Of a stretch of DNA of 64,000 nt, positions 1 to 64,000 are shown in pieces. Numbering within the stretch: the first letter of the stretch is position 1; each line of letters opens with the position of its first letter. The translations under genes were made by a program, and so were the position numbers. The DNA comes from Pannonibacter sp. SL95 (GTDB taxonomy: Bacteria > Pseudomonadota > Alphaproteobacteria > Rhizobiales > Stappiaceae). Below the pieces are notes generated by a model. It saw only the letters and a list, made by a program, of their open reading frames with translations, was not told the DNA's origin and searched no databases. Where the stretch lies: positions 1,470,501 to 1,534,500 of the forward strand of contig NZ_JAPPRC010000003.1 in the NCBI RefSeq assembly GCF_026672425.1. Reading direction: 5' to 3'.

Positions 1-274
1 GCCCGACCGCAAGGCCGGGTCATCCCTGTCCGAGACTGCAGGTGCCGGGAAACCGGTTTAAGCCGAATGGGCCTGCATAGATAGGTAAGAACACAGGTTC
101 ACGCACCGCAAGGTGCCAAGACCGGTTCGAACCAACTGCCTTGCCGCGCTGCCTGCGAGGCGAGGGGGACAGGAACCCTGAGCGTCGTCTCGCGTGTGGC
201 CCGGGCAACCGGATCCTGGCGCGGAACGGCAAAGGCAAACCGGTGGCGGCAACGCCACCAATTGGAGTAGGCAA
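1..274 (+). promoter_or_regulatory. rplJ 5' leader (putative L10 autoregulatory region)
   Basis: This 274-base stretch before rplJ has no convincing gene. It is rich in short hairpins: one with a GCAA loop at 2-19, and one of six pairs at 242-259 directly before the rplJ ribosome binding site GGAG at 264-267. In many bacteria the L10(L12)4 complex binds the rplJ leader and represses translation, and the position and structure here fit that role. The L10-binding kink-turn was not modelled. The upstream part, presumably after rplA, is outside the window. Function is inferred from position. Confidence 0.5.
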
Positions 275-793
275 GTGGAAAGAGCGGAAAAGCACGAGTT
301 CGTGACCGCCCTGAACGAAGTGCTGTCTGGCACTACCGTTCTGGTCGTTGCGCACTATGCGGGTCTCTCGGTTGCACAGATGACCGCCCTGCGGTCGAAG
401 GTGCGCGAATCCGGCGGGTCCGTACGAGTTGCCAAGAACCGCCTTGTGAAGCTTGCCCTTCAAGGCACTGAACTGGAGCACGTCAGTGGCCTGTTCAAGG
501 GCCCGACCCTGATCGCTTTCTCGAGCGATCCGGTCGCAGCCCCGAAGGCTATGGTCGAATTCGCCAAGACGACGGACAAGTTCGTCATCCTCGGCGGTGC
601 TCTGGGTAAGACCAACCTGAATGCGGAAGGCGTCAAGTCTCTCGCCACGATGCCGTCGCTCGAAGAGCTGCGCGCACGCCTGGTGGGCATGATCCAGACC
701 CCGGCATCCCGCATTGCACAGGTTGTCAACGCTCCGGCCGGGCAGCTTGCCCGCGTTTTCGGCGCGTATGCCAAGAAGGACGAGGCCGCATAA
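275..793 (+). CDS. rplJ: 50S ribosomal protein L10
   Basis: L10 is the base of the ribosomal stalk. Its N-terminal domain binds 23S rRNA beside L11, and its C-terminal helix carries the L7/L12 dimers that recruit translation factors. The product is 172 residues, the usual alphaproteobacterial length, beginning [10 protein letters not shown]. The GTG at 275 is chosen because GGAG at 264-267 is correctly spaced; the in-frame ATG-like extension back to 194 would run through the leader and encode unrelated sequence. rplL follows after 63 bases, and the two genes supply the stalk complex together. Confidence 0.97.
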
Positions 794-856
794 GGCGCCC
801 CACCCCAACAACATTGTCTGTACGCAGACTATTGGTTCGAACGTAAGGTAAATAAA

Positions 857-1228
857 ATGGCTGATCTGAACAAGCTGGTCGAAGACCTGTCCGCACTGAC
901 CGTTATGGAAGCTGCTGAGCTGTCCAAGATGCTCGAAGAGAAGTGGGGCGTTTCTGCCGCTGCTCCGGTTGCTGTTGCTGCCGTTGCTGCTGCTCCGGCC
1001 GCTGCTGTTGAAGAGCAGACTGAATTTGACGTTGTCCTGGCTGACGCTGGCGACAAGAAGATCAACGTCATCAAGGAAGTCCGCGCCATCACCGGTCTCG
1101 GCCTGAAGGAAGCCAAGGAACTCGTCGAGAGCGCTCCGAAGGTTGTCAAGGAGCAGGTCTCCAAGGCTGAAGCTGAAGACCTGAAGAAGAAGCTGGAAGA
1201 AGCTGGCGCCAAGGTCGAGCTGAAGTAA
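857..1228 (+). CDS. rplL: 50S ribosomal protein L7/L12
   Basis: This 123-residue acidic stalk protein is present in several copies per ribosome and stimulates GTP hydrolysis by EF-G, EF-Tu and IF2. An N-terminal dimerisation segment (about 1-33) is followed by an Ala/Val/Pro-rich flexible hinge (about 34-52) and the compact C-terminal factor-binding domain with the conserved [12 protein letters not shown] stretch near residues 75-90. An AAGG ribosome binding site lies about 10 bases before the ATG. A perfect 11-bp hairpin lies just downstream, before rpoB, and may set the ratio of stalk protein to RNA polymerase expression. Confidence 0.98.
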
Positions 1229-1246
1229 TCGACTTCAGATGAAATC

Positions 1247-1271
1247 GCGGTCCCGGGTTTCCCGGGACCGC
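1247..1271 (+). promoter_or_regulatory. rplL-rpoB intergenic hairpin (attenuator or processing site)
   Basis: A perfect 11-bp stem (1247-1257 with 1261-1271) closes on a three-base TTT loop. No T-tract follows, so it is not a standard intrinsic terminator. In E. coli the same gap holds a partial attenuator and an RNase III site that lower rpoBC expression relative to rplL. A similar role here is inferred from position. Confidence 0.6.
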
Positions 1272-1415
1272 ACATCCAGCCCCGGCGGGTGCCACCCGTT
1301 TCCGGGGCATTAGTCCCAGATAGGGGACGGTTATCCGAAGCGCCTGGACCCAGTGGGTCCGATTGGATAAGGGGCGTTGCGGACAGCCGTCACCCAGGCG
1401 ATGCGAGGAGCGACA

Positions 1416-5549
<4,134 letters not shown>

Positions 5550-5592
5550 ACTCCGCGGGCATTGAAGACGACCGAAACAGGACTACCGTGCC

Positions 5593-5630
5593 GGATGCGG
5601 GGGGCGGGCCAGTGAGCCCGCTCCCCATCC
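5593..5630 (+). promoter_or_regulatory. rpoB-rpoC intergenic hairpin
   Basis: GGATG...GGGG..GCGGGC pairs with GCCCGC.CCCC.ATCC around a short loop at about 5609-5615, giving a long, slightly bulged GC-rich stem 20 bases before the rpoC ribosome binding site. It lacks a T-tract, so it is unlikely to be a full terminator. It could pause polymerase or tune rpoC translation. Confidence 0.45.
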
Positions 5631-5651
5631 GTGCATCGAAGGAGAGAGCCC

Positions 5652-9851
<4,200 letters not shown>

Positions 9852-9867
9852 CGAGCAGGACAACAGG

Positions 9868-9897
9868 AAAGGCCGCCACTCCGGCGGCCTTTCTTTT
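9868..9897 (+). terminator. Rho-independent terminator of the rpoBC operon
   Basis: A 10-bp perfect stem, AAAGGCCGCC (9868-9877) with GGCGGCCTTT (9883-9892), closes on a 5-base loop and is followed by a T-rich tail. It directly follows the rpoC stop codon. Confidence 0.9.
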
Positions 9898-9918
9898 AGC
9901 TGACGAGAGGAGGCCGCG

Positions 9919-10221
9919 ATGGCCATGAATGACAATGACGAGGCCGATGAGCCGATCGTCTTTATCGTTGTCGGCCGGGTCTGGGAGGACGCCGAGGGCG
10001 CTCCCCAGGACGCCATCACGGTGCATGTGCTGGTGTCCCGCGCGGACGAAGAGACAGCCATCCAGGCAACGCTGGAGGCTCTTTCGGCGAATGGCTACGC
10101 ACTGGCGGAACTCGACCAGATCGGCGTCCTGTCGGGCGAGCCGGATGACGAGACCTATGACGATGCCTATCAGGACGCTCTGGAAGGCAACGTGGCTGTG
10201 ATCGCCTTCAAGAGCGAATAA
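9919..10221 (+). CDS. Small acidic protein of unknown function
   Basis: A 100-residue protein that I do not recognise. It has excellent initiation signals (GAGAGGAGG at 9905-9913, five bases before the ATG at 9919) and coding-like composition. It is strongly acidic: an Asp/Glu-rich N-terminus, and a second acidic run near residue 75 (EPDDETYDDAY). No signal peptide or membrane segment is visible. The alternating hydrophobic pattern of the IVFIVVGRVWED stretch and the C-terminal NVAVIAFKSE suggests a small alpha/beta fold. It sits between two terminators and probably depends on readthrough from rpoC or on an unseen promoter. No function can be assigned. Confidence 0.75.
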   Translation: MAMNDNDEADEPIVFIVVGRVWEDAEGAPQDAITVHVLVSRADEETAIQATLEALSANGYALAELDQIGVLSGEPDDETYDDAYQDALEGNVAVIAFKSE

Positions 10222-10249
10222 CGCGCACAGGCCCACCAGCTGTCATCGA

Positions 10250-10282
10250 GAGGCCTCGCACTGCGGTGCGGGGCCTTTTTTT
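10250..10282 (+). terminator. Rho-independent terminator
   Basis: AGGCCTCGCAC (10251-10261) pairs with GTGCGGGGCCT (10266-10276, one G-T pair) around a TGCG loop and is followed by a run of seven T. It closes the small acidic-protein gene about 30 bases after its stop. Confidence 0.88.
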
Positions 10283-10644
10283 ATGCTCGCAGGCCTGGGC
10301 TACGGCAGGGCAGGGGGGGCATTGCGCCGAGGTGCGTGAATCAGGTGCTGGCACCGGCGCGCGAATCTGATGTCCAAGACTCAGTCGGCGTTAACCAGCA
10401 AAGCAAAAATCATGACCAGAATCAGCGCAAACACGGGGGTTGCCGGCGAATCCGGCTTAACAACTGGCGTGTCCACGCTGCATGGCAGCCTTGCGATGGC
10501 GAGGGCTTTCCCCTGAATGCGACATAAAATTGCGTGAAACAGGGGTGGGGCTATCGGAAAGCACCCTATGTGACAGGCGCACCGCCGAAAAACGCTGGTG
10601 ATGGGCCGAAGCCGCGTGAACCCAAGGAATTCCCGAGATTTCCC
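10283..10644. other. Intergenic region with no gene seen
   Basis: About 360 bases between the terminator at 10282 and the rpsL promoter. Short open frames exist on both strands but have no ribosome binding site, no recognisable protein and no codon pattern like the neighbours. No tRNA or known RNA element was recognised. Confidence 0.6.
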
Positions 10645-10673
10645 TTGACGTGAGGCGGGGGCGTGGGTAGTTT
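10645..10673 (+). promoter_or_regulatory. Putative sigma70-type promoter of the rpsL operon
   Basis: TTGACG at 10645-10650 and TAGTTT at 10668-10673 are separated by exactly 17 bases. This is a good housekeeping -35 with an acceptable -10 for an alphaproteobacterium. Transcription would start near 10680, giving a leader of about 250 bases before rpsL that contains a strong hairpin. Confidence 0.65.
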
Positions 10674-10819
10674 CCGCGCATCCCGATGGCAGGCGGTAAG
10701 TCCTGATGTGTTCCAGCGACCAAGCAAGGAACCTGAAAACTTAAACGCTGCCGGGTTCAAAGGCGAATACGCGTCGATTGCATGACCGCGACTAACCTCG
10801 TGGTCCTCTGGTTTTCGCA

Positions 10820-10853
10820 GCGCCTCCCATGTCGGCTGACATGGCTGAGGCGC
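10820..10853 (+). promoter_or_regulatory. Stem-loop in the rpsL leader (candidate feedback site)
   Basis: GCGCCTC (10820-10826) pairs with GAGGCGC (10847-10853), and the inner CCATGTC (10827-10833) pairs with GACATGG (10838-10844) around a GGCT loop, leaving a two-base CT bulge on the 3' side. The result is 14 base pairs with one bulge, about 75 bases before the rpsL start and inside the predicted transcript. A ribosomal protein of the operon could bind here, but this is inference. Confidence 0.5.
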
Positions 10854-10928
10854 GATTCCGTTTGACTGGAATCTGCGAGAAGCAGAGTTGCAGATGAATT
10901 TTTGGATGGCAAAGGTAAAGGGCACAGA

Positions 10929-11300
10929 ATGCCGACCATCAACCAGCTGATCCGCAAGCCGCGGAAGGACCCGCCGAAGCGGAACAAGGTGCCGGCCATG
11001 CAGGCCTGCCCGCAGAAGCGTGGTGTTTGCACCCGCGTCTATACCACGACCCCGAAGAAGCCGAACTCGGCGCTTCGTAAGGTCGCCAAGGTGCGTCTGA
11101 CCAACGGCTTCGAAGTCATCGGTTACATTCCTGGTGAAGGCCACAACCTTCAGGAACACTCCGTGGTGATGATCCGCGGCGGCCGCGTCAAGGACTTGCC
11201 GGGCGTGCGCTACCACATCATCCGCGGCGTGCTCGACACGCAGGGCGTCAAGAACCGTAAGCAGCGTCGTTCGAAGTACGGCGCGAAGCGGCCGAAGTAA
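10929..11300 (+). CDS. rpsL: 30S ribosomal protein S12
   Basis: S12 lies at the decoding centre and affects translational accuracy. The product is 123 residues, the standard bacterial length. The ATG at 10929 ([12 protein letters not shown]) is chosen; the longer frame from 10902 adds nine residues absent from the family. The KKPNSALRK segment has Lys43, the position most often altered in streptomycin resistance, in its sensitive form. The gene opens the str operon behind the promoter at 10645. The ribosome binding site (around GGTAAAGGGC) is only moderate. Confidence 0.97.
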
Positions 11301-11310
11301 GGAGCGTTAG

Positions 11311-11781
<471 letters not shown>

Positions 11782-11805
11782 TCCAAGAGTTGAAGGGCTG
11801 ACGCC

Positions 11806-13881
11806 ATGTCTCGTACGCACAAGATCGAGGACTACCGCAACTTCGGCATCATGGCTCACATTGATGCCGGCAAGACCACGACCACCGAGCGTATCCTGTA
11901 TTACACGGGTAAGAGCCACAAGATCGGTGAAGTCCATGACGGCGCTGCCACCATGGACTGGATGGAACAGGAACAGGAACGCGGCATCACCATCACGTCG
12001 GCCGCGACCACCGCTTTCTGGAATGAAAAGCGCCTGAACATCATCGACACCCCGGGTCACGTGGACTTCACCATTGAGGTGGAGCGCTCCCTGCGCGTGC
12101 TGGACGGTGCCGTCGCCCTGCTGGACGCCAACGCTGGTGTCGAGCCGCAGACCGAAACCGTGTGGCGTCAGGCGGACAAGTACCGCGTGCCGCGCATGAT
12201 CTTCGTCAACAAGATGGACAAGCTCGGTGCGGACTTCTACCGCTGCGTCGAGATGGTCAAGACCCGTCTGGGTGCCAAGCCGCTCTGCCTGCAGATCCCG
12301 GTCGGCGCCGAGAACGAGTTCGCTGGCGTTGTCGATCTGATCAAGATGAAGGCTCTGATCTGGCGCGACGAAACCCTGGGCGCTGCCTGGGACGAAGTCG
12401 AGATCCCGGCTGACCTCGCCGACAAGGCGCAGGAATTCCGCGATCTGATGATCGAGACCGCCGTTGAAGTCGATGAAGCCGCTATGGAAGCCTATCTCGA
12501 AGGCACCGAGCCGGACAACGACGCGCTGATGGCTCTGATCCGCAAGGGCACCATCCACGGCGAGTTCATTCCGATCTTCTGTGGTTCGGCTTTCAAGAAC
12601 AAGGGCGTGCAGCCGCTGCTGGATGGCGTTGTCGCCTACCTGCCGAGCCCGCTCGACGTTCCGGCCATCAAGGGCATCGACCCGAAGACTGAGGGTGAAA
12701 TCACCCGCAGCTCGTCGGACGAAGAGCCGCTCTCGATGCTCGCGTTCAAGATCATGAACGACCCGTTCGTCGGTTCGCTCACCTTCTGCCGCATCTACTC
12801 TGGTGTTCTCACCAAGGGTGCAAGCCTCACGAACACCGTGAAGGACAAGAAGGAACGCGTCGGCCGCATGATGCAGATGCACTCCAACAGCCGTGACGAC
12901 ATCGAAATCGCCTATGCAGGCGACATCGTGGCGCTCGCCGGTCTGAAGGACACCACCACCGGTGACACCCTGTGTGACCCGAACAAGCCGGTGATCCTGG
13001 AGCGCATGGAATTCCCCGAGCCAGTGATCGAGATCGCCGTCGAGCCGAAGACCAAGGGCGACCAGGAAAAGATGGGCCTCGCGCTCAACCGCCTGGCTGC
13101 TGAAGATCCGTCCTTCCGCGTCAAGACCGACGAGGAAAGCGGCCAGACGATCATCGCCGGCATGGGTGAACTTCACCTCGACATCATCGTCGACCGCATG
13201 CGTCGTGAATTCAAGGTGGAAGCCAACATCGGCGCTCCGCAGGTGGCCTATCGCGAGACGATCACCCGCCGCGCCGAGATCGACTACACCCACAAGAAGC
13301 AGACCGGTGGTACCGGCCAGTTCGCCCGCATCAAGCTGGTGATCGAGCCGAACGAGGTTGGCGCAGGCTACACCTTCGAAAGCTCCATCGTCGGTGGTTC
13401 GGTTCCGAAGGAATACATCCCGGGCGTCACCAAGGGTATCGAGAGCGTCATGTCCTCGGGCCCGATCGCAGGCTTCCCGATGGTCGACATCAAGGCGACC
13501 CTCACCGACGGTGCCTACCACGATGTGGACTCCTCGGTTCTGGCCTTCGAAATCGCTGCCCGCGCGGGTTTCCGCGAAGGTATCGCCAAGGCTGGTCCGA
13601 AGCTGCTTGAACCCATCATGAAGGTCGAGGTCGTGACCCCGGCAGACTACATGGGCGACGTCATCGGCGACCTGAACTCCCGCCGTGGCCAGATCAACGG
13701 CACTGAAGACCGTGGTGTTGTCACCGCGATCACCGCGATGGTTCCGCTGGCCAACATGTTTGGCTACGTGAACAACCTGCGCTCGATGTCGCAGGGCCGC
13801 GCTCAGTACTCGATGGTCTTCGACCACTACGAGCAGGTTCCGCAGGCCGTGGCCGACCAGGTTCAGGCGAAGTACGCCTGA
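11806..13881 (+). CDS. fusA: Elongation factor G
   Basis: This GTPase drives translocation and, with RRF, ribosome recycling. It has 691 residues in the usual five-domain layout. The G1 P-loop AHIDAGKTT is at about 17-25, the switch I region ERGITITS follows, the DTPGHVDF G3 motif starts near residue 81, and NKMDKLGAD gives G4. The gene lies 24 bases after rpsG with AAGGG before its ATG. No second fusA copy is in view. Everything visible fits the canonical EF-G, not the tetracycline-protection or EF-G2 branches. Confidence 0.98.
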
Positions 13882-13927
13882 ACCATCCACCGTCCTTAAA
13901 AAGAATTAGAGAAAGCGGAGAAATCCG

Positions 13928-15118
<1,191 letters not shown>

Positions 15119-15130
15119 GTGGCTGGCACT

Positions 15131-15159
15131 CCTGCTCTTCGCCTGATGCGAAGGGCAGG
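15131..15159 (+). promoter_or_regulatory. tuf-rpsJ intergenic hairpin
   Basis: Bases 15131-15142 pair with 15148-15159 in a 12-bp stem with one G-T pair and a 5-base CTGAT loop. No T-tract follows. Placed 27 bases before rpsJ, it could be a partial terminator after tuf, an RNA processing site, or an S10-operon leader element. Confidence 0.5.
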
Positions 15160-15185
15160 GGAGCCGCCTAATCGGGAAATCTGAA

Positions 15186-15494
15186 ATGAACGGTCAGAAT
15201 ATCCGGATCCGCCTCAAGGCATTCGATCACCGTATTCTCGATGCTTCCACCCGGGAGATCGTGAACACGGCGAAGCGGACCGGTGCGCAGGTGCGGGGAC
15301 CCGTGCCGCTGCCGACGCGGATTGAGAAGTACACCGTGCTTCGCGGTCCGCATATCGACAAGAAAAGCCGTGATCAGTTCGAGATGCGCACGCACAAGCG
15401 CCTTCTCGACATCGTCGATCCGACCCCGCAGACGGTCGATGCTCTCATGAAGCTCGATCTGGCGGCCGGTGTCGACGTCGAGATCAAGCTCTGA
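15186..15494 (+). CDS. rpsJ: 30S ribosomal protein S10 (NusE)
   Basis: S10 belongs to the 30S head and also acts as NusE in transcription antitermination with NusB and NusG. The 102-residue product ([14 protein letters not shown]) has the usual length and the conserved [11 protein letters not shown] segment near residues 70-80. It opens the S10 operon 67 bases after tuf, behind the hairpin at 15131. The ribosome binding site is weak (GGGAAA), consistent with a start that may be regulated. Confidence 0.97.
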
Positions 15495-15517
15495 GTCGGA
15501 TCAAAGGGGATACGCCA

Positions 15518-16225
15518 ATGCGTTCTGGAGTGATCGCTCAGAAGGTGGGCATGACGCGCATCTATAATGATGCTGGCGAGCATGTTCCGGTCACTGTGTT
15601 GCGGCTGGAAAAGTGCCAGGTCGTCGCTCACCGTACTGAGGAAAAGAACGGCTATACCGCGCTGCAGCTTGGCGCCGGTGCAGCTAAAGTAAAGAACACG
15701 CCGAAGGCGATGCGCGGACATTTCGCGGTTGCCCAGGTCGAGCCGAAGCGCACGATCGCAGAGTTCCGCGTCAGCCAGGACAACCTGATTGACGTCGGTT
15801 CCGAGATCACTGCCGACCACTATGTGGCTGGTCAGTTCGTCGACGTGACGGGCACTTCGATCGGTAAGGGCTTCGCCGGTGTCATGAAGCGTCACAACTT
15901 CGGTGGTGGCCGCGCATCGCACGGTAACTCGGTGTCTCACCGCTCGCACGGTTCGACCGGCCAGCGTCAGGACCCGGGCAAGGTGTTCAAGGGCAAGAAG
16001 ATGGCTGGTCACATGGGCGATGTCCGCGTGACCACGCAGAACCTGAAGGTTGTCCGCACGGACGTGGAGCGCGGTCTGATCATGATCGAAGGCTCCGTCC
16101 CGGGCGCAAAGGGCGGCTGGATCCTGGTTCGCGACGCCGTCAAGAAGGCGCTGCCGGAAGGCGTGCCGGTTCCGGGCGCGTTCCGGGCCGTCGACGCGGC
16201 AGCCACGGGCAAGGAGAGTGAGTGA
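15518..16225 (+). CDS. rplC: 50S ribosomal protein L3
   Basis: L3 binds near the 3' end of 23S rRNA, reaches toward the peptidyl-transferase centre, and is one of the first proteins in 50S assembly. The 235-residue product ([15 protein letters not shown]) contains the conserved [22 protein letters not shown] loop region around residues 147-168. AAAGGGGA precedes the ATG. The C-terminal tail is slightly longer than in E. coli, which is usual for alphaproteobacteria. Its TGA overlaps the rplD ATG by one base, implying translational coupling. Confidence 0.97.
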
Positions 16226-16845
16226 TGGAACTTGAGGTCAAAACCCTCGAAGGTTCGGCCGCCGGTTCGATCACGGTGTCGGACGAGATCTTTGGTCTCG
16301 AGCCGCGCACGGATCTGATCCACCGCGTGGTGCGCTGGCAGCTTGCCAAGCGCCAGGCTGGCACCCACAAGGCCAAGGGCCGTTCGGAAGTCTCTGGCAC
16401 CACGAAGAAGTTCGTGCGCCAGAAGGGTTCGGGCGGCGCCCGTCACGGCAACCGCAAGGCTCCGCAGTTCCGCGGTGGTGGCAAGGCTTTTGGTCCGGTC
16501 GTGCGTGATCACGCTCATGACCTGCCGAAGAAGGTCCGCGCCCTGGGTCTCGCCCATGCGCTGTCTTCCAAGGTTAAGGCCGGCTCGCTGATCATCGTCG
16601 AGGACGCCAAGGCCGCTGAAGCCAAGACCAAGATGCTGAAGGAAAAGTTCGGCAAGCTGGGCCTGGCCAACGCACTGGTCATCGATGGTTCGGAAATCGA
16701 TCTGAACTTCGCTCTGGCTGCCCGCAACATCCCGTCGATCGACGTGCTCCCGGTTCAGGGCATCAACGTCTACGACATCCTGCGTCGCAACACCCTGGTC
16801 CTGACCAAGGCTGCGGTGTCGGCCATCGAGGAGCGGTTCAAATGA
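16225..16845 (+). CDS. rplD: 50S ribosomal protein L4
   Basis: L4 helps fold 23S rRNA domain I and lines the exit tunnel. In E. coli it also represses its own operon. The product is 206 residues, starting at the ATG (16225, [10 protein letters not shown]) that overlaps the rplC stop as TGATG; a GTG three bases earlier is possible but less likely. The tunnel loop includes the [20 protein letters not shown] segment near residues 60-80. It overlaps rplW by four bases. Confidence 0.97.
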
Positions 16846-17135
16846 GCAAGGTCGCTCACTACGACAAGATCGTCAGCCCGGTGATCACCGAGAAGGCGAC
16901 CATGGCTGCCGAGCAGAACAAGGTGGTCTTCAAGGTTGCCCAGACGGCGACCAAGCCGGAAATCAAGGCAGCTGTCGAGGCCCTGTTCGGGGTCAAGGTG
17001 ACTGCAGTGAACACGCTGGTCCGCAAGGGCAAGCTGAAGCGCTTCCGCGGCCGTCTGGGTCAGCAGTCTGACTACAAGAAGGCTGTCGTGACGCTCGCCG
17101 AAGGTCAGTCGATCGACGTGACCACCGGGCTCTGA
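16842..17135 (+). CDS. rplW: 50S ribosomal protein L23
   Basis: L23 sits at the exit of the nascent-chain tunnel and docks trigger factor and SRP. The 97-residue product starts [19 protein letters not shown] and keeps the conserved [15 protein letters not shown] segment near residues 56-70. Its ATG overlaps the rplD stop (ATGA), so the two are probably translated in a coupled way. Length and sequence are normal. Confidence 0.97.
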
Positions 17136-17152
17136 GGCGGGGACAGGAAAAA

Positions 17153-17986
17153 ATGGCACTGAAGACCTTTAACCCCACGTCCCCCGGCCGGCGTCAGCTG
17201 GTCCAGGTGGACCGCGCCGATCTGTGGAAGGGCAAGCCGGTCAAGACCCTGACCGAAGGCCTGAACAAGACCGGTGGCCGCAACAACCGTGGCCGTCTCA
17301 CCGCCCGCAACGTCGGTGGCGGTCACAAGCGCAGCTACCGTCTGGTGGACTTCAAGCGTCGCAAGTTCGACGTTGCTGCCACCGTCGAGCGGCTTGAGTA
17401 CGATCCGAACCGCACCGCCTTCATCGCGCTCATCCGCTATGAAGATGGCGAGCTGGCCTACATCCTGGCGCCGCAGCGCCTGGCAGTTGGTGACAATGTC
17501 ATCTCCGGCCAGTCCGTCGACGTCAAGCCGGGCAACGCCATGCCGCTGGCATCCATCCCCGTTGGCACCATCGTGCACAACGTGGAACTCAAGCCGGGCA
17601 AGGGCGGTCAGATCGCTCGCTCTGCTGGTGCCTTCGTGCAGATCGTTGGCCGTGACCAGGGTTACACGATCCTGCGTCTGATGTCTGGCGAACAGCGCCG
17701 CGTTCTGGGCACCTGCATGGCGTCCATCGGCGCGGTGTCGAACCCGGACCATGGCAACATCAACCTGGGCAAGGCCGGTCGGTCTCGCTGGCTTGGCATT
17801 CGTCCGCACACCCGCGGTGTTGCCATGAACCCGGTCGACCATCCGCACGGCGGTGGTGAAGGCCGGACCTCGGGTGGCCGTCATCCGGTTACCCCCTGGG
17901 GCAAGCCGACCAAGGGCAAGCGCACGCGTCGCAACAAGTCTACGGCGAAGTTCATCGTCCGTAGCCGTCATGCGCGCAAGAGTTAA
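17153..17986 (+). CDS. rplB: 50S ribosomal protein L2
   Basis: L2 is needed for subunit joining and for peptidyl-transferase activity. The 277-residue product contains the [19 protein letters not shown] stretch near residues 42-60 and the conserved [14 protein letters not shown] motif near residue 224, whose histidine is essential in E. coli. GGACAGGA precedes the ATG, 17 bases after rplW. Normal family length, no unusual features. Confidence 0.97.
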
Positions 17987-17998
17987 GAGGTACGGATC

Positions 17999-18277
17999 GT
18001 GACACGTTCGATCTGGAAAGGTCCGTTTGTCGACGGGTATCTGCTGAAGAAGGCGGACAAGGTTCGCGAGTCTGGCCGCAACGAGGTCATCAAGACCTGG
18101 AGCCGCCGCTCGACCATCCTTCCGCAGTTCGTCGGCCTGACCTTCGGCGTCTACAACGGGCAGAAGCACGTTCCCGTGCTTGTGTCTGAAGAAATGATCG
18201 GTCAGAAGCTCGGCGAGTTCTCGCCGACCCGGACCTACTACGGGCATGGCGCCGACAAGAAGGCGAAGAGGAAGTAA
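17999..18277 (+). CDS. rpsS: 30S ribosomal protein S19
   Basis: S19 is a 30S head protein that contacts the A-site region and the B1a bridge. The 92-residue product begins at a GTG (17999), supported by AAGAGGT seven bases upstream and by the family start ([15 protein letters not shown]). The central [20 protein letters not shown] is typical. Only two bases separate its stop from rplV. Confidence 0.96.
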
Positions 18278-18279
18278 CG

Positions 18280-18660
18280 ATGGGCAAGCCGAAGCGTGAG
18301 CGGACGCTCGCCGACAACGAGGCCAAGGCGGTCACGCGCATGCTGCGCGTCTCCCCGCAGAAGCTGAACCTCGTGGCGGCTGCGATCCGCGGCAAGAAGG
18401 TCGGTTCCGCACTCGCGGACCTGACGTTCTCCCGCAAGCGCATCGCCGGTGACGTCAAGAAGACCTTGATGTCGGCGATTGCGAATGCCGAGAACAACCA
18501 CGACCTGGACGTGGACCGTCTGGTGGTCGCCGAAGCCCATGTGGGCAAGGCGTTCGTCATCAAGCGTTTCCATGCCCGTGCGCGCGGTCGGGCTGGCCGG
18601 GTCGAGAAGCCGTTCTCGAACCTGACCATCGTTGTCCGTGAAGTCGAGGAGACTGCCTGA
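18280..18660 (+). CDS. rplV: 50S ribosomal protein L22
   Basis: L22 lines the exit tunnel with a long beta hairpin and touches all 23S domains. The 126-residue product has the [21 protein letters not shown]-type N-terminal helix region and the hairpin region [24 protein letters not shown] near residues 86-109, where macrolide-resistance changes fall in other species; no deletion is seen. AGAGGAAG precedes the ATG. The stop overlaps the rpsC start as TGATG. Confidence 0.97.
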
Positions 18661-19394
18661 TGGGACACAAAGTTAACCCGATCGGCATGCGCCTCGGGAT
18701 CAACCGCACCTGGGACTCGCGCTGGTACGCAAACAAGGGCGAGTACGGCAAGCTGCTGCATGAGGACTTCCGCATCCGCGAATACCTCATGACCGAGCTG
18801 AAGCAGGCTGCGGTGTCCAAGATCGTCATCGAGCGCCCGCACAAGAAGTGCCGCGTCACCATCCACTCCGGTCGTCCGGGTGTGGTGATCGGCAAGAAGG
18901 GTGCGGACATCGAGAAGCTTCGCAAGAAGCTCGCCTCGATCACCAACTCGGAAGTGCACATCAACATCGTTGAAGTGCGCAAGCCGGAGATCGACGCCAA
19001 CCTCGTGGCTGCTTCGATCGCACAGCAGCTGGAACGCCGTGTTGCGTTCCGCCGCGCGATGAAGCGTGCCGTTCAGTCGGCGATGCGTCTCGGCGCCCAG
19101 GGCATCCGTATCAACTGCGGTGGTCGTCTGGGTGGCGCGGAAATCGCCCGTCTGGAGTGGTATCGTGAAGGCCGTGTGCCGCTGCACACCTTGCGCGCCG
19201 ACATCGATTATGGCACAGCGACCGCTCACACCGCTTACGGTGCCTGCGGCGTCAAGGTCTGGATCTTCAAGGGCGAGATCCTCGAGCACGATCCGATGGC
19301 GTCTGAGCGCCGGGCGACCGAAGGCTCGGATTCGAATCAGAGTGATCGCGGCCCGCGCCGTGATCGTGATCGGGGTCGCGAGCGCGCTGCCTGA
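18660..19394 (+). CDS. rpsC: 30S ribosomal protein S3
   Basis: S3 is a 30S head protein at the mRNA entry tunnel with helicase-related activity. The 244-residue product ([14 protein letters not shown]) contains a type II KH domain around residues 40-110 with the [11 protein letters not shown] loop near residue 70. The C-terminal tail is long and charged ([11 protein letters not shown]), as is common in alphaproteobacteria. The ATG overlaps the rplV TGA by one base; rplP follows after 39 bases. Confidence 0.97.
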
Positions 19395-19433
19395 TAGGGC
19401 AGCGCTGCATCGCCAGGAAACGAGAGAAAAACG

Positions 19434-19847
19434 ATGCTGCAACCGAAGCGAACGAAGTTCCGCAAGCAGCACAAGGGCCGCATCCATGGCCTCGCGAAGG
19501 GCGGGACTGACCTGAACTTCGGCGAGTTCGGCCTCAAGGCCTTGGAGCCGGAGCGTGTTACCGCGCGCCAGATCGAGGCAGCCCGTCGTGCAATCACCCG
19601 TCACATGAAGCGTGCGGGTCGCGTGTGGATCCGGATCTTCCCGGATGTGCCAGTTTCGTCCAAGCCGGCGGAAGTCCGCATGGGTAAGGGTAAGGGCGCA
19701 CCGGACTACTGGGCTTGCCGCGTCAAGCCGGGCCGGGTCATGTTCGAGATCGACGGTGTGCCTGAGGATATTGCCCGCGAGGCAATGCGCCTTGGTGCTG
19801 CCAAGCTGCCGATCAAGTGCCGGTTCATCCAGCGGATCGCCGAGTAA
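19434..19847 (+). CDS. rplP: 50S ribosomal protein L16
   Basis: L16 organises the A-site side of the peptidyl-transferase centre. The 137-residue product begins [19 protein letters not shown] and contains the [21 protein letters not shown] segment near residues 70-90. Arg in that GKG loop is modified by YcfD in some bacteria. GAGAG lies about 10 bases before the ATG. Normal length. Confidence 0.97.
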
Positions 19848-19869
19848 GGCAGCCAGGAGATTTTGAGCC

Positions 19870-20070
19870 ATGAAGGCAAATGATGTAAGGGCAAAGACCC
19901 TCGACGAGCTCCGCACGGAGCTCGAAGGCCTCAAGAAGGAGCAGTTCAACCTGCGCTTCCAGAAGGCAACGGGTCAGCTCGAGAACACCGGTCGTGTGCG
20001 GCAGATCCGCCGCGACATCGCCCGGATCCAGACGATCATGCGCGAAAAGCGCGTGGGCGGAAACGCGTAA
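19870..20070 (+). CDS. rpmC: 50S ribosomal protein L29
   Basis: L29 is a small helical hairpin protein by the tunnel exit, next to L23, and part of the trigger factor and SRP docking area. The 66-residue product ([18 protein letters not shown]) includes the conserved [12 protein letters not shown] segment. AGGAG precedes the ATG by nine bases. rpsQ follows after 10 bases. Confidence 0.96.
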
Positions 20071-20080
20071 GGAGACGACC

Positions 20081-20308
20081 ATGCCAAAACGCATCCTGCA
20101 GGGCACCGTTGTCAGCAACGCGAATGACAAGACGGTGACGGTCAAGGTGGAGCGCCGCTTCACCCACCCGCTGCTGAAGAAGACCGTTCGTCGCTCGAAG
20201 AAGTATCGGGCGCACGATGAAAGCAACAACTGCCAGGTTGGCGACACTGTTCAGATCGAAGAGTGCGCGCCGATCTCCAAGACGAAGCGTTGGACCGTGG
20301 TCGTTTGA
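20081..20308 (+). CDS. rpsQ: 30S ribosomal protein S17
   Basis: S17 is a primary 16S rRNA binder with an OB fold, important for early assembly of the 30S body. The 75-residue product starts at [12 protein letters not shown] (ATG 20081), supported by AAGGAG at 20069-20074; the longer frame from 19994 reads through the end of rpmC and is rejected. The [13 protein letters not shown] and [11 protein letters not shown] motifs are canonical. Confidence 0.96.
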
Positions 20309-20375
20309 CCACGGCCCCATTTGACATCCGGCGCCCGTGGCAGGAGCGTCGTGGATAGAATAAGGCGGCCAAGTC

Positions 20376-20744
20376 ATGATTCAGATGCAAACAAACCTCG
20401 ACGTGGCGGATAATTCCGGCGCCCGTCGTGTCATGTGCATCAAGGTGCTCGGCGGCTCGAAGCGGAAGTATGCCCGCGTTGGCGACATCATCGTCGTCAG
20501 CATCAAGGAAGCTATTCCGCGCGGCCGCGTCAAAAAGGGCGACGTGATGAAGGCGGTCGTCGTGCGTACGGCGAAGGATATTCGCCGTCCCGACGGCAGC
20601 GTGATCCGGTTCGACCGCAACGCGGCGGTCCTGGTCAACAACAACAAGGAGCCGATTGGCACCCGTATCTTCGGGCCGGTGCCGCGCGAGCTCCGTGCGA
20701 AGAACCACATGAAGATCATTTCGCTCGCGCCGGAGGTGCTCTGA
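20376..20744 (+). CDS. rplN: 50S ribosomal protein L14
   Basis: L14 forms inter-subunit bridges with the 30S body and is the docking site for the silencing factor RsfS. The 122-residue product ([17 protein letters not shown]) is canonical in length and keeps [11 protein letters not shown] near residue 100. A 67-base gap separates it from rpsQ, the widest in this part of the cluster; it holds only weak imperfect hairpins. Its stop overlaps the rplX ATG. Confidence 0.97.
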
Positions 20745-21061
20745 TGGCTGCGAAAATTAAGAAGGGCGACACGGTCGTCGTGCTTGCCGGTCGTGACAAG
20801 GGCAAGACGGGCGTCGTGCTGCAGATGCTCCCGACCGACAGCAAGGCTGTTGTTCGTGGCATCAACGTTGTTCGCCGGCACCAGCGCCAGACGCAGACCC
20901 AGGAAGCAGGCATTGTGGCCAAGGAAGCCCCGATCCACCTGTCCAACCTGGCAGTTGCCGATCCCAAGGACGGCAAGGCAACCCGCGTCGGGTTCAAGGT
21001 TCTGGAAGATGGCCGTAAGGTCCGTGTGGCCAAGCGTTCGGGAGACCTGATCGATGGCTGA
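20744..21061 (+). CDS. rplX: 50S ribosomal protein L24
   Basis: L24 is an assembly initiator with a KOW domain ([20 protein letters not shown], residues 4-23) that binds the 5' region of 23S rRNA. The 105-residue product starts at the ATG at 20744 that overlaps the rplN stop (TGATG); the in-frame extension back to 20435 only reads through rplN in another frame. It overlaps rplE by eight bases, which favours coupled translation. Confidence 0.96.
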
Positions 21062-21611
21062 GACCAATTACGTGCCGCGGATGAAGGCGCATTACGAAAA
21101 CGTCGTGCGCAAGCAGCTGCAGGAAAAGTTCAACTATTCGAACCCGATGCAGATCCCGTCGCTTGAGAAGATCGTTCTCAACATGGGCGTCGGCGAGGCT
21201 GTCAGCGACAGCAAGAAGGCCAAGATTGCCGCAGAAGACCTGGCGCTCATCGCCGGTCAGAAGCCGGTGATCACCAAGGCGGCCAAGTCCATCGCGACCT
21301 TCAAGGTTCGTGAGGGCATGCCGCTCGGTGCAAAGGTCACCCTGCGTCGCACCCAGATGTTCGAATTCCTGGATCGCCTGATCACCATCGCGCTGCCGCG
21401 CGTGCGTGACTTCCGGGGCCTGAACGCCAAGAGCTTCGATGGTCGTGGCAACTACGCCATGGGCATCAAGGAACACATCGTGTTCCCCGAGATCGAGTAC
21501 GACAAGGTCGACCAGATCTGGGGCATGGACATCGTGGTCTGCACTACGGCGCAGACTGATGACGAAGCGCGCGAGCTGCTGCGCGCGTTCAACTTCCCGT
21601 TCCGCAAATAA
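21054..21611 (+). CDS. rplE: 50S ribosomal protein L5
   Basis: L5 binds 5S rRNA in the central protuberance and contacts P-site tRNA and S13. The 185-residue product starts [15 protein letters not shown] and contains [11 protein letters not shown] near residue 36 and the conserved [14 protein letters not shown] segment near residue 148. The start lies inside the end of rplX (8-base overlap). Confidence 0.97.
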
Positions 21612-21644
21612 CGCGGACATACGGGAAAGGAACGAGGAACGACG

Positions 21645-21950
21645 ATGGCGAAGAAGAGCGCGATCGAGAAGAACAAGCGGCGCGAACGTCTTGTTAAGAA
21701 GTACGCTGTCAAGCGGGCGGCTCTGAAGGCGAAAGCCAATGACGAGACCCTGTCGCTTGAAGAGCGTTTTGCGGCCCGGCTGCAGCTTGCTGCACTGCCG
21801 CGCAATTCGGCCCCGAGCCGCATCCGGAACCGGTGTGAAGTCACCGGCCGTCCGCGCGGCTTCTATCGGAAGCTGAAGATGTCGCGCGTTGCGCTGCGTG
21901 AACTGGGTTCCCTGGGCAAGATCCCGGGCCTGGTCAAGTCGAGCTGGTAA
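21645..21950 (+). CDS. rpsN: 30S ribosomal protein S14 (zinc-free type)
   Basis: S14 is a 30S head protein. At 101 residues, with a single Cys (in [12 protein letters not shown] near residue 62), it belongs to the long, zinc-independent C-minus branch, not the short CXXC zinc-ribbon type used as a substitute under zinc starvation. GAGGAA precedes the ATG, 33 bases after rplE. Confidence 0.97.
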
Positions 21951-21962
21951 GGAGAAGCTGCG

Positions 21963-22361
21963 ATGGCGATTTCCGATCCGTTGGGTGATATGATCACCCG
22001 CATCCGGAATGCCCAAATGCGCGGCAAGAGCAAGGTTTCCACGCCTGGCTCCAAGCTGCGCCAGCATGTACTTGATGTCCTGGCCAAGGAAGGGTACATC
22101 CGGGGTTATTCGACGGTCGAATTCGAGGGCGGCAAGTCCGAACTCGAGATCGAACTGAAGTACTTTGACGGCCAGCCGGTCATCCGCGAAATCGAGCGGA
22201 TTTCCAAGCCGGGTCGTCGGGTGTACTCGTCGGTCAAGAACATTCCGCACGTGGCAAATGGCCTGGGCGTGTCGATTCTGTCGACTCCGCGCGGCGTCAT
22301 GGCTGACCATCAGGCGCGGGATGAGAACGTAGGTGGTGAGGTCCTCTGCCGCGTCTTCTGA
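21963..22361 (+). CDS. rpsH: 30S ribosomal protein S8
   Basis: S8 is a central 16S rRNA binder that organises the 30S platform; in E. coli it also represses the spc operon. The 132-residue product starts [19 protein letters not shown] and ends with the conserved [16 protein letters not shown] region plus a short tail. AAGGAG lies just before the ATG. The E. coli S8 repressor site lies at the L5 start; I did not find an obvious equivalent. Confidence 0.97.
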
Positions 22362-22402
22362 CGCGGCCGATGGCTTTCTTTGTTTCTGACAAGGTTGATC
22401 AG

Positions 22403-22936
22403 ATGTCTCGAATTGGCAAGAAGCCAGTCCCCGTGCCGAGCGGGGTAACGGCAACGATCAACGGCCGAATGATCGAGGTCAAGGGCCCGAAGGGACAGCT
22501 GTCCCTCGAGCTCAACGACAATGTTTCGGCCGAGATTAAAGAGGGTGGCATTTCGGTGCAGCCCGTCAACAAGAGCCAGACCGCGCGTGCCATGTGGGGC
22601 ATGTCGCGTACGCTGGTTCAGAACCTCGTCACGGGTGTGTCGCAGGGCTTCGAACGCAAGCTCGAGATCACCGGTGTGGGTTACCGTGCTCAGGTCCAGG
22701 GCAGCAATCTTCAGCTGGCTCTCGGCTTCTCGCACGACGTGGTCTATCCGATCCCGGCTGGCATTGAAATCAAGTGCCCGAAGCCGACGGAAATCCTGAT
22801 CTCCGGCATTGACCGGCAGGTTGTTGGCCAGGTTGCGGCGAATATCCGCGAGTACCGTGGCCCCGAACCCTACAAGGGCAAGGGCGTCCGCTATGCAGGC
22901 GAGTACATCGTCCGCAAAGAAGGCAAGAAGAAGTAA
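22403..22936 (+). CDS. rplF: 50S ribosomal protein L6
   Basis: L6 lies beside the sarcin-ricin loop and supports factor binding. The 177-residue product starts at ATG 22403 ([15 protein letters not shown]), the family start; the frame upstream to 22370 adds 11 unrelated residues. The two repeated L6 folds are visible, and the C-terminal [17 protein letters not shown] is canonical. Confidence 0.97.
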
Positions 22937-22948
22937 CGGGACCGGATC

Positions 22949-23311
22949 ATGGCGAACAGCAAAATTGCTTTCGAGCGTCGTCGCGACCGCGTGCGTCGTT
23001 CACTCAAGAAGGTCGCGAACGGTCGTCCGCGTCTTTCTGTATTCCGGTCGTCGAAGCAGATCTATGCCCAGATCATCGACGATCAGAAGGGGCACACCAT
23101 TGCCTCGGCTTCGACGATCGAAAAGGATCTGCGGAGCAGCCTGAAGACGGGCGCCGACGTGTCAGCTGCGGCTGCTGTCGGCAAGCTTGTCGCCGAGCGC
23201 GCTTTGGCCGCTGGCGTCAAGCAGGTCGTGTTCGACCGTGGCGGGTATCAGTATCACGGGCGCGTCAAGGCGCTTGCTGATGCGGCTCGCGAGGGCGGAC
23301 TTGAATTCTGA
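22949..23311 (+). CDS. rplR: 50S ribosomal protein L18
   Basis: L18 binds 5S rRNA and brings it to the central protuberance with L5. The 120-residue product has the basic N-terminus ([14 protein letters not shown]), the [15 protein letters not shown] strand region near residue 30 and the terminal [26 protein letters not shown] block. It starts 12 bases after rplF. Confidence 0.97.
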
Positions 23312-23352
23312 CCAGCGCCCGTTGGCGCTCTGAAGAACGGAAGACTAATAAT

Positions 23353-23922
23353 ATGGCGAGACAGGACACACGGGAGCGCGATCGCGAAGAGCGCGACAGC
23401 GAGTTCGTCGACAAGCTCGTACACATCAACCGCGTCGCGAAAGTGGTCAAGGGTGGCCGCCGGTTCGGCTTTGCCGCGCTCGTCGTCGTCGGTGACCAGA
23501 AGGGCCGCGTTGGCTTCGGTCATGGCAAGGCACGTGAAGTGCCGGAAGCCATCCGCAAGGCAACCGAAGCAGCCAAGCGTGCGATGGTTCGCGTGCCGCT
23601 GCGCGAAGGCCGGACCCTGCACCATGACGTCGAAGGCCGTCACGGCGCCGGCAAGGTGATCCTGCGTGCGGCTCCGGCCGGTACCGGTATCATCGCAGGC
23701 GGCCCGATGCGCGCTGTCTTCGAGACGCTCGGCGTGCAGGACGTTGTGGCGAAGTCGCTGGGGTCGTCCAACCCCTACAACATGGTGCGCGCAACCTTTG
23801 CGGCCCTCACCAAGGAAGACAGCCCGCGTTCGGTCGCGGCTCGTCGTGGCCTTAAGGTGTCGGCGCTGCAGTCGCGTCGCCGTGACAACGATGATGCGGT
23901 GGCGGCTGGCGCCGAGGCTTGA
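23353..23922 (+). CDS. rpsE: 30S ribosomal protein S5
   Basis: S5 is at the mRNA entry and decoding region, with roles in accuracy and helicase activity. The 189-residue product has the double-stranded RNA-binding-like fold around [18 protein letters not shown] (residues 32-50), where spectinomycin-resistance changes occur elsewhere; the loop is intact. A small GCGCC/GGCGC hairpin lies in the 41-base gap before it, upstream of the ACGGAAG ribosome binding site. Confidence 0.97.
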
Positions 23923-23963
23923 TCCTCGGCGCTCCGCACACCAGTTGAACGAGGGGTAGTTCC

Positions 23964-24158
23964 ATGGCGAACACCGAAAAGACCATTACGGTCGAACAGA
24001 TCGGCAGCCCGATTCGCCGCCCGGCGTATCAGCGGGCGACCCTGATCGGTCTCGGCCTGAACAAGATGCACCGCCGCTCGACGCTGAAGGATACTCCTGA
24101 AGTGCGCGGCATGATCCACACGGTCCGGCATCTCGTCCGCGTCGTCGAAGAAGCGTGA
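23964..24158 (+). CDS. rpmD: 50S ribosomal protein L30
   Basis: L30 is a small 50S surface protein. The 64-residue product contains the family pattern [25 protein letters not shown] (residues 13-37), with a Thr/Leu-Gly-Leu core. GAGGGG precedes the ATG. The protein is absent from some bacterial groups but usual in alphaproteobacteria. Confidence 0.96.
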
Positions 24159-24179
24159 CGAGATCAGGAGTAAAGATCA

Positions 24180-24650
24180 ATGAACCTCAATGATCTCCGG
24201 GACAATCCCGGTTCGACCAAGAACCGCACCCGCGTTGGCCGCGGTATCGGTTCTGGCAAGGGCAAGACCGGTGGTCGTGGCGTGAAGGGGCAGAAGTCCC
24301 GTTCCGGCGTTGCGATCAAGGGCTTCGAAGGCGGCCAGATGCCTCTGCATCGCCGTCTGCCGAAGCGCGGCTTCACCAACATCTTTGCTAAGGACTTCAA
24401 CATCGTTTCGCTGGGCCGCGTCCAGCAGGCGATTGACGACGGCAAGCTCGATGCCAAGGCGGTTGTCACCGCTGAAGCGCTGAAGGCTGCTGGTGTCCTG
24501 AAGCGTCTTCGTGACGGCGTCCGCCTCCTGGCCGACGGTGAACTGAAGGCTGCTGTGTCGTTCGAGATCGCCGGCGCGTCCAAGTCGGCAATCGAAGCAG
24601 TTGAAAAGCTCGGCGGCAAGGTCGTCGTTCTTGGAGCTCAGGCCGAATAG
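24180..24650 (+). CDS. rplO: 50S ribosomal protein L15
   Basis: L15 is a late-assembly 50S protein with a long glycine- and arginine-rich N-terminal extension threading through 23S rRNA. The 156-residue product starts [22 protein letters not shown] and keeps the [15 protein letters not shown] segment near residue 51. AGGAG precedes the ATG. secY follows after 46 bases, the standard spc-operon arrangement. Confidence 0.97.
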
Positions 24651-24696
24651 GCCTGGGCTTCCCCCATTATCGGACAGCAACCTTCCGGAGCACGGC

Positions 24697-26028
24697 ATGG
24701 CATCGGCTGCCGAACAACTTGCGGCAAATCTCAATTTCTCGGCCTTCGCAAAGGCTGAAGAACTCAAGAAGCGCATCTGGTTCACACTGGGGGCGCTTTT
24801 GGTTTATCGGCTTGGCACTTACATTCCGCTGCCAGGCATCAACCCGGATGCCTTTGCCCAGGCCTTCAGCCAGGCCCAGTCCGGCATCATCGGCATGTTC
24901 AACATGTTCGCCGGCGGTGCCGTCGAGCGCATGGCCATCTTCGCCCTCGGCATCATGCCGTACATCTCCGCCTCCATCATCATGCAGCTGATGACGACGG
25001 TTGTTCCGTCGCTCGAAGCCATGAAGAAGGAAGGCGAGCAGGGGCGCAAGACGATCAACCAGTACACCCGGTTCGGAACCGTGCTTCTCGCCATCGTCCA
25101 GGCCTATGGCATTGCCGTCGGTCTCGAAGGCGCGTCGAATGTGGTGACCGAGCCCGGCATGTTCTTCCGCATTTCCGCGGTGATCACGCTGACCGGTGGC
25201 ACCATGTTCCTGATGTGGCTGGGTGAGCAGATCACTTCGCGCGGCATCGGCAACGGCATTTCGCTGATCATCTTCGCCGGCATTGTCGCAGGTCTGCCGT
25301 CGGCCATCGTGTCGACGCTGGAACTTGGCCGTCAGGGTGCACTTGCAACCTGGATCATCCTCATGGTGATCGTGCTTGCGGTGGCCGTCATTGCCCTGAT
25401 CGTGTTCATGGAACGGGCGCAGCGCCGTCTGCTGATCCAGTATCCCAAGCGCACGGTTGGCAACAAGATGTTCGAGGGCAACACCTCGTTCCTGCCGCTG
25501 AAGCTGAACACTGCTGGTGTCATCCCGCCGATCTTTGCATCGTCGCTGCTGCTGGTGCCCGCCACAATTGCCGGTTTCTCGGCTGGTTCGGGCAACGAAT
25601 GGCTGACCACGATCACCGCGCTGCTTGGCCACGGCCAGCCGCTGTACATGCTGCTCTATGCAGCCATGATCGTGTTCTTCTGCTTCTTCTACACCGCAAT
25701 CGTGTTCAATCCGACGGAAACGGCGGACAACCTGAAGCGGCACGGTGGCTTCGTTCCGGGCATTCGTCCGGGCGAGCGGACGGCTCAGTACATTGACTAT
25801 GTCCTGACGCGTGTCACCGTGGTTGGTGCGATCTACATCACTCTCGTCTGTCTCTTACCCGAATTCCTAATTTCCGCGACTGGCGTTCCGTTCTATTTCG
25901 GTGGAACCTCGCTGCTGATCGTCGTGAGCGTCACGATGGACACTGTTTCCCAGATCCAGGGTCATCTGCTTGCGCATCAGTATGAAGGTCTTGTGAAAAA
26001 AGCGAAGTTGAGGGGGAAGCGGAGATGA
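24697..26028 (+). CDS. secY: Protein translocase subunit SecY
   Basis: SecY forms the channel of the Sec translocon in the inner membrane. The 443-residue product has ten predicted membrane helices, with the plug region and [20 protein letters not shown]-type stretch near residues 67-86 and the cytosolic loop carrying the conserved Arg ([15 protein letters not shown]). The start at 24697 ([13 protein letters not shown]) is chosen from CCGGAG at 24685-24690; the frame upstream reads into rplO. It overlaps adk by four bases (ATGA). Confidence 0.97.
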
Positions 26029-26630
26029 GGCTCATTCTGGTCGGACCTCCGGGCGCAGGGAAGGGGACGCAGGCGACTCGCCTTGTTGCGAAGCACGGCA
26101 TTCCTCAACTGTCGACCGGCGACATGCTCCGGGCGGCGGTTGCCGCCGGCACCGCGATTGGTCTGAAGGCCAAGGCGGTGATGGATGCCGGTGGTCTGGT
26201 TTCGGATGACATTGTTGTCGGCATCATCCGCGAGCGGATCGCCGAGCCGGACGCCCAGAAGGGTTTCATCCTGGACGGTTTTCCGCGGACGCTTGCCCAG
26301 GCAGAGGCTCTGCAGGACATGCTGGCCGAGAACGGCATCGGTCTTGATGCCGTGATCGAACTGCGCGTTGACCAGTCGAAGCTGGTCTCGCGGATCATCA
26401 ACCGCGCCGCCGAGACCAAGGCGGCCGGTTTGCCGGTGCGCAAGGATGATGATCCGGAGGTGTTCAAGCAGCGGCTCGAAGCCTACAACCGCGACACAGC
26501 CGTGGTCATTCCGTTCTACGAGAAGAATGGCCTCCTGACAGTGATCGATGGCATGCAGCCGATTGATACCGTAACGGATGCAATCGCTGGCGTTCTTTCC
26601 AAGCTTGACGAAAGCGTTGAGACTCGCTAA
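26025..26630 (+). CDS. adk: Adenylate kinase
   Basis: This enzyme catalyses ATP + AMP = 2 ADP and balances adenine nucleotides in the cytoplasm. The 201-residue product has the P-loop GPPGAGKGT at residues 7-15, the AMP-binding [10 protein letters not shown] segment near residue 30 and DGFPRT near residue 84. The LID is the short form: only a brief loop ([19 protein letters not shown]) replaces the 27-residue zinc-type insert. Its start overlaps the end of secY, the common secY-adk coupling. A 168-base gap with a structured element follows before rpsM. Confidence 0.97.
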
Positions 26631-26655
26631 AGAGCGCGCTCTAATCCAGAAGATT

Positions 26656-26690
26656 ATGTGCCGGTTCCGGGTTGCCCGGGGTCGGCACAT
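26656..26690 (+). promoter_or_regulatory. Stacked hairpin in the adk-rpsM gap
   Basis: Outer arms ATGTGCCG (26656-26663) and CGGCACAT (26683-26690) are perfectly complementary, and an inner stem CCGGG (26667-26671) with CCCGG (26675-26679) closes on a TTG loop. No T-tract follows. Further downstream GGCGGCC/GGCTGCC can form a second hairpin close to the rpsM ribosome binding site. This is a candidate leader controlling the alpha operon. Confidence 0.5.
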
Positions 26691-26798
26691 TCTGTGCTGG
26701 TCCCAACCGGCAACTTAAGCTCCCGCAAGGGCCGGGCTCCACCGGACGCGGGGAATACCAACCAGGCGGCCAAATGGCTGCCAAACATGGAGACGATC

Positions 26799-27167
26799 GT
26801 GGCACGTATTGCTGGCGTCAACATTCCGACGAACAAGCGCGTTGTCATCGCGCTTCAGTACATTCACGGCATTGGCCCGAAGTTCGCGCAGGAAATCATC
26901 GAGAAGGTGAACATCGCTGCCGAGCGTCGCGTCAACCAGCTGACTGACGCCGAAGTTCTCGCCATCCGCGAGACCATTGACCGCGATTACCTCGTGGAAG
27001 GCGACCTGCGTCGCGAAACCGCGATGAACATCAAGCGCCTCATGGACCTTGGCTGCTACCGCGGCCTGCGTCATCGCCGTGGCCTCCCGGTCCGCGGTCA
27101 GCGCACCCATACGAACGCCCGGACCCGCAAGGGCCCTGCGAAGCCGATCGCCGGCAAGAAGAAGTAA
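26799..27167 (+). CDS. rpsM: 30S ribosomal protein S13
   Basis: S13 is in the 30S head and forms the B1 bridges with L5 and L31, contacting P-site tRNA. The 122-residue product starts at GTG 26799 ([14 protein letters not shown]), the family start, with GGAGA at 26789-26793; the long in-frame extension to 26658 runs through the structured leader and is rejected. The C-terminus [13 protein letters not shown] is canonical. Confidence 0.96.
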
Positions 27168-27234
27168 TCCGGCGTATCAGCTGGTGGAGCCGCCGGAACT
27201 ACGGCGGTGTCGAGATCGAAAGTAAGGATAGACT

Positions 27235-27624
27235 ATGGCTAAGGACACGACGCGCGTGCGTCGCCGCGAACGCAAGAACATCTCTTCTGGCGTCGCACAC
27301 GTGAACTCCACGTTCAACAACACCATGATCACCATCACCGATGCCCAGGGCAATGCGATCTCCTGGTCGTCCGCCGGCGCGCTCGGCTTCAAGGGTTCGC
27401 GCAAGTCGACCCCGTATGCCGCGCAGGTTGCCGCCGAAGACGCCGCTCGCAAGGCTGCCGAGCACGGCATGCGCACCCTGGAAGTTGAAGTCCGTGGTCC
27501 GGGTTCGGGCCGTGAGTCCGCGCTTCGTGCCCTTCAGGCTGCCGGTTTCCTGATCACGTCCATCCGCGACGTGACGCCGATCCCGCACAACGGCTGCCGT
27601 CCGCGCAAGCGTCGTCGCGTCTGA
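27235..27624 (+). CDS. rpsK: 30S ribosomal protein S11
   Basis: S11 is a platform protein that contacts the 690 and 720 loops of 16S rRNA near the E-site mRNA. The 129-residue product starts [19 protein letters not shown] and ends with the conserved [25 protein letters not shown] precedes the ATG. rpsD, which follows rpsK in E. coli, is absent here, as is usual in alphaproteobacteria. Confidence 0.97.
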
Positions 27625-27668
27625 GACCTCTCGTCTTGGACATTGGTTTCCTCCAATGGCGAAGAATG

Positions 27669-27684
27669 GCCGGCTGAGGCCGGC
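27669..27684 (+). promoter_or_regulatory. Small hairpin before rpoA
   Basis: GCCGGC (27669-27674) pairs with GCCGGC (27679-27684) around a TGAG loop, about 10 bases before the AAGGGG ribosome binding site of rpoA. It may tune rpoA translation. The function is inferred from position only. Confidence 0.3.
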
Positions 27685-27707
27685 GGGACAGCCGAAGGGG
27701 CAAGAAC

Positions 27708-28730
27708 GTGACCATTCAGAAGAACTGGCAAGAGCTGATCAAGCCGACCAAGCTGGAGGTGAAGCCGGGTGACAACCCGCGTTTCGTCGCCACCGTGATC
27801 GCAGAACCTCTGGAGCGTGGCTATGGCCTGACGCTGGGCAACGCCCTGCGCCGGATCCTTTTGTCCTCGCTGCAGGGTGCTGCCGTCACCGCGGTGCAAA
27901 TCGATGGCGTGCTGCATGAGTTCTCGTCCATTCCGGGCGTGCGCGAAGATGTGACGGACCTCGTCCTGAACATCAAGGAAATCGCAATCAGCATGCATGG
28001 CGAAGGCCCCAAGCGCATGGTTGTGCGCAAGCAGGGTCCTGGCCTCGTGACCGCTGGCGATATCCAGACCGTTGGTGATGTCGAGGTGCTCAACCCGGAC
28101 CTCGTGCTCTGCACGCTGGACGAGGGCGCCGAGATCCGCATGGAGTTCACCGTCAACACGGGCAAGGGCTACGTGGCCGCCGACCGGAACCGTCCGGAAG
28201 ACGCGCCGATCGGCCTTATCCCGGTCGACAGCCTGTACTCGCCGGTCAAGAAAGTGTCCTACAAGGTGGAGAACACCCGTGAAGGCCAGGTTCTTGACTA
28301 CGACAAGCTGACGCTGACGGTTGAGACCGATGGCTCGGTCAAGCCGGATGATGCTGTGGCCTATGCCGCGCGCATCCTGCAGGACCAGCTCTCGATTTTC
28401 GTCAACTTCGAGGAGCCGAAGCGCGAAGTGGCCGAGGACACTGTCCCCGAGCTGGCCTTCAACCCGGCGCTGCTCAAGAAGGTGGACGAGCTCGAGCTGT
28501 CCGTTCGTTCGGCAAACTGCCTGAAGAACGACAACATCGTCTACATCGGCGACCTCATCCAGAAGACCGAAGCAGAGATGCTGCGCACTCCGAACTTTGG
28601 TCGCAAGTCGCTTAACGAGATCAAGGAAGTTCTCGCCCAGATGGGTCTCCACCTGGGTATGGACGTGCCGAACTGGCCGCCGGAGAACATCGAAGATCTC
28701 GCCAAGCGTTACGAAGATCATCAGTACTGA
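27708..28730 (+). CDS. rpoA: DNA-directed RNA polymerase subunit alpha
   Basis: The alpha dimer starts RNA polymerase assembly and contacts activators and UP-elements. The 340-residue product has the N-terminal dimerisation domain (about 1-230, with [17 protein letters not shown] near residue 37) and the C-terminal helix-hairpin-helix domain (about 250-320, [16 protein letters not shown] and [12 protein letters not shown]). It starts at GTG 27708 with AAGGGG at 27695-27700. Normal length for the group. Confidence 0.97.
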
Positions 28731-28812
28731 GGGCGCAAGCGCCCCGGTCAAGGTTCACCCAGGCGCGTCGCTGTGAGCGCCGCCTGAAGTCTAAAGTCAA
28801 AAGGAGAGGGCC

Positions 28813-29238
28813 ATGCGCCACGGGAAATCCGGCCGCAAGCTCGGCCGCACATCGAGCCACCGCAACGCGATGTTTGCCAACATGGCAGCGTCGCTGATCG
28901 AACACGAGGCAATCATCACCACCCTGCCGAAGGCAAAGGAGATGAAGCCGATCATGGACAAGTTGGTCACCCTCGGCAAGCGTGGCGACCTGCACGCCCG
29001 CCGTCAGGCGATCTCGCAGATCCGTGACGTCGCAATGGTTCGCAAGCTGTTTGACACGCTGGCGACCCGCTACAAGGAGCGCAACGGCGGTTACACCCGC
29101 GTCGTCAAGGCGGGCTTCCGCTATGGCGACAGCGCCCCGATGGCCGTGATCGAGCTGGTTGATCGTGACCAGTCCGCACGTGGTGCTTCGGACCGCGCTC
29201 GCGTTGCTGCCGAGCAGGCTGCTGAAAACGCTGCGTAA
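28813..29238 (+). CDS. rplQ: 50S ribosomal protein L17
   Basis: L17 is near the tunnel exit. The 141-residue product starts [20 protein letters not shown], has [17 protein letters not shown] near residue 94, and ends with an alanine-rich tail typical of alphaproteobacteria. AAAAGGAGAG precedes the ATG. It is the last gene of the ribosomal cluster; a strong terminator follows within 30 bases. Confidence 0.97.
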
Positions 29239-29264
29239 TATTTGAAGAGCGACTGTTCTTCCGG

Positions 29265-29294
29265 AAAAGGCGGGCTTCGGCCCGCCTTTTTTAT
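29265..29294 (+). terminator. Rho-independent terminator of the ribosomal cluster
   Basis: AAAAGGCGGGC (29265-29275) pairs with GCCCGCCTTTT (29280-29290) around a very stable TTCG tetraloop, followed by more T. It closes the long ribosomal-protein transcription unit. Confidence 0.95.
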
Positions 29295-29411
29295 TTGGCC
29301 ACTGAGGTAGTTAAGGGGTGGTCTGCTCAAAAGTGTGACGGCTTGTTATCGCGTTGTTAAGCGTCATCGAACCATGCTCTGCGTCAATAATCAGAGCGGG
29401 ATTTGGTATTC

Positions 29412-31592
29412 ATGACTGCCTCTTCAAGCATGCCACAACGATCGAACCGTCTTCTCCGGCTTTCGGTCATTATTCCTTCACTGACGGTTGGACTGGTGTT
29501 TGCTGCCTGCACGGCGGTGGGGGTCATCGGTTACGTCAGCGGCCGTGATGGCCTTGAGAAGGCGGCCAAGTCCGAGCTCGAGCTGGTGGTCAACGGGCGG
29601 CAGGCGCTGCTCAACGCCAAGCTGGCCAACATCGAGGCCGACCTGACCAACGCCGCTACCAGTGCCGGCGCGGCGTTGCTGATGAAGGATCTTGCGGGAA
29701 CGCGCGTGAATATCGAGAGCGATATGCCCGCGATCCGGGAATACTATCAGCCGGCCGGAATGGGTGCTGCTGATCGCGCGGCGCGCGTCGGGACCGACAA
29801 CAAGACGATGTATTCCTGGCGGCACAGCGAACTGCATTCGGCTTTCATGAATACCTGGAAGCTTGGCGGCTATGGCGACATCTATGGCGTGCTGCCAGAT
29901 GGCTATGTGCTCTATTCGGTCACGAAGGGACAGGACTTCCTCACCTCGGTGACCGACCCGGCGATGGCCTCAACCGGATTGGCCGAGGCGTTCAGCAATG
30001 CTGCGAACAAGCCTGCAGGCACGCAGGTTGCAACTGGTTTCGCGCCCTATGCCGTTGCCGGCGGCGCGCCATCGTTCTTCGTCGCACAGCCGGTCGTGAT
30101 CGAGACCTTCGGCGAAAAGAAGTTCATGGGCGTGATGGCCCTGCGCGTCGGTGCCGAACTGATTGACGGGATCCTGGCGGACCGGGACGGCATGGGCGAT
30201 ACCGGGCAGAGCTATCTGGTCGGGGAGGGCGGGACGGTCCTATCGAACATGCCGCTGGCAAACCAGCCGACGGCGCTGGTAGCCACCGCAAAGTCGGCGC
30301 CGATCCTGCAGGCCCTGTCGGGTGTAGCCGGGAGCGGCGAGGTTGCAGGGGACGACGGTGTCACCCGCTTCTTGGTTGCACGTCCGCTGACCTTCATGGG
30401 CAAGACATACGCCGTTGTCGCCGAGAAGACGCTGGACGAGGCGATGGCATCTGTCACCGCGATGCGTGACCAGATGATCCTGTGGACGCTGATCACACTG
30501 GCCGGGGCGGCCGTTGTCGCGTTGGTCTTTGCCCGCAGCATCACCCGTCCGTTGACCATCCTGGTCAGGGCACTCGAGTCGATTGCCGCCGGCAATCTGA
30601 CGACCGATATTGCTGCCGCCCGTCGTGGCGACGAGATCGGAGAGATCGGCCGGGCCGTTGTCGCCATCCGCGAGAATGCGGCTGCCGAGCAGGAGCGCCG
30701 GACCCACGAGGAAGGCGAGCGCGGCCGCAACATTGGGCGTCAGCGCAAGGAAATGCTGGCAAATCTTGCCCGTGACTTCGAGGCGACGGTTGGCAAGGTC
30801 GTGGAGTCCGTGTCGCAGTCGGCCCACACGCTACAGAATGCAGCCAATGACGTGCAGCAGATGACCGCTGTCGCTGGCGACAGCGCGTCGCGCGCGGCGG
30901 ACATGTCCAGCCAGGCGATGAACGAGGTGCAGTCGATTGCCTCTGCGTCTGACCAGCTGTCGGGCTCCATCCGCCAGATCAGCGAACTCATTCATCGCTC
31001 TTCCTCGGTGGCACAGACGGCAACCGTGCGTGCGCAGGCAACCAACGCCACCGTCCGGTCGCTGGCCGAGGCCGCGAACCGGATCGGTGAGGTGGTGACG
31101 CTGATTTCCGACATCGCCGACCAGACCAACCTGCTGGCGCTCAATGCGACCATCGAGGCCGCTCGCGCCGGTGAGGCCGGTCGTGGCTTTGCCGTCGTGG
31201 CCTCCGAGGTCAAGGAACTGGCATCGCAGACCGGCAAGGCGACCGGCGAGATCCAGCAGCAGATCGATGCGATCCGCTCCGCCACCGAAGATGCCGTTGC
31301 CGCGATTGGCGATATTCAAGAGACGATCAACGAGATCACCGTCTCTGTGACGGAAGTGTCGTCGGCGGTCGAGGAGCAGAGCGCGGCAACGCAGGGCATT
31401 GCCGCTAACACCCAGCGCGCTGCGCGGGGGACGGCGGAGGTCTCCTCCAACATCCGCCGCGTCAATGAAGTCACGGATCGCACGGGCGCTGCCGCCAGCG
31501 GGTTCGTCGCCTCGGCGGGCGAACTGTCGCAGCAGGCCAGTCATCTTGACCAGGAGGTCCGCGCGTTCCTGGCACAGGTTCGCTCGGCCTGA
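29412..31592 (+). CDS. Methyl-accepting chemotaxis protein, double-Cache type
   Basis: A membrane chemoreceptor of 726 residues. After a short cytoplasmic N-terminus and a membrane helix (about 18-42) comes a large periplasmic sensor of about 300 residues, with strand and helix patterns (GDIYGVLPDGYVLYSV, GQSYLVGEGGTVLSN) that fit a dCache fold. A second helix (about 345-368) leads to a HAMP domain, then the signalling coiled coil with the conserved tip [19 protein letters not shown] near residue 571. No CheR/CheB-tethering pentapeptide is at the C-terminus. The start at ATG 29412 is chosen over a TTG at 29403; ATG 29430 is also possible. The ligand is not predictable. Confidence 0.9.
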   Translation: MTASSSMPQRSNRLLRLSVIIPSLTVGLVFAACTAVGVIGYVSGRDGLEKAAKSELELVVNGRQALLNAKLANIEADLTNAATSAGAALLMKDLAGTRVNIESDMPAIREYYQPAGMGAADRAARVGTDNKTMYSWRHSELHSAFMNTWKLGGYGDIYGVLPDGYVLYSVTKGQDFLTSVTDPAMASTGLAEAFSNAANKPAGTQVATGFAPYAVAGGAPSFFVAQPVVIETFGEKKFMGVMALRVGAELIDGILADRDGMGDTGQSYLVGEGGTVLSNMPLANQPTALVATAKSAPILQALSGVAGSGEVAGDDGVTRFLVARPLTFMGKTYAVVAEKTLDEAMASVTAMRDQMILWTLITLAGAAVVALVFARSITRPLTILVRALESIAAGNLTTDIAAARRGDEIGEIGRAVVAIRENAAAEQERRTHEEGERGRNIGRQRKEMLANLARDFEATVGKVVESVSQSAHTLQNAANDVQQMTAVAGDSASRAADMSSQAMNEVQSIASASDQLSGSIRQISELIHRSSSVAQTATVRAQATNATVRSLAEAANRIGEVVTLISDIADQTNLLALNATIEAARAGEAGRGFAVVASEVKELASQTGKATGEIQQQIDAIRSATEDAVAAIGDIQETINEITVSVTEVSSAVEEQSAATQGIAANTQRAARGTAEVSSNIRRVNEVTDRTGAAASGFVASAGELSQQASHLDQEVRAFLAQVRSA

Positions 31593-31645
31593 GGCGGCTC
31601 TGCTGCCCTTGGCATTGCGCCCGAGCATTCCTATCTGGCATGTAT

Positions 31646-31672
31646 CGAATCCGGCCTTCTGGGCCGGATTCG
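31646..31672 (+). terminator. Terminator-like hairpin after the chemoreceptor
   Basis: CGAATCCGGCC (31646-31656) and GGCCGGATTCG (31662-31672) form a perfect 11-bp stem with a 5-base loop, 54 bases after the chemoreceptor stop. The tail is only weakly T-rich, so termination may be partial. Confidence 0.6.
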
Positions 31673-31694
31673 TCGTTCTGGAAGGAGTGAACCA

Positions 31695-33149
31695 ATGGGT
31701 CTGTCCGCACCGCTCGCGACCGGTCTGAAACATCTGGCGCGCCTGGCCGCGGCCTGTGGAACACTGGCGCTGCTGGCCACGGTGCCGGTTCCGACTGCGC
31801 AGGTGCAGGAACGGGTCGTGCCAGCGTCGGAAGCGCAGATCACCTTGTCCTTCGCGCCGATCGTGAAGACGGTGGCTCCAGCGGTCGTCAACGTCTACGC
31901 CAGCCGCATGGTGCAGCAGCCGGTATCGCCCTTCCTCGATGATCCATTCTTCCGCCGGTTTTTCGGCGATCAGGTGCCGGGCGCCAACCGGCCGCGTCAG
32001 CGCATGGAATCCTCGCTTGGCTCCGGCGTGATCATTTCCGCCGATGGCGTCATCATCACCAACAACCACGTCATCAAGGATGCCGACGAAGTCCGGGTCG
32101 CCCTTGCAGACCGGCGTGAGTTCGATGCCGATATCATCCTGAAGGATGAGCGGACGGACCTGGCTGTCCTGCGCATCCGTGATGGCGGGGCAGACTTCCC
32201 GAATGTCGACTTTGCGGATTCAGATTCGCTGGCTGTCGGCGACATTGTGCTGGCCATCGGCAATCCCTTTGGCGTCGGGCAGACGGTGACCCAGGGCATC
32301 GTCTCGGCTCTGGCGCGCACCCGCGTCGGCATCACCGACTATCAGTTCTTCATCCAGACCGACGCTGCGATCAACCCGGGCAATTCCGGCGGCGCGCTGG
32401 TGGACATGCAGGGGCGTCTGGTCGGCATCAATACAGCCATCTTCTCGCGCGGGGGCGGTTCCAACGGCATCGGTTTTGCCATTCCGGCGAACATGGTGAA
32501 ATTCGTCGCCAATTCGGCCGTCAATGCCGGCAAGATCGAGCGCCCTTGGCTGGGCGCGACAGTTCAGGTGGTCAGCGCCGAGATTGCCGAGGCGCTGGGG
32601 CTGGACCGGCCGCGCGGCGTGCTGGTGACACGGGTGTTTGCCGGCTCCCCGGCCGATGCGGCCGGTCTCAAGGTTGGTGACCTCATCACGGCCGTGGATG
32701 GCATCGAGGTGCTGGACCCGGATTCCTTCGGCTACCGGTTCGCCACCAAGGCCGTTGGCGGTGAGACCCGCTTTAGCCTGCGCCGCGCCGGCAAGGACAA
32801 CGAGGTCAGCGTCGCGCTGAAGGTCGCACCCGAGACCACGCCGCGCGATGCAAGGTTGATCCGCAACTACTCGCCCTTTGAAGGCGCGACGGTGATGAAC
32901 CTGTCTCCTGCTGTCGCCGAAGAGCTGGGACTTGAGGTGCTGGAGGAGGGGGTTGTCATCGCCGAGGTGGCGCAAGGCTCGCCGGCCGCGCAGGTCGGCC
33001 TCCAGGTGGGCGACATCATTCTCGTCATCAATGATGAGCAGATCGCCACCACCGCCATGCTGGACCGGGCCACCAGCCGCAAGCCGCGGCTGTGGCGGCT
33101 GGAAGTGAAGCGCGGCGGCGAGGTGTCCCGCATCGTCCTGCGCGGGTGA
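31695..33149 (+). CDS. Periplasmic serine endoprotease, DegP/HtrA family
   Basis: This envelope quality-control protease has 484 residues. An N-terminal hydrophobic signal (about 8-36) is followed by a trypsin-like domain with the triad His125 (ITNNHVI), Asp155 (ERTDLAVL) and Ser231 (NPGNSGGAL), then two PDZ domains (about 290-370 and 385-480). The arrangement is that of DegP/DegQ, distinct from one-PDZ DegS. GGAGTGA precedes the ATG. rarA starts three bases after the stop, so the two are probably cotranscribed. A specific symbol is not assigned because alphaproteobacteria have several paralogues. Confidence 0.93.
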   Translation: MGLSAPLATGLKHLARLAAACGTLALLATVPVPTAQVQERVVPASEAQITLSFAPIVKTVAPAVVNVYASRMVQQPVSPFLDDPFFRRFFGDQVPGANRPRQRMESSLGSGVIISADGVIITNNHVIKDADEVRVALADRREFDADIILKDERTDLAVLRIRDGGADFPNVDFADSDSLAVGDIVLAIGNPFGVGQTVTQGIVSALARTRVGITDYQFFIQTDAAINPGNSGGALVDMQGRLVGINTAIFSRGGGSNGIGFAIPANMVKFVANSAVNAGKIERPWLGATVQVVSAEIAEALGLDRPRGVLVTRVFAGSPADAAGLKVGDLITAVDGIEVLDPDSFGYRFATKAVGGETRFSLRRAGKDNEVSVALKVAPETTPRDARLIRNYSPFEGATVMNLSPAVAEELGLEVLEEGVVIAEVAQGSPAAQVGLQVGDIILVINDEQIATTAMLDRATSRKPRLWRLEVKRGGEVSRIVLRG

Positions 33150-33152
33150 GCC

Positions 33153-34469
33153 ATGAGTGACCTCTTCTCCGCCGCGTCCACGCCGCTCGGACCCCGGCCG
33201 CTTGCCGACCGGCTGCGGCCGCAGCGGCTGGAGGATGTGGTGGGGCAGGACCATCTGCTTGGCCCCGATGGCACGCTCTCGCGCATGCTGCGGACCCGCA
33301 CGCTTGGCTCGCTGATCTTCTGGGGCCCTCCTGGAACCGGCAAGACGACAATTGCCCGGCTGCTTGCGGACGCAACCGATCTCGGCTTCGAGCAGGTCTC
33401 GGCGATCTTTACCGGCGTGGCCGATCTGAAGAAGGTGTTCGAGAACGCCAGGGTCCGCCGCATGGCCGGGCGTGGCACCTTGTTGTTCGTCGACGAGATC
33501 CATCGGTTCAACCGGGCACAACAGGACAGCTTCCTGCCGGTGATGGAAGACGGAACCATCACGCTGATCGGGGCCACGACGGAAAACCCGTCCTTCGAGC
33601 TGAACGCGGCGCTGCTGTCACGGTCGCATGTGATGACGTTCCGGTCGCTGGACAGTGAGGCGATCGGCCGGCTGCTGGAGCGGGCGGAAGCGGAGGAGGG
33701 CCGTCCCTTGCCGCTGGATGCAGAGGCGCGCGCTGTGCTGATCCGCATGGCCGACGGGGACGGGCGGTCCTCGCTGACACTTGCCGAGGATGTCTGGCGC
33801 GCGGCGGAACCGGGCGAGGTGTTTGACGCGGCGCGGCTGCAGGAGATCGTCCAGCGCCGCGCACCGATCTACGACAAGAGCCAGGACGGCCACTACAATC
33901 TGATCTCGGCCCTGCACAAGTCCGTGCGCGGCTCGGATCCCGACGCGGCACTCTACTGGTACTGCCGCATGCTGGATGGCGGCGAGGACCCGCTTTATCT
34001 CGCCCGCCGGCTGATCCGCATGGCGGTGGAGGACATCGGTCTGGCCGATCCGCAGGCGCTGGTTCAGGCGAATGCGGCGCGCGATGCCTACCAGATGCTG
34101 GGTTCACCGGAGGGCGAACTCGCTCTCGCCCAGTGTGTCGTCTATCTGGCCACGGCGCCGAAGTCGAACGGGGTCTATGTCGCCTACAAGGCCGCGGTCC
34201 GTGCGGCAAAGGCGAATGGCTCGCTGCTGCCGCCCAAGCATATCCTCAATGCCCCGACCAAGCTGATGAAGAACGAAGGCTATGGCGAGGGCTATGCCTA
34301 TGACCATGACGCGCCCGATGGCTTCTCGGGCCAGGACTATTTCCCCGAGAGCATGGGGCGGCAGACGTTCTACGATCCACCGGAGCGCGGCTTCGAACGC
34401 GAGATCCGCAAGCGGCTGGACTACTGGGCGCGGCTGCGCCGTGAACGCAGCCGCAGCGACCGCTCTTAG
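33153..34469 (+). CDS. rarA: Replication-associated recombination protein A (AAA+ ATPase)
   Basis: RarA (MgsA) is an AAA+ ATPase related to clamp loaders; it acts at stalled replication forks and interacts with SSB. The 438-residue product starts MSDLFSAASTPLGPRPLADRLRP, has Walker A GPPGTGKTT near residues 58-66 and Walker B LLFVDEIHRFN near 110-120, and sensor 1 in LIGATTENPSFELN. The C-terminal tetramerisation region contains YLARRLIRMAVEDIGLADP and the substrate-like PPKHILNAPT. Full length, no anomalies. Confidence 0.95.
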   Translation: MSDLFSAASTPLGPRPLADRLRPQRLEDVVGQDHLLGPDGTLSRMLRTRTLGSLIFWGPPGTGKTTIARLLADATDLGFEQVSAIFTGVADLKKVFENARVRRMAGRGTLLFVDEIHRFNRAQQDSFLPVMEDGTITLIGATTENPSFELNAALLSRSHVMTFRSLDSEAIGRLLERAEAEEGRPLPLDAEARAVLIRMADGDGRSSLTLAEDVWRAAEPGEVFDAARLQEIVQRRAPIYDKSQDGHYNLISALHKSVRGSDPDAALYWYCRMLDGGEDPLYLARRLIRMAVEDIGLADPQALVQANAARDAYQMLGSPEGELALAQCVVYLATAPKSNGVYVAYKAAVRAAKANGSLLPPKHILNAPTKLMKNEGYGEGYAYDHDAPDGFSGQDYFPESMGRQTFYDPPERGFEREIRKRLDYWARLRRERSRSDRS

Positions 34470-34555
34470 CAAAGCCGAAACGTCCCCTGTGGCTTGATGG
34501 GCTGGAGGAAGGCGCGCTGTCACACCGGTGCGACCTTGGGATGTTGGGGGCGGTC

Positions 34556-36946
34556 ATGAAGCAGATCGAGATCCGGCTGGCGCTGGTGTTTTACGGCGGG
34601 GTTTCGCTGGCGATCTACATGCATGGCGTCAGCCGCGAGATCCTGAACCTGGTGAAAGCTTCAAGCTGTCACGGCGCGCGGGAGCCGCTGGATGTCGACG
34701 ATGGCGCGAGCTGCTCGGTTCTCTCCCCGACCACGCGCGCCTATATTGCGCTGCTTCAGGCCTATGATCCGGACATCAATGTGCGCGTGGTGGTGGATGC
34801 CATCGCAGGCGCTTCCGCCGGAGGTGTCAATGGCGTGATGCTGGCGCGGGCGCTCGCCCATGACCTGCCGCTGGATGCGCACCGGGACCTCTGGCTGGAA
34901 AACGCCGACGTGACCCGGCTGGCGCAACCGCAGGACGGGCTGACCCGCATTCTCAAGAGTGGCATGTCGCCCGTCTTTGACCGGATGATCACATCCGGCC
35001 TCAAGGCCCAGATCAACAGCACCGAGACACGCGAGAAGCTGCGGCTCTTGACCCAGTCGCGCTGGTTCACCCCGCCGTTCTCCGGCGAGCGCTACATCGG
35101 CTGGATGCTGGATGCCTGCCGCGAGATGGACAAGAACTGGCGCCCGGGCGCGAGCCTTGTGCCGAATGGCCAGACATTGGAGCTTTTCGTCACGCTGACG
35201 GATTACTTCGGCCGCAGCCAGCGCATCCGCATCGATGAGCCCGTCTATATCGACGAGCGCGAACACCGGCGCATCCTCAAGTTTTCCTGCCATCACCGGA
35301 CGCCCGGCGTGCTCGACAGCCAGTTCACCCCGGCCTATGCCCCCGCGCATGTGTTTGCGGCGCGGGCGACGTCGAGTTTTCCCGGTGCCTTCCCGCCGGC
35401 GACGGTGGGCGAGATGGACAAGGTGCTGGCCGAGCGCGGCGAGCGTTGGGAAACGCGGATGGCGTTTCTCACCGGCATTCTTGGCGGCACCGAAGATGAC
35501 CTGTTGCGCCGCTCCTTCGTGGACGGCAGCGTGGTGATGAACAAGCCCTTTGCGCCGGTGATCGCCGCCATTGGCGAGCGGCCGGCGACGCGGGAAGTGG
35601 CGCGGCGGCTGGTCTATGTCGACCCGGTGCCCTCCGGGGCAGACCGCGGCAAGCTGCCGGATGGCGACAGTGTGCCGGGCTTCTTCCGCGTGATCCTGTC
35701 CTCGCTGGCGCATATCCCGCGCAATGAACCGATTGGCGATGATCTGAGGGCTATCGAGGCGCGCAACCGCCGCGCCCGCAGGCTGGCCGAAGTGATTGCC
35801 GATACCGAACCGATGGTCGAACGCGAAGTCGCGCGGATCCTGCCGGATGGCCGTGATGCACCGCTGACCATCGAGGAACTGACGCAGTGCCGCACGGCCG
35901 CCAACGAAGCCGCACACCGTCAGGCCGGTTACGCCTATCTCGGCTACCAGACATTGAAACTGCAGGCGCTGGCGGAGCGGATCTCGGGGCTGCTCGTTGC
36001 GCTTTCGGCAAGGGCGGGTGTCATCCTGCCCGAAGGCGATGTGCTGGACGCCATCCGCGATCTCCTGCGTGACGCTGCCCGCGATGACGGGCATGGCAAC
36101 GGGAGATCGGGAGCGCCGTCCAAGACCCGCTCGGACCGCATCATTGCCTTCCTCAAGCAGCTGGATGTCGACTACCGGGTGCGGCGTCTGCGCTTTGTCG
36201 TGCGCAAGCTCAACAGCTTCTATCAGTCGCGCGCCCACGAAGTGACGACGCAGAAGCCGGATGATCTCGATGCCCTGAAACGCGAGCTCTATGAGCAGAT
36301 CGACAAGCTGCAAAGCTGCTGGTCCGCAGAGACCTATCCGATGGCCATCGCCGAAGCGGCGGCGGAACTTGCCGTCGGCGGTGGACAGATCGACCCGTCG
36401 CAGATCGAAAGTGTGATCGACCAGGTCGGCAGGCACATGGGGCTCGTCCATCTCGACCGTCTGCATGACGACGTCTTTGCCGTGATGACCTACACCTATC
36501 TCATCCCGGTGCTGCGCCATGAACTGACCCGCGCCTATGTCGGCTTTGCCTTCTATGATCTGGTCACGCTGCCCGTGTTCCAGCGCAGCGACTTTTCCGA
36601 GGTGAACGAGACGCTGGTGGACCGGATCAGCCCGCGCGATGCCAGTTCCCTGCTGGACGATGGCTTCGTGCTCAAGGGCTCAGCGCTCAACACCTTTGGC
36701 GCGTTCTTCAACCGGTCCTGGCGCGAGCATGACTATCTGTGGGGGCGGCTGACGGCCGCTGATCGCCTTGTCGCGATTGTCCAGTCGTCGATTGCATCGA
36801 AGCGATTGCCGGAGGAGGTGGTGCGACGGCTGCGACGGCGCCTGTTCCTGGCGATCCTTGAGGAAGAAAAGCCCTTCCTCGGAGCCGATCCCGAGCTGAT
36901 CCCGATGGTTGAGGCGTTGATCCTCAGCCGGCTCGGGCGCGATTGA
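34556..36946 (+). CDS. Large patatin-like phospholipase
   Basis: A 796-residue protein with an N-terminal patatin lipase domain. The start MKQIEIRLALVFYGGVSLAIYMHGV contains the oxyanion-hole YGG. The nucleophile is Ser87 in GASAGG, and the catalytic Asp323 is in VDGSVVMNKPF, so the Ser-Asp dyad is intact. The remaining 470 residues are mostly helical with no recognised enzyme domain. The layout resembles the long patatin-related family annotated in many proteobacteria. No signal peptide is seen, so it is probably cytosolic or injected. ATG 34556 is preferred because GGGGGCGG precedes it; ATG 34541 is possible. Substrate unknown. Confidence 0.85.
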   Translation: MKQIEIRLALVFYGGVSLAIYMHGVSREILNLVKASSCHGAREPLDVDDGASCSVLSPTTRAYIALLQAYDPDINVRVVVDAIAGASAGGVNGVMLARALAHDLPLDAHRDLWLENADVTRLAQPQDGLTRILKSGMSPVFDRMITSGLKAQINSTETREKLRLLTQSRWFTPPFSGERYIGWMLDACREMDKNWRPGASLVPNGQTLELFVTLTDYFGRSQRIRIDEPVYIDEREHRRILKFSCHHRTPGVLDSQFTPAYAPAHVFAARATSSFPGAFPPATVGEMDKVLAERGERWETRMAFLTGILGGTEDDLLRRSFVDGSVVMNKPFAPVIAAIGERPATREVARRLVYVDPVPSGADRGKLPDGDSVPGFFRVILSSLAHIPRNEPIGDDLRAIEARNRRARRLAEVIADTEPMVEREVARILPDGRDAPLTIEELTQCRTAANEAAHRQAGYAYLGYQTLKLQALAERISGLLVALSARAGVILPEGDVLDAIRDLLRDAARDDGHGNGRSGAPSKTRSDRIIAFLKQLDVDYRVRRLRFVVRKLNSFYQSRAHEVTTQKPDDLDALKRELYEQIDKLQSCWSAETYPMAIAEAAAELAVGGGQIDPSQIESVIDQVGRHMGLVHLDRLHDDVFAVMTYTYLIPVLRHELTRAYVGFAFYDLVTLPVFQRSDFSEVNETLVDRISPRDASSLLDDGFVLKGSALNTFGAFFNRSWREHDYLWGRLTAADRLVAIVQSSIASKRLPEEVVRRLRRRLFLAILEEEKPFLGADPELIPMVEALILSRLGRD

Positions 36947-37035
36947 GGGGCTGCACCACTTGCGTTCACCGCCTGCTGTGGCATTGAGATGCTGCCTGGC
37001 GAGGGAGCCGGCGGCGCGGTGAGTGAGGGCAGGGC

Positions 37036-37413
37036 GTGGACTATCTTCTGGTAATGCTGGGCGGAGCGCTTGGGGCTGGCCTCAGGCATGGCGTCAACAC
37101 GCTGGCGCCGCGCCTGCTGGGCACAGGCTTTCCCTATGCGACGCTGACGGTCAATATCGTCGGCTCGCTGGTCATGGGGCTGTTTGTCGGCTGGCTGGCG
37201 AAGCAGAGCGGCGGTGTTCCAAGCGGGCTCCGGTTGTTCTTTGCCACGGGCGTGCTCGGCGGGTTCACGACATTCTCGGCCTTCTCCCTCGATGTCTCCG
37301 TTCTGTGGGAGCGCGGAGACACGGGGCTGGCGCTCGTCTATGTGGTGACCTCGGTGGTGATCTCGATCCTTGCGCTTTTTGCCGGGCTTGGCCTGGCTCG
37401 GGCCGTTGGCTGA
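37036..37413 (+). CDS. crcB: Fluoride exporter CrcB/Fluc
   Basis: A small membrane fluoride channel that lowers cytoplasmic fluoride. The 125-residue product has four membrane helices, GGALGAGLRH at residues 9-18, the TVNIVGSLVMG segment near residue 36 and the pore motif GFTTFSAFS at residues 76-84 with its two conserved Phe. It starts at GTG 37036. A single gene implies the symmetric dual-topology dimer. I found no fluoride riboswitch in the 89 bases before it. Confidence 0.93.
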   Translation: MDYLLVMLGGALGAGLRHGVNTLAPRLLGTGFPYATLTVNIVGSLVMGLFVGWLAKQSGGVPSGLRLFFATGVLGGFTTFSAFSLDVSVLWERGDTGLALVYVVTSVVISILALFAGLGLARAVG

Positions 37414-37604
37414 CGCTGCCGCCGAGGATTTCCTTTGCCAATTTGCTGAAGCCCGCTTATGAGGGGCATAACGACAAAAGGCTGTGGCAGACCACGGCCG
37501 GGCATGGCTTTTGAAGCGCCCGGCTGCGACACTCGCCACATCCGGGACTGAGGCAGGACTTTCGGCAGGGGCCGCAAGAGCCGCCCCGTCATGATGAGAT
37601 CCAT

Positions 37605-38606
37605 ATGTCCGGCATCGAACTGAAAACCGTGTCCGCCGACGAGGCTGGCATGCGCCTCGACCGTTGGTTCAAGACCCACTTCCCGGGGCTTGGATTTGGT
37701 CATCTGCAGAAGCTCCTGCGCACCGGTCAGGTGCGCGTGGATGGCAAGCGCGCCGACAGCGCGACGCGCCTTGCCACCGGCCAGAGCGTGCGTGTGCCGC
37801 CGCTCGGCATCGAGCTGAAGGCCGATGACCGGATGAACGCCCGTCCCAAGTCCAGCAAGCTCATCGACGATGACCGCAAGGCCATCGAGGACATGATGCT
37901 GTTCGAGGACAGCATGGTGATGGTGCTGAACAAGCCGGTCGGCCTGGCCGTGCAGGGCGGCTCGGGCCTGAAGCGCCATCTTGATGGCATGCTCGATGCC
38001 TTCACCGACAGCAAGGGCAACAAGCCGCGTCTGGTGCATCGTCTCGACCGCGAGACTTCGGGCATCATCCTCGTCGCCAAGACGCGTCTGGCGGCGCAGG
38101 AGCTGACCAAGAACTTCCGCCATCGCAACACCCGCAAGATCTACTGGGCGATGCTGGCCGGCGTTCCCAAGCCGCGTCAGGGCCGCATCTCGACCTTCCT
38201 GGCACGCGACGAGAGCGAAGAGCGCATGAAGATCGCCCGCCATGGCGAGGACGAGGCGCAGCACGCCGTCTCGCTCTACAATGTGGTCGAGCAGTCGGCG
38301 CAGAAGCTCAGCTGGGTGACGATGAAGCCGGTGACGGGCCGCACGCACCAGCTGCGCGCCCATGCCGCGCATATCCATCATCCGATCATCGGGGATGACA
38401 AGTATTTCAACATCGAGAACTGGGAGCTGCCCGGCGGCATCCAGAACCGCCTGCATCTGCTGGCACGCCGGATCATCATCCCGCATCCCTCCGGCCACGG
38501 GAAGATCGACGTCTCGGCTCCCCTGCCGCCGCACATGCAGCAGACCTGGAACCTCCTTGGCTTTGACGTGGGCGACTACGTCGAGGAACAGGACGAAATC
38601 GACTGA
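37605..38606 (+). CDS. RluC/RluD-family 23S rRNA pseudouridine synthase
   Basis: This 333-residue enzyme converts uridine to pseudouridine in large-subunit rRNA. An S4-like RNA-binding domain (about 15-75, RLDRWFKTHFPGLGFGHLQK) precedes the catalytic domain, where HRLDRETSG places the catalytic Asp at residue 148. The GRTHQLRAHAAHIHHPIIGDDKY motif near residue 246 is typical of the RluA/C/D group. It is most likely RluC, but the exact target bases cannot be told from sequence alone. It opens a cluster with the HAD phosphatase and ATP12 genes. Confidence 0.9.
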   Translation: MSGIELKTVSADEAGMRLDRWFKTHFPGLGFGHLQKLLRTGQVRVDGKRADSATRLATGQSVRVPPLGIELKADDRMNARPKSSKLIDDDRKAIEDMMLFEDSMVMVLNKPVGLAVQGGSGLKRHLDGMLDAFTDSKGNKPRLVHRLDRETSGIILVAKTRLAAQELTKNFRHRNTRKIYWAMLAGVPKPRQGRISTFLARDESEERMKIARHGEDEAQHAVSLYNVVEQSAQKLSWVTMKPVTGRTHQLRAHAAHIHHPIIGDDKYFNIENWELPGGIQNRLHLLARRIIIPHPSGHGKIDVSAPLPPHMQQTWNLLGFDVGDYVEEQDEID

Positions 38607-38644
38607 CCGGCCGCCCTGTGGCCGCAAGCTTGGATCGCAGGTGA

Positions 38645-39325
38645 ATGTATCTCATCCTGTTTGATTGTGACGGCACGCTGGTGGACAGCCAGGAGACCAT
38701 CCTGCACGGCCTTGAGGTCGGCTTTGCCGATGTGGGCCTGCCGATGCCGGGGCGGCGCGAGGCGCTGTCGATTGTCGGGCTGTCGCTGGAGCGGGCCTTC
38801 GCCCAGCTCGTCGGCCCGGAGCACCAGGACAAGGTCGGCCGGATGGCTGCCGCCTATCGGGCCTCCAAGCAGCAGCGGCGGGCGCAAGGGCTGGATTTCG
38901 ATCCGCTCTATCCCGGTGCCCGCGAGGCTGTCGATCGCATCGGCCAGCGCGGGGACGTGCTGATGGGGCTTGCCACTGGCAAGGCACGCCGCGGCGTCGA
39001 TCACATGCTGAAGGTCCATGACCTCGAAGGCCGTTTCATCACCATCCAGACCGCTGATACCAGCCCGTCCAAGCCGCATCCGGACATGATCCTGAGGGCC
39101 ATGGGCGAGACCGGTGCGGGCAGGGACCGCACGGTGATGATCGGGGACACCAGTTTCGACATGCAGATGGCCCGGGCGGCGGGCGCGCATGCGGTCGGGG
39201 TGACATGGGGCTATCACGACGGCGCTGCGCTGGCAGCTGCGGGCGCCGATCTGGTCATTGATACGTTTGCCGAGCTTGAGGCAGCGCTGGCAGCGCGTCT
39301 CGGCTGGGCTCTGGAGAACAGCTGA
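38645..39325 (+). CDS. HAD-family phosphatase, phosphoglycolate phosphatase-like
   Basis: A 226-residue haloacid-dehalogenase phosphatase. Motif I is FDCDGTLVDS with nucleophile Asp7 and acid/base Asp9; motif II Thr is in GLATGK near residue 110; motif III/IV is the MIGDTSFDMQMA region near residue 164. The cap is helical, as in Gph and PpaX. It may clear phosphoglycolate or act on another small phosphate ester. Its stop overlaps the next start (TGATG), so it is coupled to the ATP12 gene. Confidence 0.88.
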   Translation: MYLILFDCDGTLVDSQETILHGLEVGFADVGLPMPGRREALSIVGLSLERAFAQLVGPEHQDKVGRMAAAYRASKQQRRAQGLDFDPLYPGAREAVDRIGQRGDVLMGLATGKARRGVDHMLKVHDLEGRFITIQTADTSPSKPHPDMILRAMGETGAGRDRTVMIGDTSFDMQMARAAGAHAVGVTWGYHDGAALAAAGADLVIDTFAELEAALAARLGWALENS

Positions 39326-40107
39326 TGCGCGACATCTTCGAAGACCTCAACTCGGATCTTGCCAAGTACGACCCGGTCGAACGGGCCAAGGAACTGGCGC
39401 GCCGCGAACTGCCGAAGCGCTTCTACCAGAGTGTCGGCATTACCGAGACCGAGGGCGGGCATGCAGTGACCCTCGACGGGCGCCAGGTGAAGACGCCAGC
39501 CAAGAAGCTGCTGGCCCTGCCCAACAAGGCGCTTGCCGAGGCGGTAGCGGCGGAATGGGACGCTCAGGAGAGCGTCATCAACCCCGGTCTCATGCCGTTG
39601 ACGCGCATCGCCAATGCGGCAATCGATGCCGTCGGCCAGCGTTTTGCCGAGGTGGCGGACGAGATCGCCCGCTATGCCGGCAATGACGCCCTGTGCTACC
39701 GCGCCGAAGACCCGGCGCGCCTGGCCGAGCGTCAGCGCCTCACCTGGGATCCGCTGCTGGAGGCAGCGGCCGCAGAGCTTGGCGCGCGGTTCCGCCTTGG
39801 GGCAGGCGTCATGCATGTCGGTCAGGACGAGGCCCTGGTTGCAGCCTATCGCAAGGCGCTGGACGGCTTCAGCCCGCTCCAGCTCGCGGCCCTGCATACG
39901 GTGACCTCGATCACCGGCTCGGCGGTTATTGCCCTATTGCTGGCACGTGGCGCGCACGAGGCCGAGGCGCTGTGGTCCGCGGCGCATGTCGACGAGGACT
40001 GGAATGCCGAACTTTGGGGCGAAGACGCGGAAGCAAAACGCATCCGCGCCTACAAGCGCAAGGAATATGACGCGGCAGCGCTGATCTTGACCTCCAGCCC
40101 CCAGTAG
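39325..40107 (+). CDS. ATP12-family F1-ATPase assembly chaperone
   Basis: Homologue of mitochondrial Atp12, which binds the F1 alpha subunit before hexamer assembly; found mainly in alphaproteobacteria and mitochondria. The 260-residue product has the family N-terminal segment RELPKRFYQSVGI, the TLDGRQVKTPAKKLLALPN strand region near residue 48, and the conserved C-terminal HTVTSITGSAVIALLLARG with acidic AHVDEDWN. The start overlaps the phosphatase stop by one base. It is strong evidence for an alphaproteobacterial source. Confidence 0.93.
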   Translation: MRDIFEDLNSDLAKYDPVERAKELARRELPKRFYQSVGITETEGGHAVTLDGRQVKTPAKKLLALPNKALAEAVAAEWDAQESVINPGLMPLTRIANAAIDAVGQRFAEVADEIARYAGNDALCYRAEDPARLAERQRLTWDPLLEAAAAELGARFRLGAGVMHVGQDEALVAAYRKALDGFSPLQLAALHTVTSITGSAVIALLLARGAHEAEALWSAAHVDEDWNAELWGEDAEAKRIRAYKRKEYDAAALILTSSPQ

Positions 40108-40139
40108 AGCTGCTTTCCGGCAGGTCGCTGCTTGAATGC

Positions 40140-40673
40140 TTAGGCCCGGGCCGTGGACCTGCCAAGAAAACGCCGGCGCAGGATCTGGCACAGGACCGTC
40201 GCCGAGACATAGAGGCCGACGCCAAACGCGAAATGCGTACAAAGGTTTCGAATGCGTGCCCCCATCGGATCTGGCGACAGGCTTGATGCGATGCCAAACC
40301 CCATGCTTGGCTGCATCAGGAAGAACGGCGCGATGATCGTCGAGATGCCGAAGATCAGCGCCGGCAAGAGAGTTGGCCGACGAACCCAGTCCAGCCCCAT
40401 GACAGCCAGAAACAGGCCGGCGAACAGAATGCCGACCATGTAGTGACCCAGCCAGCCGATGATTACCTCGTTGGCGAACTCAGGGGCCTGCATGATCGTT
40501 GAATGCTGGAACGTGCCGTCGGCCAGATGGGCAAACCATCGTCCGAGGATGGCGTTGCTTGCCCCGCGCATGCCAAGGAATGTGCCGCTGAACAGAATCC
40601 ATAGATCGAGAACCAAGGTGGCTCCTATTCCGACAAACAGCGAATAGAGAACATAATCCCTGTATTTGGTCAT
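40140..40673 (-). CDS. DUF2938 family membrane protein
   Basis: A 177-residue inner-membrane protein of unknown function with about five predicted helices (around residues 7-26, 72-96, 103-122 and 143-165 among them). The GRWFAHLADGTF, NEVIIGWLGHYMVG and GLDWVRRPTLLPALIFG segments match what I recall of the DUF2938 family. The start MTKYRDYVLY at 40673 is chosen because GAGGG lies six bases upstream; a longer form from 40694 is possible. It converges on the ATP12 gene with a 32-base gap. No function is known. Confidence 0.8.
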   Translation of the reverse strand: MTKYRDYVLYSLFVGIGATLVLDLWILFSGTFLGMRGASNAILGRWFAHLADGTFQHSTIMQAPEFANEVIIGWLGHYMVGILFAGLFLAVMGLDWVRRPTLLPALIFGISTIIAPFFLMQPSMGFGIASSLSPDPMGARIRNLCTHFAFGVGLYVSATVLCQILRRRFLGRSTARA

Positions 40674-40886
40674 AACTGATCCCTCACGATCCAAACTTAC
40701 ATGCTCTTGCGCCAGACCAACCGGGATCGCAGCGGTTGGTGCGAGGCTGATCTATGCTGCGCTTCGGCTGGCGTGCTCGTGCCGGTGCCGGAATGCCTGC
40801 ATGTCCGTTTCAGGTTGGCGCCGGAAGCAGATTGAATCCAAAGATGTCCAGCATTGGCAGCGTGACCGTCTGCGCTGGAAAAGGGG

Positions 40887-41525
40887 TTAGCTTCGTCTGC
40901 TTGAAAGCTCTGACCGCGATGCTCGGACCAGGCAGTCAATGGCAACGCGCATGCCATCGGAGCGCCTGACCGGGCGTTCGATGCGGCTGGCCTTCTCGAT
41001 CGACAGTGTGCCGGCGAGAATTCCGGCAACGTCATCGGCGGTGTAGAGTACCTCTGGATCCTGAGGGCCGCCTGTGCCGTGGCGCAGATTGTCGCTGTCG
41101 TGTCCGACCAACAGCAGAGTGCCCTCAGGCGCGACGGCGCGCGCCGCGGTCCTCAACACTTGCCGAAGTTCCTCCATAGGTACCTGCAAGTAGAAAATGA
41201 TGACGAGGTCGAAACCGTTTTCGCGCGGAATGAAGTTAAGCAGATCAGAGGTTTCTGTCGTCAGTTGCCGGGAAACGCCGCGCTGCGCGGCCAGCTTCGC
41301 CGCCTTTTCTAAGGCGACCTCCGAGAAGTCGACCGCATGGACTTGCCAGCCCTGTTCGCAAAGCCAAACGGCGTTGCGCCCTTCACCGGCCGCAAGGTCC
41401 AGCGCGACACCGGGTGTCATCCCTATCAATTCCAGCTTGAGGGACGTGTTCGCTTCTTCGGTCCAGATAAACTCACTGGTGGCGTAACGACGGTTCCAGT
41501 CGTCCCGCTGCATAGGAATGAACAT
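40887..41525 (-). CDS. Class I SAM-dependent methyltransferase
   Basis: A 212-residue soluble methyltransferase. Motif I (ALDLAAGEGRNAVWL) lies at about residues 41-55, an acidic residue for SAM ribose binding in VDFSEVALEKA near 65, and the later motif FDLVIIFYLQVP near 104. The N-terminal RDDWNRRYATSEFIWT resembles TehB/thiopurine-type enzymes, but no substrate can be named. GAGGAGA precedes the ATG at 41525. Codon use is less GC-biased than in neighbours, which might hint at recent acquisition. Bases 40695-40886 and 41526-41694 around it show no gene. Confidence 0.85.
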   Translation of the reverse strand: MFIPMQRDDWNRRYATSEFIWTEEANTSLKLELIGMTPGVALDLAAGEGRNAVWLCEQGWQVHAVDFSEVALEKAAKLAAQRGVSRQLTTETSDLLNFIPRENGFDLVIIFYLQVPMEELRQVLRTAARAVAPEGTLLLVGHDSDNLRHGTGGPQDPEVLYTADDVAGILAGTLSIEKASRIERPVRRSDGMRVAIDCLVRASRSELSSRRS

Positions 41526-41694
41526 GCTTGTCTCCTCGCTGACCTGGCACGACCTGTCGAACTAGGGCAGCTTAGAGGCAGGCAAGGACTGCGGGGAACA
41601 GGCGCGAAATGCATTCAAATGCTGCATTTCGCGCAGGCGTCAGCTCTGGTCACCAGAAATGGACATACCGCGACCGGTTTTGTTGGTGCCAAGT

Positions 41695-42426
41695 TCAGAT
41701 CTCGAATTCCTCGATCTCCGTGAAGGCCTTGCGCAGGGCGTTGGACCAGGCGGAGGACAAGGTCTGGAAATACGGATCATCCTTGTGGATGCGCTTCTGC
41801 CGCTTCAGCGTGTAGCTGTCGGTGTTGTAGAGCAGCAGATCGATCGGCATGCCAACAGAGAGATTCGACCGGAGGGTCGAATCGAAGGACAGCAGCACCA
41901 GCTTGGCAGCCTCGCCCAGGCGCATGTCCGAGCGGGTGACACGGTCGAGGATCGGCTTGCCGTATTTGTGCTCGCCGATCTGGAAGAACGGCGTGTCCTT
42001 CGTTGCCTCGATGAAGTTGCCGGCCGAATAGATCTGGAACAGGCGCGGCTCCTCGCCCTTGATCTGGCCGCCGAAGATCATCGTGACGAAGAAGCTCTCG
42101 GCATTGGCCGCCAAAGCCTCGCCATCAATGGCGCGCACGTCACGCACCGACTGGCCAACCAGCCGGGCTGCCTGGAACATGGTCTCCACGGTCATCAGGT
42201 TGACCGGGTTCTGGGTCGGTGCAGCGATCTGTTCCGACAGGATCGACACGACAGACTGCGAGACTGCAAGGTTGCCAGCGGTCATCAGCGAGAAGACGCG
42301 CTCGCCCGGCAGTTCCCAGGTGTGCAGTTTCTTGAAGCAGGCGATGTTGTCCACGCCCGCGTTGGTGCGGGTGTCGGCGGCAAAGACGAGCCCCCGATCC
42401 AGTTTCAATCCGACGCAATAGGTCAC
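41695..42426 (-). CDS. Anbu (proteasome-like peptidase, ancestral beta subunit)
   Basis: A 243-residue N-terminal-nucleophile hydrolase of the T1 family. The chosen GTG at 42426 gives VTYCVGLKLDRGLVFAADTR: Thr2 would become the N-terminal nucleophile after Met removal, with Asp18 and a Lys pair at 32-33 where proteasome beta subunits carry catalytic Asp and Lys. A longer frame from 42456 would bury the Thr and is rejected. No HslU- or Mpa-like ATPase is nearby. It is the last gene of a four-gene minus-strand cluster with a transglutaminase, an alpha-E protein and an ATP-grasp enzyme. Anbu assembles as a stacked, spiral-like ring in studied species; its substrate is unknown. Confidence 0.9.
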   Translation of the reverse strand: MTYCVGLKLDRGLVFAADTRTNAGVDNIACFKKLHTWELPGERVFSLMTAGNLAVSQSVVSILSEQIAAPTQNPVNLMTVETMFQAARLVGQSVRDVRAIDGEALAANAESFFVTMIFGGQIKGEEPRLFQIYSAGNFIEATKDTPFFQIGEHKYGKPILDRVTRSDMRLGEAAKLVLLSFDSTLRSNLSVGMPIDLLLYNTDSYTLKRQKRIHKDDPYFQTLSSAWSNALRKAFTEIEEFEI

Positions 42427-42466
42427 GTGTCGTCTGCCTCTGATAGCGGCGGCCACTCAGGCGCGG

Positions 42467-43285
42467 CTATTGCTGCTGTTGCTGTCCCTCGGCGCGCAGG
42501 ACGTCGACCTCGACGCGCAGGTTCTCCTCGGTGCCACCAAACCGGATGCCGCGGATCGGAGAAGCGGAACGCGAGTCCAGCCCAACCGTCAAGCGGATAT
42601 AGCGATCCGTCGGGCACAAGCCGTTGGAGATGTCGAAACCGACCCAGCCAAGCCCCTCGAGCCACGCCTCGGCCCAGGCGTGATGGGCCTCAGATTCCTG
42701 CTCGGCCTCCAGATGCAGATAGCCGGATGTGTAGCGGGCCGGGACACCTGCGGCGCGGGCGGCGGCAATGAAGATATGCGCATGGTCCTGGCAGACGCCT
42801 TCGCCGGTGGCGAGCGCCTCCTGGGCGGAGGCATGTGTCTCCGTCACGCCAATTCGGTAACCGACCTTGTCGCGGATGGCGTGCATCAGCGCGTGGCAGC
42901 CGGCAATCTGATCTGCAGGGGTGATCAGCTGCGCGAGCTTGCGGATCGCCTGGTTTGCCTCGGTGAGCTGGGTGACGCGGGTGAAGACGCGGACGGGTGC
43001 CTCGGCGACCTCCTGTCCGATCACCCCTGCGAGATCTGCCGTTTCCACTTCGCCGGTGGCGGTGATCTCGACCTCCTCGATCGGCAGGCTGGAGGAGATC
43101 ATGTGCACCAGATTGCCGAACGCATCGTGATAGGCCGTGGCGCGCTCGATGCCGGGGGCATTGATGGACCAGGACAGGATCCGCTGGCCCGGTCCATGCG
43201 GCGGCGTCAGGCGCAGCTGCTGCATGGCGTTGGCGAGCGGCGTGTCATAGCGGTAGCGCGTTGTGTGGCGAACAGTGAGGCGCAT
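42467..43285 (-). CDS. Transglutaminase-like cysteine protease
   Basis: A 272-residue protein with a bacterial transglutaminase N-terminal beta domain (about 1-100, MRLTVRHTTRYRYDTP) and a papain-like core. The triad is Cys165 (GEGVCQDHAH), His202 (HHAWAEAW) and Asp218 (GFDISNG). It ends in a run of five Gln, which is odd for the family and might be a processed or interacting tail. No signal peptide is seen, so it acts in the cytoplasm. It lies 46 bases after the alpha-E gene and 40 before Anbu, in the standard module order, and probably cleaves or deconjugates the peptide made by the ATP-grasp enzyme. Confidence 0.92.
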   Translation of the reverse strand: MRLTVRHTTRYRYDTPLANAMQQLRLTPPHGPGQRILSWSINAPGIERATAYHDAFGNLVHMISSSLPIEEVEITATGEVETADLAGVIGQEVAEAPVRVFTRVTQLTEANQAIRKLAQLITPADQIAGCHALMHAIRDKVGYRIGVTETHASAQEALATGEGVCQDHAHIFIAAARAAGVPARYTSGYLHLEAEQESEAHHAWAEAWLEGLGWVGFDISNGLCPTDRYIRLTVGLDSRSASPIRGIRFGGTEENLRVEVDVLRAEGQQQQQ

Positions 43286-43331
43286 GGTCGTTTATCCTCG
43301 GTCCGTCTGGGAAGACGTCTCAGGCGCAATT

Positions 43332-44276
43332 TCAGGCGAAGTTGTAGTCACGCGCGAGCCGGTCAGCGAAAGCGTTGTTGCGCAAGGTGAAATCGGTCAG
43401 AAACTCATGCAGACCGCTCTCGAAGATGTCTTTCATCGATCCGCCGCGCAGCTGTTCGTGGATGACGGCTGCCTGTGCCGCGCTGGGCATCTCGTCGCCG
43501 TAGAAGGCGGTGAGATCGGCCATTGTACCATTGATCCAGTCGTAGCAATGGGCGAGCGAGCGCGGCATTTCCCGGCGCAGGATGAGGAAGTCTGCCACAT
43601 TCACGCCCTTGATGCGCGGGTCGGGATAGGCAAAGCGATAGCTTCTGAGGCCCGACATGACGCGCAGGATCGACGTCCACTGGTGATGATGCGCGTTGCC
43701 GCCCACGTCGGTGTCCGGCAGGAAGATCCAGTAGCGCGTGTCCAGAACCCGAGCCGTGTGGTCGGCGCGCTCGACGAAATGACCGAGCTGCGAGAAGTAA
43801 TAGCCGTCATCGCGCAGGATCGTTCCCAGCAGCGCGCCGCGGAACAGCAGCGTCCGCTGGCCGATCCAGGCCAGAAACTCCGGCAGCCGGTCCTGGCTGA
43901 CCGTTTGTGGCTTCACGTCGGCAAACTCGATCCAGGTGGTGTTGATCGCCTCCCACATGTCCGAGGTGATGCCGGTGCGGACCGAGCGGGCATTGTTGCG
44001 CGCGGTCTCGAGGCCGGAATGGATCGAGGAGGGGTTGCGCTTGTCGAACAGCATGAACTGAACGACGCCGCGCTGGGTGATCTCGCCGATCTTTTCCTTG
44101 TAGGCGGCCTCGCAACCGGCACCGGCGAGCACCGACCGCCAGTCGCCGGCAGGATCGGTGCCGAGGTGCGGCAGCATGGCCGTGCGCCAGGCTGCTTCCA
44201 GCAGCTTGGCAGTGTTGTGCGCGCGCTCCTGATAGCGCGACATCCAGAACAGGGAGGAGGCGGTACGGCCAAGCAT
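43332..44276 (-). CDS. Alpha-E domain protein
   Basis: A 314-residue, mostly helical protein of the alpha-E family (DUF403). It starts MLGRTASSLFWMSRYQERAHN, the family signature, at ATG 44276; GGAGGA sits inside the end of the upstream gene, with only four bases between them. An in-frame extension to 44348 lies in that gene and is rejected. The RADHTARVLDTRYW segment near residue 182 is also typical. Biochemical role unknown; it always travels with the circularly permuted ATP-grasp, so it may be its partner or scaffold. Confidence 0.92.
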   Translation of the reverse strand: MLGRTASSLFWMSRYQERAHNTAKLLEAAWRTAMLPHLGTDPAGDWRSVLAGAGCEAAYKEKIGEITQRGVVQFMLFDKRNPSSIHSGLETARNNARSVRTGITSDMWEAINTTWIEFADVKPQTVSQDRLPEFLAWIGQRTLLFRGALLGTILRDDGYYFSQLGHFVERADHTARVLDTRYWIFLPDTDVGGNAHHHQWTSILRVMSGLRSYRFAYPDPRIKGVNVADFLILRREMPRSLAHCYDWINGTMADLTAFYGDEMPSAAQAAVIHEQLRGGSMKDIFESGLHEFLTDFTLRNNAFADRLARDYNFA

Positions 44277-44280
44277 GCGA

Positions 44281-45705
44281 TCAGTCCTCCAGAACCCAGG
44301 TATCCTTGGTGCCGCCACCCTGGCTGGAATTGACCACCAGGGAGCCATTCTTCAGCGCCACGCGGGTCAATCCTCCCGGCGTGATGCGCACCTGATCGCC
44401 GATCAGCACGAAGGGGCGCAAATCGACATGGCGCGGGGCAACGCCCGAGGCCACATGCGTCGGGCAGGCCGAGAGTGCCAGCGTCGGCTGGGCGATGTAG
44501 TTGGTCGGATTGGCCTTGAGGATCTCGCGGAAGGCGGCGATTTCCCGTTTCGAGGCGGTCGGTCCGATCAGCATGCCGTAGCCGCCCGAGCCATGCACCT
44601 CCTTGACGACGATGTCGGCCAGGTTGTCGAGCACATAGGCAAGGTCGTCGGGCCGTGAGCAGTTCCAGGTCGGCACGTTGTTCAGGATCGGCTTTTGCCC
44701 GGTGTAGAACTCGATGATGTCCGGGACATAGGCGTAGATCGCCTTGTCGTCGGCAATGCCGGTGCCCGGCGCATTGCAGATCGTCACCGTGCCGGCGCGA
44801 TAGGCGTCGAACAGGCCCGGCACGCCCAGCATCGAATCCGGCCGGAAGGTGAGGGGATCCAGGAACGCATCGTCGATGCGGCGGTAGATGACATCCACCT
44901 GCTTCGGCTTGCGCGTGGTGCGCATCCAGACCTTGCCATTGTCGACAAAGAGGTCACGGCCCTCGACCAGCTCTACACCCATCTGGTCGGCGAGGAAGGC
45001 GTGCTCGAAATAGGCCGAGTTGTAGATGCCGGGCGTCAGGATGCAGATGGTCGGATCCCCGTTCGCCCCCTCCGGCGCAACGCTCTCCAGCGTCTGGCGC
45101 AAAAGTTCCGGGTAGTGCTCGATGGGCGCCACCCGGTGCATCTGGAAGAGGTCCGGGAACATCCGCATCATCGTTTCGCGGTTCTCCAGCATGTAGGAGA
45201 CGCCGGAGGGCGTGCGGGTGTTATCCTCCAGAACATAAAAGTCATTCTCGCCGACGCGAACGAGATCAGTGCCAATGATATGAGAATAGACGCGCCGGGC
45301 CGGGGTGAAGCCGACCATCTCGGGCAGGAAGGCTGCGTTCTGGATGATCAGGTCGGCGGGGATGCGGCCGGCGCGGATGATCTCCTGGCGGTGGTAGATG
45401 TCATGCAGGAAGGCGTTGAGCGCGCGCACGCGCTGGTCGATGCCGGCCGAAAGACGCCGCCACTCGCCAGCCGAGAGGATGCGCGGGATCGGGTCAAAGG
45501 GAATGAGCCGTTCGGTCGCTGCCTGCGCGCCATAGACGGCGAAGGTGATGCCGAGGCGGCGGAAGATGGTTTCGGCCTCGCGGTTCTTGCGCGACAGGAA
45601 GCCTTTCGGCTGCTTGTCCAGCCAGTCTGCAAGCCGGGCATAGGCCGGGCGGACCGTGCCATCCAGTCCCAGCATTTCGTTGAACACCACCCGTTCTGCG
45701 GCCAT
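44281..45705 (-). CDS. Circularly permuted ATP-grasp type 2 protein
   Basis: A 474-residue enzyme of the circularly permuted ATP-grasp type 2 family (DUF404/DUF407), expected to form amide or peptide bonds using ATP. Conserved segments include [21 protein letters not shown] near residue 160, [18 protein letters not shown] near 315, [17 protein letters not shown] near 370 and [15 protein letters not shown] at the end. The start [13 protein letters not shown] at 45705 follows GGGGGAG; the longer frame to 45909 includes the intergenic region. It is the first gene of the ATP-grasp, alpha-E, transglutaminase, Anbu cluster. Confidence 0.92.
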
Positions 45706-45935
45706 GTTCTCCCCCGTCGTCGTTTGCCGATCATTTAGGCAAGCATGGCAAATGCCATCAGACTGCAAAAGCGCAATCTTCCGGCTTGGCTGCCTTACCT
45801 TTAGGCACATTGTCGGGCTTGCTTGGCTGTCCATCACCCGGTAGGAGCCCGGCGTCCATCTTTGTGCTGACTTTCCGGGCTTTGCGCGCTCATGATAGAC
45901 CGATGGCAAAGCACGTCATGCCAAAGGGGCACACC

Positions 45936-47468
45936 ATGAAGGAAATCCTGGCCGAACTGGAACACCGGCGCGAAACCGCGCGGCTCGGCGGCGGATTGAA
46001 GCGCATCGACGCCCAGCACGCGCGGGGCAAGCTGACGGCACGCGAGCGCATCGACATTTTCCTCGACGAAGGGTCGTTCGAGGAATTCGACATGTTCAAG
46101 CAGCACCGCTGCACCGACTTCGGCATGGACGAGGCGCATATCCCGGGGGACGGCGTCGTCACGGGCTGGGGCACGGTCAATGGCCGTGTTGTCTATGTCT
46201 TTTCCAAGGATTTCACGGTCTTTGGCGGATCGCTGTCCGAAACCCATGCCCAAAAAATCATCAAGATCCAGGACATGGCGCTGCAGAACCGGGCTCCGAT
46301 CATCGGGCTGTTCGACGCTGGCGGCGCGCGCATCCAGGAAGGCGTTGCCGCGCTGGCCGGCTATGGCGAGGTGTTCCAGCGCAACGTGATCGCCTCGGGT
46401 GTGATCCCGCAGATCTCGCTGATCATGGGCCCCTGCGCCGGCGGCGATGTCTATTCGCCCGCGATGACCGACTTCATCTTCATGGTGCGCGACACGTCCT
46501 ACATGTTCGTGACCGGGCCGGATGTGGTGAAGACCGTGACCAATGAAACGGTGACGGCCGAGGAATTGGGCGGGGCAAGCGTCCACACCACCAAGTCCTC
46601 CATCGCCGATGGCGGCTTCGACAATGATGTCGAGGCGCTTCTGGAGATGCGCCGCCTCATCGACTTCCTGCCGATGAACAACGCGGCCGATGTGCCGGAA
46701 GTCGATTGCCACGACGATCCCTCGCGGCTCGATCTCAGCCTCGACACGCTGATTCCGAACAATCCGAACAAGCCCTATGACATGAAGGAACTGGTGCTGA
46801 AGACCGTCGACGAGAGCGACTTCTTCGAGATCCAGGCCGGATTTGCCAAGAACATCATCACTGGCTTCGGCCGCATCGAGGGCCGGACGGTGGGCATCAT
46901 TGCCAACCAGCCGATGGTGCTTGCGGGTGTGCTGGACAGTGACGCCAGCCGCAAGGCCGCGCGGTTCGTGCGCTTCTGCGACTGTTTCAACATACCGATC
47001 GTCACCTTCGTCGACGTTCCGGGCTTCCTGCCGGGCACGGCGCAGGAATATGGCGGGTTGATCAAGCATGGCGCCAAGCTGCTGTTTGCCTATGCCGAAG
47101 CGACCGTTCCGAAAGTCACCGTCATCACCCGCAAGGCCTATGGCGGGGCCTATGACGTGATGAGCTCCAAGCACATCGGCGGCGACATCAACTACGCCTG
47201 GCCGACGGCCGAGATTGCGGTGATGGGGGCCAAGGGCGCAGTCGAGATCCTGTACCGCTCGGAACTGGCCGACAAGGACAAGATCGCCAAGCGGACCAAG
47301 GACTACGAGACCCGCTTCGCCAATCCCTTCGTTGCAGCCGAGCGCGGCTACATTGACGAGGTGATCATGCCGCATTCGACCCGCAAGCGCGTCTCCCGCG
47401 CGCTGGCACTGCTGCGTGCCAAGAAAGTGGCAATGCCGCTGAAGAAGCACGACAACATCCCGCTCTGA
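45936..47468 (+). CDS. pccB: Propionyl-CoA carboxylase beta subunit (carboxyltransferase)
   Basis: It transfers the carboxyl group from biotin to propionyl-CoA, giving methylmalonyl-CoA. The 510-residue product starts [19 protein letters not shown], preceded by AAAGGGG; two upstream in-frame ATGs (45903, 45918) are less well placed. The tandem crotonase-like halves contain [14 protein letters not shown] and [14 protein letters not shown] (about residues 125-170) and the second-half oxyanion region [15 protein letters not shown] and [14 protein letters not shown]-like segment near 395. The biotin subunit pccA lies 3.9 kb away on the same strand. Confidence 0.94.
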
Positions 47469-47506
47469 GCGGCAAAGCCGGGCAGGGCGCTTCACGACGC
47501 TGAATG

Positions 47507-47539
47507 AAAAAGGGCGGATCCGGGGATCCGCCCTTTTTT
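47507..47539. terminator. Bidirectional terminator between pccB and the chemoreceptor
   Basis: GGGCGGATC (47512-47520) pairs with GATCCGCCC (47525-47533) around a CGGG loop, flanked by AAAAA on the left and a T run on the right. It can terminate both pccB (+ strand) and the converging chemoreceptor gene (- strand). Confidence 0.92.
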
Positions 47540-47564
47540 ATGTCTGCACGCGTCTGACAGGCCG

Positions 47565-49355
47565 TCAGGCGGCCTTGACGGAGGTCTCGGACACGAAGGC
47601 TTCGATGGCTTTCTGCAGCACGCTTGCGCGCTGGTTGAGGGTCTGGGCCTCGTCCTGCAGCTTGTCGGCGAGACGGCTGTTGTCCTGGGTCATCGACCCG
47701 ACCTGGTTGACCGACTGGGTCAGGGTGTCGGTGTTGTGGGTCGAGACCTGGGCGGCACGGGCGATTTCGCCGGTTGCCTCTTCCTGCTGGGCGATCGAGA
47801 AGGCGAGATCTTCGACGAAGCCCTGCATTTCGGTCAGGATGCCGTTGATTGAGTTGATCGACGAGACGGAGCTGGTGGTCGAGCTCTGGATCGCCTCGAT
47901 CTGGGTGCGGATGTCGTCGGTTGCCCGGGCGGTCTGGTTGGCGAGCGTCTTCACTTCGGCTGCCACAACCGCGAAGCCCTTGCCGGATTCGCCGGCGCGG
48001 GCGGCCTCGATGGTGGCGTTGAGGGCCAGGAGATTGGTCTGTTCGGCAATGTCCTGGATGAGGCCGATGACGGTGCCGATGCTCTCGGCCATCTTGTCGA
48101 GCCGCTCCATATTGGTGCTTGCCTCGGACGAGACTGAACTTGCAGCGCCGATGCGGGTCTTCACATGGGTGATGCGCGAGGTGATCTCGGACAGGGACGA
48201 GGTCAGCTCGGTGGTCGCAGACGCCACGGTCTGGGCGGCGGAGCCAGCCTCGGACGTTGCCACCAGCGAGCGGCGGGACTGTTCATCCGTTGCGCTGGCC
48301 GAGTGCTTGAGCTGGCCAGAGATGCCCTGAAGATCCTTCACCGAGCCTGACAGATCGCCAAAGATGCCGGCGACGCGTTCATTGAAGGACATGGCGATGT
48401 TGCGCCGTTCGGCTGCGATGCGCTGATTGACGGCGGCGGCCTCTTCGGCCTGACGGCCTTCCATCGCCCGCTTTTCGATCAGGGACTGGCGGAAGCTTTC
48501 GAGGGCGGTCGCCATGTCCCCGATCTCGTCGCTGCGCCCCAGTGCAGAGATCTGCGTATCAATAGCACCGCCGGCGATGGCGGTCATGTCGTTGCCCAGC
48601 CGGTTCATGCTGCGCAGCATGGCGAAGTAGACGAGGGCGACCAGGCCGAACAGCGTTGCCAGGGTGACGGCAATCGAGATGTCGAGGATCAGATTGGCCA
48701 TTTTGTTTTCGGCCTGGCCCTCGTCGATCGCAGAACTGGTGCGCTCTTCCATCAGCTGGTAGAACTTGTCGACCGGCTTCATGATGTTGGACTTAAAGGT
48801 GTGGTACTGCGCACTGTGCAGCATCTTGATCGGCTTGGCCGGATCGTCGGTCGCGATCGGCTTGCCGTCCTTGTCGAGACCCTTGATGTAGTTCATGGCC
48901 TCAACTTCCAGCGCCACGAGGCCATCGGAGTTTTTCTTGGCTTCGTCGAGCAGCGCCATTTCGGCTTCCGTGAAGCCTGCGGCAATCATCCGGTCCTGCA
49001 GTGATTGGGTCGATCCGTCGGCGCGCGGCTTGGCGTTGCCGGCCGCGACAAAGTCCCAATAGATGCGATGGTAGTCCTGAGGCGTCGGCTTCTTGCCGTT
49101 GCGGATGTCGAGGATCGCGTTGTACTGCGCCTCAAATTGCGCGTCACCTGTCACCACATAAGTCCGGGCAAGGCGTGTCAGGTCATCCGAGCTCTGGCGC
49201 AGTTCATCGGCCAGCAAGTATGACTGATACTTGCTCTCGATTGCCTCTCCCAGGTGATGGTTGGCGTGTGCGGACTGCTGCAGTGCAAACACGAGGCCGG
49301 CGCCCGATACTGCGGAGATGCCTGCTGCCACAAGTATGAGTGTAGAAATTCGCAT
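47565..49355 (-). CDS. Methyl-accepting chemotaxis protein with helical-bundle sensor
   Basis: A 596-residue chemoreceptor. A membrane helix (about 4-26) precedes a periplasmic domain of about 190 residues that is mainly helical ([24 protein letters not shown]), resembling four-helix or HBM-type sensors, then a second helix (about 220-245), a HAMP domain and the signalling coiled coil with [19 protein letters not shown] near residue 448. It ends in a short VKAA with no CheR pentapeptide. The start [12 protein letters not shown] is preceded by a GGGGGAA-type site. Small organic acids are typical ligands of such sensors, but no ligand is assigned. Confidence 0.9.
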
Positions 49356-49671
49356 TACAATTCCCCCGAGTGGCCGATTATGCCGTAAGGGAATTTTGCA
49401 GCGCCCCTGTAAATGAGCGGTTAAATTTCGAAAATTTGCATCTTTTCTAGGTTAAGTGACATATACTCTTGATTGTATTTTCAAGCAGTGCATTTACTCA
49501 AATGATTAACCAGTCCAGATTTGAAATTTTGCTGTGTGATTTTGCATATTTTCATGATTTGATTTGGGGTTGTTTCGGTCTGATCGTGCTTAACGAGCAG
49601 GGGGCAAAGTCTCCGGGTTGTTGCGGCGCGGAACTTGCTTTATCCGAATAAATATCGATGCCGCGTCATCT
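49356..49671. other. AT-rich intergenic region
   Basis: About 316 bases between the chemoreceptor start and the end of the small secreted gene. Bases 49420-49570 are markedly AT-rich compared with the rest of the window, with many TTT/AAA runs. On the minus strand a CATAAT at about 49378 could be a -10 element for the chemoreceptor, but no clear -35 was found. No gene was recognised. Confidence 0.6.
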
Positions 49672-49998
49672 TTAATCGTCGAAAAACCTGTTTCCGCGGC
49701 CGAACAGCGGTTCTTTGCATTGAAACCCGACCTGACACTGCGCGCTGTCGCGTGTCTGCTGATAGGCTGGCACGGCATCTTCCCAGCTGTCGCAGTAGGC
49801 ACGGCTGGTGACAAAGCGGTCATAGGTGTTCCGTCCAGTGGTGAAGACCACAGCGCCATTGCGGATGAGGGTTTGCTGCGCCTCCTTGCAGCTCATCTGC
49901 CTGAGATCCGGTCTCGCCTGGGCAAGGGGAGTAAGGGCGAGGAAGGCCAGCGCGGCAGCGAAAATGCGAAAAGGCGAACGTGCTGTTGCGATGTGCAT
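49672..49998 (-). CDS. Small secreted cysteine-containing protein of unknown function
   Basis: A 108-residue protein with a clear signal peptide (hydrophobic about 12-26, cleavage near LAQA-RPDL). The mature part has four Cys in the pattern SCKEA, AYCDSW and CQVGFQC, probably forming two disulfides in the periplasm, and a central GAVVFTTGRNTYDRFVTS. I recall similar small proteins in Rhizobiales, all of unknown function. ATG 49998 is chosen because GGAG lies six bases upstream; a GTG at 50010 is the alternative. Confidence 0.75.
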   Translation of the reverse strand: MHIATARSPFRIFAAALAFLALTPLAQARPDLRQMSCKEAQQTLIRNGAVVFTTGRNTYDRFVTSRAYCDSWEDAVPAYQQTRDSAQCQVGFQCKEPLFGRGNRFFDD

Positions 49999-50125
49999 GG
50001 GGCGCTCCACTGCGGGACGTGTGCTTGTGCGGCTGCCGGACGGGCTGGGCTACACCCGGACTTTCACCCTAACGTAAGACAGAAATATGTCCTGAGAAGG
50101 GGCTCGGCGCATCACCTTCGTGTGG

Positions 50126-50506
50126 TCAGGCGGGCTGCTGTTCAGCAGGGCGGCTGCGCTCGATTTCGACACTGGCGCGGCCGGATGAAATCGGCAGCGG
50201 AGCGCCCGGCTTGTGCACGCGGATACGGACCTTGTCGATGCGCGGATCGGCGGCCAGGACAGCCTCGGCGATCGCGCCGGCCAGACGTTCGATGAGCTTG
50301 AATCTGGAACCGGTGACCACGCCCTCGACGACTTTGGTCAAGGTGCCATAGCAGACAGTCAGGGCGTAGTCGTCCTCGCGGCTGGCCGGTCCAAGATCCA
50401 TCCAGCACGCGAGGTCCACATGGAAACGCTGGCCAAGCCGGCTCTCTTCCTCATAAAGGCCGTGATAGGCGAAGAAGGCGAGGTCTTCGAGATAGATGAC
50501 GTCCAT
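50126..50506 (-). CDS. folB: Dihydroneopterin aldolase
   Basis: It converts 7,8-dihydroneopterin to 6-hydroxymethyl-dihydropterin in folate synthesis. The 126-residue product starts MDVIYLEDLAFFAYHGLYEEE, containing the substrate-binding Glu and the YHG loop, with VCYGTLTKVVEG near residue 60, the family position of the pterin-binding Tyr, and the conserved C-terminal VRIRVHKPGAPLP with its catalytic Lys. AGGAG precedes ATG 50506. folP and folK are not adjacent, so the gene is alone here. Confidence 0.92.
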   Translation of the reverse strand: MDVIYLEDLAFFAYHGLYEEESRLGQRFHVDLACWMDLGPASREDDYALTVCYGTLTKVVEGVVTGSRFKLIERLAGAIAEAVLAADPRIDKVRIRVHKPGAPLPISSGRASVEIERSRPAEQQPA

Positions 50507-50642
50507 GCGTCGGGCTCCTGCGTCGGCGGGCACATGCCCGCTCCGGCGGAGAACCGCCGGGCCGCCTGCCTCATAGGACAGCGCCCGGCGAAAATCCAGC
50601 TGTCACAGGCCGGCGGCTGGCCAGATTGCGACGCAGGCCTGC

Positions 50643-51104
50643 TCAGGATGTCCGCGCCGGAGCGCAGGGAGAATTCTTCAGGACCTCGCGAACGCCGCGC
50701 AGGGAGAATTGCGAGTAGCGCTCATCCGAAAACCGGACGGCAAGATTGCGTGCGGTTTCCAGCTTCTTCCAGAGCATCGTCGAGCGATCGGCGCAGGCCG
50801 CGCATTCGGATTTGACGTAGCCCTGGGCGTCGGCGGTCATGTCGAAGGCGGCGCGGTCCAGAACGATCTTGATCGTCTCGCGCGCCGGTGCGCCTTGGCC
50901 CTTGATGTCGATGTCGAGCGTGGCGCCAGCCAGCTTGCGGGCGGGTTCACACCAGATGATGAAATGCGATCCATCGTCGGTGACGGTATAGTATTTTTCG
51001 AATCCCTTGACGGTTTCATGCCGCCAATATTGATCTTCCGCATTTGCTGCCGTTGCGGCGTACGTCGACACAAGCATCAGTGCCGCCAGTGAAACTCCCC
51101 GCAT
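50643..51104 (-). CDS. Secreted protein of unknown function
   Basis: A 153-residue protein with a signal peptide (MRGVSLAALMLVSTYAATAANA, cut near residue 22). The mature part has a GSHFIIWCEPARKL strand, a beta-rich middle and a CAACAD motif near residue 104. I do not recognise the family. The ribosome binding site is a strong GGGGGG. A 204-base gap separates it from pccA on the other strand; I saw nothing else there beyond a small CCCC/GGGG hairpin. Confidence 0.7.
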   Translation of the reverse strand: MRGVSLAALMLVSTYAATAANAEDQYWRHETVKGFEKYYTVTDDGSHFIIWCEPARKLAGATLDIDIKGQGAPARETIKIVLDRAAFDMTADAQGYVKSECAACADRSTMLWKKLETARNLAVRFSDERYSQFSLRGVREVLKNSPCAPARTS

Positions 51105-51333
51105 AACACCCCCCGTATTTATTACCGGGGTGGATAATAGTTGGAAATTACTAAAAATGTCTCAGCTTCCTTAGGGTTGATCAGGGGTGAAGAACGCGCT
51201 GAAGTGGTGCGATCTGTCCGGTTGCCTTCCCGGTCATGTCATCCTTTGGTGATATTGCGCGGCAGGTGGCCAAGCGCCTACAACCAGATCACCCAACACC
51301 ACAGAGCCAATGAATAGGCGGGGGCAGACGCGC

Positions 51334-53342
<2,009 letters not shown>

Positions 53343-53346
<4 letters not shown>

Positions 53347-54023
53347 CGCGAGGCGCGAAGGGGATCGACACGGTCCTGTTCGATCTGGACGGGACGCTGA
53401 CCGATCCCTTTGTCGGCATCACCCGCTCGATCCAGTATGCCCTTGAGAAACTCGGCGCGCCGGTCCCGGCGGCCGAGGAGCTGGGCTGGTGCATCGGTCC
53501 GCCGCTGTGGGAGAGTTTTGCTGTCCTGCTGGGCCAGGACGGCGAAACCGTGGATGACAAGGCGCTGCTTGACCGCGCCGTGGCGCTCTACCGTGAGCGC
53601 TACACCAGCGTCGGGCTTTACGAGAACGAGCTGATCGCCGGCATTGCGCCGCTGGTTGAGGCGCTTACAGGCGCGGGCCTCACCCTCTATGTCGCGACCT
53701 CCAAGCCGCATGCCTATGCCGGCAAGATCGTCGAGCATTTCGGGCTCATGCCACAGTTCCGCAAGGTCTATGGCTCGGAACTGGATGGCACCCGCTCGGC
53801 CAAGGCCGAGCTGATTGCGCACCTCATCGAGCAGGAATCGCGCGATGCCGCCAGCTGCGTCATGATCGGTGACCGCAAGCATGACCTCATCGGCGCGCAT
53901 GCCAATGACATGCGGGCCATCGGCGTCACCTGGGGCTATGGCGGCTACGAGGAACTGGCCGCTGAACACCCGGCCTTGATCGCCCGTTTGCCGGATGAAA
54001 TCCGCGCCTGGCTTTCAGTATGA
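53343..54023 (+). CDS. HAD-family phosphatase overlapping pccA
   Basis: A 226-residue HAD hydrolase with motif I FDLDGTLTDP (nucleophile Asp14, acid/base Asp16), a helical cap, the motif II region YVATSKP near residue 118 (Thr119) and the metal-binding MIGDRKHDLIGA near residue 177. It resembles the 5'-nucleotidase/phosphoglycolate phosphatase branch. Its ATG overlaps the pccA stop (ATGA), so they are translated together; its substrate may relate to propionate or methylmalonate metabolism, but this is unproven. An FMN riboswitch starts only 63 bases after its stop. Confidence 0.85.
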
Positions 54024-54085
54024 CTGAAAATCACTGCTTGCGCCGGTCCCGGATGGCGGTTTAGTCTCCTGACACCAGAAACAGG

Positions 54086-54252
54086 TCCTCGGGGCGGGGT
54101 GAAACTCCCCACCGGCGGTGATGGCCTTGCGGGACTGTCCGAGAGGATGGACCCGAGGCTGCAGCCCGCGAGCGCCTTTCAGCTGAGGCTGGAAGGGACA
54201 GCAGATCCGGTGCAACTCCGGAGCCGACGGTTACAGTCCGGATGAAAGAGAA
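54086..54252 (+). promoter_or_regulatory. FMN riboswitch (RFN element)
   Basis: The sequence contains the RFN hallmarks in order: GGGGCGGGGTGAAACTCCCC with ACCGGCGGTGAT at 54091-54122, AGCCCGCGAGCGCC at about 54164-54178, and the 3' half with GACAGCAGATCCGGTG, AACTCCGGAGCCGACGGT and ACAGTCCGGATGAAAGAGAA to 54252. Conserved pairing segments are present. A hairpin with arms GCCGGCC and GGTCGGC follows without a T-tract, so the switch probably acts on translation. It controls the DMT transporter gene that follows. Confidence 0.96.
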
Positions 54253-54333
54253 CCTGGCCAGTCCACGCTGCGCGCCGGCCTTGCGGTCGGCACCGGCTTG
54301 CGCTTGGCTATGCCCCGGGTCCATTGCCACAGG

Positions 54334-55242
54334 ATGGCCCGTGCCGTGCAGACTTCGTCTTTCCCTTCAAAGCCGCTCACTGCCGCCGCCTGCATGATCG
54401 GGGCCGGGGCGAGCTTCGCCCTCGTCAATGTCTGCCTGCAGGCGGCAACCATGCAGCTCGGTCTGCCGGCCGCAAGCGCCGCCTTCTGGCAGTATCTGGT
54501 GGCGCTGCTGTTCGCGCTGCCCTGGATCCTCAGGCGGGGCAGGGCGGCGCTCGTGACGCGTCAACCCAAGCTGCATGCGCTGCGTATTCTTCTGGCTGTC
54601 GGCGGCGTGCAGGCCTGGGTCTTCGGGCTGGCCCATGTGCCGATCTGGCAGGCCATCGCGCTGATCATGACCTCGCCCTTCTTCGTCATCCTCGGCGCGC
54701 GGATCTTCCTGAAGGAACAGGTCGGTCCCTTGCGCTGGCTGGCGACGCTGCTTGGCTTTGCCGGCGGCATGGTGATCCTTGCCCCCTGGAGCGAGCGGTT
54801 CGAGCTTGCTGCGTTGCTGCCGGTGCTGGCTGCTGCGCTCTGGGGCGGGGCCTCGCTGGTGACCAAGCGCCTCACCGGGGCCGAATCCGCCGACACGGTG
54901 ACGCTCTACCTTCTCCTGCTGCTGACGCCGGTCAACGGCGCGCTGGCGCTGATCGATGGCGCCGTCGTGCCGACGGGCCTCAGCCTCTATCTGGCGCTGG
55001 GCGCAGGCCTCTTCACGGTCGCGGCCAACTACCTCCTGACGCTAGCCTATGCCCGCGCCGATGCGGCCTTCGTCCAGCCCTTCGACCATCTGAAGCTGCC
55101 ACTCAACATCCTCACCGGCTGGCTGGCCTTTGGCTTCATCCCCGACGGCTACCTCTGGCCCGGCGCCGCCCTCATCCTCGCTGGATCGTTCCTCGTCCTG
55201 ATGGAAGACCACCTCGCTCGGCGCCAGATGGCGGTGGGGTGA
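54334..55242 (+). CDS. ribN: Riboflavin transporter, DMT/EamA family (RibN type)
   Basis: A 302-residue membrane protein with about ten helices and two EamA repeats (for example MIGAGASFALVNVCLQAA, IALIMTSPFFVILGARIFLKEQ, LALGAGLFTVAANYLLTLAYARADAAFVQPFDHLKLPLN). The RibN family of riboflavin importers belongs to this superfamily and is typically under FMN riboswitch control; the riboswitch directly upstream supports the assignment. The start is uncertain: ATG 54334 is favoured, with ATG 54310 and TTG 54298 also in frame; none has a strong ribosome binding site, as is usual for riboswitch-controlled translation. Confidence 0.85.
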   Translation: MARAVQTSSFPSKPLTAAACMIGAGASFALVNVCLQAATMQLGLPAASAAFWQYLVALLFALPWILRRGRAALVTRQPKLHALRILLAVGGVQAWVFGLAHVPIWQAIALIMTSPFFVILGARIFLKEQVGPLRWLATLLGFAGGMVILAPWSERFELAALLPVLAAALWGGASLVTKRLTGAESADTVTLYLLLLLTPVNGALALIDGAVVPTGLSLYLALGAGLFTVAANYLLTLAYARADAAFVQPFDHLKLPLNILTGWLAFGFIPDGYLWPGAALILAGSFLVLMEDHLARRQMAVG

Positions 55243-55308
55243 GGGGAGGTATGGATAGCGGCCATCTGAGCCAAAATCGGTTGCACGGCCTATCGCCCTA
55301 TCGCAGTG

Positions 55309-55413
55309 GTCATCCCCGCCTTGTGCGGGGATCTGCCATTCAAGTTTGGGGCGGCCCGAGAGGCTTCAGTAGACGCCAAGCCCGTATGGATCCCCGCACA
55401 AGGCGGGGATGAC
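55309..55413. repeat. REPIN-like inverted pair of 25-nt palindromic repeats
   Basis: Bases 55309-55333 and 55389-55413 are exact inverted copies of each other (25/25), separated by 55 bases. Each arm is itself a hairpin (CCCCGC, CTTGT, GCGGGG). This is the layout of REP/REPIN elements that are dispersed between genes and mobilised by RAYT transposases. The pair sits after the transporter gene and may also help end transcription. Confidence 0.8.
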
Positions 55414-55455
55414 GGCCAGTGGGGGGGCGCATGAAGCCTGCCCCTCCAGACACAA

Positions 55456-55483
55456 AAACGGCGGCCATTGGGGGCCGCCGTTT
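55456..55483 (-). terminator. Terminator of the third chemoreceptor gene
   Basis: AAACGGCGGCC (55456-55466) pairs with GGCCGCCGTTT (55473-55483). Read on the minus strand the stem is followed by a run of T, giving an intrinsic terminator 25 bases after the chemoreceptor stop. Confidence 0.88.
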
Positions 55484-55507
55484 CTCGTTTCAAAGCCTCA
55501 AATGCGG

Positions 55508-57472
55508 TCAGGCGGCGCGGATTTCGCCGAAGAAGGCATCGATGCGCTGGCGCAGGCGGTCGGTCTGCTGGGTCAGCTGGGTTGCGACCGAGAGCAGGGT
55601 CTGCGCGCTGTCGCCGGTCTCGTTGGCCCCGCGCGACACGCCGGTGAGGGTCTCGGAAACGTTCTGTGTGCCGCTGGCCACTTCATGCACCGAGCGGGAG
55701 ATCTCGGTGGTGGCGCTGCTCTGCTGGGTGACGGCGGCAGAGATTTCGGTCGAGATGTAGTTCATCTGGCCGATGACCTCGCCGATGCTCTGGATCGCCA
55801 CGGCGGCCTGGTTGGAGACGGCCTGCATCGCCTGGATCTGGGTGGCGATTTCTTCCGTTGCCGAGGCGGTCTGGTTGGCGAGCGACTTCACTTCGCTCGC
55901 GACGACCGCAAAGCCCTTGCCGGCATCGCCGGCACGGGCGGCCTCGATGGTGGCGTTCAGGGCGAGGAGGTTGGTCTGGGCGGCGATGTCGTTGATCAGC
56001 TTGACGATCTGGCTGATCTTCTCGGTCGTCTGGACGAGGCTCTGCACCGTCTCGTTGGTCTGGTTGGCGGCCGAGGATGCCTTGGCGGCGATGTCGCTGG
56101 AATGGGCGACGCGGCGGGCGATCTCGGCGATGGAGGAGGTGAGTTCCTCCGACGCAGCAGCAACCGAGCGCACGTTGGCGGCCGCTTCTTCAGACGCTGC
56201 GGCGGCGATGTTGGCACCTTCAGAGCTGGCAACCGAGGTCTGGCTGAGCTGGCGGGCGGTGGAGACCACGTCCTGCGTTGCGCCGGTCACGGTGGTCAGG
56301 GAGCCGCTGACATCCTGCGCGAAGTGGTTGATCAGGCGGTCGACAGCCTCGGCGCGGCGCTGCTTGGCCGCTTCTTCGTGGCGCTGTTCTTCCTGCAGCC
56401 GTTCGCGTTCGATGGCATTGTCCTTGAACACCTGCACGGCCTGGGCAATGGCGCCGATCTCGTCCTTGCGATCAAGGCCCGGGATGCTGGCGGACAGGTC
56501 GCCATTGGCAATGCGGCTCATGGCCGAGGTGATCGAGGCAAGCGGGCGGGCCAGCAGGCGCTGGAACAGGGTGCCCAGAATGCCGAGCATGATCACGATG
56601 GCAGCAACCACCGCAATAATCGCCGACTGGCGGAATTCCGCCACTTCGGCATAGGCCACTGCCTCGTCGATCGACATGCCGACGTACCACTCGACGCCCG
56701 GCAGGCCGGAAATCGAGACGAAGGAGAGGATGCGGTTGCCATCCGGGCTTTCCACTGTCTGCAACTGATCGGACATGGCCACCTTGGTTCCGTCAAATAG
56801 CTCGGAGAGGCTCTTGCCGACCGCATCACGGGTTGGGTGGATCAGAACCTTGCCGTCCTTGTTGACAATGAACAGGTAGCCAAGATCGCCAAGATCAGAC
56901 TCCTTCAGCATCGTCTCGATGGTTTCGATGGAAAAGTCGGACCCGATAACGCCAGCAACCTGGCCATCCAGCTTGCGCGGCGCGGCGACCGTCACAGTCA
57001 GCGAGCCGGAGGAGGCATCGAGATAAGGTTCGGTGATGGTCAGGCCGTTCTGGGCGACGGCATCCTTGTACCAGGGGCGCACGCGTGCATCGTAGCCGGC
57101 CGGCATGTCAGCCAGAGGCCACATCAGGAAGGCGCCTTCGGACGTGCCGAAATACGTCATCGCGAAGTTCTGCGTCAGCGCAGGCTTGTTGAAGTCCTCG
57201 TTGGTGATCTCGGCGTTGGGGCGTGAGCCCAGCGACTCGACCGTCAGCGCGGTCAGGGCGAGGCGGCCGGACAGCCAGTTCGAGACGCTGCGGGACATGG
57301 CCTTGCTGATCAGGCCGAGGTTCTGTTCGACGCGCGTTTCGACCTGACTGCGCTGGACGCTGTCATTGTACAGCGCGAAGCCTGCGAAAATCAGGACGAT
57401 GACGGCCGTTGCGGCGGCCAGGATCTTGGTAATCAGGCTTCGACCTGACGGCTTCATTGTGGCTGCGGACAT
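55508..57472 (-). CDS. Methyl-accepting chemotaxis protein with amino-acid-type dCache sensor
   Basis: A 654-residue chemoreceptor with a membrane helix (about 15-35), a periplasmic dCache_1 domain (about 45-275), a second helix (about 280-302), HAMP and a signalling domain with the tip [19 protein letters not shown] near residue 500. The distal Cache module has [13 protein letters not shown] followed by YLDASSG and GSDFSIE, matching the Arg-x-Trp-Tyr...Asp...Asp arrangement of the amino-acid-binding motif described for dCache receptors. It probably senses amino acids. No CheR pentapeptide is present. A 223-base gap lies upstream. Confidence 0.92.
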
Positions 57473-57566
57473 CTCGGGCTCCAGGAGGAATTGTGCCGTT
57501 GGGGCACATTGCCTTTGAAGCTAGTCTGCATTTGTAATTAAAGTATTGACTGTGTCTCTGGATCTT

Positions 57567-57602
57567 AACCTTGCGTGCTTTCGCTGATGCGAACGCAAGG
57601 TT
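57567..57602. other. Bulged stem-loop in the gap before the third chemoreceptor
   Basis: AACCTTGCGT (57567-57576) and ACGCAAGGTT (57593-57602) are perfectly complementary; an inner TCGC/GCGA stem closes on TGAT, with a four-base bulge on one side. A second imperfect stem lies at 57659-57687. Neither has a T-tract on either strand. They may mark the 3' end of the minus-strand membrane-protein transcript. Confidence 0.45.
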
Positions 57603-57695
57603 TCAAGTGTTTGTATTGCGAAAAACACCTAGTTCATTTCAGAGCATTTACGGAATTTTCCTACCGGAGGTTGCGCCTGCCGTAGGAGGATCTGG

Positions 57696-58337
57696 TCAGG
57701 CTTCGCTCTCGGCGCTGCGTTGACGGATGGCTCTTGCCCGCTTTGCCAGCGCGGACATGCCGCCATCTTCTGGTTCTTCGGACTGCGTCTTGCGGGCCTT
57801 GCCGCCCGCAGCAGCTTCGGTCGCAGCTACCGCATCGCTGAAGCGCGCTGAACGGGGCAGTTCGAATTTCTCGCGCAGCTGCGCCGCGATGTCCTCGGCG
57901 ACGCCGCCGGTCTCGAAGCTGGCATAGGTGAGAGGGATGCGCCGGCCGGCCACGATCATCACCGGGCGCTGCCAGACCTTTTTCGACATGAAATTGTGCA
58001 GGAAGCCTGCGCGTTCCAGCACGACATTTTCCAGATGCGACAACTGCAGACGCTCGCTGCCCATCAGCCGGCCACCGGGCGTGCGATGTTCCAGCAGCAA
58101 GCGGTCGTTTGTCTTGTCGAAGATGACCTTGGTGCGGGCACTTTGACGATGCAGGCGCAGGATCAAGGTTCCGGCGATGACGGCCACGAGCAGGGCAGGC
58201 CAGAAACTGTCGGCAACCAGGCTGCCCACGACACAGGCCAGCGCACCGATCCCGATGATGAAGATGCCAACGCGGGTCTGCGCCTTGTCGTCGTGAATGT
58301 ACTCAATGCGGTTTGGTGTCGGATTGACCAGATCCAT
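57696..58337 (-). CDS. Membrane-anchored protein of unknown function
   Basis: A 213-residue protein with two adjacent membrane helices near the N-terminus (about 22-40 and 44-61), followed by a cytosolic beta-rich part (TKVIFDKTNDRLLLEHRTPGG) like the PH-type domains attached to small membrane proteins, and a charged tail with KRARAIRQRSAESEA. I do not recognise the family. GGGG lies just before the ATG. It stands between genes that are not related in function. Confidence 0.75.
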   Translation of the reverse strand: MDLVNPTPNRIEYIHDDKAQTRVGIFIIGIGALACVVGSLVADSFWPALLVAVIAGTLILRLHRQSARTKVIFDKTNDRLLLEHRTPGGRLMGSERLQLSHLENVVLERAGFLHNFMSKKVWQRPVMIVAGRRIPLTYASFETGGVAEDIAAQLREKFELPRSARFSDAVAATEAAAGGKARKTQSEEPEDGGMSALAKRARAIRQRSAESEA

Positions 58338-58516
58338 GCCCCTGCCATCCCTGAACGCCCGGCATTGCCGGCTTGTCTCCCAGCCTTCATGGCTTTCGCC
58401 CCGGTATTTATGACGAGGAACCTTGCGGCAGGCTTGCGCAATGCGAAGGAGACAGAAAGGTCAGGGACAGATGTGCCAGGGGGATGGCCCCCTGGCACGG
58501 ATCGGCCGGAAGGGGA

Positions 58517-60532
58517 TCAGCCGGTGACGAGGCGGCCGTCCAGGCGGGCGCCGTTGTCCGGGGTGATCACCTTGAGGTCGCGGATATGCGCGATGATCTC
58601 GTTGCGATAGACGAGACCGGTGTGGTCATAGTCCAGCTTGCGCAGGTCCATGCTGGCGATGTCGCCCGCAACGCCGCCCGAGATCGGCTTGCCGTTCCAC
58701 GCTTCGCCAAAGCCGCCCAGCGAGACATAGGTGTTGAAGGCCACCTTGAAGGTCTTGTCGAGAACGCTGTCGATCGGCGCGCCGGCGATGGTGATGTCGA
58801 CGGCCTTGGCCTCTGCTGCCGATGTGCCGAACTCCACCCGGTAGCGCAGGGCGCTGGAGAAGTGCAGCAGGCCGCGCGAGATGAACTGGCTGAGATCCAG
58901 CTTGCCGGCGGCCACTTCCTCCGGACGCACGAAGCGCTTGGCGTTGTTGTTCAGCATGTCGCGGATCTGCGCGCCGGTCATGGTCGCCACATGCACGTTG
59001 TCGGCATAGGGCATGACGTCGTACCAGCCCTTGAAGGTGAGCGGGCCCTTGGCGATGCCGGTCTGCAGGCCGGAGGCATTGAACAGCGCGATGTCGATCT
59101 TGCCGCCGGAGAAGGTGGCGGAGCGTGCGACGAGGGCGTCGTTCATGAAGTTGGCTATGGCCACTTCCCGGATGTAGCGGTCGGCGATGGTGCGCTCGGT
59201 CGACAGCAGGGTGTCGTCGGCCACCTGGCCAATTTCCTCGGCGAGCTTGGATTCCAGCGCCTTCAGCAGCGGGGCGATGGTCTCGGCCTCGAAGCCGGCG
59301 TCATAGTCGCCGTCATGTTCGAGGCTGGCGTAGGTCGGGTCATCGGCCTTGACCCGGTCGTCGCGGGTCTTCACCGGATGCAGGCCGACGGAGGAGAACC
59401 ACGCCTTGCGGCCATTCTCGGCGGCAATCGACATGGCGATGTCGCCCAGATACTTGCCATTGGCTTCCGCCTGGGTGATCAGCACGCCCTCGACCACGTT
59501 GTCTGCGTCGATGCCGTCGCTGTTGAGGCGGGTGTGCGAATGGCCACCGAGCAGCACGATGGGCTTGTCGGTGAGCGGGCCGGCGGCGGCGGCGATGTCG
59601 AGGTCGCCTTCACCAATCATGCGGGCTGCACCCGCCTTGCCGGAGCGGTGCGAGCCGGAGCCGAAGCCGCAGTGCGACAGGATCACGACCACGTCGCTCA
59701 CTTCGGCCACGGCCGGAAGCACGTTGCGGATGGCTTCGACCGGGCTTGCGACGGCAAGCTTCGGATCAGCCGGCTGGCCGACGCGGGTGTCGACGGCGGT
59801 GGTCAGGCCGATGAAGCCGATGCGCAGGCCCTTGGCTTCTGCGATGGCGGCGCAGACATAGTCCTCGTCGCGCTTCATGAAGGCCGAGCCATGCACGTTG
59901 GCCGAGAGCACCGGGAAGGTGGCGTCGCGCTTCAGGCCCATGCGCAGCAGTTCCGCACCGCGGTCAAACTCGTGATTGCCGAGAACGGCAAGGTCGAGGC
60001 CGGCGGCGGAATAGGCGCGGTAAGCCGGATCGGCAACGAACTCCTCCGGGTTCCAGCCGACCAGCTCGTCGAACACGGACCCGGTGTGGTCATCACCGAC
60101 GGAGACGAACAGGACGACTTCGTGCTCGCCTGCGGTGGCGCGTGCCTCGCGCAGCTTGCGCACCATCTGCGACAGCCGGTGCGTGTCGCCCTTCTTGGCG
60201 TGCTGGTCGGTCAGGTGGTTGTGCAGATCGTTGAAATGCATCAGGCGCAGCACGCGCCGGTCGCCGGCGGCCAGCGCAGGGGCGGGGACCGGATTGCCCT
60301 CTGCCGTCACGATGCGGGTCACCGGGCCAGCCAGCGGGTCGCCCTTCAGCAGGAACAGGCGTTCGATGGCGCCATTCGGGTTCGGCGTGGCCGGGGACAT
60401 CAGGAGTTCACCCGGACCTGCGGCAGCCTCGGCGCGGAACACGATCATCGGGGAAATGGCTGCAATGCCGGCAGCCACGGTGGTCGACTTCAAAAAGTCG
60501 CGGCGGCTCATGTTGCGGTTACGCGTCGACAT
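58517..60532 (-). CDS. Tat-exported 5'-nucleotidase/metallophosphatase
   Basis: A 671-residue periplasmic phosphoesterase of the UshA/5'-nucleotidase family. The Tat signal SRRDFLKS (residues 9-16) is followed by a hydrophobic stretch and an Ala-rich cleavage site near residue 40. The metallophosphatase core has HFNDLHNHL, SVGDDHTGS, LGNHEFDRG and the later ILSHCGFG and GGHSHT motifs, which hold the two metals; the C-terminal nucleotidase domain has GLQTGIAKGPLTFKG. The start at 60532 follows AAGGAG; a longer frame is rejected. A PhoB-like box lies 64 bases upstream, suggesting induction by phosphate starvation. Confidence 0.93.
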   Translation of the reverse strand: MSTRNRNMSRRDFLKSTTVAAGIAAISPMIVFRAEAAAGPGELLMSPATPNPNGAIERLFLLKGDPLAGPVTRIVTAEGNPVPAPALAAGDRRVLRLMHFNDLHNHLTDQHAKKGDTHRLSQMVRKLREARATAGEHEVVLFVSVGDDHTGSVFDELVGWNPEEFVADPAYRAYSAAGLDLAVLGNHEFDRGAELLRMGLKRDATFPVLSANVHGSAFMKRDEDYVCAAIAEAKGLRIGFIGLTTAVDTRVGQPADPKLAVASPVEAIRNVLPAVAEVSDVVVILSHCGFGSGSHRSGKAGAARMIGEGDLDIAAAAGPLTDKPIVLLGGHSHTRLNSDGIDADNVVEGVLITQAEANGKYLGDIAMSIAAENGRKAWFSSVGLHPVKTRDDRVKADDPTYASLEHDGDYDAGFEAETIAPLLKALESKLAEEIGQVADDTLLSTERTIADRYIREVAIANFMNDALVARSATFSGGKIDIALFNASGLQTGIAKGPLTFKGWYDVMPYADNVHVATMTGAQIRDMLNNNAKRFVRPEEVAAGKLDLSQFISRGLLHFSSALRYRVEFGTSAAEAKAVDITIAGAPIDSVLDKTFKVAFNTYVSLGGFGEAWNGKPISGGVAGDIASMDLRKLDYDHTGLVYRNEIIAHIRDLKVITPDNGARLDGRLVTG

Positions 60533-60595
60533 GAGTTCAGCTCCTTGGGTATTTTGCTCACGGAATAGTGAGTGCCGCAGAGCTAGTGGCTGCAC

Positions 60596-60613
60596 ATAAC
60601 GGATTTGTGACAG
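60596..60613 (-). promoter_or_regulatory. Putative PhoB (Pho) box of the 5'-nucleotidase gene
   Basis: On the minus strand 60613-60596 reads CTGTCAC-AAAT-CCGTTAT, two 7-mers spaced by four A/T-rich bases. Compared with CTGTCAT-N4-CTGTCAT this matches 6 of 7 and 5 of 7. It lies 64 bases before the predicted start, a sensible place for an activator of a phosphate-scavenging enzyme. Confidence 0.6.
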
Positions 60614-60737
60614 TTACGTCTCAGTTGTTCAAGGTCGGCGCACGACGTGCGCCAGATTTAATTCGATAACTGGAATTGACGTAACGGACCTGTATTCTCC
60701 CTCTATTGGATTATTATTTGCGTGAATTGCGCAAAAC

Positions 60738-61451
60738 TCAGCCGGCAACCGAATGTGTTGCGCCGAATATGACCTCGAATTCCTGCCGCAGGATGCTGTC
60801 GACTTCCGGCATGGTCACCGGCAGTCCGAGATCCACCAGACTGGTGACGCCATGCTGCTGCACGCCGCAGGGCACGATGCCGGAGAAATGCTCCAGGTCC
60901 GGATCGACGTTCAGGCTGATGCCGTGGAAAGTCACCCACTTGCGCACGCGGATGCCGATGGCCGCAATCTTGTCCTCCCGGTCCGCGCCCTTGTCCGGGC
61001 GGCGCACCCAGACGCCGACCCGGTCCTCGCGCCGCTCGCCGCGAATATGGTGTTGCCACAGGGTGCCGATCACCCAGGCTTCCAGCGCGGCGACGAAGGC
61101 GCGCACGTCCGGGCGGCGGCGTTTGAGGTCCAGCATCACATAGGCCACCCGCTGGCCGGGGCCATGGTAGGTGTACTGGCCGCCACGGCCGGCGTCGTGG
61201 ACGGGAAAGCGGTCCGGGGTCAGGAGGTCCTCCCGGCGGGCGCTGGTGCCTGCGGTGTAGAGCGGGGGATGTTCCAGCAGCCAGACCAGTTCCGCCGCCG
61301 TGCCATCGGCAATTGCGGTGACGCGCGATTCCATGAAGGCCATGGCCTCTTCATAGGGAACCGGCGTGTCCGAGATCAGCCATTCTACGGGTCTTGAGCC
61401 CTCAGTGGGGAGAAACTCGGGGACGATGGCTTCGCGCGTGGCTGTCGGCAT
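60738..61451 (-). CDS. lipB: Octanoyltransferase LipB
   Basis: LipB moves octanoyl from acyl carrier protein to lipoyl domains, the first step of lipoate synthesis. The 237-residue product has the signature [12 protein letters not shown] at residues 89-100, catalytic Lys161 in KIAAIGIRV and the acyl-thioester Cys195 in GIVPCGV. It starts at ATG 61451; the ribosome binding site is weak. lipA is not adjacent. It is divergent from the FliN-like gene with a 143-base spacer. Confidence 0.95.
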
Positions 61452-61594
61452 GGCGTTCTGGCTGCTTTGCGATGGCTTTGACGCCGGGTTTGGCGTTACA
61501 GTCTCGATTGGCTTGGCCCTTGGGCAGAAGACGGTTCGAGGCTGCAGGTCCGGGCCAAGGTTCGAAGCGACGTTTCTATAGGCGGATTGGCGTG

Positions 61595-61861
61595 ATGGCC
61601 ACCTTTGATGACATCAGCATCGATATATCGGTTGTTCTGGGTACCACGACAATGCCCGTGCACCAGCTGCTGCGCATGGGACGTGGCGCGGTGATCGATC
61701 TGGATGTGGCCGAGGAAGACGACGTCAGCATCTATGCCAACAAGACGCTGGTGGCCAAGGGGCAGGTGGTTCTGCTGGGCGAGCGCATCGGCGTTTCGAT
61801 CACCGAAGTGCTCCTGCGCGCACCCGACGTGCGGCCGATGCGGACAGACGGGCCACTTTGA
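61595..61861 (+). CDS. Stand-alone FliN/SpoA-domain protein
   Basis: An 88-residue protein that is almost entirely one SpoA domain: [37 protein letters not shown], then [29 protein letters not shown]. This is the C-terminal FliN/YscQ fold of flagellar C-rings and type III secretion sorting platforms. No other flagellar gene is within the window. ATG 61595 is chosen; an overlapping GTG at 61592 is possible. It ends at a strong terminator. It may be the chromosome's extra FliN copy or have a non-flagellar role. Confidence 0.88.
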
Positions 61862-61892
61862 CGCCAAAGGTCCGGTCGAGAAGGCCAGTGAG

Positions 61893-61916
61893 GGCGCGGG
61901 TTTCCGCGCCTTTTTT
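61893..61916 (+). terminator. Terminator of the FliN-like gene
   Basis: GGCGCGG (61893-61899) pairs with CCGCGCC (61904-61910) around a GTTT loop, followed directly by six T. It closes the FliN-like gene 31 bases after its stop. Confidence 0.9.
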
Positions 61917-61988
61917 GTTGTGCTTCATGAAGTTACCCACAGGCTGGCGGCGCCGTGAGCGATTTGTCGGCAAAGGGCGAGAAGACGC

Positions 61989-62017
61989 TTGCGCGGCAAA
62001 AACCGATTTGCTACATG
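61989..62017 (+). promoter_or_regulatory. Possible promoter of tRNA-Leu
   Basis: TTGCGC (61989-61994) and TACATG (62012-62017) are spaced by 17 bases, 40 bases before the tRNA 5' end. The -10 is a poor match, so this is a moderate prediction. Confidence 0.35.
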
Positions 62018-62056
62018 GAGCGCCTCGACGCTGACAGGCGCCGGGGACAAGAAAAT

Positions 62057-62141
62057 GCGGTCGTGGCGGAATTGGTAGACGCGCAGCGTTGAGGTCGCTG
62101 TGGGGCAACCCGTGGAAGTTCGAGTCTTCTCGACCGCACCA
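62057..62141 (+). tRNA. tRNA-Leu (GAG anticodon)
   Basis: A complete class II tRNA. The acceptor arms GCGGTCG (62057-62063) and CGACCGC (62131-62137) pair perfectly; the D arm (TGGCGGAATTGGTAGACGC), the anticodon stem AGCG/CGCT with loop TTGAGGT, a long variable arm (TGGGGCAACCCGT) and the T arm GAAGTTCGAGTCTTC follow. Anticodon GAG at 62091-62093 reads CUC and CUU. The discriminator is A and CCA is encoded. No integrated element is seen at its 3' end. Confidence 0.98.
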
Positions 62142-62151
62142 TTTTCTTGAT

Positions 62152-62204
62152 GAAAGGCTCTTGCCGATACCTCCTTGTGAGGTGCCTGCAAGGGCCTTTT
62201 TCAT
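62152..62204 (+). terminator. Terminator after tRNA-Leu
   Basis: GAAAGGC-TCTTGC pairs with GCAAGG-GCCTTTTTC around an inner ACCTC/GAGGT hairpin, ending in a T run at about 62197-62201. It lies 10 bases after the tRNA and ends its transcript. Confidence 0.8.
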
Positions 62205-62266
62205 TTGTGCTCAAGGCGTGGCCGGCCGGTGCTGCGCCTGTTGACCAGGCAAAGGGGACTGCTGCC

Positions 62267-62590
62267 ATGCGCGGTCGGATCAGGAGTTGCCTTGCACTTG
62301 CTCTTTTGGGCCTTTGCCTTACCGGCTTCACCTCGCCTGAACAGCAGCGCAACATCAGCCGGCCCGAGCAGGAGCTGCAGCAGATGACCTGCAGCCAGCT
62401 CTGGTACCTTGGCGAAAAGATCCGCGCCGATGGCGGGGTCTGTCCGCGCGATGACCGGGCCCGGCAGGCGTTCTTCCGCAACCGGACCTGTGTGTCGCAG
62501 GACGAGCGGGTGCTGGTGGGTGAGGTCAAGGCCTATCTTGCGGCGCTGCGCGGGATCGCCACTGCCAAGGGATGTCCGGATGTGCCGTGA
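62267..62590 (+). CDS. Small secreted YARHG-like protein
   Basis: A 107-residue protein. A signal peptide (hydrophobic about 8-21) precedes a short domain MTCSQLWYLGEKIRADGGVCPRDDRARQAFF...RTC, which resembles the YARHG-type domain (Cys, Leu-Trp-Tyr, a helix and Gly-x-Cys), with Cys residues that may form disulfides. The start MRGRIRS at 62267 is chosen because AAAGGGG precedes it and it begins the signal sequence; the longer frame from 62147 lies in the tRNA terminator. The function of these domains is unknown. Confidence 0.75.
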   Translation: MRGRIRSCLALALLGLCLTGFTSPEQQRNISRPEQELQQMTCSQLWYLGEKIRADGGVCPRDDRARQAFFRNRTCVSQDERVLVGEVKAYLAALRGIATAKGCPDVP

Positions 62591-62750
62591 GCCCATCGCT
62601 TGGCCTGGCGTGCTGTCGGGCGTTCCGCGTCGCGCATGGCAGTGAATCCGCCCCTGATTTCAATAGCCAAAGCAGCAGGTCGCGGGTAGTTGTGGGCTGA
62701 ACTGTGCGCGGCTGGCGCAGGACTTCCGAGTGATCCGGCAGGAGGGGCAA

Positions 62751-64000
62751 ATGGCCGAACCCGAACTTCGCGACGAGGCCGTTGACGCGGCTGCCGAGAT
62801 CCCCGTGCATGACGACGCGGGCTGGCTGACGGATGCCTTCATCGCGGCGGTCCATGCGGCGGTCGAGGCGGCGGACCGGGACGAGGTGCGCCGCCTGGCC
62901 GGCGACATGCACGAGGCCGACATGGCCGATCTCGTGGATGCGCTGCCGGCCAGCGACCGGGCGGCCTTCGTGCAGCTCATGGGCGACCTGTTCGACTACG
63001 CCGCCCTCACCGAAATGGACGAGGCGGTGCGTGTCCGCCTGCTCGAGGACCTGCCGACCGCGGACATCGCCGAGGGCCTTGGCGAACTTGATTCCGACGA
63101 CGCCGTCTACATTCTGGAGGACCTCGACGAGGAGGACCAGGCTGCCATTCTGGACGAGCTGCCGCTGTCGGAACGCGTGCAGCTGGAACGGGCGCTGGAC
63201 TACCCGGAAGAATCCGCCGGCCGCCGCATGCAGACCGATTTCATCGCCGTCCCGCCGTTCTGGACGGTGGGGCAGGCGATTGATTATCTGCGCGAGGACA
63301 AGGATCTCCCCGATACCTTCTACGAGCTCTATGTGGTGGACCCCGGCTTCCGGCTGGTCGGCTCCGTGGCACTCGACCGGATCCTGCGCACCCAGCGGGC
63401 GGAGAAGATCGCCTCGATCATGGAGGAAGACCCGCATTCGGTGCCGGTGAAGGAAGACCAGGAAGAGGTCGCCCGCCTGTTCGAGCGCTACAACCTTGTC
63501 TCCACCGCCGTTGTCGATGACAGCAACCGTCTCGTCGGTGTCCTGACTGTCGATGACATCGTTGACGTCATCCAGGAAGAGGCCGACGAGGACATGAAGG
63601 CGCTGGCCGGTGTCGGTGATGAAGAAATCTCCGACAGCGTGCTGACCATTGCCCGCTCGCGCATTGTCTGGCTGCTGTTCAACCTGGGCACCGGGCTTCT
63701 GTCCGCCACGGTGATCTCGCAGTTCGAAGGCACCATCGAGGCGATGGTTGCGCTCGCCGTGCTGATGCCGATTGTGGCCTCGCTTGGCGGCAACGCCGGC
63801 ACCCAGACGATGACCATTGCCGTGCGCGCCATCGCGACCGAGGAACTGGACACGCGCAACATCTGGCGAGTTTTGCGCCGCGAGGTGATGGTGAGTTTCC
63901 TCAACGGCTCGCTGCTTGCCTGCCTGATCGGAGCTACGGCCGGGCTCTGGTTCTTCAATCACGGCCTCGGCATCGTGATTGCGTCGGCGATCATCATCAA
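62751..64000 (+). CDS. mgtE: Magnesium transporter MgtE (cut by window end)
   Basis: MgtE is a dimeric inner-membrane Mg2+ channel gated by its cytosolic domains. The visible 416 residues hold the superhelical N domain (about 20-145, acidic), a CBS pair (about 150-275), the plug helix and the first membrane helices, with the diagnostic PIVASLGGNAGTQT near residue 343. GGAGGGG at 62741-62747 precedes the ATG. The C-terminal helices continue beyond the window. No Mg2+-sensing riboswitch was seen in the 160 bases upstream. Confidence 0.95.
   Translation, partial: MAEPELRDEAVDAAAEIPVHDDAGWLTDAFIAAVHAAVEAADRDEVRRLAGDMHEADMADLVDALPASDRAAFVQLMGDLFDYAALTEMDEAVRVRLLEDLPTADIAEGLGELDSDDAVYILEDLDEEDQAAILDELPLSERVQLERALDYPEESAGRRMQTDFIAVPPFWTVGQAIDYLREDKDLPDTFYELYVVDPGFRLVGSVALDRILRTQRAEKIASIMEEDPHSVPVKEDQEEVARLFERYNLVSTAVVDDSNRLVGVLTVDDIVDVIQEEADEDMKALAGVGDEEISDSVLTIARSRIVWLLFNLGTGLLSATVISQFEGTIEAMVALAVLMPIVASLGGNAGTQTMTIAVRAIATEELDTRNIWRVLRREVMVSFLNGSLLACLIGATAGLWFFNHGLGIVIASAIII

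Follow-up and report, generated by a model that had tools for sequence, protein, structure and literature searches.

A canonical four-gene Anbu operon in Pannonibacter with predicted NtrC sites at its promoter and a possible amide-making and amide-cleaving role

The window analyzed here, a stretch of 64,000 nucleotides from Pannonibacter sp. SL95 (Stappiaceae), contains a canonical four-gene Anbu operon: the genes for an ATP-grasp ligase, an Alpha-E protein, a transglutaminase-like cysteine enzyme and the proteasome-family protein Anbu are adjacent in the canonical order (Table 1), with intergenic gaps of 4, 46 and 40 bases. Operons of this kind have been described since 2008-2009, with structural work in 2017, and the Pannonibacter locus is an additional member. 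Its comparison across the phylum reveals a one-sided dependence, wherein Anbu depends on ATP-grasp and Alpha-E and is itself optional, and its promoter contains predicted NtrC sites (TGC-N11-GCA) that are conserved in relatives. We tentatively propose that the operon encodes an amide-making and amide-cleaving cycle for nitrogen shortage.

Table 1. Genes and promoter elements of the Anbu operon (window coordinates)
Feature	Positions	Strand	Size or distance	Support
ATP-grasp ligase gene, circularly permuted, glutathione-synthetase-like fold	44281..45705	-	474 aa	Pfam CP_ATPgrasp_2 8e-170, CP_ATPgrasp_1 1e-152; PDB sequence match 3n6x 4e-209
Alpha-E gene, all-helical, internally duplicated, two ER motifs	43332..44276	-	314 aa	Pfam Alpha-E 2.5e-83; AlphaFold2 pLDDT 91.6, pTM 0.91; half-to-half hhalign
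Transglutaminase-like cysteine enzyme gene, triad Cys165-His202-Asp218	42467..43285	-	272 aa	Pfam Transglut_core 4e-24, Bact_transglu_N 6e-22; PDB sequence match 3isr 9e-12, covering part of the chain; aligned sequences
Anbu gene, proteasome family, Thr1/Asp17/Lys32 (mature numbering)	41695..42426	-	243 aa, GTG start	Pfam Proteasome 2.5e-9; PDB sequence matches 5nyj 4e-106, 5nyf 2e-105; aligned residues; S1 pocket
Palindrome TGCCTAAAGGTAAGGCA, NtrC-type TGC-N11-GCA	45791..45807	-	102 bases before ATP-grasp start	
Palindrome TGCCTAAATGATCGGCA, NtrC-type TGC-N11-GCA	45725..45741	-	36 bases before ATP-grasp start, 66 bases from the first	
Conserved core between the palindromes, putatively RpoD-like by eye	45741..45768	-		Alignment of 21 upstream regions

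A sequence-only reading of this DNA had claimed these four genes, their order, gaps and families, all of which are borne out by the open reading frames and by the PDB and Pfam matches, the latter obtained for each of the four proteins; NCBIfam at its cut-offs gives a name to none of them. The gene order is retained in all 20 family loci (picked from 70 positive genomes), and 69 of the 80 named loci have the complete set, while 11 are without at least one upstream gene within the DNA covered. The same four families occur in the same order in the Anbu operons of Yersinia bercovieri, Pseudomonas aeruginosa and Hyphomicrobium; the genes show no essential difference, but the promoter layout is particular to the Pannonibacter lineage, and the host carries a second Anbu that has no partner genes. 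A methyltransferase gene (40887-41525) and a DUF2938 gene (40140-40694) were rejected as operon members, since a tblastn search of the 20 family loci placed no copy of either next to the operon. An Rfam search of 39000-49500 gave no match.

The invariant part of the system is the ATP-grasp and Alpha-E pair. Going upstream from Alpha-E, the first gene recognised is ATP-grasp at every one of 40 chosen loci, and four of these additionally encode the two as a single fused protein in a second gene; one natural fusion was modelled at pTM 0.87, by which value alone it was judged. By structure comparison, the ATP-grasp part is similar to glutathione, glutathionylspermidine and trypanothione synthetases, as well as to the fungal ligase Cp1B, for which amide formation between a small acid and an amino acid has been reported (PMC12568646). 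The Alpha-E protein is an internal duplication, its halves aligning with each other in hhalign (99%, E 8e-18). It has no PDB sequence match, and none of the best 50 of 222 PDB fold matches to its model falls below E 0.4; its only match in a profile search, to cullin-4B (three rows from E 0.0084), was taken as chance. The ATP-grasp belongs to the same fold group as glutathionylspermidine synthetase/amidase (GspSA), as indicated by the match of the L166 fusion model to 2io7 (E 2.2e-6). GspSA pairs an ATP-grasp with a cysteine amidase, and the likeness is one of working only: the operon has separate genes, a transglutaminase-like enzyme that is not the GspSA amidase domain, and Alpha-E and Anbu in addition. 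The cysteine enzyme of the operon has the Cys-His-Asp triad, with Cys165 present in 24 of 25 aligned sequences and His202 and Asp218 in all 25.

The dependence of Anbu on the ligase pair is seen in a survey covering 299 genomes from the phylum: Anbu is present in 101, of which 100 also have Alpha-E, while 56 of the 156 genomes with Alpha-E are without Anbu. The co-occurrence still holds in the 13 of the 101 genomes where Anbu lies far from Alpha-E or on another contig. A check for co-occurrence of the four families in related genomes, on which the sequence-only reading had staked its interpretation, did not refute that reading. That reading recognised the operon, its families and the published prediction of a peptide synthesis, tagging and degradation system, as relayed in PMC5666114 and PMC6376114 (citing Iyer 2009, Valas & Bourne 2008); it did not anticipate that Anbu is the optional and dependent member. 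Nothing found here favors protein tagging in particular, in which proteins would receive a peptide from ATP-grasp, Alpha-E and the transglutaminase, and Anbu would degrade the tagged proteins or remove the tag. Two amide-forming families do adjoin a proteasome relative, the hypothesis is published (PMC6376114) and Anbu depends on the ligase pair, but the operon encodes neither a tag among its four genes nor an unfoldase, Anbu is absent from those 56 Alpha-E genomes, and the ATP-grasp protein has the fold of small-molecule ligases; we therefore regard tagging as distinctly improbable.

Anbu itself retains the catalytic residues that had been read from the sequence: all 18 aligned homologues have Thr2, Asp18 and Lys33 (numbered with the start residue included), the threonine directly following the start codon. 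The S1-pocket residues are those listed for P. aeruginosa Anbu-1, and Thr1, Asp17 and Lys32 are shared with Anbu of the Y. bercovieri, P. aeruginosa and Hyphomicrobium operons, alongside the sequence match to 5nyj/5nyf. Canonical Anbu is an open lock-washer or helical oligomer, to which the Pannonibacter protein is linked by the sequence match to 5nyj/5nyf alone. It shares the family fold and the Thr/Asp/Lys residues with the 20S proteasome and HslV; in contrast to these, Anbu has no propeptide and no AAA+ unfoldase partner is encoded in the operon. The earlier statement that no ATPase unfoldase lies nearby agrees with this, the sole AAA+ protein being MgsA/RarA (33153-34469) among the 17 of 57 listed window ORFs that were scanned with Pfam, the other 40 being assessed by eye. 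Elsewhere, the host genome encodes the second Anbu and a further PF00227 protein (G000:C4:462857-463366), presumably HslV.

These features bear on the reading of Anbu as a protease that works without ATP to step up protein turnover under nitrogen starvation, with the other three genes serving it or a parallel task. According to PMC5666114, Anbu has a proteasome-like active site that binds epoxomicin-type inhibitors, and it assembles into a ring-like particle; that paper takes both observations to indicate protein degradation and argues against a peptide-synthesis role; the partnerless second Anbu and the P. putida nitrogen data (PMC8050072, PMC7801951; see below) point the same way. Against this, the Anbu proteins tested in the published assays did not cleave standard peptides (PMC6376114, PMC5666114), and Anbu without Alpha-E occurs in only 1 of 101 genomes, making this reading unlikely in our estimate.

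The two palindromes before the ATP-grasp gene match TGC-N11-GCA, the footprinted NtrC site of S. meliloti (PMC10746234). They came to notice in 21 family regions examined for a sigma54 promoter, and the motif was thus picked post hoc. A set of 63 upstream regions in part repeats the species of these 21; more independent evidence comes from 36 regions assigned outside the family by record name and from the 40 phylum loci. There are 69 occurrences in 68 non-redundant upstream regions, as against 4-20 at 18 other spacings; spacing 11 is also foremost in the 36 outside regions, and the 40 phylum loci have 18 occurrences versus 1-9 at other spacings. A strict site is absent from 4 of the 21 family regions (L050, L053, L058, L059). 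We found no report of TGC-N11-GCA before alphaproteobacterial Anbu operons in the open-licence literature.

The palindromes might instead be bound by a different regulator or belong to the divergent pccB gene, with nitrogen control failing in this lineage, which we consider rather doubtful. pccB and the ATP-grasp gene have the intergenic DNA in common, but in Roseibium-type loci pccB is about 1.5 kb distant and the sites remain with ATP-grasp. The inner consensus, approximately TGCCTAA-N3-TTAGGCA, is more specific than TGC-N11-GCA, and the glnB promoters of genus g6 are mostly without sites; against another regulator stand the prominence of spacing 11 in the two more independent sets, the 29 such sites in 26 P-II gene upstream regions versus about 7 expected from the background rate, and the pair of sites 66 bases apart before the host's own glnB. 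The narrower pattern TGCMYAAN6GGCA yields no regulon genome-wide, with 11 matches in the host versus 8 for the reversed control and 124 versus 130 in 12 genomes; by eye, no recognisable nitrogen genes adjoin the host matches. Also in keeping with another regulator, no conserved sigma54 promoter was found in the host's family: the candidate TGGCATTTGCCATGCT (45742-45757, 9/12) was dropped because 137 of 1398 background windows (9.8%) score at least 9 and the 20 family loci do not conserve it. Across the 40 phylum loci there are 3 strict sigma54 elements versus 0.12 expected, and the host NtrC retains GAFTGA. As one palindrome is near the likely transcription start, NtrC could act as a repressor of the operon.

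Nitrogen control of such genes is published for Pseudomonas and Burkholderia relatives, namely P. putida and B. cenocepacia only. In P. putida with nitrate, PP_2685 (Anbu) and PP_2688 (ATP-grasp) are listed as up by log2 4.44 and 3.99 (PMC8050072); another table has PP_2685 little raised (1.12, 4.81, 1.45) and PP_2686-2688 raised more than 11-fold (PMC7801951). In B. cenocepacia, I35_5080-83 (ATP-grasp, Alpha-E and two transglutaminases) are reported as 6-9-fold down in an ntrC mutant and sigma54-linked, with Anbu absent from the genes named in that listing (PMC5491218). This NtrC- and sigma54-dependent cluster has the ATP-grasp, Alpha-E and transglutaminase genes in common with our operon, but differs in its second, large transglutaminase gene and the lack of a listed Anbu, while the window lacks a conserved sigma54 promoter. 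The main text of a Caulobacter NtrC study mentions neither the proteasome nor Alpha-E nor ATP-grasp. A sigma54 link has been predicted for COG3484 (proteasome-type protease) in alpha-, beta- and gammaproteobacteria (PMC12316311), so that a link of nitrogen type has some precedent in Alphaproteobacteria.

The cycle that we propose, at slightly less than even probability, would begin with ATP-grasp (glutathione/glutathionylspermidine synthetase fold) and Alpha-E acting as one ligase that forms an amide between a carboxylate and an amine. Its product would be processed or cleaved by the transglutaminase-like enzyme and by Anbu, a predicted threonine hydrolase, which would be specialised for this task and not a general protease; NtrC would be the protein acting at the promoter, and the cycle would be used when nitrogen is short. 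The Anbu-Alpha-E co-occurrence, the ATP-grasp adjacency and fusions, the ligase likeness, the kept catalytic residues, the palindromes and the published expression argue for it. Against it are the degradation reading of PMC5666114, the weak PP_2685 rise, the want of a conserved sigma54 promoter and the report that Y. bercovieri Anbu neither binds its operon partners specifically nor changes ATP-grasp turnover (PMC6376114); the four regions without a strict site, the narrower pattern without a regulon and the silence of the Caulobacter main text further weigh against it.

A more specific form of this cycle, possible though appreciably less probable, has Anbu as an amidohydrolase specific for the product of an amide-conjugation cycle under NtrC control, with ATP-grasp and Alpha-E as an obligate ligase whose product (e.g. 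a peptide or peptidyl-amine conjugate) would buffer nitrogen and be the sole substrate of Anbu. This arrangement would explain the apparent inactivity of Anbu on proteasome substrates. It would also explain why assays of the ATP-grasp protein, by itself or combined with Anbu, HslV, Gln or Glu, are described as giving phosphate release only, Alpha-E not being among the additions described.

Alpha-E, with its high-confidence model and no PDB fold match found, presents a target for structure determination. Should Anbu indeed depend on the ligase pair and be under nitrogen control as proposed, the question of its substrate and activator would become testable in ordinary laboratory strains.

The four minus-strand genes of the operon lie where the sequence-only reading had placed them, with intergenic gaps of 4, 46 and 40 bases as it gave them, and its family assignments were upheld by Pfam (CP_ATPgrasp_2, Alpha-E, Bact_transglu_N plus Transglut_core, and Proteasome). 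PDB sequence relatives were recovered for three of the four proteins, namely 3n6x for the ATP-grasp, 5nyj/5nyf for Anbu and, distantly, 3isr for the transglutaminase; the same search with Alpha-E returned no relative. The nearest named relatives of the host Anbu are those of Pannonibacter carbonis, P. indicus and P. phragmitetus (90, 86 and 85% identity), which places the host in Pannonibacter. The operon is a known system and not a new kind: the available text of PMC5666114 and PMC6376114 already describes the four-gene Anbu operon, referring to Valas & Bourne 2008 and Iyer 2009, and reports open, lock-washer-like Anbu assemblies with retained catalytic residues, binding of proteasome inhibitors by P. 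aeruginosa Anbu and release of phosphate from ATP by the Y. bercovieri ATP-grasp protein. Protein degradation is favored over a peptide-synthesis role in the available part of PMC5666114, and stand-alone proteolysis by Anbu is one possible reading of the system. As far as the two papers' available text goes, none of the standard substrates tried was cleaved, and specific binding of the operon partners to Anbu was looked for and not detected.

In an evenly drawn sample of 299 genomes from the phylum, with Anbu counted at E up to 1e-20, Alpha-E is present in 156 and Anbu in 101; 100 genomes have both, one (G180) has Anbu only, 56 have Alpha-E only and 142 neither (Fisher odds ratio 254, p 3e-37, the p-value being overstated by kinship among the genomes). 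Taking one row of each per genome in the 101 with Anbu, 66 have the two genes on one strand and no more than 2.5 kb apart, and another 20 have them within 8 kb; they are far apart or on separate contigs in 13, and two genomes were unplaced. In each of 40 chosen loci from 37 families of the phylum, the first recognized gene met when reading upstream from Alpha-E along its strand is ATP-grasp, with a gap below 200 bases in 39 and of 766 in L144. A transglutaminase directly follows Alpha-E in 24 of these loci, and Anbu is encoded downstream in the same orientation in 21 (twice at ~3.5 kb) and on the opposite strand in two more. An additional gene encodes ATP-grasp and Alpha-E as a single protein of 836-872 aa in four loci; in L157 and L170 a 1116-aa transglutaminase-like ORF takes the place of such a fusion. 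Thus, the gene-order, fusion and co-occurrence counts indicate that ATP-grasp plus Alpha-E is the constant part, and that Anbu is an add-on needing that pair.

Locations of the operon, associated sites and related genes discussed here
Feature	Location	Strand	Remark
ATP-grasp	window 44281-45705	minus	
Alpha-E	window 43332-44276	minus	
Transglutaminase-like	window 42467-43285	minus	
Anbu	window 41695-42426	minus	
Palindrome pair	window 45791-45807, 45725-45741		
Carboxyltransferase gene (pccB)	window 45906-47468		
Biotin-carboxylase gene	window 51310-53346		
SAM methyltransferase and DUF2938 genes	window 40140-41525		3' of operon
Second Anbu	G000 (host genome):C3:1357857-1358576 (L034:8855-9577)	minus	outside window; ~50% identity to first Anbu
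ATP-grasp/Alpha-E fusion	L164:2898-5459		second cluster, near transglutaminase-like gene
ATP-grasp/Alpha-E fusion	L166:763-3291		second cluster, near transglutaminase-like gene
ATP-grasp/Alpha-E fusion	L167:9790-12300		second cluster, near transglutaminase-like gene
ATP-grasp/Alpha-E fusion	L169:8301-10919		second cluster, near transglutaminase-like gene
Transglutaminase-like protein, catalytic Cys to Ser (GLSQD)	L133:7374-8231		locus without Anbu

Within the host's family, the order ATP-grasp, Alpha-E, transglutaminase, Anbu, whose co-occurrence in related genomes the sequence-only reading had left to be checked, held in 20 of 20 chosen loci, and it is complete in 69 of 80 named loci. The SAM methyltransferase and DUF2938 genes were found in none of those 20 loci. 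Anbu is present in 70 of 87 family genomes; 16 of the 17 negative ones come from the single genus g5 (G012-G027, no match in any of the 16 examined), as if it had been lost there.

The AlphaFold2 model of Alpha-E (52 homologs) is all-helical (pLDDT 91.6, pTM 0.91), and Foldseek found no relative for it in the PDB (best E 0.4; TM-scores at most 0.29 among the best 50 of 222 matches). Residues 1-130 align with 131-314 at a probability of 99 and E of 8e-18, 20 column shuffles reaching at most 0.9%; on this sequence comparison, the two halves are homologous to each other. Each carries one ER motif, and E17, R18, E169 and R170 are invariant in the 52 sequences. For the naturally fused protein of L166 (842 aa, 68-row alignment), we infer a fixed mutual arrangement of the predicted ATP-grasp and Alpha-E domains because the model reaches pLDDT 90.2 and pTM 0.87. 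Its ATP-grasp part matches 3n6x at 1.3e-28 and also resembles glutathione, homoglutathione and trypanothione synthetases, glutathionylspermidine synthetase/amidase and the fungal ligase Cp1B, which joins a small acid and an amino acid (PMC12568646, available text).

The catalytic residues of the other two proteins are conserved: Cys165 of the transglutaminase is found in 24 of 25 aligned sequences, L133 having Ser instead, and His202 and Asp218 in all 25, and Thr2, Asp18 and Lys33 of Anbu are invariant in 18. The S1 pocket of the window Anbu (T20, F30, T48, L52, S55, numbered from Thr) is the set given for P. aeruginosa Anbu-1 in the available part of PMC5666114, and the two are alike in this respect. 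The host's second Anbu has Thr1, Asp17 and Lys32 intact and the pocket T20, V30, S48, L52, T55. It adjoins rpsD by eye, the ORFs listed at its locus include no ATP-grasp, Alpha-E or transglutaminase gene, and TGC-N11-GCA is absent from the 260 bases upstream. Of the 87 genomes in the family, six have it: G011 and every one of the five from the host's genus.

Upstream of the window ATP-grasp lie the palindromes TGCCTAAAGGTAAGGCA and TGCCTAAATGATCGGCA at a spacing of 66 bases, a paired arrangement seen in eight of 21 family upstream regions, the window included. At least one strict TGC-N11-GCA, the NtrC site of S. meliloti, for which gel shift, substitutions and a footprint give support in that species (PMC10746234, available text), is present in 17 of the 21 family regions and in 62 of 84 overall. 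In 68 non-redundant regions the spacing of 11 gave 69 matches in 48 regions, as against 4-20 for any one of 18 alternative spacings; among the 36 non-family regions it gave 28 versus at most 14, and in the 40 phylum loci it was again highest (18 matches in 15 regions versus 1-9). The phylum loci also show three strict sigma54 elements against 0.12 expected, and the enteric-type TGCACTTTTATGGTGCA once (L136). Since one palindrome is close to the likely transcription start, NtrC could repress the window operon. Upstream of P-II genes, 29 sites (~7 expected) fall in 17 of 26 regions, though most glnB regions of genus g6 are without one (two of six have a site). The host glnB (L071) has sites 279 and 213 bases before its start, exactly 66 apart as before the Anbu operon; such a 66-base pair is seen in 11 of 1682 background windows, these loci being among them. 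Near the operon are carboxyltransferase and biotin-carboxylase genes of the propionyl-CoA carboxylase type; the intergenic DNA upstream of ATP-grasp is shared with pccB, and in Roseibium-type loci, where pccB is ~1.5 kb off, the palindromes remain beside ATP-grasp.

These palindrome results agree with published nitrogen data, as reported in the available text of each source: expression of P. putida PP_2685 and PP_2688 rises with nitrate (PMC8050072), PP_2685-2688 are assigned to NtrB/NtrC (PMC7801951), B. cenocepacia I35_5080-83 are NtrC-dependent (PMC5491218), the operon domains are associated with urea metabolism in marine metagenomes (PMC3597751), and COG3484 is among predicted sigma54-linked genes of alpha-, beta- and gammaproteobacteria (PMC12316311). 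As a side observation, the regulatory region of a Sinorhizobium meliloti COG2308 (ATP-grasp) gene is listed with nodule-competitiveness regions (PMC8407117, available text). However, several points do not fit NtrC control: no sigma54 promoter conserved across the host's family was found upstream of the operon, although the host NtrC retains GAFTGA; L050, L053, L058 and L059 have no strict TGC-N11-GCA upstream of it; a search with a narrower palindrome pattern marked no regulon; the Anbu gene PP_2685 itself is little raised in the P. putida table (1.12, 4.81, 1.45; PMC7801951, available part); and the available main text of a Caulobacter NtrC study does not mention proteasome, Alpha-E or ATP-grasp, although Caulobacter vibrioides does have Alpha-E.

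We tentatively propose, at slightly less than an even chance, an amide-conjugate cycle under nitrogen control: ATP-grasp together with Alpha-E would build the conjugate, and the transglutaminase-like enzyme and Anbu would process or cleave it. Its likeness to glutathionylspermidine synthetase/amidase is one of logic only. A further possible reading is that the operon serves protein tagging. The dependence of Anbu on the ATP-grasp and Alpha-E pair and the promoter results make the long-standing question of Anbu easier to test.
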